A stretch of DNA of 50,130 nucleotides, taken from contig JAKCCV010000024.1 in NCBI GenBank assembly GCA_021838785.1, positions 1-50,130 of the forward strand, read 5' to 3'. Below the pieces are notes generated by a model. It was not told the DNA's origin. It saw only the letters and a program-made list of their open reading frames with translations, and did no database searches. The DNA comes from Acidobacteriota bacterium. GTDB lineage: Bacteria; Acidobacteriota; Terriglobia; UBA7540. Positions 1-50,130 of the stretch are shown here, piece by piece. Within the stretch, counting starts at the first letter, position 1. Each line of letters opens with the position of its first letter. The translations under genes were made by a program, and so were the position numbers.

Positions 1-1
1 T

Positions 2-250
2 TATGAGCACCGTCGGATGGTCACCGACCCCTTCAGGCGTCAGAGCAAGTTCCAGCGGGTGCCTCGGACGGTGCGGCTCGCCCTGCTGTTGATGTCGCTG
101 GCGTTGTTGGCCTCCTGCGGCGGTGGCCGCAGCAGTGCTGTTCCGCCATCGCCCAGCGGCGGCACGGAGACGGGCACTTACACGCTGACCGTCACCGCTA
201 CCTCCGCCAACCTCACGCACAGCACCACGGTGACGCTGACGGTGAAATGA
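2..250 (+). CDS. C-terminal end of an exported protein with Ig-like tail (partial)
   Basis: The reading frame is open to the left edge of the window, so this is probably the last 82 codons of a larger gene rather than a complete small gene starting at the ATG at 17. What is visible is a basic stretch, a hydrophobic helix (roughly residues 25-38 of the visible part), a Cys followed by a Gly/Ser-rich linker, and a closing Thr-rich strand pair of the kind GTYTLTVTATS...TVTLTV. That tail resembles the Ig-like C-terminal ends of large secreted repeat proteins common in Acidobacteriota. Read in isolation from the ATG, the Leu-rich helix followed by ASCGGG would instead look like a lipoprotein signal with a lipobox, so a short lipoprotein is the alternative. 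Function unknown. Confidence 0.45.
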   Translation, partial: YEHRRMVTDPFRRQSKFQRVPRTVRLALLLMSLALLASCGGGRSSAVPPSPSGGTETGTYTLTVTATSANLTHSTTVTLTVK

Positions 251-684
251 GGAACCGCCCCTCAAGCGGGACCGGACGCTCGTCAACGAGGGAGGCTTCA
301 GGCCTTGGGCGTCAGCCTTCTGACGCTGTCGTCAGGCGACGAACCCCACGGCCGAATCTACAACTCATTTCACTTCAACCACTTCAATAGAGAATCTTGC
401 CTACCCATGAAGGGAAGATCAGCCATTGCTCGATTCCCACCTGCCCGTCCGGCCTCTCCCACAGCACCTCCTTGCCGCGTGCCAACATGCAATTCCGGCT
501 CTCCGGCTCCAGTTGGAAAAACCCATTTCTATCGAGCGCAAAAGGGAACATTATCATCGAGGTATAACAGGACTCCGGTGCAGGTGAGCGACCTTTCTGC
601 TGCTCCTCCTCCCGACTAAGCGCGAGACTCGGGTTGCGAGCCCAATTTGAACGCCTCCCTCAATAATGATAAATTGAGAACTTC
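251..684. other. Intergenic stretch, no convincing gene
   Basis: A 104-codon frame runs through 305-619 on the plus strand, but it starts from a weak codon without a Shine-Dalgarno sequence, is rich in Pro/Arg/Ser without hydrophobic or domain pattern, and resembles no family I know. I see no tRNA, clear terminator or repeat. The AT-rich bases just upstream of 685 probably carry the tRNA promoter, but I cannot assign hexamers. Confidence 0.4.
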
Positions 685-761
685 GCGCCTGTAGCTCAGA
701 TGGATAGAGCGGCAGACTTCGAATCTGTAGGCCGGGAGTTCGAGTCTCCCCAGGCGCGCCA
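685..761 (+). tRNA. tRNA-Arg (anticodon TCG)
   Basis: A complete 77-nt cloverleaf can be folded by eye. The acceptor strands GCGCCTG (685-691) and CAGGCGC (751-757) pair fully. The D arm holds AGCTCAGATGGATAGAGC. The anticodon stem GCAGA/TCTGT encloses the seven-base loop CTTCGAA with anticodon TCG at 719-721. The T arm GGGAG-TTCGAGT-CTCCC follows, then discriminator G758 and an encoded CCA (759-761). It decodes CGA and, depending on wobble modification, other CGN arginine codons. I see no repeated 3' end in the window, so there is no sign of an integrated element at this tRNA. Confidence 0.97.
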
Positions 762-811
762 GCCTCAGCTCGACCTCGTTGGCAATGTTGCCGGAAGGGT
801 CGGAGAGCAGC

Positions 812-1150
812 TTACTCCTTGCTTAACTTCGCGGCCAAGGTGAGGAGCAGGCGGCGGTTGGGGGCGTCCATGCGCTCGAAGTATTTGATCAAGCGGCGCA
901 GGGATTTCGATGGCCCGCCTGGGGCAGGGAGGCGAGCCGGCACCGGCCGTCCTTGGCGCGAAAATAACAACTGATAGGTCTCAACCCCGAGCGCCTTGGC
1001 GAACTTTTCCAGTGTCGCAAGGGAGGGAGCCGTGTAACCCCCTTCCACGCGCGAAATGTAGGACCGCAGCAGGCCGGAGCTTTTCTCGATGTCACCCTGG
1101 GAAAGCCCCTTGGCCTCCCGAATGGCCCGAATTTGTTTGCCTACTTGCAC
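812..1150 (-). CDS. XRE-family helix-turn-helix regulator
   Basis: A small Cro/C1-type DNA-binding protein. The HTH spans about the first 60 residues: VGKQIRAIREAKGLSQGDIEK, then a recognition-helix region SGLLRSYISRVEGG, then PSLATLEKFAKALGV. The remaining ~50 residues are a basic, Leu-rich tail with no sensor or peptidase domain. The start is uncertain. A TTG at 1186 would add 12 residues, but that TTG lies inside a TTGACA hexamer that could be promoter sequence, and no Shine-Dalgarno precedes it. I prefer the GTG at 1150, directly before the conserved domain. It converges with the tRNA gene and is divergent from moaX. Target genes cannot be inferred; the divergent moaX is one candidate. 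Confidence 0.85.
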   Translation of the reverse strand: MQVGKQIRAIREAKGLSQGDIEKSSGLLRSYISRVEGGYTAPSLATLEKFAKALGVETYQLLFSRQGRPVPARLPAPGGPSKSLRRLIKYFERMDAPNRRLLLTLAAKLSKE

Positions 1151-1369
1151 AGTTTTATAGAAACAGAGTGAGGGCAGGCTTGTCAACGACTTATTGTCAA
1201 ATTAACGAAGTCCACAACTCGTGGTTATATAACTTCTGCACAGGTGTTAGCCCGGCCTCGCCTCGTGGCCTCCGAGAACGGGCGAAATACGGATTCATCG
1301 AGCGGCTCCGGCGCGGGAAGATTCGCTTCGGATCCAAGGTTGGGTATATACTGAACGGGAATGACGACT

Positions 1370-2065
1370 ATGCGGGTTAAGGTCCTGTTTTTCGGCTTGA
1401 CGCACGACCTCACGGGCCGGCGTGAAGACGAGGTTGAGGTGCCGGAGGGCGAGACGGTGGCGGGGTTGTGGCGCGCCTATGCGGATCGGTTTCCGGCGCT
1501 CGAGCGCGTGTCCGCATCGCTGCAATTCGCCTTAAATGAAGAACTGGTGACGCCCGAACACGCGCTCCGTGACGGGGACGAGTTGGCGGTGATGCCGCCC
1601 GTTAGCGGCGGAAGTGAGGATTCTTTCTACGCCCTGACGCGCGAACCGCTCCACGCCGAAGAAATCTCCCGCCTCTTGAAACGCCCCACGGACGGTGCCG
1701 TGGTGGTTTTTGAGGGTATTGTTCGGAACAGCTTGGCGGGACGAAGGTCCTTGTATCTCGAATACGAAGCTTATGAACCACTGGCGCTTCGGCGGATGCG
1801 GGAGATTGGCGCAGAAGTCCAAAAGCGCTTCTCCATCGAGAGCATCGCCATGGTTCACCGGCTGGGGCGGCTGGAGATTGGTGAAACGAGCGTGGTGATT
1901 GCCGTGGCCGCCCCGCATCGCGGACCTGCCTTCGAAGCGTGCCGCTATGCGATTGACCGGCTCAAGCAGACCGTCCCCATTTGGAAAAAGGAATATTTTG
2001 AGGACGGAGCAGTCTGGGCAGAAAGTGAAGGTCAGAGCCGCATCGTCGCCGAGGCACATCGGTGA
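1370..2065 (+). CDS. moaX: MoaD-MoaE fusion, molybdopterin synthase
   Basis: One polypeptide carries both subunits of molybdopterin synthase, which inserts two sulfurs into cyclic pyranopterin monophosphate to make molybdopterin. Counting from the ATG at 1361, residues 1-84 are MoaD (ubiquitin-like, ending PPVSGG, Gly83-Gly84). From about residue 88 it is MoaE, with the VVVFEGIVRN strand, MVHRLGRLEIGE and the conserved C-terminal pair of lysines in LKQTVPIWKKE (Lys202, Lys209). I place the start at the ATG at 1370, because CGGGA lies at a proper distance from it and abuts the ATG at 1361. Separate MoaD exposes a C-terminal Gly-Gly thiocarboxylate; here that Gly-Gly is internal, as in mycobacterial MoaX, which is cleaved after it. 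No other moa genes or molybdoenzyme are visible nearby. Confidence 0.93.
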   Translation: MRVKVLFFGLTHDLTGRREDEVEVPEGETVAGLWRAYADRFPALERVSASLQFALNEELVTPEHALRDGDELAVMPPVSGGSEDSFYALTREPLHAEEISRLLKRPTDGAVVVFEGIVRNSLAGRRSLYLEYEAYEPLALRRMREIGAEVQKRFSIESIAMVHRLGRLEIGETSVVIAVAAPHRGPAFEACRYAIDRLKQTVPIWKKEYFEDGAVWAESEGQSRIVAEAHR

Positions 2066-2138
2066 GCCAGCACGGACGCGCTCAACGTTTTTCTTTTTGG
2101 GCAGCGAGACGGACTTAAAGATATCTCGAGAAAACGCT

Positions 2139-2933
2139 ATGCCGGAATACCTGGAAATCGCGGTGGAGATTGCACGCGAAGCCGGAGCGCTGATTGCCCA
2201 ACTGGCGCAACGACCTCATGAAATTGCCTACAAGCGGCCAGCCGATCTTGTAACCGATGCCGATCGGCGCTCGGAGGCGCTCATCGTCGAGCGCCTGCAT
2301 AGCCACTTTCCAAAACATGCTATCGTCGCCGAGGAAGGGAGTGGGCTGGAGAGTGACTCCGATTATTGTTGGTATGTGGACCCGTTGGACGGGACCACCA
2401 ATTTCGCGCACGGTTTTCCGGTCTTTTGCGTCAGCCTGGGCCTTGCCTACCGGGGCGAAGTCATCGCCGGCACGGTGTACGACCCGACGCGGGAGGAACT
2501 CTTCACGGCGGAACGCGGCGCGGGAGCTTATTTGAATCATAAGCGGCTGACCGTTTCAAAAACCCCGACCTTGTCGGAAAGCTTGCTCGCCACGGGCTTT
2601 CCCCCTTTCGCCTCCAATCACGAAGTCAATATGGAACTCTTTTTCCGTCTAACCCAACTTTCTCACGGCATCCGGCGCGCCGGCTCAGCCGCGCTGGACC
2701 TCTGTTCGGTAGCGGCGGGCAGGTTTGACGGATTTTGGGAATTGAAGCTGAATCCTTGGGACAAAGCGGCGGGGTCGCTCATGGTTACCGAGGCAGGAGG
2801 AAAAATCACTGACCTGGCAGGGCACCCCTTTGAGCTGCTGGGCCATGAGATTTTCGCTTCCAACGGGCACATCCACGAGGAGAGCGTGCAGGTTTTCTCC
2901 GAAGTGATGGCTCAACGCGGCCCGCGAGCGTAA
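2139..2933 (+). CDS. suhB: Inositol monophosphatase family protein
   Basis: Mg-dependent phosphatase of the IMPase/SuhB fold, 264 residues, the usual family length. Metal-site motifs are intact: EEGSG (Glu65-Glu66), DPLDGTTNF (Asp81, Asp84) and the C-terminal WDKAAGSLMVTEAGG (Asp208). The frame is open much further upstream, overlapping moaX, but that extension has no family similarity. The ATG at 2139 gives the normal N-terminus (PEYLEIAVEIAREAG), although its Shine-Dalgarno is weak. Substrate is probably myo-inositol-1-phosphate or a related sugar phosphate; SuhB homologues also act in rRNA transcription antitermination in enterobacteria, which cannot be judged here. It lies 73 nt behind moaX in the same direction. 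Confidence 0.92.
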   Translation: MPEYLEIAVEIAREAGALIAQLAQRPHEIAYKRPADLVTDADRRSEALIVERLHSHFPKHAIVAEEGSGLESDSDYCWYVDPLDGTTNFAHGFPVFCVSLGLAYRGEVIAGTVYDPTREELFTAERGAGAYLNHKRLTVSKTPTLSESLLATGFPPFASNHEVNMELFFRLTQLSHGIRRAGSAALDLCSVAAGRFDGFWELKLNPWDKAAGSLMVTEAGGKITDLAGHPFELLGHEIFASNGHIHEESVQVFSEVMAQRGPRA

Positions 2934-2990
2934 TCAGCGGATGGGGAACGCCGAGGCCCGAAACGGCGCGCCCGAGACGAGAGGCATGGA

Positions 2991-3830
2991 ATGAGGGCAC
3001 CCAGACGGCTGGCGGCGGGCCGCTCGCGCGGGCTGGTGACGCTGGCCCTCACAAGCCCAGACCAAGAGCGACTGCTTGCCCGCTTTCAAACCCCGGAAAT
3101 CACCCATCTCGACATCCACCTTTCGCGGCTGGGGGAAGCCCACGACGGCTGGCGCATTGTTCATCTGACCGATCTCCACCACAGTCGGTTCACGCCCATC
3201 GAGGAGGTGGAACGTGCGGTCGAACTGGCCAATCGCCTGCGCCCGGATCTCGTCGCCTTGACGGGCGACTATGTAACACTTTCGCCCGCGTGCATTGCTC
3301 CGGTGGCACGAGCTCTCGGTCGGCTTGACGCGCGGCGGGGTGTATTTGCCGTGCTGGGAAATCACGACTTCCAGGTAGGAGCTGAGGCGATGACCCGCGC
3401 GCTGGAACGTCAGGGCATCGCGATGCTGCGCAATCGCCATCACGCCCTGCACGTGGGACGGGCACGGCTATGGCTGGTTGGCGTGGATGATCTTTGGTGG
3501 CAGGCAGATGATTTTCGACGCGCCTTCCGGCACCTGCCGCTCGCCGATCCCAAGATTCTGCTCTGCCATAATCCGCTCGGAATTCGACCCGCTCTGCGCC
3601 ATGGCGCGGACTTGGTGCTCTCGGGCCACACTCACGGAGGACAAGTGCGGCTTCCGTTCTTCGGACGAATTTACGGCCGATTTCGCTTGGGAGAGCGGTT
3701 TGTCGAGGGATGGAATCAATTGGAAAAAACACAGATTTACGTCAACCGAGGCATCGGGAAGGTCGTAGTGCCATGGCGCGTGGCTTGCCCCCCGGAGATC
3801 GCCTGCCTGCGCCTGCGCCGCGCAGCGTGA
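2991..3830 (+). CDS. YaeI-like metallophosphoesterase
   Basis: Calcineurin-like phosphoesterase with the full set of dinuclear metal motifs: TDLHH (Asp61, His63), GDY (Asp93), GNHD (Asn124, His125), CHNP (His193) and GHTHGGQ (His213, His215). The order and the LPFFGRIYGRF segment after GHTHGGQ fit the YaeI/YkuE group, membrane-associated enzymes some of which hydrolyse UDP-2,3-diacylglucosamine or other lipid-linked phosphodiesters. The N-terminus is basic with only a weakly hydrophobic stretch and no clear anchor. It is 57 nt downstream of suhB and converges with the phosphatase gene at 3887. Substrate unknown. Confidence 0.88.
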   Translation: MRAPRRLAAGRSRGLVTLALTSPDQERLLARFQTPEITHLDIHLSRLGEAHDGWRIVHLTDLHHSRFTPIEEVERAVELANRLRPDLVALTGDYVTLSPACIAPVARALGRLDARRGVFAVLGNHDFQVGAEAMTRALERQGIAMLRNRHHALHVGRARLWLVGVDDLWWQADDFRRAFRHLPLADPKILLCHNPLGIRPALRHGADLVLSGHTHGGQVRLPFFGRIYGRFRLGERFVEGWNQLEKTQIYVNRGIGKVVVPWRVACPPEIACLRLRRAA

Positions 3831-3886
3831 AAACCTGCTCATGGCAATGGCGGCATGGCCGGAAGCTGCCGCGCGGAGGGACTTCG

Positions 3887-4681
3887 CTACGCGGCAAGCT
3901 TCAGCAGAAGAACCGTCATGTCATCGTGCTGAGGTGCTCCCGCCACGAAAGCATCTACCGCGTCGAACAAGCGATCCAATTGCTCGGCCGCGGGTAAGTG
4001 GCGGCATTGCTCCATGACCGCGGCCAGCCGATCGCAGCCAAATTCCTCGCCGTCGGCCCGCGCCGCCTCGGCAATCCCATCGGTATAAAACACCACGGCT
4101 TCTCCCGGCTCCAGCCTCATCCCGTGCAGCTCGTAACAAGCCTCGTGCAGCAGGCCCGATGGCAAACCGCCCTGCCCGAGCCACCGAGGGCCCAATGGGG
4201 AAAGGTGCAACGGCAGAGGCAACGCCGCATTGGCAAACTCCAGCCTCCGCTCAAGGGGTTCAAAAAGGCCATACTGGACGGCGCAGTAGCGGCCAGCAAG
4301 GTTATGAACCCGCAAACGCTGATTGAGATGGGCAAGCAGAGAGCAAGGGGTCTCCATGTGCTTGTTGAAGCCGCGAAGCGTGCCGATGGTGAGTGCGGCG
4401 AACAGAGCGGCCGGCAAACCCTTCCCCACCACATCGCCGACATAAAAGCCGATCCGGCCGTCCGGAATTTGAAAGTAGTCGAGAAAGTCACCGCCCACTT
4501 CCGCCACGGGACGAATCTTGGCAACCACCTCCGCCGAAGGCGTCCGCAAAGGCTCTGCTGGGATCATGGCCAGTTGGAGGCGACGCGCTTCTTCGATTTC
4601 GTGTTGGCGAAGGCGCTGTAGGCAAGCGAGCAGGCTTTCGCCGACGCCGGTTTCAGCAACGCCCGTTGACTCCCGGCTCAT
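3887..4681 (-). CDS. PP2C-type serine phosphatase (RsbU/SpoIIE domain)
   Basis: 264 residues: a short helical N-terminus (EIEEARRLQLAMIP, the linker typical just before SpoIIE domains) followed by one PPM/SpoIIE phosphatase domain. Metal and active-site motifs are EVGGDFLDYF, GDVVGKGLPAALF, FYTDGIAEA and QHDDMTVLLL. Such enzymes dephosphorylate anti-sigma-factor antagonists in partner-switching modules. Here there is no attached GAF, PAS, HAMP or receiver domain and no neighbouring anti-sigma factor or STAS protein, so the partner is elsewhere. The ATG at 4681 gives a plausible short leader. It converges with the metallophosphoesterase gene. Confidence 0.9.
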   Translation of the reverse strand: MSRESTGVAETGVGESLLACLQRLRQHEIEEARRLQLAMIPAEPLRTPSAEVVAKIRPVAEVGGDFLDYFQIPDGRIGFYVGDVVGKGLPAALFAALTIGTLRGFNKHMETPCSLLAHLNQRLRVHNLAGRYCAVQYGLFEPLERRLEFANAALPLPLHLSPLGPRWLGQGGLPSGLLHEACYELHGMRLEPGEAVVFYTDGIAEAARADGEEFGCDRLAAVMEQCRHLPAAEQLDRLFDAVDAFVAGAPQHDDMTVLLLKLAA

Positions 4682-4833
4682 GGATCCCCTCCCGGATGAG
4701 GGGGATTATAACAGAATGCTGTTCGCGGCGCAGAACAGCTGGCTTTCGGCAGCGCACCCCCCCCCGGCCCGCTTCGAGCAACTCTTCCCTTGTGGCTGAC
4801 GGCCCACTCGGGGCGGGATGAGCATTCTGCCGG

Positions 4834-6246
4834 CTATTTGAAATCGGCCACGCCGAACCGTACCCGACTGTGAGGCCTGGCCACTGGCGGCGGCCCACTA
4901 CCGTGCCGGAAGAGCCGGCCGCCTGCTTCCTCGGTCCACACGCCGAAGACGCGATTGCCGAAGGCCGCAAGGCCCGTGTAATCGCCGATAAAGTTATCCC
5001 GCGGGTCGAAAGCCTTGCGCGTCCAAGCATAGTTGATAAATGTCTTGCCACCGTCGGTCGAGCGAGCCAGCGTAACCGTAGCCCTGCGGTTGCGCGGGTC
5101 GCCGCGGCGGTCGTAAAAGACGACGTTGACCGCGCCGCTGATGGGGTCCACGGCCAGCCATTGAAAAAATTGGTCCGCGCCATCATGCAGCGGGTCAGAA
5201 TTCACTCGGACCGCCGGGCCCCACGTTTGGCCGTGGTCGGCGGAGGTGGAGACGAAAACATCCACGTCCCCGTTGCGATAATCGCTCCAAGCCACGTAGA
5301 GCTGCCCGGTTTGCTGATTACAGCCAAGGACGGGAAAGCCGTTGGACCGGCTCACGTCCTCAACCCTGAAATACGGCGGAGCGGTATCAATGACACGGCG
5401 AGGTGCCCGGAAACTACGGCCGCCGTCACGGGAGGAAGTAAAAACGATGCCCCGCCCATCCGCCCAGGCCACGTACAGCGTGCTATGAGGTCCCACGGCA
5501 CCCGTGAACCCTTCGAGCGCGCCGTTGTCATCCCGAGGCAAGCCCGGTACGGTGCTGATCTGAATGGGCGCCGACCAACTCCGGCCGGCGTTTGTGGAGC
5601 GGGAAAAATAAATGACCGATTTCGACAAGGTAAAGTGCGTCCACCCCACATAGAGGTTCCCGGCATAAGGACCGTGACTGTCATCAGCCACGATATAGGG
5701 CTTATCCTCAAAAGGAATGCCAGGCTGGGTGGGATGAGCAAGGAGCGGAATGGCTCGGCGTTGCCAGTACCGGCCCCCGTCCAGCGACCGGCGAACAAAG
5801 ACGCCGTTGCGCGTGGCATCGTGCGCCCAATAATTTTCTGTTCCTAGCTTGTCGAAAGCAATGTAGCAGAGAAAAGCATGGCCGTGGTTGTCGAAGGCGA
5901 CAGATACGTCTCCTGAAACCCGGTAGTTGGAGGGGGCGGTGCCGGAAGCCACACGCCAATGTGTGCCTCCATCGTCAGAGTAAACGACGTGCGCCGGCAC
6001 TTGGAAAGCCGCCACGAGTTGGCGCGGGTGGAGAGGATTGACTGCAATGGAAGGCTCATCAAAATATCCCACGCCCGTCAGGTTGATCACGCGCGAGTGG
6101 GGCGCGCGGGGCAGCGGCGCATTGCCAGCGCTCGCGCTGGCCGCGATCGCCGCCACCCCCAACACAATGACTCCAAGCCAACCCATCTTCCTCGACCGCG
6201 GCTTCCACCCCGCTACGGTGCGGAGAAATTGTTCGGAAAATTTCAT
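4834..6246 (-). CDS. Secreted BNR/Asp-box (sialidase-like) beta-propeller protein
   Basis: 470 residues with an N-terminal signal peptide (basic region, then WLGVIVLGVAAIAASASAG). The mature part contains at least six Asp-box repeats of the S-x-D-x-G-x-T/S-W type: SDDGGTHW, SLDGGRYW, STNAGRSW, SRDGGRSF, SADHGQTW and STDGGKTF, spaced as in six-bladed sialidase-like propellers. Sialidases need an Arg triad plus Tyr/Glu; I cannot confirm that triad by eye, so an exo-sialidase activity is only possible and many proteins annotated this way are non-catalytic. AGGAGG lies 4 nt before the ATG at 6246, fixing the start. It is the last gene of a minus-strand run behind the GMC dehydrogenase pair. Confidence 0.85.
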   Translation of the reverse strand: MKFSEQFLRTVAGWKPRSRKMGWLGVIVLGVAAIAASASAGNAPLPRAPHSRVINLTGVGYFDEPSIAVNPLHPRQLVAAFQVPAHVVYSDDGGTHWRVASGTAPSNYRVSGDVSVAFDNHGHAFLCYIAFDKLGTENYWAHDATRNGVFVRRSLDGGRYWQRRAIPLLAHPTQPGIPFEDKPYIVADDSHGPYAGNLYVGWTHFTLSKSVIYFSRSTNAGRSWSAPIQISTVPGLPRDDNGALEGFTGAVGPHSTLYVAWADGRGIVFTSSRDGGRSFRAPRRVIDTAPPYFRVEDVSRSNGFPVLGCNQQTGQLYVAWSDYRNGDVDVFVSTSADHGQTWGPAVRVNSDPLHDGADQFFQWLAVDPISGAVNVVFYDRRGDPRNRRATVTLARSTDGGKTFINYAWTRKAFDPRDNFIGDYTGLAAFGNRVFGVWTEEAGGRLFRHGSGPPPVARPHSRVRFGVADFK

Positions 6247-6326
6247 GATGCCTCCTCAATATTGTCCTGCGAACTGCCGGCCGCTCAGTCAGAACTGCGT
6301 CGCCAGTCCTTTCGAGAAACCCAAGC

Positions 6327-7223
6327 TCACGACTTGTGAGAAGATGCCGGCAGCTTGCTGGGGGTTTCCGGGCAGCCGGGCGAAGATGCATAAAAGGCGT
6401 TACCTTTGTAATCAAGTTCTCGCAGGCCGCGCGCCGAGGTGTAATAGCCTCGAATGACTGCCTCTTTCAGCAACCTGAAAAAGTCTTGGTGAACCCCGGA
6501 GAGATGGTCAGGTTGACGAGCGTCGCTGATTTGCTCAAGCAGCCGGCGAAGCATCGCGTTGTCCGCGCGGCTCAAAGAGCGACCGTACTGCTGACGCGCC
6601 TGAGCGGCAAGCCAGTTAAGTCCAGCGCGCCAGGTTTTTTGCGGGTCAGCCGTTTCAAGTTGACTGACCGCTTCCTCACCGAAATAACGCACGGCCAGGG
6701 TTCGGTGCTGGGGAGAAAGGTTGCGCGCTGCTTCGCGGATCGCTGGTGCCTGAGCCAGCGTTCGGTCTGTCCACTCCGCAATCTCCTCACAGGTTTGACG
6801 AAAGCTTTTGAAGCTTTTCCGCGAACCCCCTGGAGGCCCACCCAACATGATGCCAATCAGACGCCGTACCGTGGTGAGTTCCGCGGGCGTAAAGAAAATC
6901 GGCTGATAGGGACCATTAAGCGGCCGAAGGTAATCCGTTTTCGTGCCGGCGGGAATCGTTGCATACTGCCCATCATCTTCGAGGGCGTGCGTCAGGCAAT
7001 CAAGCGACGGCTGATAGAGACCTGGAGGCAGCGTTGCCGAGCCTTGCCGCCCGAGGTCTTGAAGCACGCGAGGCAACGGAGCGGATTCAGTTCGCGGGCC
7101 GCCGAGGCTCCAGGCGGCTGCCGCCTCGCCCAGGCGCGCGAGCCATTCTCGGCGAGTGAGCTTTGGTCGGCCTCCCACCCCTCTGCCCTTGGCGCGTCGG
7201 GCCCTTTTTTTGCCCTCTCTCAT
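6327..7223 (-). CDS. Gluconate 2-dehydrogenase subunit 3-like protein (Tat-exported small subunit)
   Basis: The C-terminal half has the signature of the gluconate 2-dehydrogenase gamma-subunit family: FFRLLKEAVIRGYYTS, RGLRELDYKGNAFY and a closing PGC. The N-terminus has a twin-arginine motif (LTRREWLARL) followed by an Ala-rich hydrophobic stretch, a Tat signal. In this family the small subunit carries the Tat signal and ferries the cofactor-loaded flavoprotein across the membrane. The GMC partner lies 80 nt upstream on the same strand. The ATG at 7223 follows GGAG by 4 nt; a GTG sits one codon earlier. At about 298 residues it is longer than the family core of ~180-200, with an extra region after the signal. 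Confidence 0.88.
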   Translation of the reverse strand: MREGKKRARRAKGRGVGGRPKLTRREWLARLGEAAAAWSLGGPRTESAPLPRVLQDLGRQGSATLPPGLYQPSLDCLTHALEDDGQYATIPAGTKTDYLRPLNGPYQPIFFTPAELTTVRRLIGIMLGGPPGGSRKSFKSFRQTCEEIAEWTDRTLAQAPAIREAARNLSPQHRTLAVRYFGEEAVSQLETADPQKTWRAGLNWLAAQARQQYGRSLSRADNAMLRRLLEQISDARQPDHLSGVHQDFFRLLKEAVIRGYYTSARGLRELDYKGNAFYASSPGCPETPSKLPASSHKS

Positions 7224-7303
7224 CACACTCCGCCCCAGAATGTCGGCGCTTCGCTCGTTATCACTCGTCCTTCACCATGGAAGGCAAAACCCCAACGGTT
7301 GTT

Positions 7304-8986
7304 TCACAATTCCTTGCGCCGGAAAGATTCGGCGATTAGTTCACCGACGCGGCAGGACAGGGCCATGATGGTGAGCGTGGGTTCATAACACCCTTGAGTG
7401 ACAAACACGCTTCCATCGGTGACGAAGACATTTTTCACATCGTGGATTCGGTGATAACGGTTGACAACGCTTTTTTTGGGGTTATCCCCCATGCGAGCTG
7501 TGCCGCACTCGTGAATATTCTTACCAAAAATGCTCAGGTGACGGCTCGGGAGTTGCACATCTTGAAGCTTCATGGCGTCGAGGATTCTCTCGAGATCCTC
7601 GCGCATTGCCTGAGCCATGGCCCGCTCGTTTTCCCCGTAGCTCGCATGAATTCGCAGCACCGGAATGCCCCACGCATCTTTAACCTCGGGATCCAGTTCC
7701 ACGTAATTGTCCTCGCGCGGCAGGCACTCGCCCTGAGCCTCGATGGAGAAATAGTAGGGAATTTGTTCCCGCACTTTCTGTCGCCACTCGCGGCCGAAGC
7801 CAGGAATCGAAAAGGCTTGGTCATAAAGCTCCTGCTCGGCGCCGCCGTCAAAGCGGTAGCCGCGCAGAAACCGGCGATCGGGATAGCCTCGAGTGTTGAC
7901 GTATTTAGGAATCAGAAAACCGCAGGGATTGCCAGTGGGCTCTCGCCGGGAGGATTGAAGCGAGGCTATGACGCCGCCTGCGCCCTCTATGGTGAAATGA
8001 TCCATCAGGTAATGCCCCAGCACACCCTCGGAATTGCCTACGCCGTTGGGGAAACGTGAACTTTTGGAGTTAAGCAAGATACGTGTGGATTCGAGCGCCG
8101 AAGCCGCCAGAACGACAGCTCGCGCGTAAGCATTACGATGCGCTTTCGATTCCTGTTCGATATAGTGGACACCCCGCGCCCGCGCTTCCCTCGGGTCCAT
8201 CAGCAAATGGCTGACCACCGCGTTGCTTTGCAGGGTTAGGCGGCCCGTGCGCCAAGCAGCCGGCAAAGTGACAGCGGGGCTGTTGAAATAGGAAGCCGTG
8301 AAGCATCCGCGCTGGCATTCGTTACAGTAATGGCAAGCCGGTCGGCCATGGTGAGGGACGGTGAGATTCGCCACACGGTCCGGCATCACACGCCAACCGA
8401 ACTGCTTCTCAATCACCTGCTTCGCCAACAAGCTGCCGCAGGATAGATTCATCGGCGGCAAGAAACGGCCGTCAGGCATGGTTTCCAAACCTTCGCGCGA
8501 CCCGCTGACGCCGATAAAGGCTTCCACCTTGTCGTAATAAGGCTCGAGCTCTCTGTAGCTGATTGGCCAATCTTCACCGTAGCCGTCTCGGCTCGCGGCT
8601 TTGAACTCGTAGTCCGTGTACCGGTAACTTTCGCGCGCCCAACAGAAGGTCTTTCCACCTATTTGCCGACCGCGAATCCACATGAAGGGCTTATCGGGCG
8701 GTGTGGTATAAGGATTCTCGTGGTCGTCCACAAAGAATTCATGGCTGTATTCATCACACGCATAGCAGAGCCGTTGAACAGGCTGACGGGTAAGAAGCGC
8801 CCGTTGGTCGCCAAAACCGCGAAATTTGAGTTGATAAGGCCAGACATGCTCGGTGAAATCGCGCGTGGGGATGCGCGGCGGGCCAGCCTCCAGCATCAAG
8901 ACCTCCAAGCCGCGCTCGGTCAACTCTTTGGCCACCCAGCCGCCGCTCGCCCCCGAGCCGACCACGATGACGTCGTAGAGCCTCAA
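7304..8986 (-). CDS. GMC-family FAD oxidoreductase (sugar dehydrogenase large subunit)
   Basis: Flavoprotein dehydrogenase with the N-terminal FAD-binding motif YDVIVVGSGASGG, VLMLEAG, and the C-terminal GMC segment HECGTARMG followed by NVFVTDGSVF and EPTLTIMAL. A Cys cluster in the middle (CHYCNECQRGCF) is typical of the gluconate/2-keto-sugar dehydrogenase branch. There is no signal peptide; export is probably by piggyback on the Tat-tagged subunit encoded next. The frame is open to a GTG at 9046, but AGGAGG at about 8993-8999 precedes a TTG at 8986 by about 6 nt, and that start puts YDVIVVGSG at the usual position, so I use TTG. Likely oxidises a sugar or sugar acid in the periplasm and passes electrons to a cytochrome; related pairs include glucoside 3-dehydrogenases. 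Exact substrate unknown. Confidence 0.9.
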   Translation of the reverse strand: MRLYDVIVVGSGASGGWVAKELTERGLEVLMLEAGPPRIPTRDFTEHVWPYQLKFRGFGDQRALLTRQPVQRLCYACDEYSHEFFVDDHENPYTTPPDKPFMWIRGRQIGGKTFCWARESYRYTDYEFKAASRDGYGEDWPISYRELEPYYDKVEAFIGVSGSREGLETMPDGRFLPPMNLSCGSLLAKQVIEKQFGWRVMPDRVANLTVPHHGRPACHYCNECQRGCFTASYFNSPAVTLPAAWRTGRLTLQSNAVVSHLLMDPREARARGVHYIEQESKAHRNAYARAVVLAASALESTRILLNSKSSRFPNGVGNSEGVLGHYLMDHFTIEGAGGVIASLQSSRREPTGNPCGFLIPKYVNTRGYPDRRFLRGYRFDGGAEQELYDQAFSIPGFGREWRQKVREQIPYYFSIEAQGECLPREDNYVELDPEVKDAWGIPVLRIHASYGENERAMAQAMREDLERILDAMKLQDVQLPSRHLSIFGKNIHECGTARMGDNPKKSVVNRYHRIHDVKNVFVTDGSVFVTQGCYEPTLTIMALSCRVGELIAESFRRKEL

Positions 8987-9038
8987 GCCACTTCCTCCTG
9001 ACAAGTGTCGGTAGTGATAACGCCGCAAGGCTGAATTG

Positions 9039-9149
9039 TCAACCACCGAGAAAGCGCTCGATGTTCCTCGCGCCGTCGAGCATCTCTACGGTTGAGTCGC
9101 CGGTTTCATGCGGGTGCAAAGCGTGGCCGCGATAAATCGAAAAATCCAT
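9039..9149 (-). CDS. Possible 36-residue ORF ahead of the GMC gene
   Basis: An ATG at 9149 is preceded within 3 nt by GAGGA and opens 36 codons ending 52 nt before the TTG start of the GMC gene. The peptide (MDFSIYRGHALHPHETGD..., ending RFLGG) is His/Asp/Glu-rich and has no membrane segment. I recognise no family. It could be a real small protein, a leader peptide, or a remnant of a longer decayed gene. It lies on the GMC transcript side of the divergent region shared with the glucose dehydrogenase-like gene at 9216. Confidence 0.3.
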   Translation of the reverse strand: MDFSIYRGHALHPHETGDSTVEMLDGARNIERFLGG

Positions 9150-9215
9150 CGTTCCTCACAAGTTCCTATTCCTGATAAGCTAACAGCATCCTAATCTGCG
9201 GAGGGAATTATTGCG

Positions 9216-10328
9216 ATGAAAGCCATTGCGATTGTGCCGGGAACGACGCAGGTAAGTTTGGTGGATCGGCCGGAGCCAAAGCTCAGCGCGCCCGATGAAA
9301 TCAAGCTGCGCGTTTTGCGAGTGGGCATTTGCGGGACCGATCGAGAAGAAGTCGCCGGCGGCCGAGCGGATGCGCCGCCGGGCCAAAAAGAATTGGTGAT
9401 TGGGCACGAAATGTTCGGGCAGGTCGTCGAGGTGGGCGCCAGCGTGAAGAGCGCACGGCCGGGCGATTTGGGCTGCTTCACGGTACGACGTGGCTGCGGG
9501 CATTGCCCGTTCTGTCTGGCCAACCGAAGCGACCTCTGCTCCTCCGGGGATTACACCGAGCGCGGCATCCGCAAGCGGGACGGTTATGAAACGGAATTTG
9601 TGGTGGACCAAGAAAAATATTTCGTCAAGGTACCAAGCGATATGTCGTCGCTGGGCGTGCTGGCGGAGCCGATGTCCGTCTCCGAAAAGGCCATTGATGA
9701 AGCGCTGGCGATCCAGCAGGCGCGCCTGGGTATTTCAGGGCCGGCGGCGGATTGGGTGAAAGGCAAGGTCGCCTTGGTGGCCGGGCTGGGACCGATTGGC
9801 TTGTTGGGAGCCATCGCGCTACTGTTGCGGGGAGCCAAAGTGTTGGGCCTCGACGTAGTGGATAAGAATACCCTGCGGCCGAAACTCCTTGAGCAGTTCG
9901 GCGGAACGTATGTGGACGGCCGCGAAACCCAGCCGGCGGCACTGGCGCCGTCATTCGGCCAGATTGATATGATTTTCGAGGCTACCGGGGTGGCGCGAGT
10001 TGAATTTAATCTGCTGGGCGCGCTCGGCATCAATGGCGTTTATGTGTTGACCGGCATTCCCGGTGGCGACCGGCCGTTGCAACTGGACGGTGGGGCGCTC
10101 ATGCGACAACTGGTCCTCAAAAATCAGGTGATGATTGGAAGTGTGAATGCGGCGCGACAACATTTCGAGATGGGCATCGCCGACCTTGGCCGAGCGCAAG
10201 CCAAATGGGGCAGCACGGTCACTCAACTCATCACCCATGTCGTTCCCTTCGACCATTTTACCGAGGTGCTCGAACAACATCCCACAAACGAGATTAAAGC
10301 GGTCATTGAGTGGAGCAAGGTCGGTTAA
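9216..10328 (+). CDS. Zinc-dependent glucose 1-dehydrogenase-like enzyme (MDR family)
   Basis: Medium-chain dehydrogenase of 370 residues resembling archaeal/bacterial glucose 1-dehydrogenases that oxidise D-glucose or galactose to the lactone with NAD(P), the first step of non-phosphorylative Entner-Doudoroff routes. Catalytic zinc ligands: Cys39 (GICGTD), His64-Glu65 (GHEM). The structural zinc lobe has Cys94, Cys97, Cys100 and Cys108. The Rossmann motif is VAGLGPIGLLG. The length and the long helix before the Rossmann domain fit the glucose dehydrogenase branch better than alcohol dehydrogenases. GGAGGG lies upstream of the ATG at 9216. It is divergent from the GMC dehydrogenase gene, so two different sugar-oxidising enzymes share this intergenic region. 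Confidence 0.87.
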   Translation: MKAIAIVPGTTQVSLVDRPEPKLSAPDEIKLRVLRVGICGTDREEVAGGRADAPPGQKELVIGHEMFGQVVEVGASVKSARPGDLGCFTVRRGCGHCPFCLANRSDLCSSGDYTERGIRKRDGYETEFVVDQEKYFVKVPSDMSSLGVLAEPMSVSEKAIDEALAIQQARLGISGPAADWVKGKVALVAGLGPIGLLGAIALLLRGAKVLGLDVVDKNTLRPKLLEQFGGTYVDGRETQPAALAPSFGQIDMIFEATGVARVEFNLLGALGINGVYVLTGIPGGDRPLQLDGGALMRQLVLKNQVMIGSVNAARQHFEMGIADLGRAQAKWGSTVTQLITHVVPFDHFTEVLEQHPTNEIKAVIEWSKVG

Positions 10329-10406
10329 AAACAGTCGCGGCTCCGTCAGGCCATCAGGGTCAGCACAAAGCGGCGGTTGTATCACCTCAGTAGGTGAAGC
10401 GGCGCG

Positions 10407-11105
10407 GTGAAGGTCTGGGTTTACAAAATCAACACGAAGCGCGGCTGGCAATTTGAGAACTATTTCCGCTCGCGCGCCCGAAGGCCGTATGGGATGGGCG
10501 ATGCCGACTGGATTCGCAGCGCCTCCAGCCGTCGCGCTCTTCGGGAAGAAGTCACACGTGGGGACATCTTTCTCTGTTACGAAACTGACCGGAAACTCTG
10601 CGTGGGAATGACGCGCGCGGCTTGCGATGGGCGGGATCTCGGTGAAGGCTCGCTGATTGATTTCTTGCCGCCTGCCCAGGCGGTGCGCTTTCAGGTTCCT
10701 CTGCGGCGCCGACCCGATCTCGATCACATTCTGGCTTTCACGCCCCAACGAGGCCGCGGCACCATCCAGCGCATTGAACCTGACGAATTCGGACATCTCA
10801 TAAAAATCCTAGAGCGTAAGAATCCCGCGCTTGCTCCTCGTTGGCGCCTGTGGATCGGTGAATCGGCCGCAATGGACAACCGTAGGGCGCGAAAGCAGTC
10901 GCGTTATGTAGCCGGCCGTAAAGCGTCGCGGGTCGGGTTGAGCTCACGAAGGGGAGGCCGGCGTCGCATGGGCAGAGGGCGTTACGACGGTGACGGATTG
11001 AGCTTCCGGTTCGCGAGGGATGATGATCCAGGCAATAAGATAGGCAATCGCTCCCCAGCCGACAAACAAGGCGGCCGCAAGCCAAATCAGACGAACCAGG
11101 GTTGA
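10407..11105 (+). CDS. EVE-like (PUA-fold) domain protein with unusual C-terminal extension
   Basis: GTG-started frame of 232 codons. Residues 1 to ~145 look like a compact EVE/PUA-type domain ([14 protein letters not shown]..., [24 protein letters not shown]), a fold that often binds modified nucleobases; assignment is by pattern only. From about residue 150 the sequence turns into a basic, Arg/Gly-rich tail with no fold, and its last 162 nt run antisense through the 3' part of the clearly genuine PspC gene (10944-11276). The simplest reading is that the ancestral stop near the end of the domain was lost and translation now runs on, or that there is a frameshift. The Shine-Dalgarno is poor. 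Function unknown. Confidence 0.6.
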
Positions 11106-11276
11106 ATCCACCTCCAGGTATTCGGCCAGTCCGCCGCATACCCCGGCAATCTTCTCATCTTTGCGCGAACGCATCAGCCGGCGTGGGGCTTGTCTCGAGG
11201 TTCCCAAGGGGGCGCCGCAGTGGGAGCAGAAGTTCGGGCTGAAAGCGTATTCTTTACCGCACTTTGGGCAGAACAT
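10944..11276 (-). CDS. PspC-domain membrane protein with N-terminal zinc ribbon
   Basis: 110 residues. An N-terminal zinc ribbon (FCPKCGKEY... [10 protein letters not shown], four Cys in two CxxC pairs) is followed by a PspC domain: a basic segment, [24 protein letters not shown] and a hydrophobic stretch ending [13 protein letters not shown]. PspC proteins sit in the inner membrane and belong to phage-shock/envelope stress modules; this ribbon-plus-PspC form is common in bacteria lacking the full psp operon. No pspA or pspB is nearby. The ATG at 11276 is unambiguous as the ribbon starts with it. Confidence 0.9.
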
Positions 11277-11483
11277 CGTTCACCTCCGGCACGCCTTGAT
11301 ACACTAATATACGCTGGCGGCGGCGAAGGAGTTCCATCGGAAGTGTAAAGGGCAGCAGCGCCGAAGAAGTAAAATAGTCGCTCGCTGCGGGACTTTCAGC
11401 TAAGATGCCGTCTCACCGGTGGATGGCTGGGAGTGTCGGTGATTGTAGGGCGTCATGGCGCCCTCGCGTTGAAATCAAGAAGG

Positions 11484-12494
11484 ATGAAGCGTCAACGGTT
11501 CCATCTTCGGAGGGTTTTTGTTCTGACACGGGGCACCTCCTTGCGGCGCCGGGTGGCCTACAGCCTGGCGATTGTTCGGCTGATTTTGGTCCCTGTGATT
11601 CTCCTGACGATTTACTACCTTTTTGCCATGGGGGTCATCGTAGATCGCATCGTCCGTGTGGACGCAACCGTGGCCATGCAGGCCGAGCGAGCTTCTATCC
11701 AGATGCTGGATGCCCGACGCGCAGAACGGGATTACCTTCTCCTGCAAGACCCGGCGGCCCTCGAACAGACCCATCGGGCGCTCGACGGCCTCAAGAAAAC
11801 TGTCGAGTCTTGTCAACGACTGGAGCCGAGCGAGGCCACGACAACCAGCGCTCTCCTGGCGGATATTCACTTCTACCGCGAAGGGATGAATCAGGTGGCA
11901 ACCAAGTTGAAGCACGGCGGGGCACCGCTCAATCAGGTACAACGTGTCGTCCAAGATTATGAGCGGAACCTGAACGGGCTCCTGGCGCGCGCAGGACATT
12001 TGAGCCGTGCTCAATTGCTTCAGCAACTGCACGAGCAGACCAGAATCTTTGACGCCGGCATTGCAGCCGCCGGAGCGCAGGATCCCGTCCTGGAAAACCT
12101 GGCCCAGGAGATGGACAACACCAGCGATTCGGTCTTGGCCCTCTCCACCGGGCTAGAGGAGCGAAGCTGGGAGCGCGTCGAGCGCGACCACCATCGGGCG
12201 CTTAATTTGTTCCATCGCGCCGAGTGGGTCGTCGGGATCGTCTCGGCACTCACCTTGCTGGTAAGCATCTGGGTGAGCTTCGTTCTGCCGCGAGAGGTTG
12301 TTCGACCCCTGCTCGAACTGAAAGACGCCGTGGACCACGCCGCCGCCGGCAACTATGAGATTGAGTTTGATCTCCAAGGCAAGGGAGAAGTGGTGGAATT
12401 GGCCAAAAGCGTTCGCGAACTGATCGCTCATGTGCGGGAGAAAAAGCAGGAGGGCGATCCATCTCCCCCCAAAGGGAATAACACGGAAGGTTAA
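11484..12494 (+). CDS. HAMP-domain membrane protein with periplasmic helical sensor, no output domain
   Basis: Layout as in chemoreceptors and sensor kinases: a basic N-terminus, TM1 (LAIVRLILVPVILLTIYYLFAMGVIV), a ~190-residue helical periplasmic region with the sequence QMLDARRAERDYLLLQD typical of CHASE3/4-helix-bundle sensors, TM2 (WVVGIVSALTLLVSIWVSFVLP) and a HAMP segment (PLLELKDAVDHAAAGNYEIEFDLQGKGEVVELAKSVRELI). The protein stops after HAMP with a charged tail and has no kinase, GGDEF or MCP signalling domain. The start is uncertain: an upstream GTG at 11433 would add 17 residues. No partner kinase lies nearby; it may act by pairing with another protein. Confidence 0.75.
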   Translation: MKRQRFHLRRVFVLTRGTSLRRRVAYSLAIVRLILVPVILLTIYYLFAMGVIVDRIVRVDATVAMQAERASIQMLDARRAERDYLLLQDPAALEQTHRALDGLKKTVESCQRLEPSEATTTSALLADIHFYREGMNQVATKLKHGGAPLNQVQRVVQDYERNLNGLLARAGHLSRAQLLQQLHEQTRIFDAGIAAAGAQDPVLENLAQEMDNTSDSVLALSTGLEERSWERVERDHHRALNLFHRAEWVVGIVSALTLLVSIWVSFVLPREVVRPLLELKDAVDHAAAGNYEIEFDLQGKGEVVELAKSVRELIAHVREKKQEGDPSPPKGNNTEG

Positions 12495-12553
12495 TCCATC
12501 CACAACTTTTTTCGGTTAGAATAAGCGAAAACCTCGAAAGGAGCAGAGCGACG

Positions 12554-13036
12554 ATGAAGGGAAAAACAGAGGTTCTGGAGGTCCTACAGAAAGCTTTGAA
12601 TGAGGAACTGCAAGCCATCTTGCAATACTTCCTCCACGGGGAAATGCAAAGCAATTGGGGCTATAAGCGGCTCTACGCGGAAGTCAAGCGCCAATCTATC
12701 GGCGAAATGAAGCACGCCGAGGCCCTGATTGAAAGGATGGTCTTCCTTGAGGGCGTGCCGAACCTCAATGACATCCCAAAACTCAAGGTTGGGAAAACCG
12801 TCGAACAGCAGATTCAGAACGACTTGGATTTGGAGAAATCAGCGGTTGCCGAATATAACCAATACATCGCTCTGTGCCGCAAGGCCGGGGATAACACTTC
12901 CGCCGATTTGATGGAAGACCTCCTCAAGGACGAAGAGGAGCACGTGGACTTCCTGGAAACTCAACTGGGCATGATTAAGGATCTCGGCTTGGCCAATTAC
13001 CTGGCCCAGCAGCTTGAGACGCCGGATGAGAAATAA
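12554..13036 (+). CDS. bfr: Bacterioferritin
   Basis: Heme-containing iron-storage ferritin, 160 residues, full family length. All dinuclear ferroxidase ligands are present: Glu18, Glu51, His54, Glu94, Glu127 and His130, plus the conserved Tyr25. The heme ligand Met52 is in place (IGEMKHAE). AAGGAG lies 11 nt before the ATG. It forms 24-mers that oxidise and store iron in the cytoplasm. No bacterioferritin-associated ferredoxin is adjacent. It converges with the glycoside hydrolase-like gene at 13132. Confidence 0.97.
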   Translation: MKGKTEVLEVLQKALNEELQAILQYFLHGEMQSNWGYKRLYAEVKRQSIGEMKHAEALIERMVFLEGVPNLNDIPKLKVGKTVEQQIQNDLDLEKSAVAEYNQYIALCRKAGDNTSADLMEDLLKDEEEHVDFLETQLGMIKDLGLANYLAQQLETPDEK

Positions 13037-13131
13037 CGGGCGCCAATCGGCGCGAGCATGGCCCGTTCCATGGCTCTTGGACTGATGTTTTGTCCGGCCA
13101 ACTCCGGCTTAGCCGTTGGAGAAAAGTGGAT

Positions 13132-15459
13132 TCAACCGCGGTGGAAGGTGACTTCCACTTGGCGTACCCAATCCCCATTCAATTTGACCGGCGGCGCGCC
13201 AGTCTCGGGCACGATGCGCACGGAGAAATAGCCCGTGTTCGGGTTAAAGGTCACTGCACGCGCGTGCCCGCCCTGCACGGTAACGGTGGGCTCGGACGGC
13301 GCATCGCCAAACAAGGTGACCTCGTTTTCATTTGTCGCAAACAAAACCCGCACCCTCACTGCGTGGGGCAATTCCTGGAGCGAAGCGATGCGTTCCTTCC
13401 CCATCGAAACAAATTTCCCACGGTCGCCAAACAGCGCAATGCCGCTCGGCCCGACAGGCGCCACAATGTAATAGGCGGCCTCGCCGGGGCCGATCATGGC
13501 TGAGAACTTTTGGCCTCGCCCCACGGGACGAACCACGTGCTCAAAATAGTTATAGACAACGACGGGGCCGCGCGTGCCCGCCTCCTCGGGACTAAAGGTG
13601 ACGGTTTGATGCACTTTCCCCGAGCGACTGAAGGCGAAAACATAAGCCGTTCGCACGTTGTCGTCGGCGGTCCACGTGCTGGCAATGAAGGGCGAATCGG
13701 CGCCGCGGGTCCTTCCGCCCAGGCTGCGTGCTGCCATGGCGCCCAAACGCGCATGGCGCGGCGTCGCGTCCTCAACGTACATCCGGTCAAGTGGCGTGAT
13801 CGGCACATCCGGCTTGACGATGACGCCGTCAGCCCGCACCACCTTCAATATATTCCTCCGATCTTCGGCGCCGAGCGCGTCGCCCGTTCCGACCGGGCCG
13901 GCGGAAAGAGCATCGAGGAGAAGATTATCGATTTCATAGCTGTCATAAACATCCGGCCATGGCCAAGAGCCGATAGACTCCGCGAGTTGAGAAGTGTAAA
14001 GAAAGTTCCGCCAGCGCCAACGCGAGAATCGGTCATCACTCACGCGAATCGAGGTCAGATTGCCGTAGCGGCTTCCTTGCAGGAAATCGCACGGCAGAGC
14101 CATGCAATACTGCATGGTCAACCCGTGACGCTGGCAGGCCAGCGCCATGTGGTCGTAGAACTCTTCACCGGTGTTGATCGTGTTGTGGAAGGCGGGCGAC
14201 TTCTGGTCAATCAAACTCTGCCAATCTTGTTCGTAAGTTACGACGCCGCTCGATTCCAAGTAGGCAGTAATGTGGTTCCACCACTTCATGCCGATGGGCG
14301 CGATGCCGGAAATGCGATACTCCCGACGATAGGGGCTGTGCCGACTAATCCACCGACTGTGCGTGACGAGCGGTAGCCCGACCGCACGCTGAAAGGCGGC
14401 GAGCCCCTGGGGGAAGAGAGTCGGATCGGCATGATAGCGCATGATGCCCCCAAAGGAGTTCCAGCGGCCCGTCGTGTCACCGGGCGGAATGCCGGGATAG
14501 GCTTTTTCATACCACCAACTATCCAGTTGAAGATAGTGGACGGGGATTTTTTCTTTGCGATATTGAGCGATGACCGCCTCAAGGGTCCCTTCATAGCCGA
14601 GCTGCGGATCAAACCGGTAGTAGTAGTGCGCGCCGTTGTCGGTCCAATAACCGTAGTATTTCAGGGTAACGTCAGCCTCGTTGCCTGGCCGCCGCTTTCC
14701 GCCCAGCGCGGTCAGCGCATGGCCCCAGATGTCCCAAGCGTCCCGGATGCCCGGCGTGACGACCATCAGCGTTTGTTGTCTGAAACCTGCCGGAACGCGG
14801 GAAAGCTGGGAGTTTAGGCCGCTCGCCATCAGATGTCGGCCATCGCCCCGCATGGCGGCAATGATGAAATGGGAGGCGGGCGAAATCACCATGGCATTGG
14901 CCTTGGCATCGAACAACAGCCATGGCGTGCCATATTGGCCCAGCTTGAACTGCGGCGGCGCAAAGGGAACATTACGGTAGCTGAAGCGATCCAGATGCGG
15001 GGGCATGGAAGTGAAACGCGGAAACGCCACGGAGGGCGGGGCCGTGGGCTTGAGATAAGTGTAGCGAAATAGGACTACCGCATGACGCTCATAAAGGCGA
15101 ATCATACCGCGCAGCGGAGATGGCCCGCTCTGCCAAGTGAACGTCAATTGCTGATAGGCGCCAATCCGATCTTTTCCCCGGTCGGTTTGGACCTGATGCG
15201 CTGAGGCGCCCAAGCTCCCGGCAAAGCGCCACGCCGGAGCGCGGGCAACCACTTGATAGTCGCCCGTTCCAGCCTGAAGGCTAACCGCAAGTCCAGTGAC
15301 TGCGGAGGAGACCGTGACCGCACGCGTCGCGGCCACCGACATCATCCCCACAAGCGCTATCACCGCCGCGCCGGCCAAGTGGCGGCATCCCTTTTCCCAC
15401 GTTCCCCTGCACCGCGCTATCCCGGGCAGGTATAGTTGCCCCCGTCTCCGTTGGTCCAT
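13132..15459 (-). CDS. Secreted GH36/melibiase-like glycoside hydrolase (putative)
   Basis: 775 residues with an N-terminal membrane/signal segment (HLAGAAVIALVGMMSVAATRA). A beta-sandwich-like N-terminal part is followed by a TIM-barrel-like region from about residue 285: YYGYWTDNGAHYYY, IPVHYLQLDSWWYEK (strand-end Asp), LPLVTHSRWIS, VVTYEQDWQSLI and LTMQYCMALPCDF. These fit alpha-galactosidase-type clan GH-D barrels in general order, but I cannot place nucleophile and acid/base with certainty, so the family is tentative. The C-terminal ~200 residues look like beta-sandwich. It heads a group of minus-strand glycoside genes (to 18522 and 20958). Confidence 0.6.
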   Translation of the reverse strand: MDQRRRGQLYLPGIARCRGTWEKGCRHLAGAAVIALVGMMSVAATRAVTVSSAVTGLAVSLQAGTGDYQVVARAPAWRFAGSLGASAHQVQTDRGKDRIGAYQQLTFTWQSGPSPLRGMIRLYERHAVVLFRYTYLKPTAPPSVAFPRFTSMPPHLDRFSYRNVPFAPPQFKLGQYGTPWLLFDAKANAMVISPASHFIIAAMRGDGRHLMASGLNSQLSRVPAGFRQQTLMVVTPGIRDAWDIWGHALTALGGKRRPGNEADVTLKYYGYWTDNGAHYYYRFDPQLGYEGTLEAVIAQYRKEKIPVHYLQLDSWWYEKAYPGIPPGDTTGRWNSFGGIMRYHADPTLFPQGLAAFQRAVGLPLVTHSRWISRHSPYRREYRISGIAPIGMKWWNHITAYLESSGVVTYEQDWQSLIDQKSPAFHNTINTGEEFYDHMALACQRHGLTMQYCMALPCDFLQGSRYGNLTSIRVSDDRFSRWRWRNFLYTSQLAESIGSWPWPDVYDSYEIDNLLLDALSAGPVGTGDALGAEDRRNILKVVRADGVIVKPDVPITPLDRMYVEDATPRHARLGAMAARSLGGRTRGADSPFIASTWTADDNVRTAYVFAFSRSGKVHQTVTFSPEEAGTRGPVVVYNYFEHVVRPVGRGQKFSAMIGPGEAAYYIVAPVGPSGIALFGDRGKFVSMGKERIASLQELPHAVRVRVLFATNENEVTLFGDAPSEPTVTVQGGHARAVTFNPNTGYFSVRIVPETGAPPVKLNGDWVRQVEVTFHRG

Positions 15460-15540
15460 TTCCGACGCCCCCTTTTTGTTGTCTAATCGGAGTTTACGTT
15501 ATTCCTAAACGAACTCTATGGCAACGCTAAACTGAAGTCC

Positions 15541-16083
15541 TCATTTGACGACTTGAAGACGGCAATAGATATTTCGCGCCGGCAGCACCCATGCCAAGTG
15601 CTTTTCATAGAAGCTCACGGAAAGGGCCGCGCAAAAGCGCGCTAAATTGTCGAGCAACAGGTTGCCACCAAAGGTGAGGTGACGTTCAACCATACGAAAG
15701 CCGCCCGAACCATAACTGAAATTTTCAAACTCTTCCTGCGCAAAGTAGTCAAAGCTGAAAAACCCCAGATGATGCAGGTGGGTCGGGTCGGTATAGGAGT
15801 CGGGTGAGCTGTAGTGCGGGGTGATGATAACAATCTCAGCACCGACCTTCGCGATGCGGCGCACCTCCGCCATGACCCGCAGGATATCCGGCTGATGCTC
15901 CAAGAAGTGGGAAAGGTAGATTCGGTCGGCGCAATGGTCGGCAAGCGGCCATGGGAAGCGCGTCAGTTCCGCCAACACGTCAGCCCCCGAGCCTCGCTGG
16001 CGGTCAAGCCCGATGGCGTTTGGCTCTTGCTTTTTCTTTCCGCAACCAATGTCAAGGACCAACACGTGGGTGGCCCGCTTCAA
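15541..16083 (-). CDS. Class I SAM-dependent methyltransferase
   Basis: 180 residues with motif I LDIGCGKKK, then GLDRQRGSGADV (acidic end of strand 2), then a SHFLEHQPDILRVMAEVRRI segment as in type-11 methyltransferases, and IVIITPHY after it. The C-terminal half has an LHHLGFFSFDYF insertion seen in glycan- or lipid-modifying members. It lies between two secreted glycosidase genes on the same strand, so a sugar or glycolipid acceptor is possible, but nothing in the sequence fixes the substrate. It may be slightly short at the N-terminus. Confidence 0.78.
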   Translation of the reverse strand: MKRATHVLVLDIGCGKKKQEPNAIGLDRQRGSGADVLAELTRFPWPLADHCADRIYLSHFLEHQPDILRVMAEVRRIAKVGAEIVIITPHYSSPDSYTDPTHLHHLGFFSFDYFAQEEFENFSYGSGGFRMVERHLTFGGNLLLDNLARFCAALSVSFYEKHLAWVLPARNIYCRLQVVK

Positions 16084-16137
16084 GTATGGAGGTCAGGCCC
16101 AAAGTGCGGCGCTCGGAAGCGCGCCGGGCCGGGCGGT

Positions 16138-18522
16138 TCAGTACTCCATGGCCCAAATGGAGAGCGGACGCATGTAGGTCTGAGCGCGGAAGTTGCCCGT
16201 CGCATCCCAAGCCTCGGGCGTGCGAAACCAATAGCCCTTCTTTACATAGACCACGCGGTAGATGCCCCACGCCGTGCGATAAGCCTGCTGCGTCATGCCC
16301 TCCGATTTCATCAGTGACGCCAAGCCCAACGTCACGCCGGTCCAAACCTCCTGCGCTTGGTCGTTGGAGAGGAGCGTGCCATTGGGATTCATCCCGTTGA
16401 CCGCGCCCATTTTACCGTGCTCAAAGTCCATCACGTTATGCGTGAAGATGGTCTCGATCGCCTTGCGCTGCATGGCTTTGGGCACCAAGTTTCCCAGCCC
16501 GGTCAAGTTGGCGTACCACTGGCCCACCAGTTGATCGGCCATGATGCTGGATTTGTAGGGGCTTCCCGTGTCGAAATCAAAATAGTTGCCGTTCCATAAC
16601 TCCTTCACAAAATTCGGCTGCGCCTTGTTGTACCAGGCTTGGTATTTCAGCGCCGCTGCCCGGTCGCCCACTCGATCCGCCATCTGGACCGCTGCCTTCA
16701 AAGCGGCCAACCACAAACTGCCGCAGTAGGCGCTGGTGCCGCGCATCGGCCATGTGTCGTAAGTCTGATCGGGGATGCCTTGGTTCTGCGGAATGCCGTT
16801 GCCGGCCGTGTCAAATCGCTTGAGGTAATCGAGCGCCGCTTTCACATCCGGCCAGCAGTACTTCAGAAAAGCCATGTCATTGGCGCCCGTCAAGTCGAAG
16901 TCCCGCCAGACCTGCAAGACGTATTTGCTGTTCAAGTCCTTCCAAACGGTGACGTTCTGCCAATTGTACTGGTTCACCCGCATAATGGGATCTTCGATGG
17001 GGCTGCCAAGATCGTGCGGCAGCGCGCCCGCCACCTTGCGCGGCGCAATCGAATGATCCCAGCCAATCTGTTGGTATTGATGGTAGTTGAGAGGAACGGT
17101 ATCCGAAAACTGACGCATCTCCTCTTTTTCCAGCTTCGGCCACAGTTTCAGAAGCGCCCAAGAACCGTAGAAACGCACGTCGAGGGTGGAATAGTAAGGG
17201 TAATCGTAGCATTCGAGGTAGGTAAAATGATGGTACGGCGAGGTGGACACCTTGCCCACCTGGCCGTTTTCCCAAAATGTACCCCCGTCCACCAAATCGT
17301 AGAGTTCGTTGAATAGCATCCCCCGGTACCAGGCAGGTTTGGAAGCATCGGAAATGATCGGCTCCTGCCAACGGTCAATAGCCTGGCTCCAGGCGTGGTA
17401 CTTCTCCAGGCCCGTCGCCGCAATGCTGCGGCCCGCATCGCCCGAGGTTCCAAAAAACTTTGTGTAGCGTTTCCACCACCGTCGGCCGGCCCCGAATTGA
17501 ACAATCGGAAAATCCCACGCCAGCGCCATGGGGATGGCTTTCGATTCCCCCGCCTGGAGGGTAAAGCTGACGGCGATGGCTCCGCCGATGGCGTTGCCGC
17601 CCGAGCTCAGCCAGTTATGCGGAAGGTCATGCAGCGTCCCATTTCGTGCAAAGGTCTTCCAGACGCTGGCGCCGTCGCCGCTCGCGTCGAAGGTGGTTTG
17701 ATACGTGATGTGCGTGGAGCCGTCCTCAAGGCCGGCGATCACAAACTGGCCATCGGCATCCGTCTCCGGTGGCCCGGAGTGGACCCGGTCAAATTCAATG
17801 CCGACCATCGTCTGGCCATCGGGAAGCTTTTGCGTAAAGGCTCGATTGTAATCCCCCGAACCCAATTCCGGGCTTAGCTTCGGGCCAAATTGGGCAAACC
17901 AACCCACCATGTTCACCCATGAAAACATGAGCGAAACTTTCACCGGTTTCCCAGACGTATTCTTCGCGTGCCACACGAAGACGCCCAACGGGTAGCTGGT
18001 TTCCTTGTAATTGTTCGGCAGAATAGGCGAGAACTGCTCGCAAACCAGGTGAACCGGGAACGGCGCATAATCGTAGTCGAACCAGGCTTTGGGAAAAAGC
18101 GCGTAGTATTTTCCCGCGCCAACCGGGTAGCCCCAATTCCAAGCCGAGAGCGCGCGGCCGGGCTTGCCGGCTCGTAACACCACGGCGACGGGCTTTCCGC
18201 CCTGGGGCTGCTCAAAAGCCGCAAAAGCATCCGCCGGAATGGATTGGTATTTATGCACCCCAATTTTCATATTCCAAACCGCAAAATCCCCGCGATAAGT
18301 CCTCCCGATGGCCCCCGCTCCGAAGCCGCCGAGCGGGACGCCCTGCCAATAACCATCGTCAATGTTGCCGGGCACCCTGGTTACCCCGGGATGCGCCAGC
18401 GGTTCGCCGATGCCGCGGCTCCACGCCACGGACGGAATATGCTGGGCGAAGGCTCCAGCCCCACAGAAGAATGCAATAACTGCGACGCTCAGCCCCACCG
18501 TTGCGCGTTTCCAATTTTTCAC
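16138..18522 (-). CDS. Secreted GH116 beta-glucosidase/glucosylceramidase-type enzyme
   Basis: 794 residues with a clean signal peptide (basic start, VGLSVAVIAFFCGAGAFAQ). The N-terminal beta-sandwich begins with PLGGFGAGAIGRTYRGDF, the hallmark of GBA2-type proteins. The (alpha/alpha)6 domain holds YLECYDYPYYSTLDVRFYGS, where Glu437 is the expected nucleophile, and PDQTYDTWPMRGTSAYCGSLW, where Asp589 is the expected acid/base. The 152-residue spacing matches what I recall for characterised GH116 enzymes. Expected to cleave beta-linked glucose (or xylose/GlcNAc) from glycosides or glycolipids in the periplasm or outside. It is upstream of, and in line with, the methyltransferase and GH36-like genes. 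Confidence 0.9.
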   Translation of the reverse strand: MKNWKRATVGLSVAVIAFFCGAGAFAQHIPSVAWSRGIGEPLAHPGVTRVPGNIDDGYWQGVPLGGFGAGAIGRTYRGDFAVWNMKIGVHKYQSIPADAFAAFEQPQGGKPVAVVLRAGKPGRALSAWNWGYPVGAGKYYALFPKAWFDYDYAPFPVHLVCEQFSPILPNNYKETSYPLGVFVWHAKNTSGKPVKVSLMFSWVNMVGWFAQFGPKLSPELGSGDYNRAFTQKLPDGQTMVGIEFDRVHSGPPETDADGQFVIAGLEDGSTHITYQTTFDASGDGASVWKTFARNGTLHDLPHNWLSSGGNAIGGAIAVSFTLQAGESKAIPMALAWDFPIVQFGAGRRWWKRYTKFFGTSGDAGRSIAATGLEKYHAWSQAIDRWQEPIISDASKPAWYRGMLFNELYDLVDGGTFWENGQVGKVSTSPYHHFTYLECYDYPYYSTLDVRFYGSWALLKLWPKLEKEEMRQFSDTVPLNYHQYQQIGWDHSIAPRKVAGALPHDLGSPIEDPIMRVNQYNWQNVTVWKDLNSKYVLQVWRDFDLTGANDMAFLKYCWPDVKAALDYLKRFDTAGNGIPQNQGIPDQTYDTWPMRGTSAYCGSLWLAALKAAVQMADRVGDRAAALKYQAWYNKAQPNFVKELWNGNYFDFDTGSPYKSSIMADQLVGQWYANLTGLGNLVPKAMQRKAIETIFTHNVMDFEHGKMGAVNGMNPNGTLLSNDQAQEVWTGVTLGLASLMKSEGMTQQAYRTAWGIYRVVYVKKGYWFRTPEAWDATGNFRAQTYMRPLSIWAMEY

Positions 18523-18706
18523 CCTTCACCTCCCTCGAATTTCAATCTTGGCGGCGTGCCCAACAAACCGCGCCGAATGGGACACGTCTTTGCCCGCGCT
18601 CATCAAACCAACGGTGTTGGGCCCTCTGCCTCAACTAGTTCATTCAGGATCTCAGACGTAGCAAGAAGGCCGCAAGCTCGCATCAAGTGAAGCCACCCCG
18701 ATCGGT

Positions 18707-19186
18707 TCATGGCACGGCCGCCTTCGGAGCACTTAGGCTATAGTTGCGCGCATCCCCTGCTCCCGCCGAGACAATGTGGATAATCGAGACCCACCGTTGC
18801 AGCCGGTAATGCCCCTTGCGAAAGAGCCAATAGGAGACCGCCACTGACGCCACGAATCCCGCCGCCTCGATCCCGGCAAACAACGGCTTATTGTCCACTA
18901 TGCTGTTGGTCAAGAGAACTTCGTTGTGACCGCGCTCGCGGAAATGCTCGGTGGAAGTAAAGTCGAGCACACGCACGGCGGCGACGCCGGTGAACAGTGC
19001 CAGGTTCGTCCGATCAAAGAAGCGACGAGGCCGGCCGGTTGGCCGAACCGAACGCGGCCTCAGTTGCGTCGGCGGGCTTGCCGCTACCGGCGACCTGCGC
19101 GGTAGTCGGGATTGCGCGCCGGCCTTCATGGCGAACAGCAAAAGCACAGCCATCCACCGGACGAATTGGGGTTCCCTTCGCGCCAT
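18707..19186 (-). CDS. Exported hydrophobic protein, unknown function
   Basis: Starting at the ATG at 19186 gives a typical signal peptide (REPQFVRWMAVLLLFAMKAGAQS). The upstream 40 codons of open frame look non-coding (Arg/Pro-rich). The mature part has a Pro/Arg linker, then a region with two or three hydrophobic helices (LALFTGVAAVRVLDF, FAGIEAAGFVASVAVSYWLF, WVSIIHIVSAG) separated by RERGHNEVLLTNSIVDNKPLF. I recognise no named domain. It is the gene after the unrecognised secreted protein at 19303 on the same strand. Confidence 0.6.
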   Translation of the reverse strand: MARREPQFVRWMAVLLLFAMKAGAQSRLPRRSPVAASPPTQLRPRSVRPTGRPRRFFDRTNLALFTGVAAVRVLDFTSTEHFRERGHNEVLLTNSIVDNKPLFAGIEAAGFVASVAVSYWLFRKGHYRLQRWVSIIHIVSAGAGDARNYSLSAPKAAVP

Positions 19187-19302
19187 TTCATTGCCGAGCC
19201 GAGTCGTGCCGTTCCTGCGGGCACGGTTCGCACCCAGACAGCACCGCGCAAGGCTTGGCCTCGGCAGTAAAGCCCGCGGCGATGATTGCCTCAAAAAGCG
19301 GG

Positions 19303-20958
19303 TCACTCCACGATAATCAGGCTATGTGGAGGCAAACGCAGCGTTTCTCCATCGGAGGCCAGCGCGGCGCCGTTGGCCGCGAAAATTTGCGTCCGGCGCG
19401 AAGCCATTCCGCCCATCTCCACGTGGCAGGCCACGGGCAACTCCGTGTAGTTCATCACCGCTACCCGCCCTTGCATGGGGAATACCGCCACGCGCGGCGG
19501 GGCATCCAAGGAGGTCGGGGCAAAATTTGCCACGGCGCGCCGCAGGTTATAGAGGGCTGCTCGCAACTCCGGGGTCAACTGCGCAATGCGGTCTTCAGAA
19601 TCCACGCGCGTCAACTGCGGCAGGGCATCGGAAAAAATGATGATTTCACCCGGCCCGGCTTTGATCTTCTCGACCAATTGCCCCTTCGGAAGCTCCAGAG
19701 AACCGTAGGCCGCCAAGCGCGGATCTAAATTCAGTCGGTGGGCCAGTCCTTGAGTCAGAAAGGCTGTTCTGCCCGCCTGAAGAAAACGTTTCAACTCCGG
19801 CACAAATTCCGGGTCGTGCATCGCATACTCCGCGAACATCGCTGCCCGGGCTTGGGAAGGAAACGTGGCCGTCGGAACCAGCGGAATGCCCAGCATTCCG
19901 ATTTGATCAAAAATATAGGGCTCCGTCCCTGGGCTGCTCGAAATGGGCTTGTAGGCGGCAATGCCTTGCCAATGGCCGACAAGTTTGCCGAGAGCGTCAA
20001 GCTGCGGCTCCGCAAGCCGCAAAGCTTTGGCCTGCGCGTGGTACCGCGGCGAAATGAGTGACCCATAGTGAAACAGGAAAACTTCTTTCGCGCCGGCAAG
20101 CACCGTCGTCCAAGCCTGATCCATGTAAAAGGCCGCGTCCGTACCATAAGGATCAAACCAGCCACCGCCGGTCTTGGGCCCGCCGATCTGGGAAAGCCAG
20201 CGGTAAAGGAAAAATCCCTCATACTGCTGCTTGTGACCCCAGTGACGCGAGGCCGGATTGCGCGTCTCCGTCCCTACCCAGATGCGGTTGTAAAGCGCGG
20301 TTTCCTTGTCCACCACATAGCCGCGATTTTGATATTCGTCGTACCATTGCGGATATTTCAGGATGATCTGCACCTTGGGATTCACCGCGCGGGCGGGCGC
20401 CAGCACATCCTGCCGGCTCACGCGCACCATCAGGCGATCCCGGTATTGCGTCCAGCTCATCGAGCCTTTGGCGGCGGAACATTCCGAGCATTGGCAATCC
20501 GTGAAGAAGAAATCATCAATGATGATTTCGTTGAAGAGGCTGGCGGCATACCGAAAGATAGAGGCTAAATGCTGCTGGTTGGCGAGGTTGGTGTAGCAGG
20601 CGACGATCTTCCAGCCGGTGGACGGTTTCCCGAGGTCGGTCGTGGCCACGCAACCCGAAACCCGAATGCCCGCGCGCCGGAAGAAGTCGCGAGCCTCGCG
20701 CAGCGTCTGGGCATCTGCTTGATAGCCGTCTCGGAAAACCTCGAGGTACACCTTAGTGATGTGCATCCTCCGACAAAACGCCAACGCCGCCTCGCGTCCG
20801 GCGGGCGTTGCCAGATCGTCTCGCACGTCCTGCGCCGTGAAGAGTGTTTCCCACTCAATCGCGCGCAATGACGGTGCCGTGGCCAGCAGCAGCAGCAGCA
20901 GCACCGGCAGAATTCGCACCGCCCGATGCTTCAGCAGAACAAAAAACCGTAGTCCCAT
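19303..20958 (-). CDS. Secreted TIM-barrel-like protein of unknown function
   Basis: With the ATG at 20958 (AGGAGG 12 nt upstream) it has a signal peptide with a long Leu run (ILPVLLLLLLATAPSLRA). The mature part starts like sugar-hydrolase barrels: ITKVYLEVFRDGYQ, then FFRRAGIRVSGCVATTD, LFNEIIIDDFFFTDCQCSEC (two strand-end Asp and a Cys triad), VNPKVQIILKYPQWYDEYQ, NRIWVGTETRN, AKEVFLFHYGSL. The C-terminal ~100 residues look like a beta-sandwich. Strand-end acidic residues suggest a glycoside hydrolase-like barrel, but no family is recognised and catalytic residues cannot be assigned. It sits among glycosidase genes and is divergent from the Fur-family gene. Confidence 0.7.
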   Translation of the reverse strand: MGLRFFVLLKHRAVRILPVLLLLLLATAPSLRAIEWETLFTAQDVRDDLATPAGREAALAFCRRMHITKVYLEVFRDGYQADAQTLREARDFFRRAGIRVSGCVATTDLGKPSTGWKIVACYTNLANQQHLASIFRYAASLFNEIIIDDFFFTDCQCSECSAAKGSMSWTQYRDRLMVRVSRQDVLAPARAVNPKVQIILKYPQWYDEYQNRGYVVDKETALYNRIWVGTETRNPASRHWGHKQQYEGFFLYRWLSQIGGPKTGGGWFDPYGTDAAFYMDQAWTTVLAGAKEVFLFHYGSLISPRYHAQAKALRLAEPQLDALGKLVGHWQGIAAYKPISSSPGTEPYIFDQIGMLGIPLVPTATFPSQARAAMFAEYAMHDPEFVPELKRFLQAGRTAFLTQGLAHRLNLDPRLAAYGSLELPKGQLVEKIKAGPGEIIIFSDALPQLTRVDSEDRIAQLTPELRAALYNLRRAVANFAPTSLDAPPRVAVFPMQGRVAVMNYTELPVACHVEMGGMASRRTQIFAANGAALASDGETLRLPPHSLIIVE

Positions 20959-21060
20959 ATGCGAACACAACCTCCTGGCGGTAGAGCCATGCAGCATAAC
21001 GACCGCCATCCCGCCTGTCAACCCTGGATTGGGAGCGGATGTGGAGTCGCGAAAATAGGG

Positions 21061-21089
21061 TTGACAGTATTTCGGCAATCTGGCATAAT
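21061..21089 (+). promoter_or_regulatory. Sigma-70-type promoter of the Fur-family gene
   Basis: A perfect -35 hexamer TTGACA (21061-21066), a 17-nt spacer and CATAAT (21084-21089). Transcription would begin near 21096, inside the palindrome at 21093-21113, so a repressor bound there would block initiation. The leader to the ATG at 21117 would be only about 20 nt. Confidence 0.85.
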
Positions 21090-21092
21090 CTT

Positions 21093-21113
21093 AGTTGCGA
21101 ATTATTCGCAACT
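21093..21113. promoter_or_regulatory. Perfect palindromic operator, probably for the Fur-family regulator itself
   Basis: A 21-bp perfect inverted repeat, half-sites AGTTGCGAAT and ATTCGCAACT around a central T. It overlaps the predicted transcription start directly downstream of the -10 box. Size, dyad symmetry and AT-rich centre suit a Fur-superfamily dimer, so autoregulation is likely. It is not a standard enterobacterial Fur box. The central 11 bp recur at 32116-32126. Confidence 0.75.
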
Positions 21114-21116
21114 GGA

Positions 21117-21596
21117 ATGGTTCTCGCAAAACACTTGAAACAGCGATGTGCCGTTCGGAATGAATTGCGGGCCCACGGCTTACGCATGACGCGCCAACGG
21201 CAAGTGATCGCCGACGTGTTGCAAAAGGCGGGCGAGCATCTGGATGCGGCGGAAGTTTGGCGGCGGGCGCGGCAGCAACTACCGGGTTTGCATTTAGCCA
21301 CGGTGTACCGCTCGCTGGAGTCGCTGAAAAAGCTGGGCATCATTGATGAGTTGGACCTGATGCACTACCGGGGTACGGGTCACTACTACGAAGCCCGCAC
21401 CAACAAGGACCATATTCACTTTACCTGCCAGCGGTGCGGAGGGGTGCTCGAGATTCAAACTTCGCTGTTTGAGAAATTGAAGGCACAAATTGAAGGCCGA
21501 CACGGCCTGACGATCCGCGTGGCCCGGCTCGAGCTGGGCGGAGTGTGTGGGAGTTGCGCCTCGACAGAGGACCAAACGCCCCACGCCGCCGCCTGA
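21117..21596 (+). CDS. Fur-superfamily metal-responsive repressor
   Basis: 159 residues. The winged-helix N-terminal domain includes GLRMTRQRQVIADVLQKAGEHLDAAEVW and LHLATVYRSLESLKKLGII. The C-terminal dimerisation domain has GHYYEARTNKDHIHFTCQRCG (Cys104, Cys107) and GGVCGSC (Cys144, Cys147), the structural zinc site, plus several His for the sensing site. By eye I cannot tell Fur, Zur, Mur and PerR apart. I set the start at the ATG at 21117 because the longer open frame (to 21039) would extend across the promoter and operator. The neighbouring OMP/cytochrome/NRAMP-like unit 185 nt downstream on the same strand is a plausible target, pointing to manganese, iron or a related divalent metal. 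Confidence 0.92.
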   Translation: MVLAKHLKQRCAVRNELRAHGLRMTRQRQVIADVLQKAGEHLDAAEVWRRARQQLPGLHLATVYRSLESLKKLGIIDELDLMHYRGTGHYYEARTNKDHIHFTCQRCGGVLEIQTSLFEKLKAQIEGRHGLTIRVARLELGGVCGSCASTEDQTPHAAA

Positions 21597-21781
21597 GCAC
21601 AACAAAAGAGCGAGCTGGCCCCGGTTGCCGCAACAACCGGGGCCACGAACAACGGGTGACGATGTGGCAAACCGTCTTCGAGGAGTCTTGTATCACCAAA
21701 ACACGGTTGCCGCAAGCCGCCCTCCCTGTCGCCGGGACATTCATGAAAGCATTGCCCGCCTCTCTACGACAAGGTAAGGTT

Positions 21782-22669
21782 ATGTCACAGACCAGGCTGT
21801 CGAGAAGGCTTCTTACGGTTGTAGCGATGCTCCTTTGGAGTGCCCTGGCCTATGCTCAGGAGAGTCCCTACTTCGTGACCTATGATCATTACCTTGAGGA
21901 GCCGGGAAATCTGGAAGTTGAATATTTTTCGACCTTCGGCACACAGCGCCACGGGAACGATTTCATTGCCCCTTGGGCAGAATTGGAATACGGGGTTAAC
22001 GGGTGGTGGACGACAGAGTTTTACCTTGATAGCCAGGGCACCTTCAACGACAGCATCTTGTTTACCGGGTTCCGCTGGGAGAATCGTTTTCGACCTTTGA
22101 CCCTCGAGCACATAGTCAACCCCGTCATTTACATTGAGTATGAGCAGACGAATGGCGCCGACAAAATTCTCAAAGAGGTTGAAGGACATGATGTGGAGGC
22201 GGATTTTGCCCCCTCGAACGCTGCGCTCCGCCGCGAGCATGACCATGAGGTCGAGTTGAAACTGATTCTTTCTAAATCCTTTCACGGCTGGAACATGGCG
22301 TTAAATCCTTTGGGCACCAAGAATCTTTCACCTGACCAGCCATGGGAATTTGGCTATGCGATGGGCGTAAGTCGCCCGCTCGCTTTGGCAGCTTCACCCC
22401 GTGCGTGCAACCTTTGCCCGGAGAATTTTGTCGTCGGGGCCGAAATGTACGGCGGCCTGGGCGATGTGACAAGCTTTGGGCTGCACGACACGTCGCAATA
22501 CCTCGCTCCGGTCGCCGCCTGGAATTTTCCCTCCGGCTGGACGCTGCGGCTATCCCCGGGATTCGGCTTAAACCACAACAGCCATCAATTTCTGCTACGG
22601 TGGGGCTTGTCACGAGAAATTTCCGGCTTTTCCGAGATACTGCGGGCGTGGTGGCAAGGAGAAGATTAA
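21782..22669 (+). CDS. Probable outer-membrane beta-barrel protein
   Basis: 295 residues from the ATG at 21782 (AAGG just upstream), with a clear signal peptide (SRRLLTVVAMLLWSALAYAQES). The mature protein has alternating hydrophobic/polar strands with many aromatic residues, e.g. LEVEYFSTFGT, WAELEYGVNGWWTTEFYLD, VIYIEYEQ and a terminal FLLRWGLSREI, consistent with a beta-barrel. A His/Asp/Glu-rich stretch (VEGHDVEADF... RREHDHEVELKL) and a CNLCPE motif could contact metal or a cytochrome. Not a family I can name. Its stop codon abuts the ATG of the cytochrome c gene. Open frame continues far upstream (to 21545), overlapping the end of the Fur gene, but that part looks non-coding. Confidence 0.75.
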   Translation: MSQTRLSRRLLTVVAMLLWSALAYAQESPYFVTYDHYLEEPGNLEVEYFSTFGTQRHGNDFIAPWAELEYGVNGWWTTEFYLDSQGTFNDSILFTGFRWENRFRPLTLEHIVNPVIYIEYEQTNGADKILKEVEGHDVEADFAPSNAALRREHDHEVELKLILSKSFHGWNMALNPLGTKNLSPDQPWEFGYAMGVSRPLALAASPRACNLCPENFVVGAEMYGGLGDVTSFGLHDTSQYLAPVAAWNFPSGWTLRLSPGFGLNHNSHQFLLRWGLSREISGFSEILRAWWQGED

Positions 22670-23152
22670 ATGCAAACTTCTTTTAGCGCTCTCAGGATAA
22701 GATTCATTCTCAGCCTAGCCACGGTTTCTGGATTCGGCACCATCTTCGTGCAGGGACAACAACCCGCTGTCGCGCTGAGGGTTCCCGCCAAAGTCCTCGC
22801 GCGGCCCAATCCTTTCGCGGGAAACTCGCGGGACCGAGCCGCCGGCCAAAAACTTTTTGAGGAGCACTGCGCCCAGTGCCATGGGGCGACGGCCGACGGT
22901 AGCGCGCGAGGCCCGAGCCTCCTTCGCCTTAAGGTTCAGCGGGTACCGCCGGGCGCGTTGTTCTGGATTTTGAGCAACGGCATCGTCCGGCATGGCATGC
23001 CGGATTGGTCCAACCTGCCCGAGCCGGAACGATGGCAAATTGTGACCTTCTTGAGGTCGCATAAAGCACGTAAGGACCATGACGGCCCAGGAAAGAAACC
23101 GACTCGTTGCCACATCCACTGGGAAATTGACCGTCGAGGACCGTCACTTTGA
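22670..23152 (+). CDS. Exported monoheme c-type cytochrome
   Basis: 160 residues with an N-terminal membrane/signal segment (FILSLATVSGFGTIFVQGQ). One heme c site CAQCH (Cys67, Cys70, His71) is preceded by GQKLFEEHC; Met110 in IVRHGMPDW is the likely distal ligand; PEPERWQIVTFLRSH is the closing helix of class I cytochromes. After about residue 130 there is a basic, His-containing tail. The ATG follows the previous stop codon without a gap, and the stop codon overlaps the TTG of the transporter gene (TTGA), so all three are probably translated as one coupled unit. It would act in the periplasm as an electron carrier. Confidence 0.9.
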   Translation: MQTSFSALRIRFILSLATVSGFGTIFVQGQQPAVALRVPAKVLARPNPFAGNSRDRAAGQKLFEEHCAQCHGATADGSARGPSLLRLKVQRVPPGALFWILSNGIVRHGMPDWSNLPEPERWQIVTFLRSHKARKDHDGPGKKPTRCHIHWEIDRRGPSL

Positions 23153-24402
23153 GCCCTGAAAAGAACCCCCCGAGCCGCGCCCGCATCCTGCTGCGTCGTT
23201 TTCTTGGCTTTCTAGCGGTGCTGGGCCCCGGGCAAATGGTGATGATGGCCGATACGGACGTTGGCAGCGTCATTACCGCCGCCCAGAGTGGAGCCCGCTG
23301 GGGCTATGCCCTGCTGCCACTACAACTTCTGCTGGTGCCGGTTTTGTTTGTCGTTCAGGAATTAACGGTGCGATTAGGCATATTTACGGGCAAGGGTCAC
23401 GGCGAACTGATTCGGGAGCGCTACGGAGCGTTCTGGGGCTGGGTGTCGGTGGGCGGATTGACGATCGCGATTGCCGGGGCGATGGTTTCCGAGTTCTCCG
23501 GCGTTGCGGGCGTCGGAGAATTGCTCGGTGTCTCACGCGCCACGAGCTTGACGCTCGCGGTGGGCTTTTTGCTGGTCGTAGTTTGGGCAGGCTCGTATCG
23601 AAGGGTCGAGCGGATTGCCATGGCTCTCGGCGCTTTTGAATTGGCGTTTCTTTGGGTAGCTGTGAAAGCGCACCCGACCACTTCGCTGGCAGCCGCGTTG
23701 CCGGACACTCCTTGGCATAGCGCCGGCTTTCGATATCTCGCGGCGGCAAACATCGGCGCGGTGATCATGCCGTGGATGATCTTTTTCCAGCAGTCGGCGG
23801 TGGTGGACAAACGCCTCCAGTCGCAGCATCTTCGGGCGGCGCGGTGGGACACAGCGCTCGGCTCCGTGGTCACCCAGATAATCATGATTGCCGTGCTGGT
23901 AACCACGGCCGCCACGCTCGGTGCCGATCACCGCAGGGTGTCACTCACTTCGGTAGGCGAGATTGCCCAGGCGTTGATTCCCTATCTCGGACAGGAAACG
24001 GGCCGACTGGTCTTCGGGTTGGGCATTTTGGGGGCGGGCTTTGTGGCCATTATCGTCACGTCGCTCGCCGCCGCGTGGGGCATCGGGGAAATGACCGGTT
24101 ATAAGCATTCGCTCGAGAATCGCATTCGGGAAGCGCCCTGGTTCTATAGCGTTTACACGATGGCCGTAGTTGGGGCGGCCGTACTGGTGGCCCGCGTGCC
24201 CAACCTGATCGCGCTCAATATAGCGATTGAGGTTATGAACGCCTTGCTTTTGCCGCTGGTGCTCGGCTTTTTAGTTTTGCTGGCGGTGCGCATGTTGCCG
24301 GAGGAGCATCGCCTGCGCGGGGCGCGGCTTTGGATGGTCGCCGCCACCTGCGCCATTACCAGCGGCGTCGGCCTCTGGTGCGCGCTCAGCAGCATTCTCT
24401 GA
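23149..24402 (+). CDS. NRAMP-related divalent metal transporter with altered metal-site motifs
   Basis: 417 residues, about 11 hydrophobic helices, LeuT-type NRAMP pattern. TM1 begins GPGQMVMMADTDVGSVITAAQSG: the canonical DPGN is replaced by DTDVGS (Asp35, Asp37). TM6 has GAVIMPWMIFFQQSAVVD: the canonical MPHN becomes MPWM (Met207-Met210). The fold and general spacing are kept, so it is a transporter of the family, but metal choice cannot be assumed to be Mn/Fe. Start: TTG at 23149, in a 4-nt overlap with the cytochrome stop, with GAGGA about 10 nt upstream. Probably imports a divalent cation across the inner membrane with protons. Confidence 0.88.
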   Translation: MSPEKNPPSRARILLRRFLGFLAVLGPGQMVMMADTDVGSVITAAQSGARWGYALLPLQLLLVPVLFVVQELTVRLGIFTGKGHGELIRERYGAFWGWVSVGGLTIAIAGAMVSEFSGVAGVGELLGVSRATSLTLAVGFLLVVVWAGSYRRVERIAMALGAFELAFLWVAVKAHPTTSLAAALPDTPWHSAGFRYLAAANIGAVIMPWMIFFQQSAVVDKRLQSQHLRAARWDTALGSVVTQIIMIAVLVTTAATLGADHRRVSLTSVGEIAQALIPYLGQETGRLVFGLGILGAGFVAIIVTSLAAAWGIGEMTGYKHSLENRIREAPWFYSVYTMAVVGAAVLVARVPNLIALNIAIEVMNALLLPLVLGFLVLLAVRMLPEEHRLRGARLWMVAATCAITSGVGLWCALSSIL

Positions 24403-24542
24403 CCCATGCTTCGGCCCGATCGGTTCGCCGTCGGATCTTCCGCCGTCTCCCTTCGTTTCGCATCGCCTAGCCTAGCCTTCTCCGGTCTTCCCCATCGTCA
24501 TCCCAGTTTCCATGATAGAGTGAATCTAGTCTAACGTCTATG

Positions 24543-24556
24543 CATCTAAGCAGATG
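24543..24556. promoter_or_regulatory. Inverted repeat ahead of arsR-type gene
   Basis: CATCT and AGATG separated by AAGC, ending at the Shine-Dalgarno of the ArsR-family gene. Its position just before the gene suits an ArsR operator, but it is short and could be chance. No convincing -35/-10 pair was found in the 168-nt gap before it. Confidence 0.35.
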
Positions 24557-24570
24557 AGGAGTTAACCACT

Positions 24571-24984
24571 ATGAACGAACTCGAAGCTTACTTCAAGGGT
24601 CTGGCGGATCGGACGCGGCTTCGACTGATCAACTTGCTTTTACAGGGCGAACGGTGTGGATGCGATCTTCAGCGGTTATTGGGCATCACGCAACCGAACG
24701 TCTCGCGGCACCTGATCTATTTGAAGCACGTCGGGTTGCTTTTGGATCGGCGTGACGGCTTCCGAGTTTTTTATCGGCTGGCGCCAATGGATCAGCAACC
24801 GCTCAAAAGCTTGGTGTCGTTTTTAGCCGCTGCTTTTCGAGACGATCCGATCCTCCGAAACGATCGGCGCCGCTTGAAACAAGCGCTTCGGCAAGGGGCC
24901 TGCGCGGTTCCCTCGACTCCAGCCGCGCCGGACAAATATGCCGCGTTGCAGAAAGGTAAGCTTGTGCGACTGTCGTCAGTGTAG
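24571..24984 (+). CDS. ArsR/SmtB-family transcriptional repressor
   Basis: 137 residues. Winged HTH with FKGLADRTRLRLINLLLQGERCGCDLQRLLGITQPNVSRHLIYLKHVGLL, i.e. the ArsR fold with a Cys-x-Cys pair (Cys29, Cys31) at the alpha3 metal site position known from ArsR/CadC types, and a third Cys in the C-terminal tail (QGACAVP). This suggests thiol-based sensing of arsenite, cadmium or similar. GAGGAG lies 10 nt before the ATG. The TolC/EmrA/EmrB-type operon starts 30 nt downstream, so the protein probably controls it, which would make this a metal- or thiophile-induced efflux system. Confidence 0.93.
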   Translation: MNELEAYFKGLADRTRLRLINLLLQGERCGCDLQRLLGITQPNVSRHLIYLKHVGLLLDRRDGFRVFYRLAPMDQQPLKSLVSFLAAAFRDDPILRNDRRRLKQALRQGACAVPSTPAAPDKYAALQKGKLVRLSSV

Positions 24985-25014
24985 TACGACCCGCGCGAAA
25001 GGTAGGCGTATGCG

Positions 25015-26418
25015 ATGAGAGACGGCTCTCGACTCCTGTCCACAATAGTAGGCGTTTTGCTCCTGGCGACGGCACTGGGCGCTCAGGTACCGGAGTCACA
25101 AAATCCATGGATGGGGAGCGTTCCTTCAGGCCAGGCGTCATCGAAGGTAATCCTGTTATCGCTTGCTCAGGCCATTGCGCAGGGGCTCAGGTCCAATTTG
25201 GGACTGCTGCTCTCGGATGACGCATCGAGAGTGGCGCGCGGTGAGCGTTGGCAGGCACTGAGCCGACTGCTGCCGACGCTTGAAACAGCGACAACCGAAT
25301 CTCAGCAGGAAATCAACCTCCATGCGCTGATTGGCGCGCGTATTCCGCCGGCGCTGCCGGCGATTGCCGGGCCGTTCCATGTGTTCGACGCCAGGGCCAC
25401 CGCCACCGCCGCCCTCTTCAACCTGAGCGCATTGCGGGCGGAGCAGGCTGCGCGGCAAAACGTTCGCGCGGCGACTTACACTTACCGTCAAGCGCGCGAC
25501 ACGATAGTTCTGGCGGTGGGCAATGCCTACCTGATGACGCTAGCGGCGAAGGCGCGAGTCACGGCGGCGCGGGCGGAGGTTCGCACCGCGCAGGCGCTTT
25601 ACGAACTGGCAGCGGACAGAGAACACGCCGGTCTGAGCCCGGAGATTGACACGCTGCGCGCCCACGTTGAACTGAAGGCCCGGCAAGAAAGCCTGCTGGC
25701 CGCTGAAAATGAATACGAGACTGACAAACTGACGCTGGCACGGCTGATCGGCCTGCCTGACGGACAACGCTATCATTTGGTTACCGCGGCACCCTATGCG
25801 CCACTGGAAACCCTGACCTTCGAGCAGGCGGTCGGCCAAGCCTACCTCGAGCGAGGCGACTATCAGGCGGCCCAAGCCGCGGTGAGAAGCGCCGAAGCGG
25901 AGCGCCGCGCCGTCGCCGCCGAGCGATATCCCACCCTGAGCGTCCATGCCAGCGCCGATGAAATTGGTCTGACGCTCGCCGGTGCTCATCCAACTTACGC
26001 CGTGGCGGCCACGGTGCAAATTCCCATCTTTCAAGGTGGGCGCGTGCGGGGCGAATTGCAAGTGGCCGAGGCCCGCCTGCGCCAGCGTCAACAGGATCTC
26101 AGCTCCTTACACGACCAGATCGCTTATGAAATTCGCACGGCGTTGCTTAACCTTAAAACGAGCGCCAGTCAGGTTGCGGTGGCTAGGAGCAACATTCACT
26201 TAGCTCACGCAACGCTTCAACAAGCGCGAGATCGGTTCGCCACCGGCGTCACCGATAACATCGAGGTGGTGGAGGCGCAGCAAGCGGCCGCGCAGGCCGA
26301 CGATGCCTACATTTCCAGCCTGTACCAATTCAATCTTTCCAAACTTTCGCTCGCGCGGGCCACGGGTGTGGCGGAGCGCGACGCCCTGAAGTACCTGGGA
26401 GTTAAAAACCATGACTGA
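25015..26418 (+). CDS. TolC-family outer-membrane efflux channel
   Basis: 467 residues: signal peptide (STIVGVLLLATALGAQ), then two homologous halves of long amphipathic helices and strands. Repeated motifs are LSLAQAIAQGLRSN at the start and ANVRAATYTYRQARDTIVLAVGNAYLMTLAAKARV, then in the second half FEQAVGQAYLERGDYQAAQAAV and ARDRFATGVTDNIEVVEAQQAAAQADDAYI. Forms the trimeric outer-membrane duct of a tripartite pump. Its last 8 nt overlap the adaptor gene. Confidence 0.92.
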   Translation: MRDGSRLLSTIVGVLLLATALGAQVPESQNPWMGSVPSGQASSKVILLSLAQAIAQGLRSNLGLLLSDDASRVARGERWQALSRLLPTLETATTESQQEINLHALIGARIPPALPAIAGPFHVFDARATATAALFNLSALRAEQAARQNVRAATYTYRQARDTIVLAVGNAYLMTLAAKARVTAARAEVRTAQALYELAADREHAGLSPEIDTLRAHVELKARQESLLAAENEYETDKLTLARLIGLPDGQRYHLVTAAPYAPLETLTFEQAVGQAYLERGDYQAAQAAVRSAEAERRAVAAERYPTLSVHASADEIGLTLAGAHPTYAVAATVQIPIFQGGRVRGELQVAEARLRQRQQDLSSLHDQIAYEIRTALLNLKTSASQVAVARSNIHLAHATLQQARDRFATGVTDNIEVVEAQQAAAQADDAYISSLYQFNLSKLSLARATGVAERDALKYLGVKNHD

Positions 26419-27670
26419 ACCCAATGATTTGAAAGGCCAGGCGACCGCCCCGCAGGCTTCACCCGCCGCAGGCGCTGCCGCTAATTCAACCCCGCCGGCG
26501 GCTTCGCCGGAAAAGAGGCGAAGGAAAAAGGTGGCGATCGGGGCGGTGCTGCTATTGGCGGTGGGCGGATGGCTGACGTGGAGATATTACGCGCAGTTTG
26601 CCACCACCGACGACGCCGAGATCGAGGGTTATTTACACCCTGTCAGCGCCCGTATTCCGGGGTATGTGACGCGAGTGATGGTCAACGATACGCAATATGT
26701 CGCCAAGGGCACGGTGCTCGTGCAATTGGACCCGACGGACTATCAGGTTGCCGTGGACTTGGCCAAGGCACGGCTGGCCAAAGCGCAGGCAGAAGCGGAT
26801 GCTGCCTTCGGCGGAGTGCCAATCGCTTCCGTCAGCACCCTGAGCCAGGTACACTCGGCCGAAGCCGACGTCGAGGGTGCCCAAGCAGGGATTTTGGCCG
26901 CCGAAAAACAGTTCCAGGAAGCCGAGGCATGGCTCATCCAAGTGGAAGCCAACAACGTCAAGGTGCAAGATGACTTGGCGCGCTACCGCCAGTTGATCGG
27001 CAAGCGAGAAATCTCTCGGCAGCAGTATGACCAAGCCGTTGCCGCCGCCAAGGCCAGCGCCGCAGCGGTCACGGAGGCCCAGGCCGGCGTTGCCGCCGCC
27101 GGGCAGCGGATTAATCAGGAACGGAGTCGGATGCAGCAAGCCGAGGCCGAGCTACGCAGCGCGCACACTCGGCCGGAGCAATTGCGCGTGACGCGGGCGC
27201 GCGCCGAAGCCGCCGCCGGCGCCGTGGAGGAAGCGGAGGCCGAACTCCACCGCGCCGAGCTTAACCTGCAGTACACCACCATTGTTGCGCCTGCCAGCGG
27301 CATCATCGGCAAGCGCACGGCGGTGACGGGGCAAAACGTTTCTCCCGGTCAGACTTTAATGGTCATCGTTCCCACCAAGGACATCTGGGTGACGGCGAAT
27401 TTCAAGGAAACCGAGCTCAAAGCCATGCGGGTGGGCCAGCCGGTCAAAATCCACGTGGATGCCTACGACCAGGACTATCGCGGCAAAATTGAGGGCATTG
27501 CGGGAGCGACAGGGGTTCAATTCAGTCTGCTTCCGCCGGAAAACGCCACCGGAAATTACGTGAAGGTGGTGCAACGGGTGCCCGTGCGGATCGTCTTTGA
27601 TTCGGGACAGGATCCCGACCACCGGCTGCAAGTGGGCCTGTCGGTCGAGCCGACCGTCCGGCTTCGATAG
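26411..27670 (+). CDS. EmrA/HlyD-type membrane-fusion (adaptor) protein
   Basis: 419 residues. Short cytoplasmic Pro/Ala-rich N-terminus, one membrane helix (KVAIGAVLLLAVGGWLTWRYY), first lipoyl half (TTDDAEIEGYLHPVSARIPGYVTRVMVNDTQYVAKGTVLVQLD), a long Ala/Glu/Gln coiled-coil hairpin (about residues 110-285), second lipoyl half (YTTIVAPASGIIGKRTAVTGQNVSPGQTLM) and the beta-barrel domain. It links the MFS pump to the TolC channel. The start overlaps the TolC gene and GGGAG lies upstream, so translation is coupled. Confidence 0.94.
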   Translation: MTEPNDLKGQATAPQASPAAGAAANSTPPAASPEKRRRKKVAIGAVLLLAVGGWLTWRYYAQFATTDDAEIEGYLHPVSARIPGYVTRVMVNDTQYVAKGTVLVQLDPTDYQVAVDLAKARLAKAQAEADAAFGGVPIASVSTLSQVHSAEADVEGAQAGILAAEKQFQEAEAWLIQVEANNVKVQDDLARYRQLIGKREISRQQYDQAVAAAKASAAAVTEAQAGVAAAGQRINQERSRMQQAEAELRSAHTRPEQLRVTRARAEAAAGAVEEAEAELHRAELNLQYTTIVAPASGIIGKRTAVTGQNVSPGQTLMVIVPTKDIWVTANFKETELKAMRVGQPVKIHVDAYDQDYRGKIEGIAGATGVQFSLLPPENATGNYVKVVQRVPVRIVFDSGQDPDHRLQVGLSVEPTVRLR

Positions 27671-27694
27671 GGTTGCTCGTGAGAGGCGACGCCC

Positions 27695-29323
27695 GTGAAC
27701 GATTCTGCTGAAAACATTCTCCCTTCGCTTCCCTCGCGGAACCTGACGGCGACTTCAGCCATTTCCTGGTCGCCCGCGCACAACCCCTGGCTGATTGCTT
27801 CCGTCGTTGCTCTGTCCGCCTTTATGGAAATGCTGGACGCGAGCATCGCCAACGTGGCCCTGCCGCACATGGCGGGCAGTCTCTCTACCAGCAACGACCA
27901 AGCGACGTGGATCCTCACCTCCTATCTGGTGGCGAACGCCATCATCTTGCCGCTCAGCGGATGGCTGTCGAATACTTTCGGGCGCAAAAAATACTTCATG
28001 CTGTCGCTTCTTCTCTTCACCGGCAGCTCGATCCTCTGCGGCATAGCCCCCAGCCTCTCGGCCATGATCGTTTTCCGGGTGATGCAGGGCGCTGGAGGGG
28101 GCGGGTTGCAGCCGGTCGCGCAGGCCATCCTCGCTGACACCTTCCCTGAAAGCAAGCGCGGCCAGGCCTTCGCGCTCTACGGGATTACCACGGTCTTGGC
28201 GCCCATTATTGGCCCGACGCTCGGCGGGTGGATCACCGACAGCTATTCATGGCGGTGGATTTTCTTTATTAATATTCCGGTCGGCATTCTGGCCTTGATG
28301 CTGATCCAGCAACTGGTCGAGGATCCGCCCTACCTGCGGCGCCTGGCTCGCGGCCTGGTCAAAATTGATTACATCGGCATTGGCCTATTGACGGTGGGGG
28401 TGGCCGCGCTGCAGGTCATGCTCGACAAAGGACAAGAAGATGATTGGTTTGGATCTCACTTTATTCTTACGCTAGCCGTGGTGGCTGCCGTCACGTTGGT
28501 CGCGCTGTTTTTCTGGGAGTGGTACCACGATCACCCGGTGATTGACGTGCGTCTCTTTAAGCACTTCAATTTCCTGACGACCAATCTGATGATGTTCGGC
28601 TTCGGCGTGATGATGTTTGGCACGCTGGTGATGATGCCCCTCTATTTGCAAACGCTGATGGGTTACACAGCAGAAACCGCGGGCTTGGTGCTCTCCTTTG
28701 GCGGGTTGTTTCTCCTGATGGAGCTGCCCATGGTCGGACGATTGCTGGCCCGAGTGCAAGCTCGCCGCTTGGTGACCGTTGGCTGGGCGGCGATGGCCGT
28801 GGGCATGTGGGTTTCCACACGGCAGATGGATACGCTCATCAGTTTTGACGCTGCTTCCTGGGTGCGCGTGCTGCAAGTCATCGGCTTGCCGCTTCTGTTC
28901 GTTCCGCTAACGACGGTGGTTTATGTGGGCCTCCCGGCGGAAAAGAACAACGCAATTTCCGCTCTGATTAACTTCATGCGCAACATTGGCATGAGCTTTG
29001 GCACCTCGATCGTCACCACGATTCTGGCGCGCCGCGCCCAGTTCCATCAACAGGTGTTGGTGTCTCATCTCACGCCTGGCAATGTTTATTCAGCCGCCGC
29101 CCTCCAGCATTTGACCCAGACGTTGTTTCATGCAGGGTTGAGCGCTTCAGATGCGCTCAACCAGGCTTACGCCCGCATCTATCGCGCTGTGATCGTGCAG
29201 TCCACTTCCCTGGCCTACATTGACGCTTATCATGTCTTCTCCGTCGCGGCGGCTGTTCTTTTTCTGCTTTCGTTCTTCCTAAAAAAGAATGAGCCGCGCG
29301 CCCCAAGCGGGCCCATGGAATAA
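27695..29323 (+). CDS. DHA2-family MFS exporter (EmrB/QacA type)
   Basis: 542 residues, about 14 membrane helices. Motifs of drug:H+ antiporters: MEMLDASIANVALPHMAG in TM1, GWLSNTFGRKKYF (motif A), RVMQGAGGGGLQPVAQAI (motif B region) and LYGITTVLAPIIGPTLGGWITD (motif C). GTG start at 27695 with GAGAGGCG upstream. Together with the two preceding genes it forms an EmrAB-TolC-type tripartite exporter, with the ArsR gene as probable regulator. Substrate unknown: hydrophobic drugs, organic acids or metal-chelating compounds are possible. Confidence 0.94.
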   Translation: MNDSAENILPSLPSRNLTATSAISWSPAHNPWLIASVVALSAFMEMLDASIANVALPHMAGSLSTSNDQATWILTSYLVANAIILPLSGWLSNTFGRKKYFMLSLLLFTGSSILCGIAPSLSAMIVFRVMQGAGGGGLQPVAQAILADTFPESKRGQAFALYGITTVLAPIIGPTLGGWITDSYSWRWIFFINIPVGILALMLIQQLVEDPPYLRRLARGLVKIDYIGIGLLTVGVAALQVMLDKGQEDDWFGSHFILTLAVVAAVTLVALFFWEWYHDHPVIDVRLFKHFNFLTTNLMMFGFGVMMFGTLVMMPLYLQTLMGYTAETAGLVLSFGGLFLLMELPMVGRLLARVQARRLVTVGWAAMAVGMWVSTRQMDTLISFDAASWVRVLQVIGLPLLFVPLTTVVYVGLPAEKNNAISALINFMRNIGMSFGTSIVTTILARRAQFHQQVLVSHLTPGNVYSAAALQHLTQTLFHAGLSASDALNQAYARIYRAVIVQSTSLAYIDAYHVFSVAAAVLFLLSFFLKKNEPRAPSGPME

Positions 29324-29496
29324 AATCCTCCGCCGACATCGAGCACGGTCTGCTGATGCGCGCAGACCCGGGAAGATCAGACCGTGGAAAATCGTTCGCT
29401 GCGGTGGGATCAGGAGAATCCTCAGCGCTGAGGCGACGGGGGAACCGCAAGGCTAACGCCCTGTTCGACTGCGGCCGGCATCCATGCCGCGAGGGC
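29324..29496. other. Structured intergenic region between convergent genes
   Basis: Two strong inverted repeats: GGTCTGC/GCAGACC (29347-29353 and 29362-29368, 8-nt loop) and the palindrome CCTCAGCGCTGAGG (29420-29433). Neither has a T-run, so they are not textbook intrinsic terminators, though they lie where terminators for the efflux operon and the radical SAM gene would be expected. Confidence 0.4.
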
Positions 29497-30636
29497 TCAC
29501 CCGCTGGTCGCGCGACGGTTGGCCGGCGCGGGCTGATAAATGCACCATGGGTCGGTGGCCAAATAGTCCCCCGTCAATGCATAAGCCCGCGACCGAGAAC
29601 CGCCACAAATCTCGCGGTACTCGCATTGACGGCATCGCCCGTGCAGGGCATCGGGGTCACGCAATGCCCGCATCAGCGGCGATTCACGATAAATTTCGGG
29701 CAAACTTTTTGACCGTACGTTACCCGCCGAAATGGGCAGAAAGCCGCTCGGGTACACCTCGCCGACGTGAGAGACAAACACAAACCCCTTGCCCGCGTTG
29801 ACGCCATGCGGCGCAAAGCCGATCGTGTGACCGGGGCCTTCTGAGCGACGGAGCATCTCCGGCATGGCGACGTTGCCACGAGGCGCCGCATGGCCTTGAC
29901 CGTGCCGTGCAGTTGGGTGTTCGCTTACCCGTTGCGCCACGTAGCGGCGGTAATGCGGCGCTTCGGTCACCTTCAGGATGAAGCGCGCTTTTTTTTGAAC
30001 CTCGTAAAGAATGGCGAAAAGTTCTTCGCACCGGCGAGCCTCAATGCCATCCAGCAACTCGCCGCGTCCAACGGGGACCAGGAAGAAAACCTCCCAGAAC
30101 ACCGCACCCAGTCGCTCCACCCATTCAGCCATTTCCGCAAGATAAGAAGCGGAATCCGCCCAAAGGGTGGTGTTGATTTGGAGCGGCAGGCCCCATTCTT
30201 GCGCCCATTGGGCGGCGGCCAGGGTCTTGTCAAAGGCGCCTTCAACGCCTCGAAAGCGGTCGTGAAGCTCGGCGCGCGGGTAATCGAGGCTCAACGCCAT
30301 CTGATCGAGTCCCGCCTCTTTCAAATCCCGCACCAGAGTGGACGTGAGCGCCGGAGTTGCTGCCGGAATCGTGCCCATGCGAAGCCCCAGCCGCTTCCCT
30401 TCCCGCACCAGTTCCAACAGATCAGGGCGCTTGGCCGGGTCGCCGCCGCTCAAGATGAAAACGGGGGTGCCCATTCGGGCGGTTTCCGCCAACAGCCGAA
30501 AGCCCTCTTCCGTGCTTAGCTCATCGGGATGGCGACGCGGTTGGGCGGAGGCACGACAATGCACGCAGGCAAGGTCGCAGGCCTGTGTCGTTTCCCAAAT
30601 GACCAAAAATGGTGCATCGGCAAAATCCACCTGCAT
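29497..30636 (-). CDS. Radical SAM/SPASM-domain protein
   Basis: 379 residues. The radical SAM cluster motif is CDLACVHC (Cys20, Cys24, Cys27), followed by FILSGGDPAKRPDLLELV (GGDP in place of GGEP) and LDQMALSLDYPRAELHDRFRGV. The C-terminal SPASM-type region has CRQCEYREICGGSRSRAYALTGDYLATDPWC for auxiliary clusters, preceded by FVSHVGEVYPSGFLP. The overall pattern resembles a family of heme-biosynthesis-like (AhbD/NirJ-related) or peptide-modifying enzymes; no precursor peptide gene or heme genes are adjacent, so the reaction is unknown. GGGAGG precedes the ATG by 5 nt. Confidence 0.9.
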   Translation of the reverse strand: MQVDFADAPFLVIWETTQACDLACVHCRASAQPRRHPDELSTEEGFRLLAETARMGTPVFILSGGDPAKRPDLLELVREGKRLGLRMGTIPAATPALTSTLVRDLKEAGLDQMALSLDYPRAELHDRFRGVEGAFDKTLAAAQWAQEWGLPLQINTTLWADSASYLAEMAEWVERLGAVFWEVFFLVPVGRGELLDGIEARRCEELFAILYEVQKKARFILKVTEAPHYRRYVAQRVSEHPTARHGQGHAAPRGNVAMPEMLRRSEGPGHTIGFAPHGVNAGKGFVFVSHVGEVYPSGFLPISAGNVRSKSLPEIYRESPLMRALRDPDALHGRCRQCEYREICGGSRSRAYALTGDYLATDPWCIYQPAPANRRATSG

Positions 30637-30746
30637 GTCACCTCCCTTGTCATCATAACGCCAAAGGTGTCTTCCACCGTGTGACCGTCGTCACTACGGG
30701 GCCGGAGATGTTCGGGATTCCTGACCTCGGGGGGATTCGGCCGCTC

Positions 30747-31547
30747 TCATACTTTGGAATGCTGCACCCTGACGGCCGGAAGGGCATCGGTTTCCTGGTA
30801 AACCTCGATATCCTGAAAGATGCTGGGGCTTTCTTTTTTGAGAGCTCGTGCAACCTCAACGGCGAGGCGGCGTATTTCCGTGTCGGCATGGGGTGAGCCG
30901 CGAAGCTCCATGAAGTGTCGCCAGGCGCGGCTGTTGCCGGTGACGAAGATCTTGGTTTCGCACGCGTTGGGCAAAATCGAGCGGGCGGCTTGTCGCGCCC
31001 ACTTGCGCCGGTCACGGGGCGCCATCTCCGGATACCTTTGCTGAACGTAAGCCGTGGTCGCCTCCGCGAGTTCCCGATAGGCCCGGCGGAGCTGCTCCAT
31101 CACCTGCTCCCAGCGGGCGCGCAGCTCGGGATGCTCCTGGTAGAGCGGCGGCACGACGTAGCGGGCTTCGCTTTCGTCCACATAACGCTGGGAAAGCTGC
31201 GAGTAGCCAAAACCGGCTCGGTGGCGCACCAGCTCGTGGGTCAAGGAACGGCTGACGCCGGTCATCAGAAGGCACCAAACGGCGTGCTCGAGCACGCTGC
31301 CGTGCTTGGAGGTCAAAATGTTTTCAAGATATTCACGGTTGGTTTTGCGGCCTTTGCCGAAGGACATGTAGCAGGTGCGGCCCGCAATCTCCGCAAGCAC
31401 TTCACCCGCCGCTTCGGCGTCGGTCGAAAAGACAAGGCCCTCGTCGTTGAGAAAGCGCGTAACTTCTTCCTGCACGACGACCTGCCGCCCGACGACGTAA
31501 ACCTTCGGCTCGGTGACGTAGGGGCTCAGCGCAGGTGTGGTCGCCAC
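30747..31547 (-). CDS. thyX: Flavin-dependent thymidylate synthase
   Basis: 266 residues. ThyX makes dTMP from dUMP using FAD, NADPH and methylene-tetrahydrofolate. The signature region is HELVRHRAGFGYSQLSQRY (RHR at 108-110), and the C-terminal half has GNSRAWRHFMELR followed by HADTEIRRLA. The usual signature is RHR-x7-S; here I count eight residues between RHR and the Ser of LSQRY, one more than the classic form. GTG start at 31547. It follows rpmE by 53 nt on the same strand. No thyA is seen in the window. Confidence 0.95.
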   Translation of the reverse strand: MATTPALSPYVTEPKVYVVGRQVVVQEEVTRFLNDEGLVFSTDAEAAGEVLAEIAGRTCYMSFGKGRKTNREYLENILTSKHGSVLEHAVWCLLMTGVSRSLTHELVRHRAGFGYSQLSQRYVDESEARYVVPPLYQEHPELRARWEQVMEQLRRAYRELAEATTAYVQQRYPEMAPRDRRKWARQAARSILPNACETKIFVTGNSRAWRHFMELRGSPHADTEIRRLAVEVARALKKESPSIFQDIEVYQETDALPAVRVQHSKV

Positions 31548-31600
31548 TTGGTTGATTCCGCCCTGTCAGGGTCTGGTGGATGGAAAGCCGGCTATGGCCG

Positions 31601-31849
31601 TTACTTCTCAGCCTTGGCTGCAACGGCCGTCGCTTCAGTCTTCTTAAAACCGGCGTACTTCTTTCGGAAGCGCTCCACACGGCCGGCGGTATCCACCAGC
31701 TTCTGCTTGCCCGTGAAGAAAGGGTGGCAGTTGGAACAAATCTCGATGTGCAACGTCTCGCTCTTGTACGTCGAGCGCGTCTTGAATGCGTTCCCGCATG
31801 CGCAGACAACCGTCACCTCATGGTATGCGGGATGAATCTTGTCTTTCAT
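31601..31849 (-). CDS. rpmE: 50S ribosomal protein L31 (zinc-binding form)
   Basis: 82 residues: [20 protein letters not shown]... with the zinc ligands Cys16, Cys18, Cys38 and Cys41, and [24 protein letters not shown] typical of L31. The last ~12 residues are an Ala/Lys tail. GGAGA lies 5 nt before the ATG. Zinc-type L31 is a zinc reservoir that in many bacteria is swapped under zinc starvation by Zur control; the Fur-type palindrome core at 32115-32127 lies about 270 nt upstream. Confidence 0.97.
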
Positions 31850-32178
31850 GGATCTCCTTCGGGCCGACCTAAAAGAATTCCATTCTACCGCTGCGCACCG
31901 GAACTTTCAATCGCAAACTGCGCCTCGCGGCGCGGAGCCACTCCTCCAAGATCGCTATGCGGCGATGTTCAAAGCTGGCGGCGGGCCTCAATAGGCGTAT
32001 TTACCGATTTTCGCCCTTCGCCCTGCCGTTGTTGGCCAACCGGTTTAATCGTTGGTCTTGATGGCCTGGCAGAGCTTTGCGGTGTGTGACAATTGAGCAA
32101 ACTCCCAAGAAAGTTCGAATAATTCGAGATGTAAAGGATGAAGGATCATCATCTGGGGGGCAGTTCGAGGCCGGTTCT
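31850..32178. other. Intergenic region between rnhA and rpmE
   Basis: 329 nt without a supported gene. It should hold the rpmE-thyX promoter, but no good hexamer pair was found. The one clear element is the palindrome at 32115-32127. I looked for RNase P RNA, which neighbours the RNase H/C4 zinc-ribbon genes in some bacteria, and saw none of its conserved sequence. Confidence 0.4.
32115..32127. promoter_or_regulatory. Palindrome sharing the core of the Fur-family operator
   Basis: TCGAAT-A-ATTCGA, a perfect 13-bp dyad. Its central CGAATAATTCG is identical (opposite strand) to the centre of the 21-bp operator at 21093-21113. The outer arms differ, so it would be at most a weaker site. It is upstream of rpmE and just beyond the end of rnhA. 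Confidence 0.35.
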
Positions 32179-32622
32179 TCATGTGACGGAAGGTTTGGTT
32201 TTGTCTAAGGCCATGTTCGCCATCCGGTCCGCCTCTCGGTTCTTTTCCCGCCGCACGTGCTCAATGGAGAAACTGCGGAGCTGGGCCACCAGCCTCATCG
32301 CATGTTCGTGCAAGGGTCTTAGATGAGGGCTTTTGATTCGGTAAATTCCTTTCACTTGTTTTGCCAAGAGCTCTGAATCCGTCAACACGCGGAGGCGAAG
32401 GGCACCTTGGGCCATGGCATATTCCAGCGCGGCAATCAATCCACGGTATTCAGCAATGTTGTTGGTGGCCGGACCTATCGCCTCAGCAATGGTCGTCAGT
32501 CGCCGACCATCCGGTGCCTCGATGACAGCCGCGTAGGCTGCGGGGCCTGGATTGCCGCGCGAGGCTCCGTCAATGTGGGCGATGAGCTCCGTCGTCTGCA
32601 ACCGCTCTGTTTCTTCTGCCAC
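32179..32622 (-). CDS. rnhA: Ribonuclease HI
   Basis: Degrades RNA in RNA-DNA hybrids. Catalytic carboxylates are visible: the Asp in AHIDGASRGNPGPAAYA, Glu in NIAEYRGLIAALEYA, Asp in LTDSELLAKQV and Asp in NREADRMANMA. The basic handle region of E. coli RNase HI is absent, as in many single-domain bacterial forms. Start uncertain: GTG at 32622 has AAGGA 8 nt upstream; a GTG at 32670 would add 16 residues but overlaps an AGGAGGAG sequence. It lies downstream of the C4 zinc-ribbon gene, a recurrent pairing. Confidence 0.92.
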   Translation of the reverse strand: MAEETERLQTTELIAHIDGASRGNPGPAAYAAVIEAPDGRRLTTIAEAIGPATNNIAEYRGLIAALEYAMAQGALRLRVLTDSELLAKQVKGIYRIKSPHLRPLHEHAMRLVAQLRSFSIEHVRREKNREADRMANMALDKTKPSVT

Positions 32623-32778
32623 CGGAGTAGTCCTTGTCGCCGAGCAGCTCCTCCTGTGGAGGTCAGCCACTGCCTATCGAACGCCAGCCGTTGGGGTATT
32701 CACGGCCAATAGCCCCACATCCGGCGTCCCGACAAGGCATCGGCGTAACGGGTCGGGCAGCGGTACGGCTACCGGGCA

Positions 32779-33534
32779 CTATCCTGCGGCCATCACCGAG
32801 GACCCATTTTCCAAACGCTCGGTAGGGGTCTGTGGAGGTGAATAAAGGATACGGCTACAGTTCTCGCACTCGATGAGAAATTCGTTGGTTTGCACGTCGT
32901 TATAGAGTTGGGGGCGCAGTACAACATTACAACCGCTACAGAGACCATCGCGTGCCGGGGCCACCGCCACTCCCCCTCGCGCTCGGCGCACCCGCTCGTA
33001 CTGGTTCAACACTTGCTCGTGGAGGGTCGCGGCCAAGGCCTGTCGCCGCTCGGTCAGTCGGTCACGCTTCTGAGTGTGCGCGCTTTGCATGTCCTCAAGT
33101 CGCTTCTTCTCTGACGCCACTCGGCCTTTTTCGCTTTCCAGCTTGGCCACCGCTTCGCCGACCCGCTTCTGGAGTTCTTCGGCCTCAATCATCTTTTCCA
33201 GCATCTGGTCTTCGAGGTGGCGAACCTTCTCTTCCTCACCCTCAATTTCTTTGAGCATGGCGCGATACTGCTCATTGGTCTTCACTTCATAGAGCTGGTC
33301 CTTGTGCTTTGAGATTCTGCCCCGCGTCATCTGGATCTCGGCCTCCAGGTCGCGCCGCTCTTTTTGGTTGGTCGCTAAGCGCCGCTGACGCTCCTCGTGA
33401 GCATGGATAAATTCAGCCAGTTCTTTTTCGAGGTTCCGAATCTGAGAGGGAAACTTCTCAATTTGCGAAGAGAGTTGTTGGATTTGCGTGTCGAATTGCT
33501 GGAGTTCGATCAGCGTCTTGAGGTCAGGATTCAA
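32779..33534 (-). CDS. Coiled-coil protein with C4-type zinc ribbon
   Basis: 251 residues. About 180 residues of charged coiled coil (Glu/Lys/Arg/Gln heptads), with the conserved KTNEQYRAMLKEIE, then a ribbon with CSGCNVVLRP and CENCSRILY. This is the zf-RING_7 family. Members may bind nucleic acids and are often encoded beside RNase H or NIF3-like proteins, as here. Exact function unknown. Start is TTG or a nearby codon with GGGAGAGGAA upstream. Confidence 0.88.
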   Translation of the reverse strand: MNPDLKTLIELQQFDTQIQQLSSQIEKFPSQIRNLEKELAEFIHAHEERQRRLATNQKERRDLEAEIQMTRGRISKHKDQLYEVKTNEQYRAMLKEIEGEEEKVRHLEDQMLEKMIEAEELQKRVGEAVAKLESEKGRVASEKKRLEDMQSAHTQKRDRLTERRQALAATLHEQVLNQYERVRRARGGVAVAPARDGLCSGCNVVLRPQLYNDVQTNEFLIECENCSRILYSPPQTPTERLENGSSVMAAG

Positions 33535-33666
33535 TTCCTCTCCCTTGACCTTGGCCCTTCGAGCTTCGATCGGTTTCCGAGATCTTCCATGCAGATCCTC
33601 TCGGTTTTCTATTCTGTCACAGAATGAGTCGCCATCACAAGCAACCCGCAGGGAGCCACATCGGGC

Positions 33667-35355
33667 TTACCATTTGGGGCGCGTGACGGCACCTTCGGAG
33701 GCTGAGCTGACCAGGGCAGCGTATTTCGCAAAAACCCCCGACGTGTAACGTGGCTCCGGCTCCTTCCATTTGGAGAGGCGACGCGTAATCTCAGCCTCGG
33801 ACAACTCAACCGTCAAGCGTCGAGCGTTGATGTCGAGTACAATCACGTCTCCTTCTTCCAGTGCCGCGATCGGGCCGCCGCGCGCCGCCTCAGGGGCTGC
33901 ATGACCGACCATCAAGCCGCGCGTCGCGCCGCTAAACCGTCCGTCCGTCAACAAAGCCACCGATTCTCCCAATCCCTGCCCAACGATCGCCGCCGTGACG
34001 CCCAGCATTTCCCGCATGCCGGGTCCACCCCGCGGGCCTTCATAACGAATCACCACCACATCCCCGGATTTAATCTTTTTGTGGGTCACGGCCTGCATCG
34101 CCTCTTCTTCGGAATTGAAGACTCGAGCGGGGCCGCGATGCAGCAACCGTTCGTGGCCGCTAATTTTCACGACGGCTCCTTCCGGTGCCAGGTTTCCCCT
34201 GAGCACCACTAATCCTCCCGTCGGCTTGAGGGCCTTGGCCACCGGGAGAATGACGTCTTGGCCGGGGGTTTCCTGCGCGGCCCGTGCCTCCTCGCCGAGG
34301 GTCTTTCCGGTTACCGTGACGGCGCTTTCGTGCAGCAGGCCGGGTGCGCCCTCGATTAATTTTCGGGCAATCAGGGGAATCCCGCCGGCTTTGTAAACGT
34401 CCACCGCCACGTATCGGCCCGCCGGCTTCAGATCGGCAATTAAAGGGGTTCGGGCACTAATGCGGTCCATTTCATCTATCGAAAGTGGAATGCTCGCTTC
34501 CCGCGCCAGAGCCAGCAAGTGGAGCACGGCGTTCGTAGAGCCCCCCGTGGCTGCCACACTGGCAATGGCATTTTCAATCGCTTCGCGCGTGACGATATCC
34601 CGCGGTCGAAGATTCCGCTTCACGAGTTCCATCACGAGCTGCCCCACGTGATAGGCAGCCTCGTCTTTGGCGGATTCCATGGCTGGGATGCCATTGACCC
34701 CCATCGGGGAAAGGCCGATGAACTCCATCACGGTGGACATGGTGTTGGCGGTAAATTGACCGCCGCAGGCTCCGGCTCCCGGACATGCCACATTTTCCAA
34801 CTCCCGAAACTCCGCGTCGGGCATCAGCCCGGCAGAGTGGGCTCCGACCGCTTCGTAAACGTCCTGGATGGTCACATCGCGGCCTCGGAAGTGGCCCGCC
34901 GCAATCGAGCCACCGTACAGCAGAACCCCAGGCACATTGAGGCGCAGCAGGGCCATCGCGCCCGCCGGGATGGTTTTATCGCAGCCAACCAAGGTAACCA
35001 TCGCGTCAAACATATGGCCTCGGGCCACCAACTCCATGGAATCCGCGATCACTTCCCGGCTAACCAGGCAGGCCTTCATTCCCTCCGTCCCCATGACCAC
35101 TCCGTCGGAGACGGAGATGGTGTTGAACTCCATCGGCGTGCCGCCAGCCGCTCGAATACCTTCTTTCACTTTGGCCGACAGCCGACGCAGGTGGAAATTG
35201 CAGGGCATCGTTTCAATCCACGTGTTCGCAACCCCCACGATGGGGCGCGAAAGGTCGGCGTCGGTGTAGCCAATCGCCTTGAGCATGGCGCGAGCGCCGG
35301 CACGCTCGGGTCCTTCGAGAATGGTTCGGCTCGGTCGTTGTGTGTCTTTCGGCAT
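33667..35355 (-). CDS. ilvD: Dihydroxy-acid dehydratase
   Basis: Fe-S dehydratase of valine/isoleucine synthesis converting dihydroxy acids to 2-keto acids. Cluster cysteines appear in [18 protein letters not shown] and [17 protein letters not shown]; further landmarks are [30 protein letters not shown] and [16 protein letters not shown]. Tandem ATGs at 35358 and 35355 follow AGGGG; the second has the better spacing. The frame is open 40 more codons upstream, but that part is not IlvD-like. No other ilv genes are nearby. It is divergent from the TPR/FG-GAP gene. Confidence 0.97.
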
Positions 35356-35597
35356 CATTTCCCCTTTCAGTGCATCGGCGCGCCCTCGGGGCGTCAGCAA
35401 AACAGCTATCTTGGCAGAATCGCTCGATTCCGGCAACCCCTCGCCGCACATGCTCACTTCGGATCTCAGCTTGACAGCGTGAGCCACAAGAGTCAGATAA
35501 ATGGGATGAAGGATCGCAGGTTCTCATAGCTACAGGGCCAGTCGCGTTATATAATGGCACGCTTGCGGCGGGTTGCGGAGCAACTTCAAGGAGCGTC

Positions 35598-38500
35598 ATG
35601 TCTCGAAATGGGAAGTTGGCCCTGGTAGGTTTACTCGGCCTTGTCATTCTGGGTTTCATTTTAAGCCTCTCTCACCGAACCTCAAGCCGGACCGCCGAGG
35701 CGCTGGGCGCAAATTCCGCGGCAGCGTCATCTCTGAACCCCACGGGCGTTCAAAAGATGGACAACCTCGGTAAAAGGTCCACGCCGCGTACCCAAACCGC
35801 CGGGGCATCGCCGTCGTCGCTTAGTCCGGCAGCCCTCCAAACGGCACGAAACCTCGGCAAGGCGTATTACGAGCAAGGACAATACCCGCAGTCCATTGCT
35901 CAGTTCCGAAAGGTTGTCGCCAGCGGTCACGCGGTGGCCACAGACTACCTTGATCTCGGCCTCGGACTCATGCAGGCCAATCATCTGAACCAAGCCTTGG
36001 ATGCCTTCACCACAGCGCGGCAAATGGCCCCGCGCCTCATCGCCATCTATTACAACCTGGGCATCCTTTATAAACGCGAACTTCACTATCCGCTGGCGGA
36101 GGCCATGTTCAAGCGAGTGATTACCGCCGACCCCGACGAGCCGTCAGCGTGGTTCAATCTCGGCGAGGTGTATTTCGCCGACCACAAGCTTCATGAATCG
36201 CTGGATGCGAACTTGCGTATCTATCACTTGGGTTTTGGGCGGGGCGAAAACTTTTACGTTGCGTCATTGTTTCACTTGTTCACCCTTTACGTCCGCCTCC
36301 ACCAAATGGCGGAAGCGCAAAAGTACCTCAAGCTCCACGCCGAGGTGCAGCACAAGGTTCCCAGCATTTCACTCGAAACGCCCGCCCTCGAAGGGGGTAA
36401 ATACGGCGCCATTCTGGTGCCGACGGCGCCGGCTACAGAAGTAACTTCACCCGAGAGCGCTCAGAGGGTTGCTTTCTCCAACCTGACGGCCAAGCTGGGC
36501 GTTTCCCTGCCCACTCAGGCTACGCCCGCCACTCCCCCGGTCGAGCTGAAGGCAAGTGATTACTCGTTGCAAGTGGTACGGCGCAAAATCATCCCGCTGT
36601 TCGGCCCGTCCGTCGCGGTGGGTGATTACGAGGGTAACGGCCTGCCCGACCTCTATATCGTCAACCCAGGGGGGAAGAACTACCTTTTGCACAACAACGG
36701 CAACGGTACGTTTACCGATGTCACCGCCAAGGCCGGCGTGGCTGGGCCGCCCGATGCCATTTCAGCAACGTTTGCCGACTACAACAATAGTGGGCACCCT
36801 AGCCTGTTCGTCGTTGGCCTGGGCGGCGTTCACCTTTATAAAAATATGGGCAACGGAACGTTCCAGGATGTCACTGCCCAAGCGGGCTTAAAGCCGGAGC
36901 CGGGCGAATTGGACACGCGGGCTGTTCTGTTTGACGCGGAAAACGACGGCTTCTTGGATCTTTTGGTGACCGCTTATACCAACTTTAACCGGCCTCCCCA
37001 TCAGAGTCTCTTCCGCTTTCCAACCGATTTTCCGGCTGTCACCGTGCACTTCTACCACAACAACGGCGATGGGACGTTTACGGAGGAAAGTGTACCGTCG
37101 GGCTTGGCGTCTGTCCGGGGGCGATGGCTCGGGGCCGCGTTTGCGGACTTCAACAACGATGGCTACACGGACCTCCTGCTCTACCGCGACGATGGGCCGC
37201 CCGTGCTTTTCTTAAATCAAACGGCCGGCCGCTTTGCCGACCGTACTCGCCAAGCCGGGCCAGCCCTCAGCCAAGCAACCGTGCTGAACGCCCAGGTCAC
37301 CGATTTCAATCACGATGGCAATTTCGATTTGGCTCTTTGGACTCGGTCCGGATATGAGGCTCTGCTTAACAACGGAAAGGCTGAGTTTGCGCCGGTGCGC
37401 GGCCTGCCCCAGATTGCACCACCCTCAGACCCCTTCGCGTTCCGGGGGCTTTTGGTTGATGCCAATGGTGACAGTTATTCCGATTTTCTTCTGCCGGATG
37501 CTCAGGGGGGATGGCACCTGATTGCCGATCGAGGCGGGAAATTCCACCCCGAGCCCATCACCGTACCGCCAAGCCAACCACTCGCATCCCTCACGCCGGC
37601 TTGGCTTACCAGCCCCGGCCAACTTGATCTATTCGGCGTAACACGTGCTGGCCACCTTGTCGCCTGGCAGAAGGCCGGCCCTCCCGAACATTGGATGGTC
37701 GTGAGGATGGACGGTTACAAGAGCAATAAGGAGGGAATCGGTTCGATCCTTGAATTCAAGGCGGGGAATTTTTATAAGAAGGTGGAAGTCACGAACGGCC
37801 CGGTTCGAGTTTTCACCGGGAATCTTGCCAAATTGGACGTGGTCCGTGCCACGTGGCCCAATCAAATTATCCAGAACCACATTAACGTGGCCACCAACCA
37901 GACCATCTCCATGCGCGAGTCCGAACGCATGGCGAGTTCCTGCCCCTTACTCTACGCATGGAACGGAAAGCAGTTCGTTTTTGTGACGGATGTGCTGGGC
38001 ATCGGTCCTCTCGGTGAACTGGGGCCGGATGGCTCGTATCTCCATCCCTATCCTGAAGAATATGTCCGGCTACCGGAAACGATTCGTCCGCGCCACGGGG
38101 CATATCAATTCCGGCTGACCGATGAGATGCGGGAGACGGATTATTTCGACAGTGTTCGCTTGCTAGCCGTGGACCATCCCGCCGACGAGCGCATTTATTC
38201 CAACGAGATTTATTCGCCGCATCCTCACCCGCCCGCGCTTTACGCAGTACGCAACCGGCGTTTTCCGATTTCGGCCGTAGATGACCACGGCCACAATGTT
38301 TTGCCCCTTTTACTCAGGGCGGACGGCCGCTACGTTACCAGCTTCCATCCCATCGGCATTCCCGGCATGGCTGAGATGCATTCGCTCACGATGAATCTCG
38401 GGCCGTTCCCGCCCTCCAGTCACGTGGCCCTGTGGTTGACAGGTTGGGTCTATTGGACGGACTCCAACGGCGCGCGCGCTTTGCTCCACAACCGCAGGTT

Positions 38501-39212
38501 GAAAATGACCGACCCGTACCTCCAAGTGCGTAATGCCCAGGGCCGTTGGGTGACCGTCATTCCCGACATTGGCTTGCCCAGCGGCACAAACCGCACCATG
38601 CGAGTGAATCTGACAGGTAAATTTCCGACCTCCGATCATCATATTCGGATCGTTACCAATCTTTGCGTTTACTGGGATCAGGCCTTTTATACGACCGACG
38701 AAACTCGCATTCAGCGGGATACCGTTCTGCCGCTTGAATCGGCCAACTTGCACTATCGCGGTTTTTCGGTGACGGTGAGCGATCCGTTGCATCGCAAGCC
38801 CGATTATTATGAGTACACCCATCTCATGGAACATGCCCCCTGGAATCCGATGGCGGGTCCTTTCACCCGTTATGGAAATGTTCTGAATCTGCTCCAGAAA
38901 CCCGACGACCGGCTGGTGGTCATGGCGACGGGCGATGAGATCAGCGTCGCATTTGGGGCCAGCCACCTGCCGCCGCTTCCGCCCGGATGGAAGCGCGACT
39001 TCTTCCTGGATGCGACCGGCTACGCTAAAGACGGAGAGCCCAACACGGCTTTTGCCAGAACTTCCACTCCTCTGCCCTTCCGCGCCATGTCAAATTATCC
39101 GCCGCCGCCCTCGGAACACCCACCATCCACGGCTGCTTATCGCCGTTACCTTCAGAAATATGAGACTCGGCCAGGCTATGCTCTAATCCCACCGCTCAGG
39201 CCGCTAGAATAG
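35598..39212 (+). CDS. Large exported TPR/FG-GAP/UnbV (CRTAC1-type) protein
   Basis: 1204 residues. Layout: a single N-terminal membrane anchor or uncleaved signal (LALVGLLGLVILGFILSL), a Ser/Thr/Ala linker, TPR repeats at about 80-215 (LGKAYYEQGQYPQSIAQFRKV, YYNLGILYKRELHYPLAEAMF, WFNLGEVYFADHKLHESLDA), FG-GAP/VCBS repeats at about 330-650 (VAVGDYEGNGLPDLYIVN, ATFADYNNSGHPSLFVV, AAFADFNNDGYTDLLLY, TDFNHDGNFDLALW, each with a Ca-binding-like Asp pattern), an ASPIC/UnbV region at about 700-770 (IGSILEFKAG... TWPNQIIQNH), and a C-terminal ~430-residue domain I do not recognise. This type is expanded in Acidobacteriota; role unknown, probably cell-surface binding. AAGGAG lies before the ATG; a TATAAT at 35550-35555 may be the -10 box. 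Confidence 0.9.
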   Translation: MSRNGKLALVGLLGLVILGFILSLSHRTSSRTAEALGANSAAASSLNPTGVQKMDNLGKRSTPRTQTAGASPSSLSPAALQTARNLGKAYYEQGQYPQSIAQFRKVVASGHAVATDYLDLGLGLMQANHLNQALDAFTTARQMAPRLIAIYYNLGILYKRELHYPLAEAMFKRVITADPDEPSAWFNLGEVYFADHKLHESLDANLRIYHLGFGRGENFYVASLFHLFTLYVRLHQMAEAQKYLKLHAEVQHKVPSISLETPALEGGKYGAILVPTAPATEVTSPESAQRVAFSNLTAKLGVSLPTQATPATPPVELKASDYSLQVVRRKIIPLFGPSVAVGDYEGNGLPDLYIVNPGGKNYLLHNNGNGTFTDVTAKAGVAGPPDAISATFADYNNSGHPSLFVVGLGGVHLYKNMGNGTFQDVTAQAGLKPEPGELDTRAVLFDAENDGFLDLLVTAYTNFNRPPHQSLFRFPTDFPAVTVHFYHNNGDGTFTEESVPSGLASVRGRWLGAAFADFNNDGYTDLLLYRDDGPPVLFLNQTAGRFADRTRQAGPALSQATVLNAQVTDFNHDGNFDLALWTRSGYEALLNNGKAEFAPVRGLPQIAPPSDPFAFRGLLVDANGDSYSDFLLPDAQGGWHLIADRGGKFHPEPITVPPSQPLASLTPAWLTSPGQLDLFGVTRAGHLVAWQKAGPPEHWMVVRMDGYKSNKEGIGSILEFKAGNFYKKVEVTNGPVRVFTGNLAKLDVVRATWPNQIIQNHINVATNQTISMRESERMASSCPLLYAWNGKQFVFVTDVLGIGPLGELGPDGSYLHPYPEEYVRLPETIRPRHGAYQFRLTDEMRETDYFDSVRLLAVDHPADERIYSNEIYSPHPHPPALYAVRNRRFPISAVDDHGHNVLPLLLRADGRYVTSFHPIGIPGMAEMHSLTMNLGPFPPSSHVALWLTGWVYWTDSNGARALLHNRRLKMTDPYLQVRNAQGRWVTVIPDIGLPSGTNRTMRVNLTGKFPTSDHHIRIVTNLCVYWDQAFYTTDETRIQRDTVLPLESANLHYRGFSVTVSDPLHRKPDYYEYTHLMEHAPWNPMAGPFTRYGNVLNLLQKPDDRLVVMATGDEISVAFGASHLPPLPPGWKRDFFLDATGYAKDGEPNTAFARTSTPLPFRAMSNYPPPPSEHPPSTAAYRRYLQKYETRPGYALIPPLRPLE

Positions 39213-39404
39213 CCAGGAGCGGTAGGACGAGAGCGGGCACATCCCGGCGCGACGACATCGCTCAGAAATCCTGATGCCTTCAGCCGTCCGAGCTTCCGCA
39301 AAGGAGTTACCCACGGGCCCGGAGGCATCCACATGGCCTTCCGTAGTCCCCGTGCGGCTCCGCGCGGCAAAAAGAGGTGGGTACGCTAGCTTACGAAGGA
39401 TGAA

Positions 39405-40205
39405 TCAACTGCCAGAGGCCAAAGCATTTGCCTCGCTGGCGGGTATCTTGCGGCCGGTGACGCTACGATCCACGATGAACGTCAGTTGCGTTCCTTGGAT
39501 CAAGATCAAGGTTCTTTCGTGCTTAAAAAGGCTGTAAATGAGCACGGCGCCGGCGCCAATCGCCGCGCCGTATCCCAGGTCGGCTCCGAAGCTCGGGCCG
39601 CCACAAGCCCCGAAGTAGGCGCAATCAATTTCATGCCCCATGCCCACGGTCGCCCCAGCGCCTGCCCCCACCGCTCCACCGATCGCTGCTCCCTTGAGCG
39701 CGGCCTTCACACTCTTCCCGCAGCCTTTGATGGTGCCTTCGCTGTCGTGGGCCATGCTCGCGCAAGGGCTGCCTTGGGCGTTATCGAGCGAACCCGTCAA
39801 CGGAAATTCAGTATTGTTCTCGGTGGTGATGTTGTCCAGCACCAACCGCATCTGGCCGACGCCTTTGATTCGTTTTGAGGGCTTGACAAAGGCGACGTGT
39901 CCACTGACCAAGCTCCCTTTAGGAATAATGGTCACGCCATTCGCAGTGACGGGTTGGTCCACGATGCCCCTGAATTTATCCCCGTCCTTGTTGGTCTTCG
40001 AGGTTAAGGTTGTTTCCAGCCGCACGTGGAGGGTGGTACCTGCCGGGAGCACAATCCCGGTGCTTTGAGCTGGAGCGGTTTGGGATTTGGCATTGGGCGT
40101 AGGAGCCGCCACGGCACTCTTCTGGCCGGTGGCAGCAAAGCTTATCAAGGAAATCGTTAGCGCTACTCCCAAGGAGGCTAGCCAAGCTTTGGCTGTGATT
40201 TTCAT
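39405..40205 (-). CDS. Exported protein with glycine-zipper segment
   Basis: 266 residues: signal peptide (WLASLGVALTISLISFAATGQ), a Pro/Ala/Gln linker, a beta-rich region (GIVLPAGTTLHVRLETTLTSKTNKDGDKFRGIVDQPV, IIPKGSLVSGHVAFVK), then a Gly/Ala-rich segment with GxxxG repeats (KGAAIGGAVGAGAGATVGMG, GADLGYGAAIGAGAVLIYSLF) able to form a membrane-inserting zipper. Four cysteines lie around that segment (SPCAS, KGCGK, DCAYFGACGG). Resembles small envelope proteins widespread in Acidobacteriota. The start is clear (GAGAGA upstream of ATG). Confidence 0.8.
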   Translation of the reverse strand: MKITAKAWLASLGVALTISLISFAATGQKSAVAAPTPNAKSQTAPAQSTGIVLPAGTTLHVRLETTLTSKTNKDGDKFRGIVDQPVTANGVTIIPKGSLVSGHVAFVKPSKRIKGVGQMRLVLDNITTENNTEFPLTGSLDNAQGSPCASMAHDSEGTIKGCGKSVKAALKGAAIGGAVGAGAGATVGMGHEIDCAYFGACGGPSFGADLGYGAAIGAGAVLIYSLFKHERTLILIQGTQLTFIVDRSVTGRKIPASEANALASGS

Positions 40206-40451
40206 CAGAATCTCTCCCTTCTCGAGGACAACCCGTCAGCCTCTAGACTTCACCCCTTATCCTTCCCAACCCCATTTCCCCTACCCCTAGTGTGCTCGCC
40301 AAAATTGAGGAATACAAGCACCTCCTTTGAAATACGATTCCCCAAGACCCTCGGAAGTTGCATTCGCCGTCCCTCCTTGCCCGCCTTGGCTAAAGGCCGA
40401 CACAGTCCGCCGCGCTGCTCCCATTCGGGCCCAGGCAATCGTATCGCCATC

Positions 40452-41246
40452 CTATTTCACCAAAATCCTCTGGATTGACCGGGCGTGGCCGGTTTCCGGT
40501 TCGGCTTCAATCAGGACACCACATAACCGCACGTCACCTTTCGCCACCTCAAACCGCGTCGGCAGTTGGTCGAGGAATTTTTGGATGACGGCTCGCTTGT
40601 CCATCCCAATGACGGAATCGTAAGGCCCTGTCATTCCGGTGTCGGTGATATAAGCAGTGGCTTGCGGCAAAATCGTCTCATCGGCTGTCGGAACGTGAGT
40701 GTGCGTTCCAAGCACTGCCGTGACTCGCCCATCGAGATACCACCCCATGGCCATTTTTTCCGACGTCACCTCGGCATGCAAATCTACAATCCTCAACTTA
40801 ATCTCAGCGGGTATCTGAGAAAGGAGCGCGTCGGCCGCGCGGAACGGGCAATCAATGGTGGGCATAAAAACGCGGCCTTGCAGGTTGATAACCGCGTAGC
40901 CGATTCCGCCTGAAATCCGGCCGACCACCAGGCCGCGTCCTGGGGCGCCCGTGGGATAATTGGCCGGTCGCAGCAGGCGGCCATCGTGAAGGTCGGCAAG
41001 GTAGGGCAGAATCTCCTTCTTGTCCCAGATGTGGTTGCCGGACGTAAGAACGTCAATGCCCAAATCGAGCAATTCTTCAACCAAGGGCGGCGTAATGCCA
41101 AACCCTGCCGCTGCGTTCTCGGCATTGGCCAGCACCAAATCCGGATGATACTGCTCCCTCAACACAGGAAGCGCTTCCTGCACCATTCGTCGTCCCGGCT
41201 GTCCAAAGATGTCGCCGATGAAGAGGATACGCAACAGGGGTTCCAA
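40452..41246 (-). CDS. ymdB: YmdB-family metallophosphoesterase
   Basis: TIGR00282-type phosphodiesterase, about 264 residues. Motifs: LFIGDIFGQPGRRM (metal Asp), LANAENAAAGFGIT (Glu-Asn), TSGNHIWDKKE (Asn-His), VDLHAEVTSEKMAMGWYLDG (His) and GTHTHVPTADE (His-x-His). Bacillus YmdB hydrolyses 2',3'- and 3',5'-cyclic nucleotides and affects biofilm and RNA decay. A TTG at 41246 has GAGGAG 6 nt upstream and puts the conserved strand at the usual place; a TTG at 41270 is the longer alternative. It is the last gene of the translation/cell-division block. Confidence 0.92.
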   Translation of the reverse strand: MEPLLRILFIGDIFGQPGRRMVQEALPVLREQYHPDLVLANAENAAAGFGITPPLVEELLDLGIDVLTSGNHIWDKKEILPYLADLHDGRLLRPANYPTGAPGRGLVVGRISGGIGYAVINLQGRVFMPTIDCPFRAADALLSQIPAEIKLRIVDLHAEVTSEKMAMGWYLDGRVTAVLGTHTHVPTADETILPQATAYITDTGMTGPYDSVIGMDKRAVIQKFLDQLPTRFEVAKGDVRLCGVLIEAEPETGHARSIQRILVK

Positions 41247-41327
41247 CCGGTTCTCCTCGGTCTCACGCAAGCGGATCGCCTCGACCGAAGCCGGCGTATC
41301 CAGGGGGACGGGGCTAAACGGAGACCC

Positions 41328-41618
41328 TCACGCCACAAGGTTCAGAATCTGGTCCAGACGGCGTGCGCACTCATCCACTCGGTGGTCGGCTTCTTGCGCC
41401 ACGGCTTCGTACTTGGCCTTGAGCTGCTGGCATTCATCGGCCAGGTTCAAGGCCGCCAGAACAGCCACCCGCAACGAATCTACCGTGTGGGTGCGCTCAG
41501 CGATGGCGCGCATTTTGCCGTCCACAGTGCGGGCAAGCTCCTCGATATAGCCTGGATCGAGGTCTCCCCTCATCTGGTATTCTTGATCGTAAATTTCCAC
41601 GCGAATTCCGTCAGGCAT
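41328..41618 (-). CDS. zapA: Cell division protein ZapA
   Basis: 96 residues: N-terminal globular part (IRVEIYDQEYQMRGDLDPGYIEELARTVDGKMRAIAERT), then VDSLRVAVLAALNLADECQQLKAKYE leading into a C-terminal coiled coil. ZapA binds FtsZ and promotes Z-ring bundling. GAGGAG lies 12 nt before the ATG. It follows a small coiled-coil gene and precedes ymdB on the same strand. In several phyla zapA sits next to 6S RNA; only ~80 nt follow it here, so 6S RNA is not in that gap. Confidence 0.92.
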   Translation of the reverse strand: MPDGIRVEIYDQEYQMRGDLDPGYIEELARTVDGKMRAIAERTHTVDSLRVAVLAALNLADECQQLKAKYEAVAQEADHRVDECARRLDQILNLVA

Positions 41619-41672
41619 GGCGGTCTATCGCTCCTCGAAGCTCAGGCCCGCCTCGGGGCGTGCCTGGCACTA

Positions 41673-41936
41673 TTATCCCGTCGAGTCGGTTTTTGTCAAC
41701 AAATTGATCTGGGCCAAGAGCTTCTCCAACCGCATTCGCACTTCTTCCCGCTCTTGATGCAACGTTTGGACCTCTCGCTCGAGGGTTGCGATGCGCCGTT
41801 CGTAATCGTCCGTATCCGTCTTGGTTTTTTGGAGCGCTTGCTCGAGGTCACGCTTTTCCGCTTGAACTTGTTTGAAGACCTCTACCGCCTTGGCCAGCTT
41901 GGCCTCCAGATGGGCCAGACTTTCATTCAACTCCAC
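41673..41936 (-). CDS. Small coiled-coil protein next to zapA (ZapB-like)
   Basis: 87 residues, almost entirely charged coiled coil with Leu/Ile heptads (LAHLEAKLAKAVEVFKQVQ, RRIATLEREVQTLHQEREEVRMRLEKLLAQINLL). The GTG at 41936 has AGGGGGA 4 nt upstream; a TTG at 41972 directly after the pheT stop is the alternative. Its position between pheT and zapA and its size suggest a division or scaffold protein working with ZapA, but that is inference. Confidence 0.72.
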   Translation of the reverse strand: MELNESLAHLEAKLAKAVEVFKQVQAEKRDLEQALQKTKTDTDDYERRIATLEREVQTLHQEREEVRMRLEKLLAQINLLTKTDSTG

Positions 41937-41972
41937 GGCTTCCCCCTGTCTATGAAAAAACTCAGATATCAA

Positions 41973-44024
41973 TCAGGCGCGCAGACGCACACCCAAGGAT
42001 TCAAGAGCGCTATAGATTTTTCCTGCCGCCTCGTCCACCTCGTCACCCGTGAGCGTCCTCGTCAAGCTTTGGAAAGTCACGTGGAGGAACAGGCTGGCAT
42101 GCCCTTCGGGGACAAGGCCCGCAGGCAACTCCGCAGCAGCCTTTCGTTCGAGCGGCTCCACGCTGTAGATTTCCTCAATCCCCAGCCGAGCGATCGCCTC
42201 AGCGATTCGCCGGTAAGGCAGTCCCATGGGTACTACCAGGGATAAGTCGCGTTCCACGGTTGGAAACCTTGAGAAGGGCCGGAGCATCGGCTGCTTAAGA
42301 GGAAACGCAAGGAGCTGGTCAAGGTCAATTTCTGCCAGCCACGCCTCCGCGCGGATCTTAAACCGGCGCTGGATATCAGGCTTCAGCCGTCCGAGGGCTG
42401 CAAGCACAGTCGTGCCACTCACAAAACGCCCAGCCAAACCCTCCTCGTAAGCCAAACACCTCTCTTCTTCGAAACGCAGCTCGGGCAGTTCAAAGAGCTC
42501 GAGGACACTTTCAACATCGCCTTTCAGGTCAAAAAACTTCGCTTCGCGCGCTGGTTCATGCACGCTGGGCGGTCGGCGATTTCCGGTTAAGCCGAGCGCC
42601 AACACGCGATGTTCGGCCGGGTGCGCGTTGGCGCGCGCCTCATAAGTTTTGCCCAGCTCGAAAAACGAGAGGTCTTTCTGCCCGCGGTCGGTATTGAAGG
42701 CCAGCACGCTCGCCATGCTCACGAGGCTCGTGGAACGCAGCACGGAGGCATCCTGACTCAGCGGATTGGCAAGTGCCACCGGCGGCCGGTTTGTGAAAAG
42801 CGCATTGTCCTTGGGATCCACCATGCTCGAAGGAATGATCTCACGATAACCCAGCCCCGTGAGCAAACGGCTGAGGGCAAGTATCTTTTCCCGCTCGACG
42901 TCCCGCTCTAGCCGAGGAGACACGGAGCGCACCCGCGCGGGCAGCCGGTCATAACCAAACTGCCGCGCCACCTCTTCGATCAAATCCACTTCGCGCCGAA
43001 CGTCCAGCCGAAACGACGGAGGCTGGGCGCACCAACCGGCCGCCGCAGCTTCCACGGCAAAGCCGAGCGCGACGAGAATCCGCTCGACTTCCGACGGCGC
43101 GATCTCTGTCCCCAGAACTCGTGCGATTTCCGACTGACGAAGAACAATCGCCTCGCGGTTTTGGGGCGCGGGATAAACGTCCAGCCGACCTCGAAGAACT
43201 TTCCCGCCGCTTAGCTCGGCGACCATGGCGGCGGCGCGGTCGAGCGCCACGGGTGCCATGCCGATATCCGCCCCACGCTCAAAGCGATGCGAGGCCTCCG
43301 TGTGCAACCCTTGCGATTTGGCGGTTCGGCGAACCGAAACTGGATCAAACCAGGCACTCTCCAGCAGCACGACGCGGGTCTGAGGAGAAATTTCCGAATT
43401 CTGGCCTCCCATAACTCCCGCTAGCGCGACGGGCCGGGCTGCGTCGGCAATCACCAGATCGTTCGCGGTCAATCGCCGCTCAATTCCGTCCAGGGTTTGG
43501 AGCAGTTCGCCGGCCCGAGCGCGCCGCACAATGATTCGCCGGTCCTGAATTCGGTCAAAATCAAACGCATGGAGCGGGTGCCCCAATTCCATTAGGACGT
43601 AGTTCGTAATGTCCGCGATATTGTTAATGGGACGCTGACCGATGGCTTCAAGCCTACGCGCCAGCCACTCGGGCGAAGGCCCGACACGGACGCCTTCCAC
43701 GATTCGGCCGCAATAACGCGCGCAAAGGGAAGAGTCGCTGATTTCTATCGAAACCCTTTCTGAAGCTGCCTCCGCGGATTCTTGAACCTCAAATTTCAGG
43801 GGACGGATTGTCGTTCGATACGCCGCGGCAATCTCTCGCGCCACGCCGTAATGGCTGAGGCAGTCCGGACGATTGGTCGTAACTTCAACATCGAGGAGCC
43901 AGTCGCTGCCCGAGGACGTGACCGCCTCGACGCTCAGGCCGATGGACGTCAGGTCGGCCTGGAGCTTTCTCGGCTCAAAGGGAATCTCCACGAATTCGCG
44001 CAGCCAGCTCAGTAAAATACGCAT
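41973..44024 (-). CDS. pheT: Phenylalanyl-tRNA synthetase beta subunit, short form without OB insert
   Basis: 683 residues. It starts MRILLSWLREFVEIPFE... and goes from SIGLSVEAVTSSGSDWLLDVEVTTNRPDCLSHYGVAREIAA without the ~105-residue EMAP/OB tRNA-binding domain inserted at this point in E. coli PheT (795 residues). The rest is complete: B3/4 editing region (CARYCGRIVEG, NIADITNYVLMELGHPLHAFD), B5 (EVDLIEEVARQFGYDRLP), the synthetase-like core and the C-terminal ferredoxin-fold anticodon-binding domain (RFPTVERDLSLVVP). It pairs with PheS as an (alpha-beta)2 enzyme. It follows pheS on the same strand after 78 nt. Confidence 0.95.
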   Translation of the reverse strand: MRILLSWLREFVEIPFEPRKLQADLTSIGLSVEAVTSSGSDWLLDVEVTTNRPDCLSHYGVAREIAAAYRTTIRPLKFEVQESAEAASERVSIEISDSSLCARYCGRIVEGVRVGPSPEWLARRLEAIGQRPINNIADITNYVLMELGHPLHAFDFDRIQDRRIIVRRARAGELLQTLDGIERRLTANDLVIADAARPVALAGVMGGQNSEISPQTRVVLLESAWFDPVSVRRTAKSQGLHTEASHRFERGADIGMAPVALDRAAAMVAELSGGKVLRGRLDVYPAPQNREAIVLRQSEIARVLGTEIAPSEVERILVALGFAVEAAAAGWCAQPPSFRLDVRREVDLIEEVARQFGYDRLPARVRSVSPRLERDVEREKILALSRLLTGLGYREIIPSSMVDPKDNALFTNRPPVALANPLSQDASVLRSTSLVSMASVLAFNTDRGQKDLSFFELGKTYEARANAHPAEHRVLALGLTGNRRPPSVHEPAREAKFFDLKGDVESVLELFELPELRFEEERCLAYEEGLAGRFVSGTTVLAALGRLKPDIQRRFKIRAEAWLAEIDLDQLLAFPLKQPMLRPFSRFPTVERDLSLVVPMGLPYRRIAEAIARLGIEEIYSVEPLERKAAAELPAGLVPEGHASLFLHVTFQSLTRTLTGDEVDEAAGKIYSALESLGVRLRA

Positions 44025-44102
44025 AAGTCAGCGAATATCGGCCCGTCCCTTCGGCCACCATTCGTCGGTTTGACCTTGGGGCGCCTGACTTTTGGCCGCA
44101 AG

Positions 44103-45269
44103 TCAGAATTGCTTCAAAAACCGCACGTCGTTCTGGAAGAAAAGCTGAATATCGTCAATGCCGTACTTCATCATGGCATACCGCTCCACACCCATGCCAA
44201 AAGCCCAGCCCGTAAATTCCTCGGGCTCGATTCCACCTTGCCGCAGCACCTCGGGATGCACCATGCCACAGCCCATCACTTCCAGCCAACCGCTTTCCTT
44301 GCAAACGCGGCAGCCTCGACCGTCGCAAAGAGTGCAGCTAATGGCAACCTCGCCGCTCGGCTCGGTGAATGGGAAAAAGCTGGGATGAAAACTGGTGCGC
44401 ACCTTCTCGCCGAAAAATCTTTTGGCAAAATAATCCAGCGTGCCTTTCAGGTCCGCAAAGGTGATATCCCGGTCCACGGCCAAGCCCTCAACCTGATGGA
44501 ACATCGTGGCATGCGAAGAATCGGGTTTATCATGCCGGTAAACCTTCCCCGGCGCGATGACGTAGAGAGGAGCCCCGTATTTCCGCATGGCGCGAATTTG
44601 CACGGGTGACGTGTGCGTCCGCAACACCGTTTTTTCATCCACGTACAATGTGTCCCAATCGTCCCGTGACGGATGCGTCTCGGGAATATTGAGTGCATCG
44701 AAGTTGTACTCGACGGTTTCAATTTCCGGACCGGTTTCGATGCGAAATCCAAGCGCGATGAAAATCTCCTCGATTTCCCGCAGGACCCGCGTTACCGGAT
44801 GCATCGAACCCAACGGGCGGCGGATGCTGGGAAGTGTGAGGTCGGGCGACACCCCAGAAAGCACGGTCGTCCCGGCAACGATTGGGCTTCGCGCTTCCAA
44901 GACCGCCCCGGCTGAGGCGGCGACACGACACTTCATTTCGCGGGCAAGAACCCCCACCTCCAGTTGCTCGGATGCTTTGCGTAAAGCGTTGAAGTGCTGA
45001 CCGACCACCGGTTTTAGTTCGCGCGGCGCCTTCTTGAGCCAGCGCTCGTCCACAAGAGAGAGCAGCCCATTTTTCCTTGCCAACCATCGGTCCCGAAGCT
45101 CTTTACAGGCGCGGTCCCGCTCCGCCTTGTCGGCGGCAACTCGGTTGACAAGTTCCCGCCGCTCGCGCTCCATCGTCTCGCACACCTCGGCGAAAAGCGC
45201 CACGACGCCCGCGCTCTCAGTCACCCCTAATTCTGCAAGGGTTTGGCGAACTTTCTGATCAACCGTCAT
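44103..45269 (-). CDS. pheS: Phenylalanyl-tRNA synthetase alpha subunit
   Basis: About 388 residues. N-terminal coiled-coil region, then the class II core: HPVTRVLREIEEIFIALGFRIETGPEIETVEYNFDALNIPETHPSRD (motif 1), VLRTHTSPVQIRAM, GKVYRHDKPDSSHATMFHQVEGLAVD (motif 2), and GWAFGMGVERYAMMKYGIDDI (motif 3). A Cys cluster CTLCDGRGCRVCKESGWLEVMGCG is a zinc-knuckle-like insert found in many bacterial PheS. The N-terminal arm is longer than in E. coli (327 residues). Start ATG 45269 or, 9 codons earlier, TTG 45296; neither has a strong Shine-Dalgarno. Confidence 0.96.
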   Translation of the reverse strand: MTVDQKVRQTLAELGVTESAGVVALFAEVCETMERERRELVNRVAADKAERDRACKELRDRWLARKNGLLSLVDERWLKKAPRELKPVVGQHFNALRKASEQLEVGVLAREMKCRVAASAGAVLEARSPIVAGTTVLSGVSPDLTLPSIRRPLGSMHPVTRVLREIEEIFIALGFRIETGPEIETVEYNFDALNIPETHPSRDDWDTLYVDEKTVLRTHTSPVQIRAMRKYGAPLYVIAPGKVYRHDKPDSSHATMFHQVEGLAVDRDITFADLKGTLDYFAKRFFGEKVRTSFHPSFFPFTEPSGEVAISCTLCDGRGCRVCKESGWLEVMGCGMVHPEVLRQGGIEPEEFTGWAFGMGVERYAMMKYGIDDIQLFFQNDVRFLKQF

Positions 45270-45338
45270 GAGGTGTTCAGACCGGAGGCGCGGCAAACGA
45301 GCCCAGGCCTTTCCATATCTTGCGGAGGATCCCGCCCG

Positions 45339-45704
45339 TCAACTTGCGGGCTGGAGCGTGCCCTTCACCTTGGCAGCCAATTGCGCAAACGCCGCTGCGT
45401 CCCGGACGGCCATTTCAGCCAATACCTTTCGGTCGAGCTGAACATCGAGTTTTTTCAGCCCGTGCATAAACTGGCTGTAGGTCATGCCATTCAACCGCGC
45501 CGCGGCGCCGATGCGGACAATCCAGATGCGGCGGAAGTCGCGCTTGCGGCGTCGGCGGTCACGGTAGGCGAACCGGCCAGCGCGGTCGGAGGCCTCCTTC
45601 ATGAAGCGATAAAGCTTGCTTTTGTTAAGGAAGTAGCCTTTGGTAAGTTTGGCGAGTTTCTTGCGCCCGGCACGGCGAACCGTGCCGCGTTTGACCCGTG
45701 GCAT
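45339..45704 (-). CDS. rplT: 50S ribosomal protein L20
   Basis: 121 residues, [25 protein letters not shown]... through [50 protein letters not shown], standard L20. AAAGGAG lies 7 nt before the ATG. L20 is a primary assembly protein of the large subunit and represses its own operon in E. coli and Bacillus by binding leader RNA. A 188-nt structured gap separates it from rpmI, unusually long for this pair. Confidence 0.98.
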
Positions 45705-45834
45705 GGGTTTGCTCCTTTCGGCAGAGATTTCGGGGCGGCAGAGACCCGTGCCTGTTTAGGCAGGGCGAAGGCACCCAGCCGCTGGCCTTCCCGCACCCGG
45801 AAGAGGGGTGTCAAGCTTTAGGTTCGGCGTCGAA

Positions 45835-45866
45835 AAAGAAGCCCGCCGTCCTGAGCCAGCTTCTTT
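45835..45866 (-). terminator. Terminator-like hairpin between rpmI and rplT
   Basis: On the minus strand AAAGAAGC, a 16-nt loop, GCTTCTTT, then further T residues, giving a run of five T overlapping the 3' stem. It could end or attenuate transcription between rpmI and rplT. Downstream in the same gap CTTCC/GGAAG and CCAG/CTGG can also pair, so the rplT leader is structured. Confidence 0.5.
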
Positions 45867-45892
45867 CCGGCCGCTCACCTTGGGCTCGTCAC

Positions 45893-46093
45893 CTATCTTC
45901 CATACGGCAGCATGGCGCGCACGTGGCGCACGTCAGCCTTCGACACTTGAGCCACCTGCGTCAGCCGCCTCTTGCGCTTGCGCGCTTTGGACGTCAAGAT
46001 ATGCCGTGCCCCGGAGTGTCGCCGAAGCACCTTGCCCGTGGCGCTCAGCTTAAACCGCTTGGCAGCGCCTTTATGCGTTTTCAACTTGTTCAA
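45893..46093 (-). CDS. rpmI: 50S ribosomal protein L35
   Basis: 66 residues, [42 protein letters not shown], typical L35. Start is a TTG, one base after the infC stop, with GGAGG of the infC tail serving as Shine-Dalgarno, so translation is coupled to infC. Confidence 0.97.
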
Positions 46094-46094
46094 G

Positions 46095-46706
46095 CTAGCC
46101 TCCCGCTCCTCCCGGCGCTTCGCTGACCGCGCTGGGCGCGGCCGGCGCGCTTGAAGAGGCAGGCCGAGGAACCGTCTTTGCGGCTTTAGCGGCCGCCTTC
46201 TTCGGTGAAAAGATGGCCGAAAGGTTCGGCCCCTCTTGCCTCGGTCGGATCTCCAGTTGGCCGCTCTCCGTCAGGTCCTGAGTCAGTTTTTCCATCATTT
46301 TGTAACCCAGATCCCGGTGCGCCATTTCCCGCCCGCGAAACATGATCGTCACCTTCACCTTGGAGCCTTCCCCCAAGAACTCCACAATCCGATTCCGTTT
46401 GACCTCGTAGTCGTGCTGCGAGATTCGCACCCGCATCTTCACTTCTTTAAGCCCGGCGGATTTTTGATGCTTTCTGGCCTCGTGCTGGCGCTTGTTAAGC
46501 TGGTATAGGTATTTACCGTAATTGATGATGCGGCATACCGGAGGGTTCGCGGTGGGCGCCACTTCCACTAAGTCGAGGCCTTGCCCCCGGGCAATCTTCA
46601 GCGCCTCGATCGGCGGCATAATACCCAGTTGTTTTCCCTCTTCATCAATGACCCGGATTTCTCTTGCCCGGATCCTCTCATTGATACGGACAAATTGCTG
46701 GCCGAT
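46095..46706 (-). CDS. infC: Translation initiation factor IF-3, ATC start codon
   Basis: 203 residues when read from an ATC at 46706. The family N-terminus [22 protein letters not shown] lies upstream of the first ATG (46619), so that ATG cannot be the true start. The ATC is 6 nt behind a strong AAGGAG, an in-frame TGA sits two codons before it, and no ATG/GTG/TTG intervenes. IF-3 genes classically use AUU or similar codons; because IF-3 rejects such starts, this gives autoregulation. The C-domain is complete ([43 protein letters not shown]), followed by a ~40-residue Ala/Pro/Lys tail. Forms the usual infC-rpmI-rplT string downstream of thrS. Confidence 0.95.
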
Positions 46707-46712
46707 AAATCA

Positions 46713-46736
46713 CTCCTTCCGGCCGCTTCGGGCCGG
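46713..46736 (-). promoter_or_regulatory. GC hairpin abutting the infC Shine-Dalgarno
   Basis: On the minus strand CCGGCC, loop CGAAGC, GGCCGG, and immediately after it AAGGAG of infC (46718-46713). A six-pair all-GC hairpin ending exactly at the ribosome binding site could affect IF-3 initiation or mark a processing site in the 96-nt thrS-infC gap. Confidence 0.5.
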
Positions 46737-46802
46737 CTTGCGGTCAGTCCCTCAGCGTTCTCATCTGCACAGGGATACCCTTCTGTAACAACCCAAACCA
46801 GC

Positions 46803-48740
46803 TTACCATTTTGTGGCCCGGCTGTCGATAAGCTCCCGCATCCAGGCCCCGAAATCACTGACAGCCTTTGCGCCCGCGTCCCCGCTGTCCCGCCGCCGCA
46901 CGGATACCGTGTTCGACTGCGCTTCGCGGTCGCCGACCACCAGCATAAAAGGGATTTTTTGCAACTGAGCGTCGCGAATGCGGGCATTCAGTTTCTCGTT
47001 GCGGTCGTCCACGTCCACGCGCAGCTTGGCGGCTCGCAGTTCCCCCGCGATTCGCCGCGCATACTCGAGATGTTTTTCGCTCACGGGCAGCATCCTCGCC
47101 TGCACCGGAGCGAGCCACACCGGGAACGCTCCCGCGTAATGCTCAATCAAGACACCGAAAAACCGCTCAATGGAGCCCAATAAGGCGCGATGAACCATCA
47201 CTGGCGTGTGGCCTCGGCCGTCCGAGCCGACGTACTCGAGGCCAAATCGGCGCGGCAAGTTGAAATCAAACTGCACCGTGGTCAACTGCCAAGGCCGACC
47301 AATCGCATCCACCAATTTCAAATCAATCTTGGGGCCATAAAACACGGCTTCGCCCGGCATGGTCTTGAATGGAATCTTCATGCGCTCGAGCGTCTTCTTA
47401 AGCGCACCTTCCGCCAATTCCCATTCTTCTACGGTCCCTGCGTACTGCTCTGAGTTTTTTGGATCGCGGGCGGAGAGTTCAACTTCATATTGGTCAAAGC
47501 CGAAGGTCTTCAGCACCTGAAAAGCAAACTCGATGCACTCCTCGACTTCGTGTTCCACCTGTTCCGGCATCGAGAAGATGTGGGCGTCATCCTGGGTGAA
47601 GCCGCGCACCCGCAACAGCCCGTGCATGACGCCCGAGCGCTCGTAGCGGTACACGGTGCCCAGTTCCGCCAGCCGGAGCGGCAGTTCCCGATAGCTGCGG
47701 GGCCGAGATTTGTAAATCAGAATATGGCCCGGGCAGTTCATGGGCTTGAGCTGATAATGGTCGTTTTCCACTTCCATCGGGCCAAACATGTTCTCACGAT
47801 AAAAGTTGGTGTGGCCGCTGATTTCCCAAAGGTGCAACCGCATGGCATGCGGCGTATAAACCAAATCGTAGCCGCGTGCGACGAGCTCCGCTCGGAGCCA
47901 ATCCTCAATCTCTTTGCGCACGATGCCGCCCTTGGGATGCCAAAAGATGAGTCCCGCCCCGGCCTCGTCCTGAATGCTGAATAAATCCAGTTCCTTGCCC
48001 AGCCGCCGATGGTCGCGCTTCTTCGCCTCTTCGAGCTTGGCCAAGAATGCGTCGAGGTCCTTTTTACTGAAGAACGCCGTTCCATAGATGCGTTGCAGTG
48101 GATAGGACCGCTCATCGCCTTTCCAGTGCGCTCCCGCCACGCTCAGCAACTTGAAGGCTTTCACCCGCCCGGTGGACGGGATATGCGGCCCGCGGCAGAA
48201 ATCCAAAAATTTTCCCGTGCGGTAAGCCGAAAACACCGGCTCGGCCTTCTCTTGAATGAGCTGACACTTCAAAAACTCGCCTTTCTGCTCAAAGATCTTG
48301 AGACCTTCTTCTTTCGGGAAATAAACACGCTCGTACGGCAGGTCGGCCGCAACCAGATCCTGCATCTTGGCTTCCAGCTTTGCCAAATCATCTTCCGTGA
48401 AGGGTTTTTCTCGGTAAAAATCGTAAAAAAAGCCGGTCTCGGTGGGCGGTCCGACGCCGGGATGGGCGTCGGGAAAAAGCTCCAATACCGCGGCGGCTAA
48501 GAGGTGGGCGCTCGAGTGACGGTAAATCTCGAGTCCTTCCGGTGATGATGGAGTGATAATCTGAACCGAAGCATCGGTCTCAATCGGCTCAGTCAAATCC
48601 ACCAGCCGTCCGTCCACGCGAGCCGCGAGCCCTTCCGCCGCCAGCCGCGGGCTGAGGGCACGAGCCACCTCCAGCGCCGTGACGCCTTGAGGAAATTCTC
48701 GCACCGTGCCGTCCGGAAGAGTGAGGCGAACGTTGGGCAT
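46803..48740 (-). CDS. thrS: Threonyl-tRNA synthetase
   Basis: 645 residues, complete. N-terminal TGS domain (VRLTLPDGTVREFPQGVTALEVA), editing domain with HSSAHLLAAAV and CRGPHIPSTG, catalytic core with zinc ligands Cys in MNCPGH, His in VMHGLLRVRGF and His in VMVHRALLGSIERF, and the C-terminal anticodon-binding domain (PVWLAPVQARMLPVSEKH... DDRNEKLNARIRDAQLQKIPFMLVVGD). It heads the minus-strand translation block. No T-box is evident in the upstream region. Confidence 0.98.
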   Translation of the reverse strand: MPNVRLTLPDGTVREFPQGVTALEVARALSPRLAAEGLAARVDGRLVDLTEPIETDASVQIITPSSPEGLEIYRHSSAHLLAAAVLELFPDAHPGVGPPTETGFFYDFYREKPFTEDDLAKLEAKMQDLVAADLPYERVYFPKEEGLKIFEQKGEFLKCQLIQEKAEPVFSAYRTGKFLDFCRGPHIPSTGRVKAFKLLSVAGAHWKGDERSYPLQRIYGTAFFSKKDLDAFLAKLEEAKKRDHRRLGKELDLFSIQDEAGAGLIFWHPKGGIVRKEIEDWLRAELVARGYDLVYTPHAMRLHLWEISGHTNFYRENMFGPMEVENDHYQLKPMNCPGHILIYKSRPRSYRELPLRLAELGTVYRYERSGVMHGLLRVRGFTQDDAHIFSMPEQVEHEVEECIEFAFQVLKTFGFDQYEVELSARDPKNSEQYAGTVEEWELAEGALKKTLERMKIPFKTMPGEAVFYGPKIDLKLVDAIGRPWQLTTVQFDFNLPRRFGLEYVGSDGRGHTPVMVHRALLGSIERFFGVLIEHYAGAFPVWLAPVQARMLPVSEKHLEYARRIAGELRAAKLRVDVDDRNEKLNARIRDAQLQKIPFMLVVGDREAQSNTVSVRRRDSGDAGAKAVSDFGAWMRELIDSRATKW

Positions 48741-48952
48741 CTAGGTCTGAATTCCACCTCGGGAGCCGAAAACCCCAACATAGCAAACCTCCCCCTCGCG
48801 GGTCAAACCCACGTAGGAGGGGTGGTATTGGAAGGGTGCATCGTATCCCCCTGAGGGGAGAGACGATGATCGAGGAAGAAGGGAGGACGCAAGCCCGGAT
48901 CGAGAGGCAGTTATGGAAATAGAGCGGATAGAGGGAAACTGGGGCCCTGAAG

Positions 48953-49192
48953 TTAGCACGGCTGGAGAAATCCCTGGTCGAAGAACTCGTTTTCGATAAG
49001 GCGGTGGACGGTTTCGACGTGGCTGCGGCAAGTGGGAGCGCGGGGTCGGCACTTCCGCCCCAGCTCCGCCTGTCGTTGTACCCCTTTGCGAAAGGTGGGC
49101 ACGGGGGGATGGAACTCCTGCGCCACGGCGTTGATGCTTTGCTGGCGGGCATAAGCGATCCGACGAAGGCGAGGGTTGAAAGCGTTTTTCAT
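48953..49192 (-). pseudogene. Probable transposase/integrase remnant
   Basis: Within a 700-nt region upstream of thrS without intact genes, this minus-strand frame reads like the C-terminal part of an integrase-core transposase: LRRIAYARQQSINAVAQEF, then CRSHVETVHRLIENEFFD, where the VETVHRLIE segment would contain the final catalytic Glu. Nothing upstream or downstream continues it. It is next to the ISNCY-like element, suggesting a hot spot for insertions. The bases between 48741 and 48952 hold no recognisable gene; they probably contain the thrS promoter. Confidence 0.4.
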
Positions 49193-49385
49193 ATCCCGGA
49201 TCAGCTCGTAATAACGGACGGCCAGAGGCCGGAGATGTTAATCGAGCCGCCGCTACCCCGGCCCCGCCCACCCGGGCAGCGACCTCTCTTGTCCTCTTCT
49301 CACTCACAGCCTTCAACTCCACCGGGGGCAATACGATGGATCTATCCAATCCCAGAGGTGGGGGCGACTGTTGTACCTCGATGAT

Positions 49386-49419
49386 AATGTCCCCTTTTGT
49401 GCTCGTTAAAAATGTCCCC
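49386..49419. repeat. Direct repeat AATGTCCCC x2 at the insertion sequence end
   Basis: Two identical 9-mers 25 nt apart, start to start, in front of the transposase gene. They may be transposase-binding subterminal repeats or mark nested ends. Confidence 0.5.
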
Positions 49420-49446
49420 TAATGGAACCTCTGAGAGGAGGTTCAA

Positions 49447-50130
49447 GTGGGGAGAACGGGGATGAGTGAAGGGGAATTGAGGCGCGTGGAAGTGCTGGCT
49501 CGGGTCAAGGGCCATGAGTTTCGGTTAGTAGACGCCGGGAAGCTGATGGGGGTTGGCTACCGGCAGGCGAAGCGGCGATGGAGGCGGTATCGGGAAGAAG
49601 GAGCGAAAGGGCTTCAGCATCGCAGCGCGGGGCGGCGGTCGCATCGTGCGTACGCGGAGGAGTTCCGCGGCCAGGTGCTGCGGCGAGTGCGCGAGAAGTA
49701 CAGTGGGGCGGTGGGGGAGTGGCTGGGGCCGACGTTGGCCGCCGAGCAGTTGGCGAAGGAGGAGGGGCTGGCGGTGGAGGCCGAGACGCTGCGGCGGTGG
49801 ATGCTGGAAGTGGGTTTATGGAGTCGGGGGCGGCGGCGGAAGTGCCATTGGCGACGGCGGGAACGGAAGGGGAACGGGTGCAGATGGACGGGAGTTTTCA
49901 CCGTTGGTACGAGGAGCGAGGGCCGGAAGGGTGCTTGATGGACTTGGTCGACGATGCCACGAACACGACGCTGGCGCGGCTGGGCGAGGAGGAGACGATC
50001 TGGGCGGCGGCGGGGGCGTTGCGGGCGTGGATCGAGCGCTACGGGGTGCCGCAGGCGCTCTACGTGGACTGGAAGAATCTCTATAAGCGCACGGCGAACG
50101 CGCAGGAGCGGCTGCGAGGCGAAGAGCCGG
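49447..50130 (+). pseudogene. ISNCY-type transposase, frameshifted and truncated by window end
   Basis: The N-terminal HTH part (GKLMGVGYRQAKRRWRRYREEGAKGLQHRSAGRRSH, then PTLAAEQLAKEEGLAVEAETLRRWMLEVGLW) runs in one frame to about 49868. From 49872 the family sequence continues in another frame: ERVQMDGSFHRWYEERGP (first catalytic Asp), LMDLVDDATNTTLARL, and YVDWKN, open to the last base. The switch is at GGGG (49869-49872): one extra G would restore a single frame. So this is a -1 base frameshift in a G run, either a real inactivating mutation, a sequencing slip, or, less likely, programmed frameshifting. Confidence 0.85.

Follow-up and report, generated by a model that had tools for sequence, protein, structure and literature searches.

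The route by which iron not bound to siderophores crosses the Gram-negative outer membrane, and the reductant that acts on it in the periplasm, are poorly known. Reductive iron uptake in cyanobacteria (porins, ARTO and FeoB, NRAMP or ZIP; PMC7676907) follows the same logic as that proposed here: entry through a channel, periplasmic reduction, and uptake of Fe(II) through FeoB or a transporter of divalent metals. The cyanobacterial porins, however, are general ones and are separate from the reductase, an oxidase of the inner membrane that is likewise general; the locus described here instead pairs a dedicated barrel with a monoheme cytochrome of the periplasm in one apparently Fur-controlled transcription unit. 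In Campylobacter jejuni the iron uptake operon of the FTR1-P19 system is likewise under a Fur box (PMC6083913). That system has a permease in the inner membrane and periplasmic partners proposed to do the reducing, and the component in its outer membrane has not been identified (PMC6083913). There is no barrel in the C. jejuni operon, and thioredoxins take the place of a cytochrome in that species; in Acidobacteriota the pair is not linked to FTR1, yet the same box stands before both. Cyc2 (PMC8406198) likewise acts on iron with a single haem c and a single outer-membrane barrel, but it is one polypeptide, has 16 strands and contains an AXPXFAR[QK][TY] motif, in contrast to the two genes, 12 predicted strands, missing motif and Fur-box control seen here.

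The window, a stretch of 50,130 nucleotides from an Acidobacteriota genome, carries in order a fur gene, a barrel gene, a monoheme cytochrome c gene and a gene for an NRAMP-like importer. These genes are real, and their arrangement is as first described. The features of the locus are as follows.

21061..21089, + strand: fur promoter, sigma-70-type, TTGACA-17-CATAAT (consensus scan, 11/12 positions)
21094..21112, unstranded: almost certain Fur box, GTTGCGAATTATTCGCAAC, a perfect 19-bp palindrome adjoining the expected transcription start (sequence, and recurrence of the box in other genomes)
21117..21596, + strand: Fur-family regulator (Pfam FUR, PF01475, 94.6 bits, cut-off 23.1, E 6e-27)
21616..21645, + strand: hairpin in the fur-barrel intergenic stretch; arms of 12 bp, loop of 6 nt, T-run absent; stem retained in the sister species
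21782..22669, + strand: outer-membrane barrel of an unnamed family, 295 aa, signal peptide and 12 predicted strands (AlphaFold2; 41 orthologous loci)
22154..22237, + strand: residues 125-152, a long loop joining strands 5 and 6, with many Asp, Glu and His (alignment and strand list; probably outward-facing by strand parity)
22406..22417, + strand: C209-x-x-C212 in the loop between strands 8 and 9, conserved in nearly all orthologues (alignment and strand list; probably periplasmic by strand parity)
22670..23152, + strand: periplasmic monoheme cytochrome c, class I-like (Pfam Cytochrome_CBB3, family alignment)
22868..22882, + strand: haem site CxxCH, C67-A-Q-C70-H71, invariant in 27 homologues
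22997..22999, + strand: M110, invariant in the alignment, probable distal haem ligand
23149..24402, + strand: NRAMP-like inner-membrane transporter, TTG start (PF01566, 228 bits)
23257..23268, + strand: helix 1 metal-site motif D37-V-G-S40, canonically DPGN (comparison with solved relatives)
23758..23769, + strand: helix 6 motif A204-V-I-M207, canonically A/CxxM (motif reading; definition from PMC8806188)

The original prediction of a Fur-type gene with its own promoter and operator, a monoheme cytochrome c and an NRAMP-like gene is borne out by the Pfam FUR match with the promoter and the palindrome downstream of it, by the single CxxCH together with the Cytochrome_CBB3 match, and by the PF01566 match, respectively. 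The close coupling of the last three frames, also noted at first, is present in the sequence: the TAA of the barrel gene meets the ATG of the cytochrome gene at 22669/22670 with zero gap, and the cytochrome and NRAMP genes overlap by 4 nt (TTGA, 23149-23152). Comparison with the sister species gave dN/dS values of 0.09 for fur, 0.18 for the barrel, 0.035 for the NRAMP and about 0.07 for the cytochrome core. Purifying selection acts on all four frames. The 185 bp that separate fur from the barrel gene contain the strong hairpin, and transcription from the fur promoter likely reads through into the barrel gene.

The regulator is the only Fur-family protein found in a genome-wide search of the window genome, and its closest solved structures are Fur. 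Metal-site residues of solved Fur proteins align with HxHxxC (as DHIHFTCQRC) and a C-terminal CxxC (as CGSC). In related genomes, the same box as the window palindrome occurs 5' of barrel-cytochrome loci, feoAB, FTR1, fur and TonB-receptor-like genes. When 580 kb of locus DNA was scanned with at most one mismatch allowed, 25 of the 28 sites lay at barrel or fur starts. The exact box stands 300-400 bp 5' of feoB in four genomes, compared to about 0.005 expected, and precedes feoA wherever feoA was read. For FTR1, an upstream box with at most 2 mismatches of 14 was seen in 13/31 genomes read, versus 5.9% of random stretches. In other lineages the box at the barrel gene has the classic Fur-box form. 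Because this one element is common to the barrel-cytochrome, feoAB, FTR1, fur and TonB-receptor-like genes, the palindrome at 21094-21112 is almost certainly a Fur box. On that identification, membership of the barrel-cytochrome pair in an iron-starvation regulon shared with feoAB and FTR1 is well supported by sequence, and Fur appears to turn the pair on under iron scarcity. Metal control of the locus, as first proposed, is thus well supported for iron at the sequence level, with the same box before feoAB, FTR1 and fur genes. In about 18 of the 41 barrel loci, a search of 260 bp revealed no recognisable box. The window genome holds three strict matches. Only one has a clear promoter; the remaining two, within or next to coding regions that are uncharacterised, seem to be chance hits.

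These data bear on the idea that the module handles Mn, Zn or Cu, under a Mur- or Zur-like Fur and with a Mn-importing NRAMP. NRAMPs do import Mn besides Fe, members of the Fur family sense several metals, and the helix-6 methionine of NRAMPs is selective for transition metals in general (PMC8806188). Against this, the box is common to two iron systems, feoAB and FTR1, and the window genome has a single Fur-family gene; we regard a metal other than iron as highly improbable.

The operon NRAMP matches 7qia, EleNRMT, most closely among solved structures (E 1e-46, compared to 2e-12 for MntH). EleNRMT is an SLC11/NRAMP-related magnesium transporter (PMC8806188), and the two proteins share a Trp in place of the first helix-6 His. 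They differ at the metal site, where EleNRMT has DxxG in helix 1 and TxxA/T in helix 6, whereas the operon NRAMP has DxxS and AxxM, the latter a transition-metal signature. Despite the nearest solved sequence, the operon NRAMP thus lacks the motifs of Mg-type NRMTs. Of the canonical NRAMP/MntH motifs, A/CxxM of helix 6 is present, and DxxN of helix 1 is replaced by DxxS. Among the NRAMPs read, only the operon protein and its orthologue carry the helix-6 Met (one of four paralogues in the window genome). The operon NRAMP is a natural test of how this methionine affects selectivity in an NRMT background.

That the first envelope protein is a barrel, as originally proposed, agrees with the AlphaFold2 model, which predicts 12 strands (pLDDT 89.9, pTM 0.81). 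The protein has no Pfam or NCBIfam match at E<=1 and no significant sequence match in the PDB. Its resemblance to other 12-stranded barrels is seen at the fold level only: FapF (Z 21.5), the COG4313 channel (Z 19.7) and KdgM (Z 19.3), the KdgM/NanC type included, share the fold at 9-14% identity over the aligned region, and their substrates are unrelated, leaving the fold uninformative as a substrate clue. Distant relatives of the barrel stand before FeoAB, behind a DtxR-type regulator, and distant paralogues adjoin a different cytochrome c. The solved relatives of the operon cytochrome are cbb3 CcoP and the bc1/ACIII cytochromes.

The original prediction of a three-part system holds in part. 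Of 41 non-redundant barrel loci from across Acidobacteriota, 39 have a cytochrome gene directly 3' of the barrel gene, the exceptions being the orthologues L046 and L051, which have no adjoining cytochrome. In the 28 pairs whose junctions were measured (window included), 20 have a 4-nt overlap and 3 have no gap. Barrel-cytochrome pairing is a well-supported conserved unit, judging from these gene neighbourhoods. The transporter, by contrast, adjoins the pair in only 2/41 loci, those of the window genome and its sister G002, both of one genus, and a conserved barrel-cytochrome-NRAMP triad is rejected; under the refuting condition set with the original prediction, a strict three-part system fails beyond that genus. 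Unlinked NRAMP relatives in other genomes are at best <=38% identical, barring short same-genus fragments (72% in G003, 55% in G002). What generalizes is the barrel-cytochrome pair under Fur control, able to work with one or another iron permease of the inner membrane. A sister species, G001 (90% complete), has no barrel orthologue, FeoB or FTR1, and therefore the pair is not essential even within the genus.

Constancy of the pairing speaks to whether the two proteins work together at all. The barrel could be an iron porin, whether general or specific for a chelate, and the cytochrome a separate protein, for example an electron carrier for respiration remodelled under iron limitation, the two sharing only the time at which they are needed. 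Fur regulons include proteins not directly involved in uptake, the cytochrome is similar to the cytochrome domains of cbb3 and bc1, and the barrel fold (FapF, COG4313 channel, KdgM/NanC) indicates no substrate. Nonetheless, adjacency and overlap are near-constant across classes, distant barrel paralogues also adjoin another cytochrome c, and a haem protein is costly at low iron unless it aids iron acquisition. We consider separate roles unlikely.

Neither FeoB nor FTR1 was detected in the window genome. Across genomes, FeoB is present in 4/18 barrel-positive versus 25/42 barrel-negative genomes (Fisher p 0.011; p 0.026 in a wider set). Within family f10 alone there is no trend for barrel-positive genomes to lack FeoB, so phylogeny may explain the anticorrelation, and we do not take the pair to be a functional replacement for FeoB. 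Most barrel-positive genomes that have no FeoB do have FTR1; FTR1 is also common in barrel-negative genomes, and an association of barrel with FTR1 is likewise rejected.

The distribution of permeases also bears on the direction of electron flow. If reversed, the cytochrome would oxidize Fe(II) arriving from the barrel, either for oxidative handover to FTR1 or for a small respiratory gain, as in Cyc2. Cyc2 oxidizes Fe(II) and likewise combines a barrel with a single-haem cytochrome (PMC8406198), and FTR1, whose promoter often has the same box, predominates as noted in barrel-positive genomes that lack FeoB. On the other side, FTR1 was not found in the window genome, the partner NRAMP belongs to a divalent-ion family, and some barrel-positive genomes (G053, G228, G318) have FeoB and no FTR1. 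Nor is the pair a Cyc2: barrel and cytochrome are separate genes in 39/39 pairs, 12 strands are predicted, and the AXPXFAR[QK][TY] motif is absent before CxxCH in the cytochrome family alignment. We judge Fe(II) oxidation to be a poor prospect. The MtrAB/PioAB/MtoAB systems (decaheme cytochrome, 26-stranded barrel) are ruled out by the one CxxCH and the 12 predicted strands, and a literature search returned no description of the barrel-cytochrome module.

We propose an iron-starvation operon in which iron enters via the barrel, undergoes reduction by the cytochrome in the periplasm and passes inward through the NRAMP, a reading for which we see about equal grounds for belief and doubt. When iron is plentiful, Fe-loaded Fur on the palindrome would repress fur and, by read-through, the downstream genes; when iron is scarce, the three envelope proteins would be produced together. 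The 12-stranded barrel would pass iron over the outer membrane, and the cytochrome would meet it at the periplasmic mouth of the barrel, possibly at the CxxC loop. There the cytochrome would draw electrons from the respiratory chain to convert Fe(III) to Fe(II), which the NRAMP would take up. His/Met cytochromes c usually have a high potential and are therefore limited in how far they can reduce chelated Fe(III) at near-neutral pH. In other Acidobacteriota, the pair would supply FeoB or FTR1. Counting against the iron-uptake model are the NRAMP missing from 39/41 loci, the roughly 18/41 loci without a box, L046 and L051 without a cytochrome, and G001 without the pair.

More broadly, and somewhat more tentatively, the pair may be a dedicated reductive iron gate, that is, a new family of outer-membrane iron channel with its own periplasmic monoheme cytochrome, delivering Fe(II) to an interchangeable inner-membrane transporter: FeoB, FTR1 or, in the window genome with its missing FeoB and FTR1, one of NRMT type that has a transition-metal site. 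If true, this would be an outer-membrane entry step of the kind missing for FTR1-type systems. The analysis also yields a Fur-box definition for Acidobacteriota with which their iron regulons can be read. Across a major phylum of soil bacteria, the locus links an unnamed barrel family and a cytochrome c to the iron regulator, so that a role for each gene can be put to the test; joined to an inner-membrane metal importer, the pair suggests a reductive path for iron through both membranes that has not been described before.

The genome, of 3.4 Mb and 98% complete, has acidobacterial MAGs as close relatives; its contig 15 is the window. The four genes of the locus run in the same direction; the barrel and cytochrome genes abut, and the cytochrome and NRAMP genes share a TTGA overlap.

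Features of the locus (window coordinates)
21061-21089, fur promoter, TTGACA-17-CATAAT (11/12 match)
21094-21112, perfect 19-bp palindrome GTTGCGAATTATTCGCAAC, directly 3' of the fur promoter
21117-21596, fur
21782-22669, outer-membrane barrel gene
22670-23152, monoheme cytochrome c gene
23149-24402, NRAMP-like gene

Compared with the sister species (G002), dN/dS is 0.09 for fur, 0.18 for the barrel gene and 0.035 for the NRAMP gene, and the cytochrome core shows a dN of 0.010 and a dS of 0.137. All four frames are maintained by selection. Fast evolution in the cytochrome is confined to the signal-peptide region and C-terminal tail (22670-22800 and 23066-23149; dN 0.19 versus 0.01 in the core), and the tail sequence PTRCHIH is the same in both sister species and missing from other homologues. 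Fur and the barrel gene are separated by a strong hairpin (21616-21645), whose stem the sister species preserves. A 12-bp direct repeat, CGGTTGCCGCAA (21622-21633 and 21704-21715), echoes Fur half-sites, and these elements may act as an attenuator or as a second operator. At 24571-29323 the gene for an ArsR-type regulator heads those for TolC, an HlyD/EmrA-like protein and an EmrB-like MFS transporter; this is an efflux operon that seems to have no part in the iron locus.

The original prediction of an outer-membrane barrel is supported by an AlphaFold2 model (32 homologues as input; pLDDT 89.9, pTM 0.81), which has 12 strands. By fold it is closest to FapF (Z 21.5), then to the COG4313 channel (Z 19.7) and KdgM/NanC (Z 19.3-17.5), at 9-14% identity. 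Neither Pfam nor NCBIfam gives a match to the protein at E<=1, and it has no sequence relative in the PDB. In the alignment, nearly every orthologue carries a C-x-x-C (C209, C212) in the loop between strands 8 and 9, which strand parity in the predicted barrel would place on the periplasmic side, in the same compartment as the cytochrome.

Barrel orthologues (46-94% identity) were collected from relatives, a genome-contig scan and a phylum draw, and clustering at 95% identity left 41 separate loci. The cytochrome gene lies directly 3' of the barrel gene on the same strand in 39 of these, and the 28 measured pairs, window included, show a 4-nt overlap in 20 cases and zero gap in 3. A Fur gene adjoins the pair in 8/41 loci, divergently in one. 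It had been proposed that barrel, cytochrome and transporter form one system; the first two do keep company, but NRAMP is joined to them only in the window and G002. Because most genomes compared are MAGs, absences are provisional. A weak point is that G001, of the same genus, has no barrel orthologue, FeoB or FTR1. Distant barrel paralogues (~30% identity), one of them in the window genome (G000:C28:4851-5660; L035, L054) and others in L055, L023, L026 and L034, have the CxxC loop replaced by a Met-rich segment and adjoin a different cytochrome c. They may be a sister module that handles a different metal, for instance copper, and since they too adjoin a cytochrome c, the partnership may predate the CxxC-barrel subfamily.

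Searching 580 kb of locus DNA for TTGCRA-N5-TYGCAA with up to one mismatch gave 28 sites, 25 of them at barrel or fur starts; ~18/41 loci showed no recognisable box in the stretch searched. As the pattern had been fixed beforehand on the palindrome of the window and on barrel promoters, the feoAB and FTR1 searches are independent tests. Exact matches in 15 barrel-positive genomes numbered nine, five at the pair and two before feoAB. Among 39 FeoB-positive genomes, an exact box lies 300-400 bp 5' of feoB in four (G011, G029, G034, G053; ~0.005 expected). In 13 of the 31 genomes read, the FTR1 coding motif is preceded by a box at a distance of ~50-180 bp, versus 5.9% of random stretches; barrel-positive examples include G041, G056, G007, G009, G011 and G018, and in G130 the FTR1 and barrel promoters carry nearly identical variants. 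The box also flanks fur genes (G034, G021) and precedes TonB-receptor-like genes (G034, G029), and in other lineages (L050, L042, L106, L108, L110) the pair promoter has the classic form TGAAAATNATTNTCA or a close one. We therefore regard it as this group's Fur box and count the pair among the members of the iron-starvation regulon. Boxes on either side of fur and 5' of TonB-receptor-like genes in L182, L187 and L185 can help to delimit the Fur regulon of Terriglobia. In L180, L188 and L189 a Fur box precedes an FTR1 permease and two MacB/FtsX-like permeases, resembling the Campylobacter FTR1-P19-ABC cluster.

Iron is hinted at independently by distant barrel relatives (30-31%) in G193 and G157, which lie behind a DtxR-type regulator and beside a second outer-membrane protein, followed in G193 by FeoA and FeoB. 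Such a run, in L117:2620-7719 (where it includes FeoA and FeoB) and in L118:1-2600, may represent an outer-membrane partner of Feo.

Every barrel-positive genome checked outside the window genus has FeoB or FTR1 (with a partial or weak FTR1 match in G054 and G123), and neither was found in the window genome, which has one Fur-family gene. The anticorrelation of FeoB with the barrel is weak and confounded by phylogeny. A/CxxM is a transition-metal signature and TxxA/T that of Mg-type NRMTs (PMC8806188). The window genome encodes four NRAMP-like proteins, and only the operon one has the helix-6 methionine (AVIM); the others (G000:C34:68236-69336, C24:47943-49139 and C24:58905-60140) have Ala or Thr there and so are possibly Mg-type or of other specificity. 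Readable homologues in other genomes likewise have Ala or Thr and no Met, and relatives of the operon protein elsewhere reach at most 38% identity, short same-genus fragments excepted. Since its closest solved relative is EleNRMT (E 1e-46; MntH, E 2e-12) and it has AVIM, the operon protein appears to be of the NRMT type, with a site for transition metals.

In cyanobacteria, reductive iron uptake runs through porins, a reductase that faces the periplasm and FeoB/NRAMP (PMC7676907), and the Campylobacter FTR1-P19 operon is under Fur-box control, with periplasmic reductants proposed and its outer-membrane part unidentified (PMC6083913). The pair shares the ingredients of Cyc2 (PMC8406198), a barrel and a cytochrome, but differs in all defining features tested, and we rejected that identity. 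The barrel fold, the pairing, Fur-box control and the company of iron permeases are either seen directly or strongly indicated. Iron would pass the outer membrane through the barrel and be reduced by the cytochrome, although the redox step may run in the opposite direction or the cytochrome may have a separate respiratory job. The operon NRAMP would import Fe(II), and is a plausible candidate for that task in a genome in which neither FeoB nor FTR1 was found.
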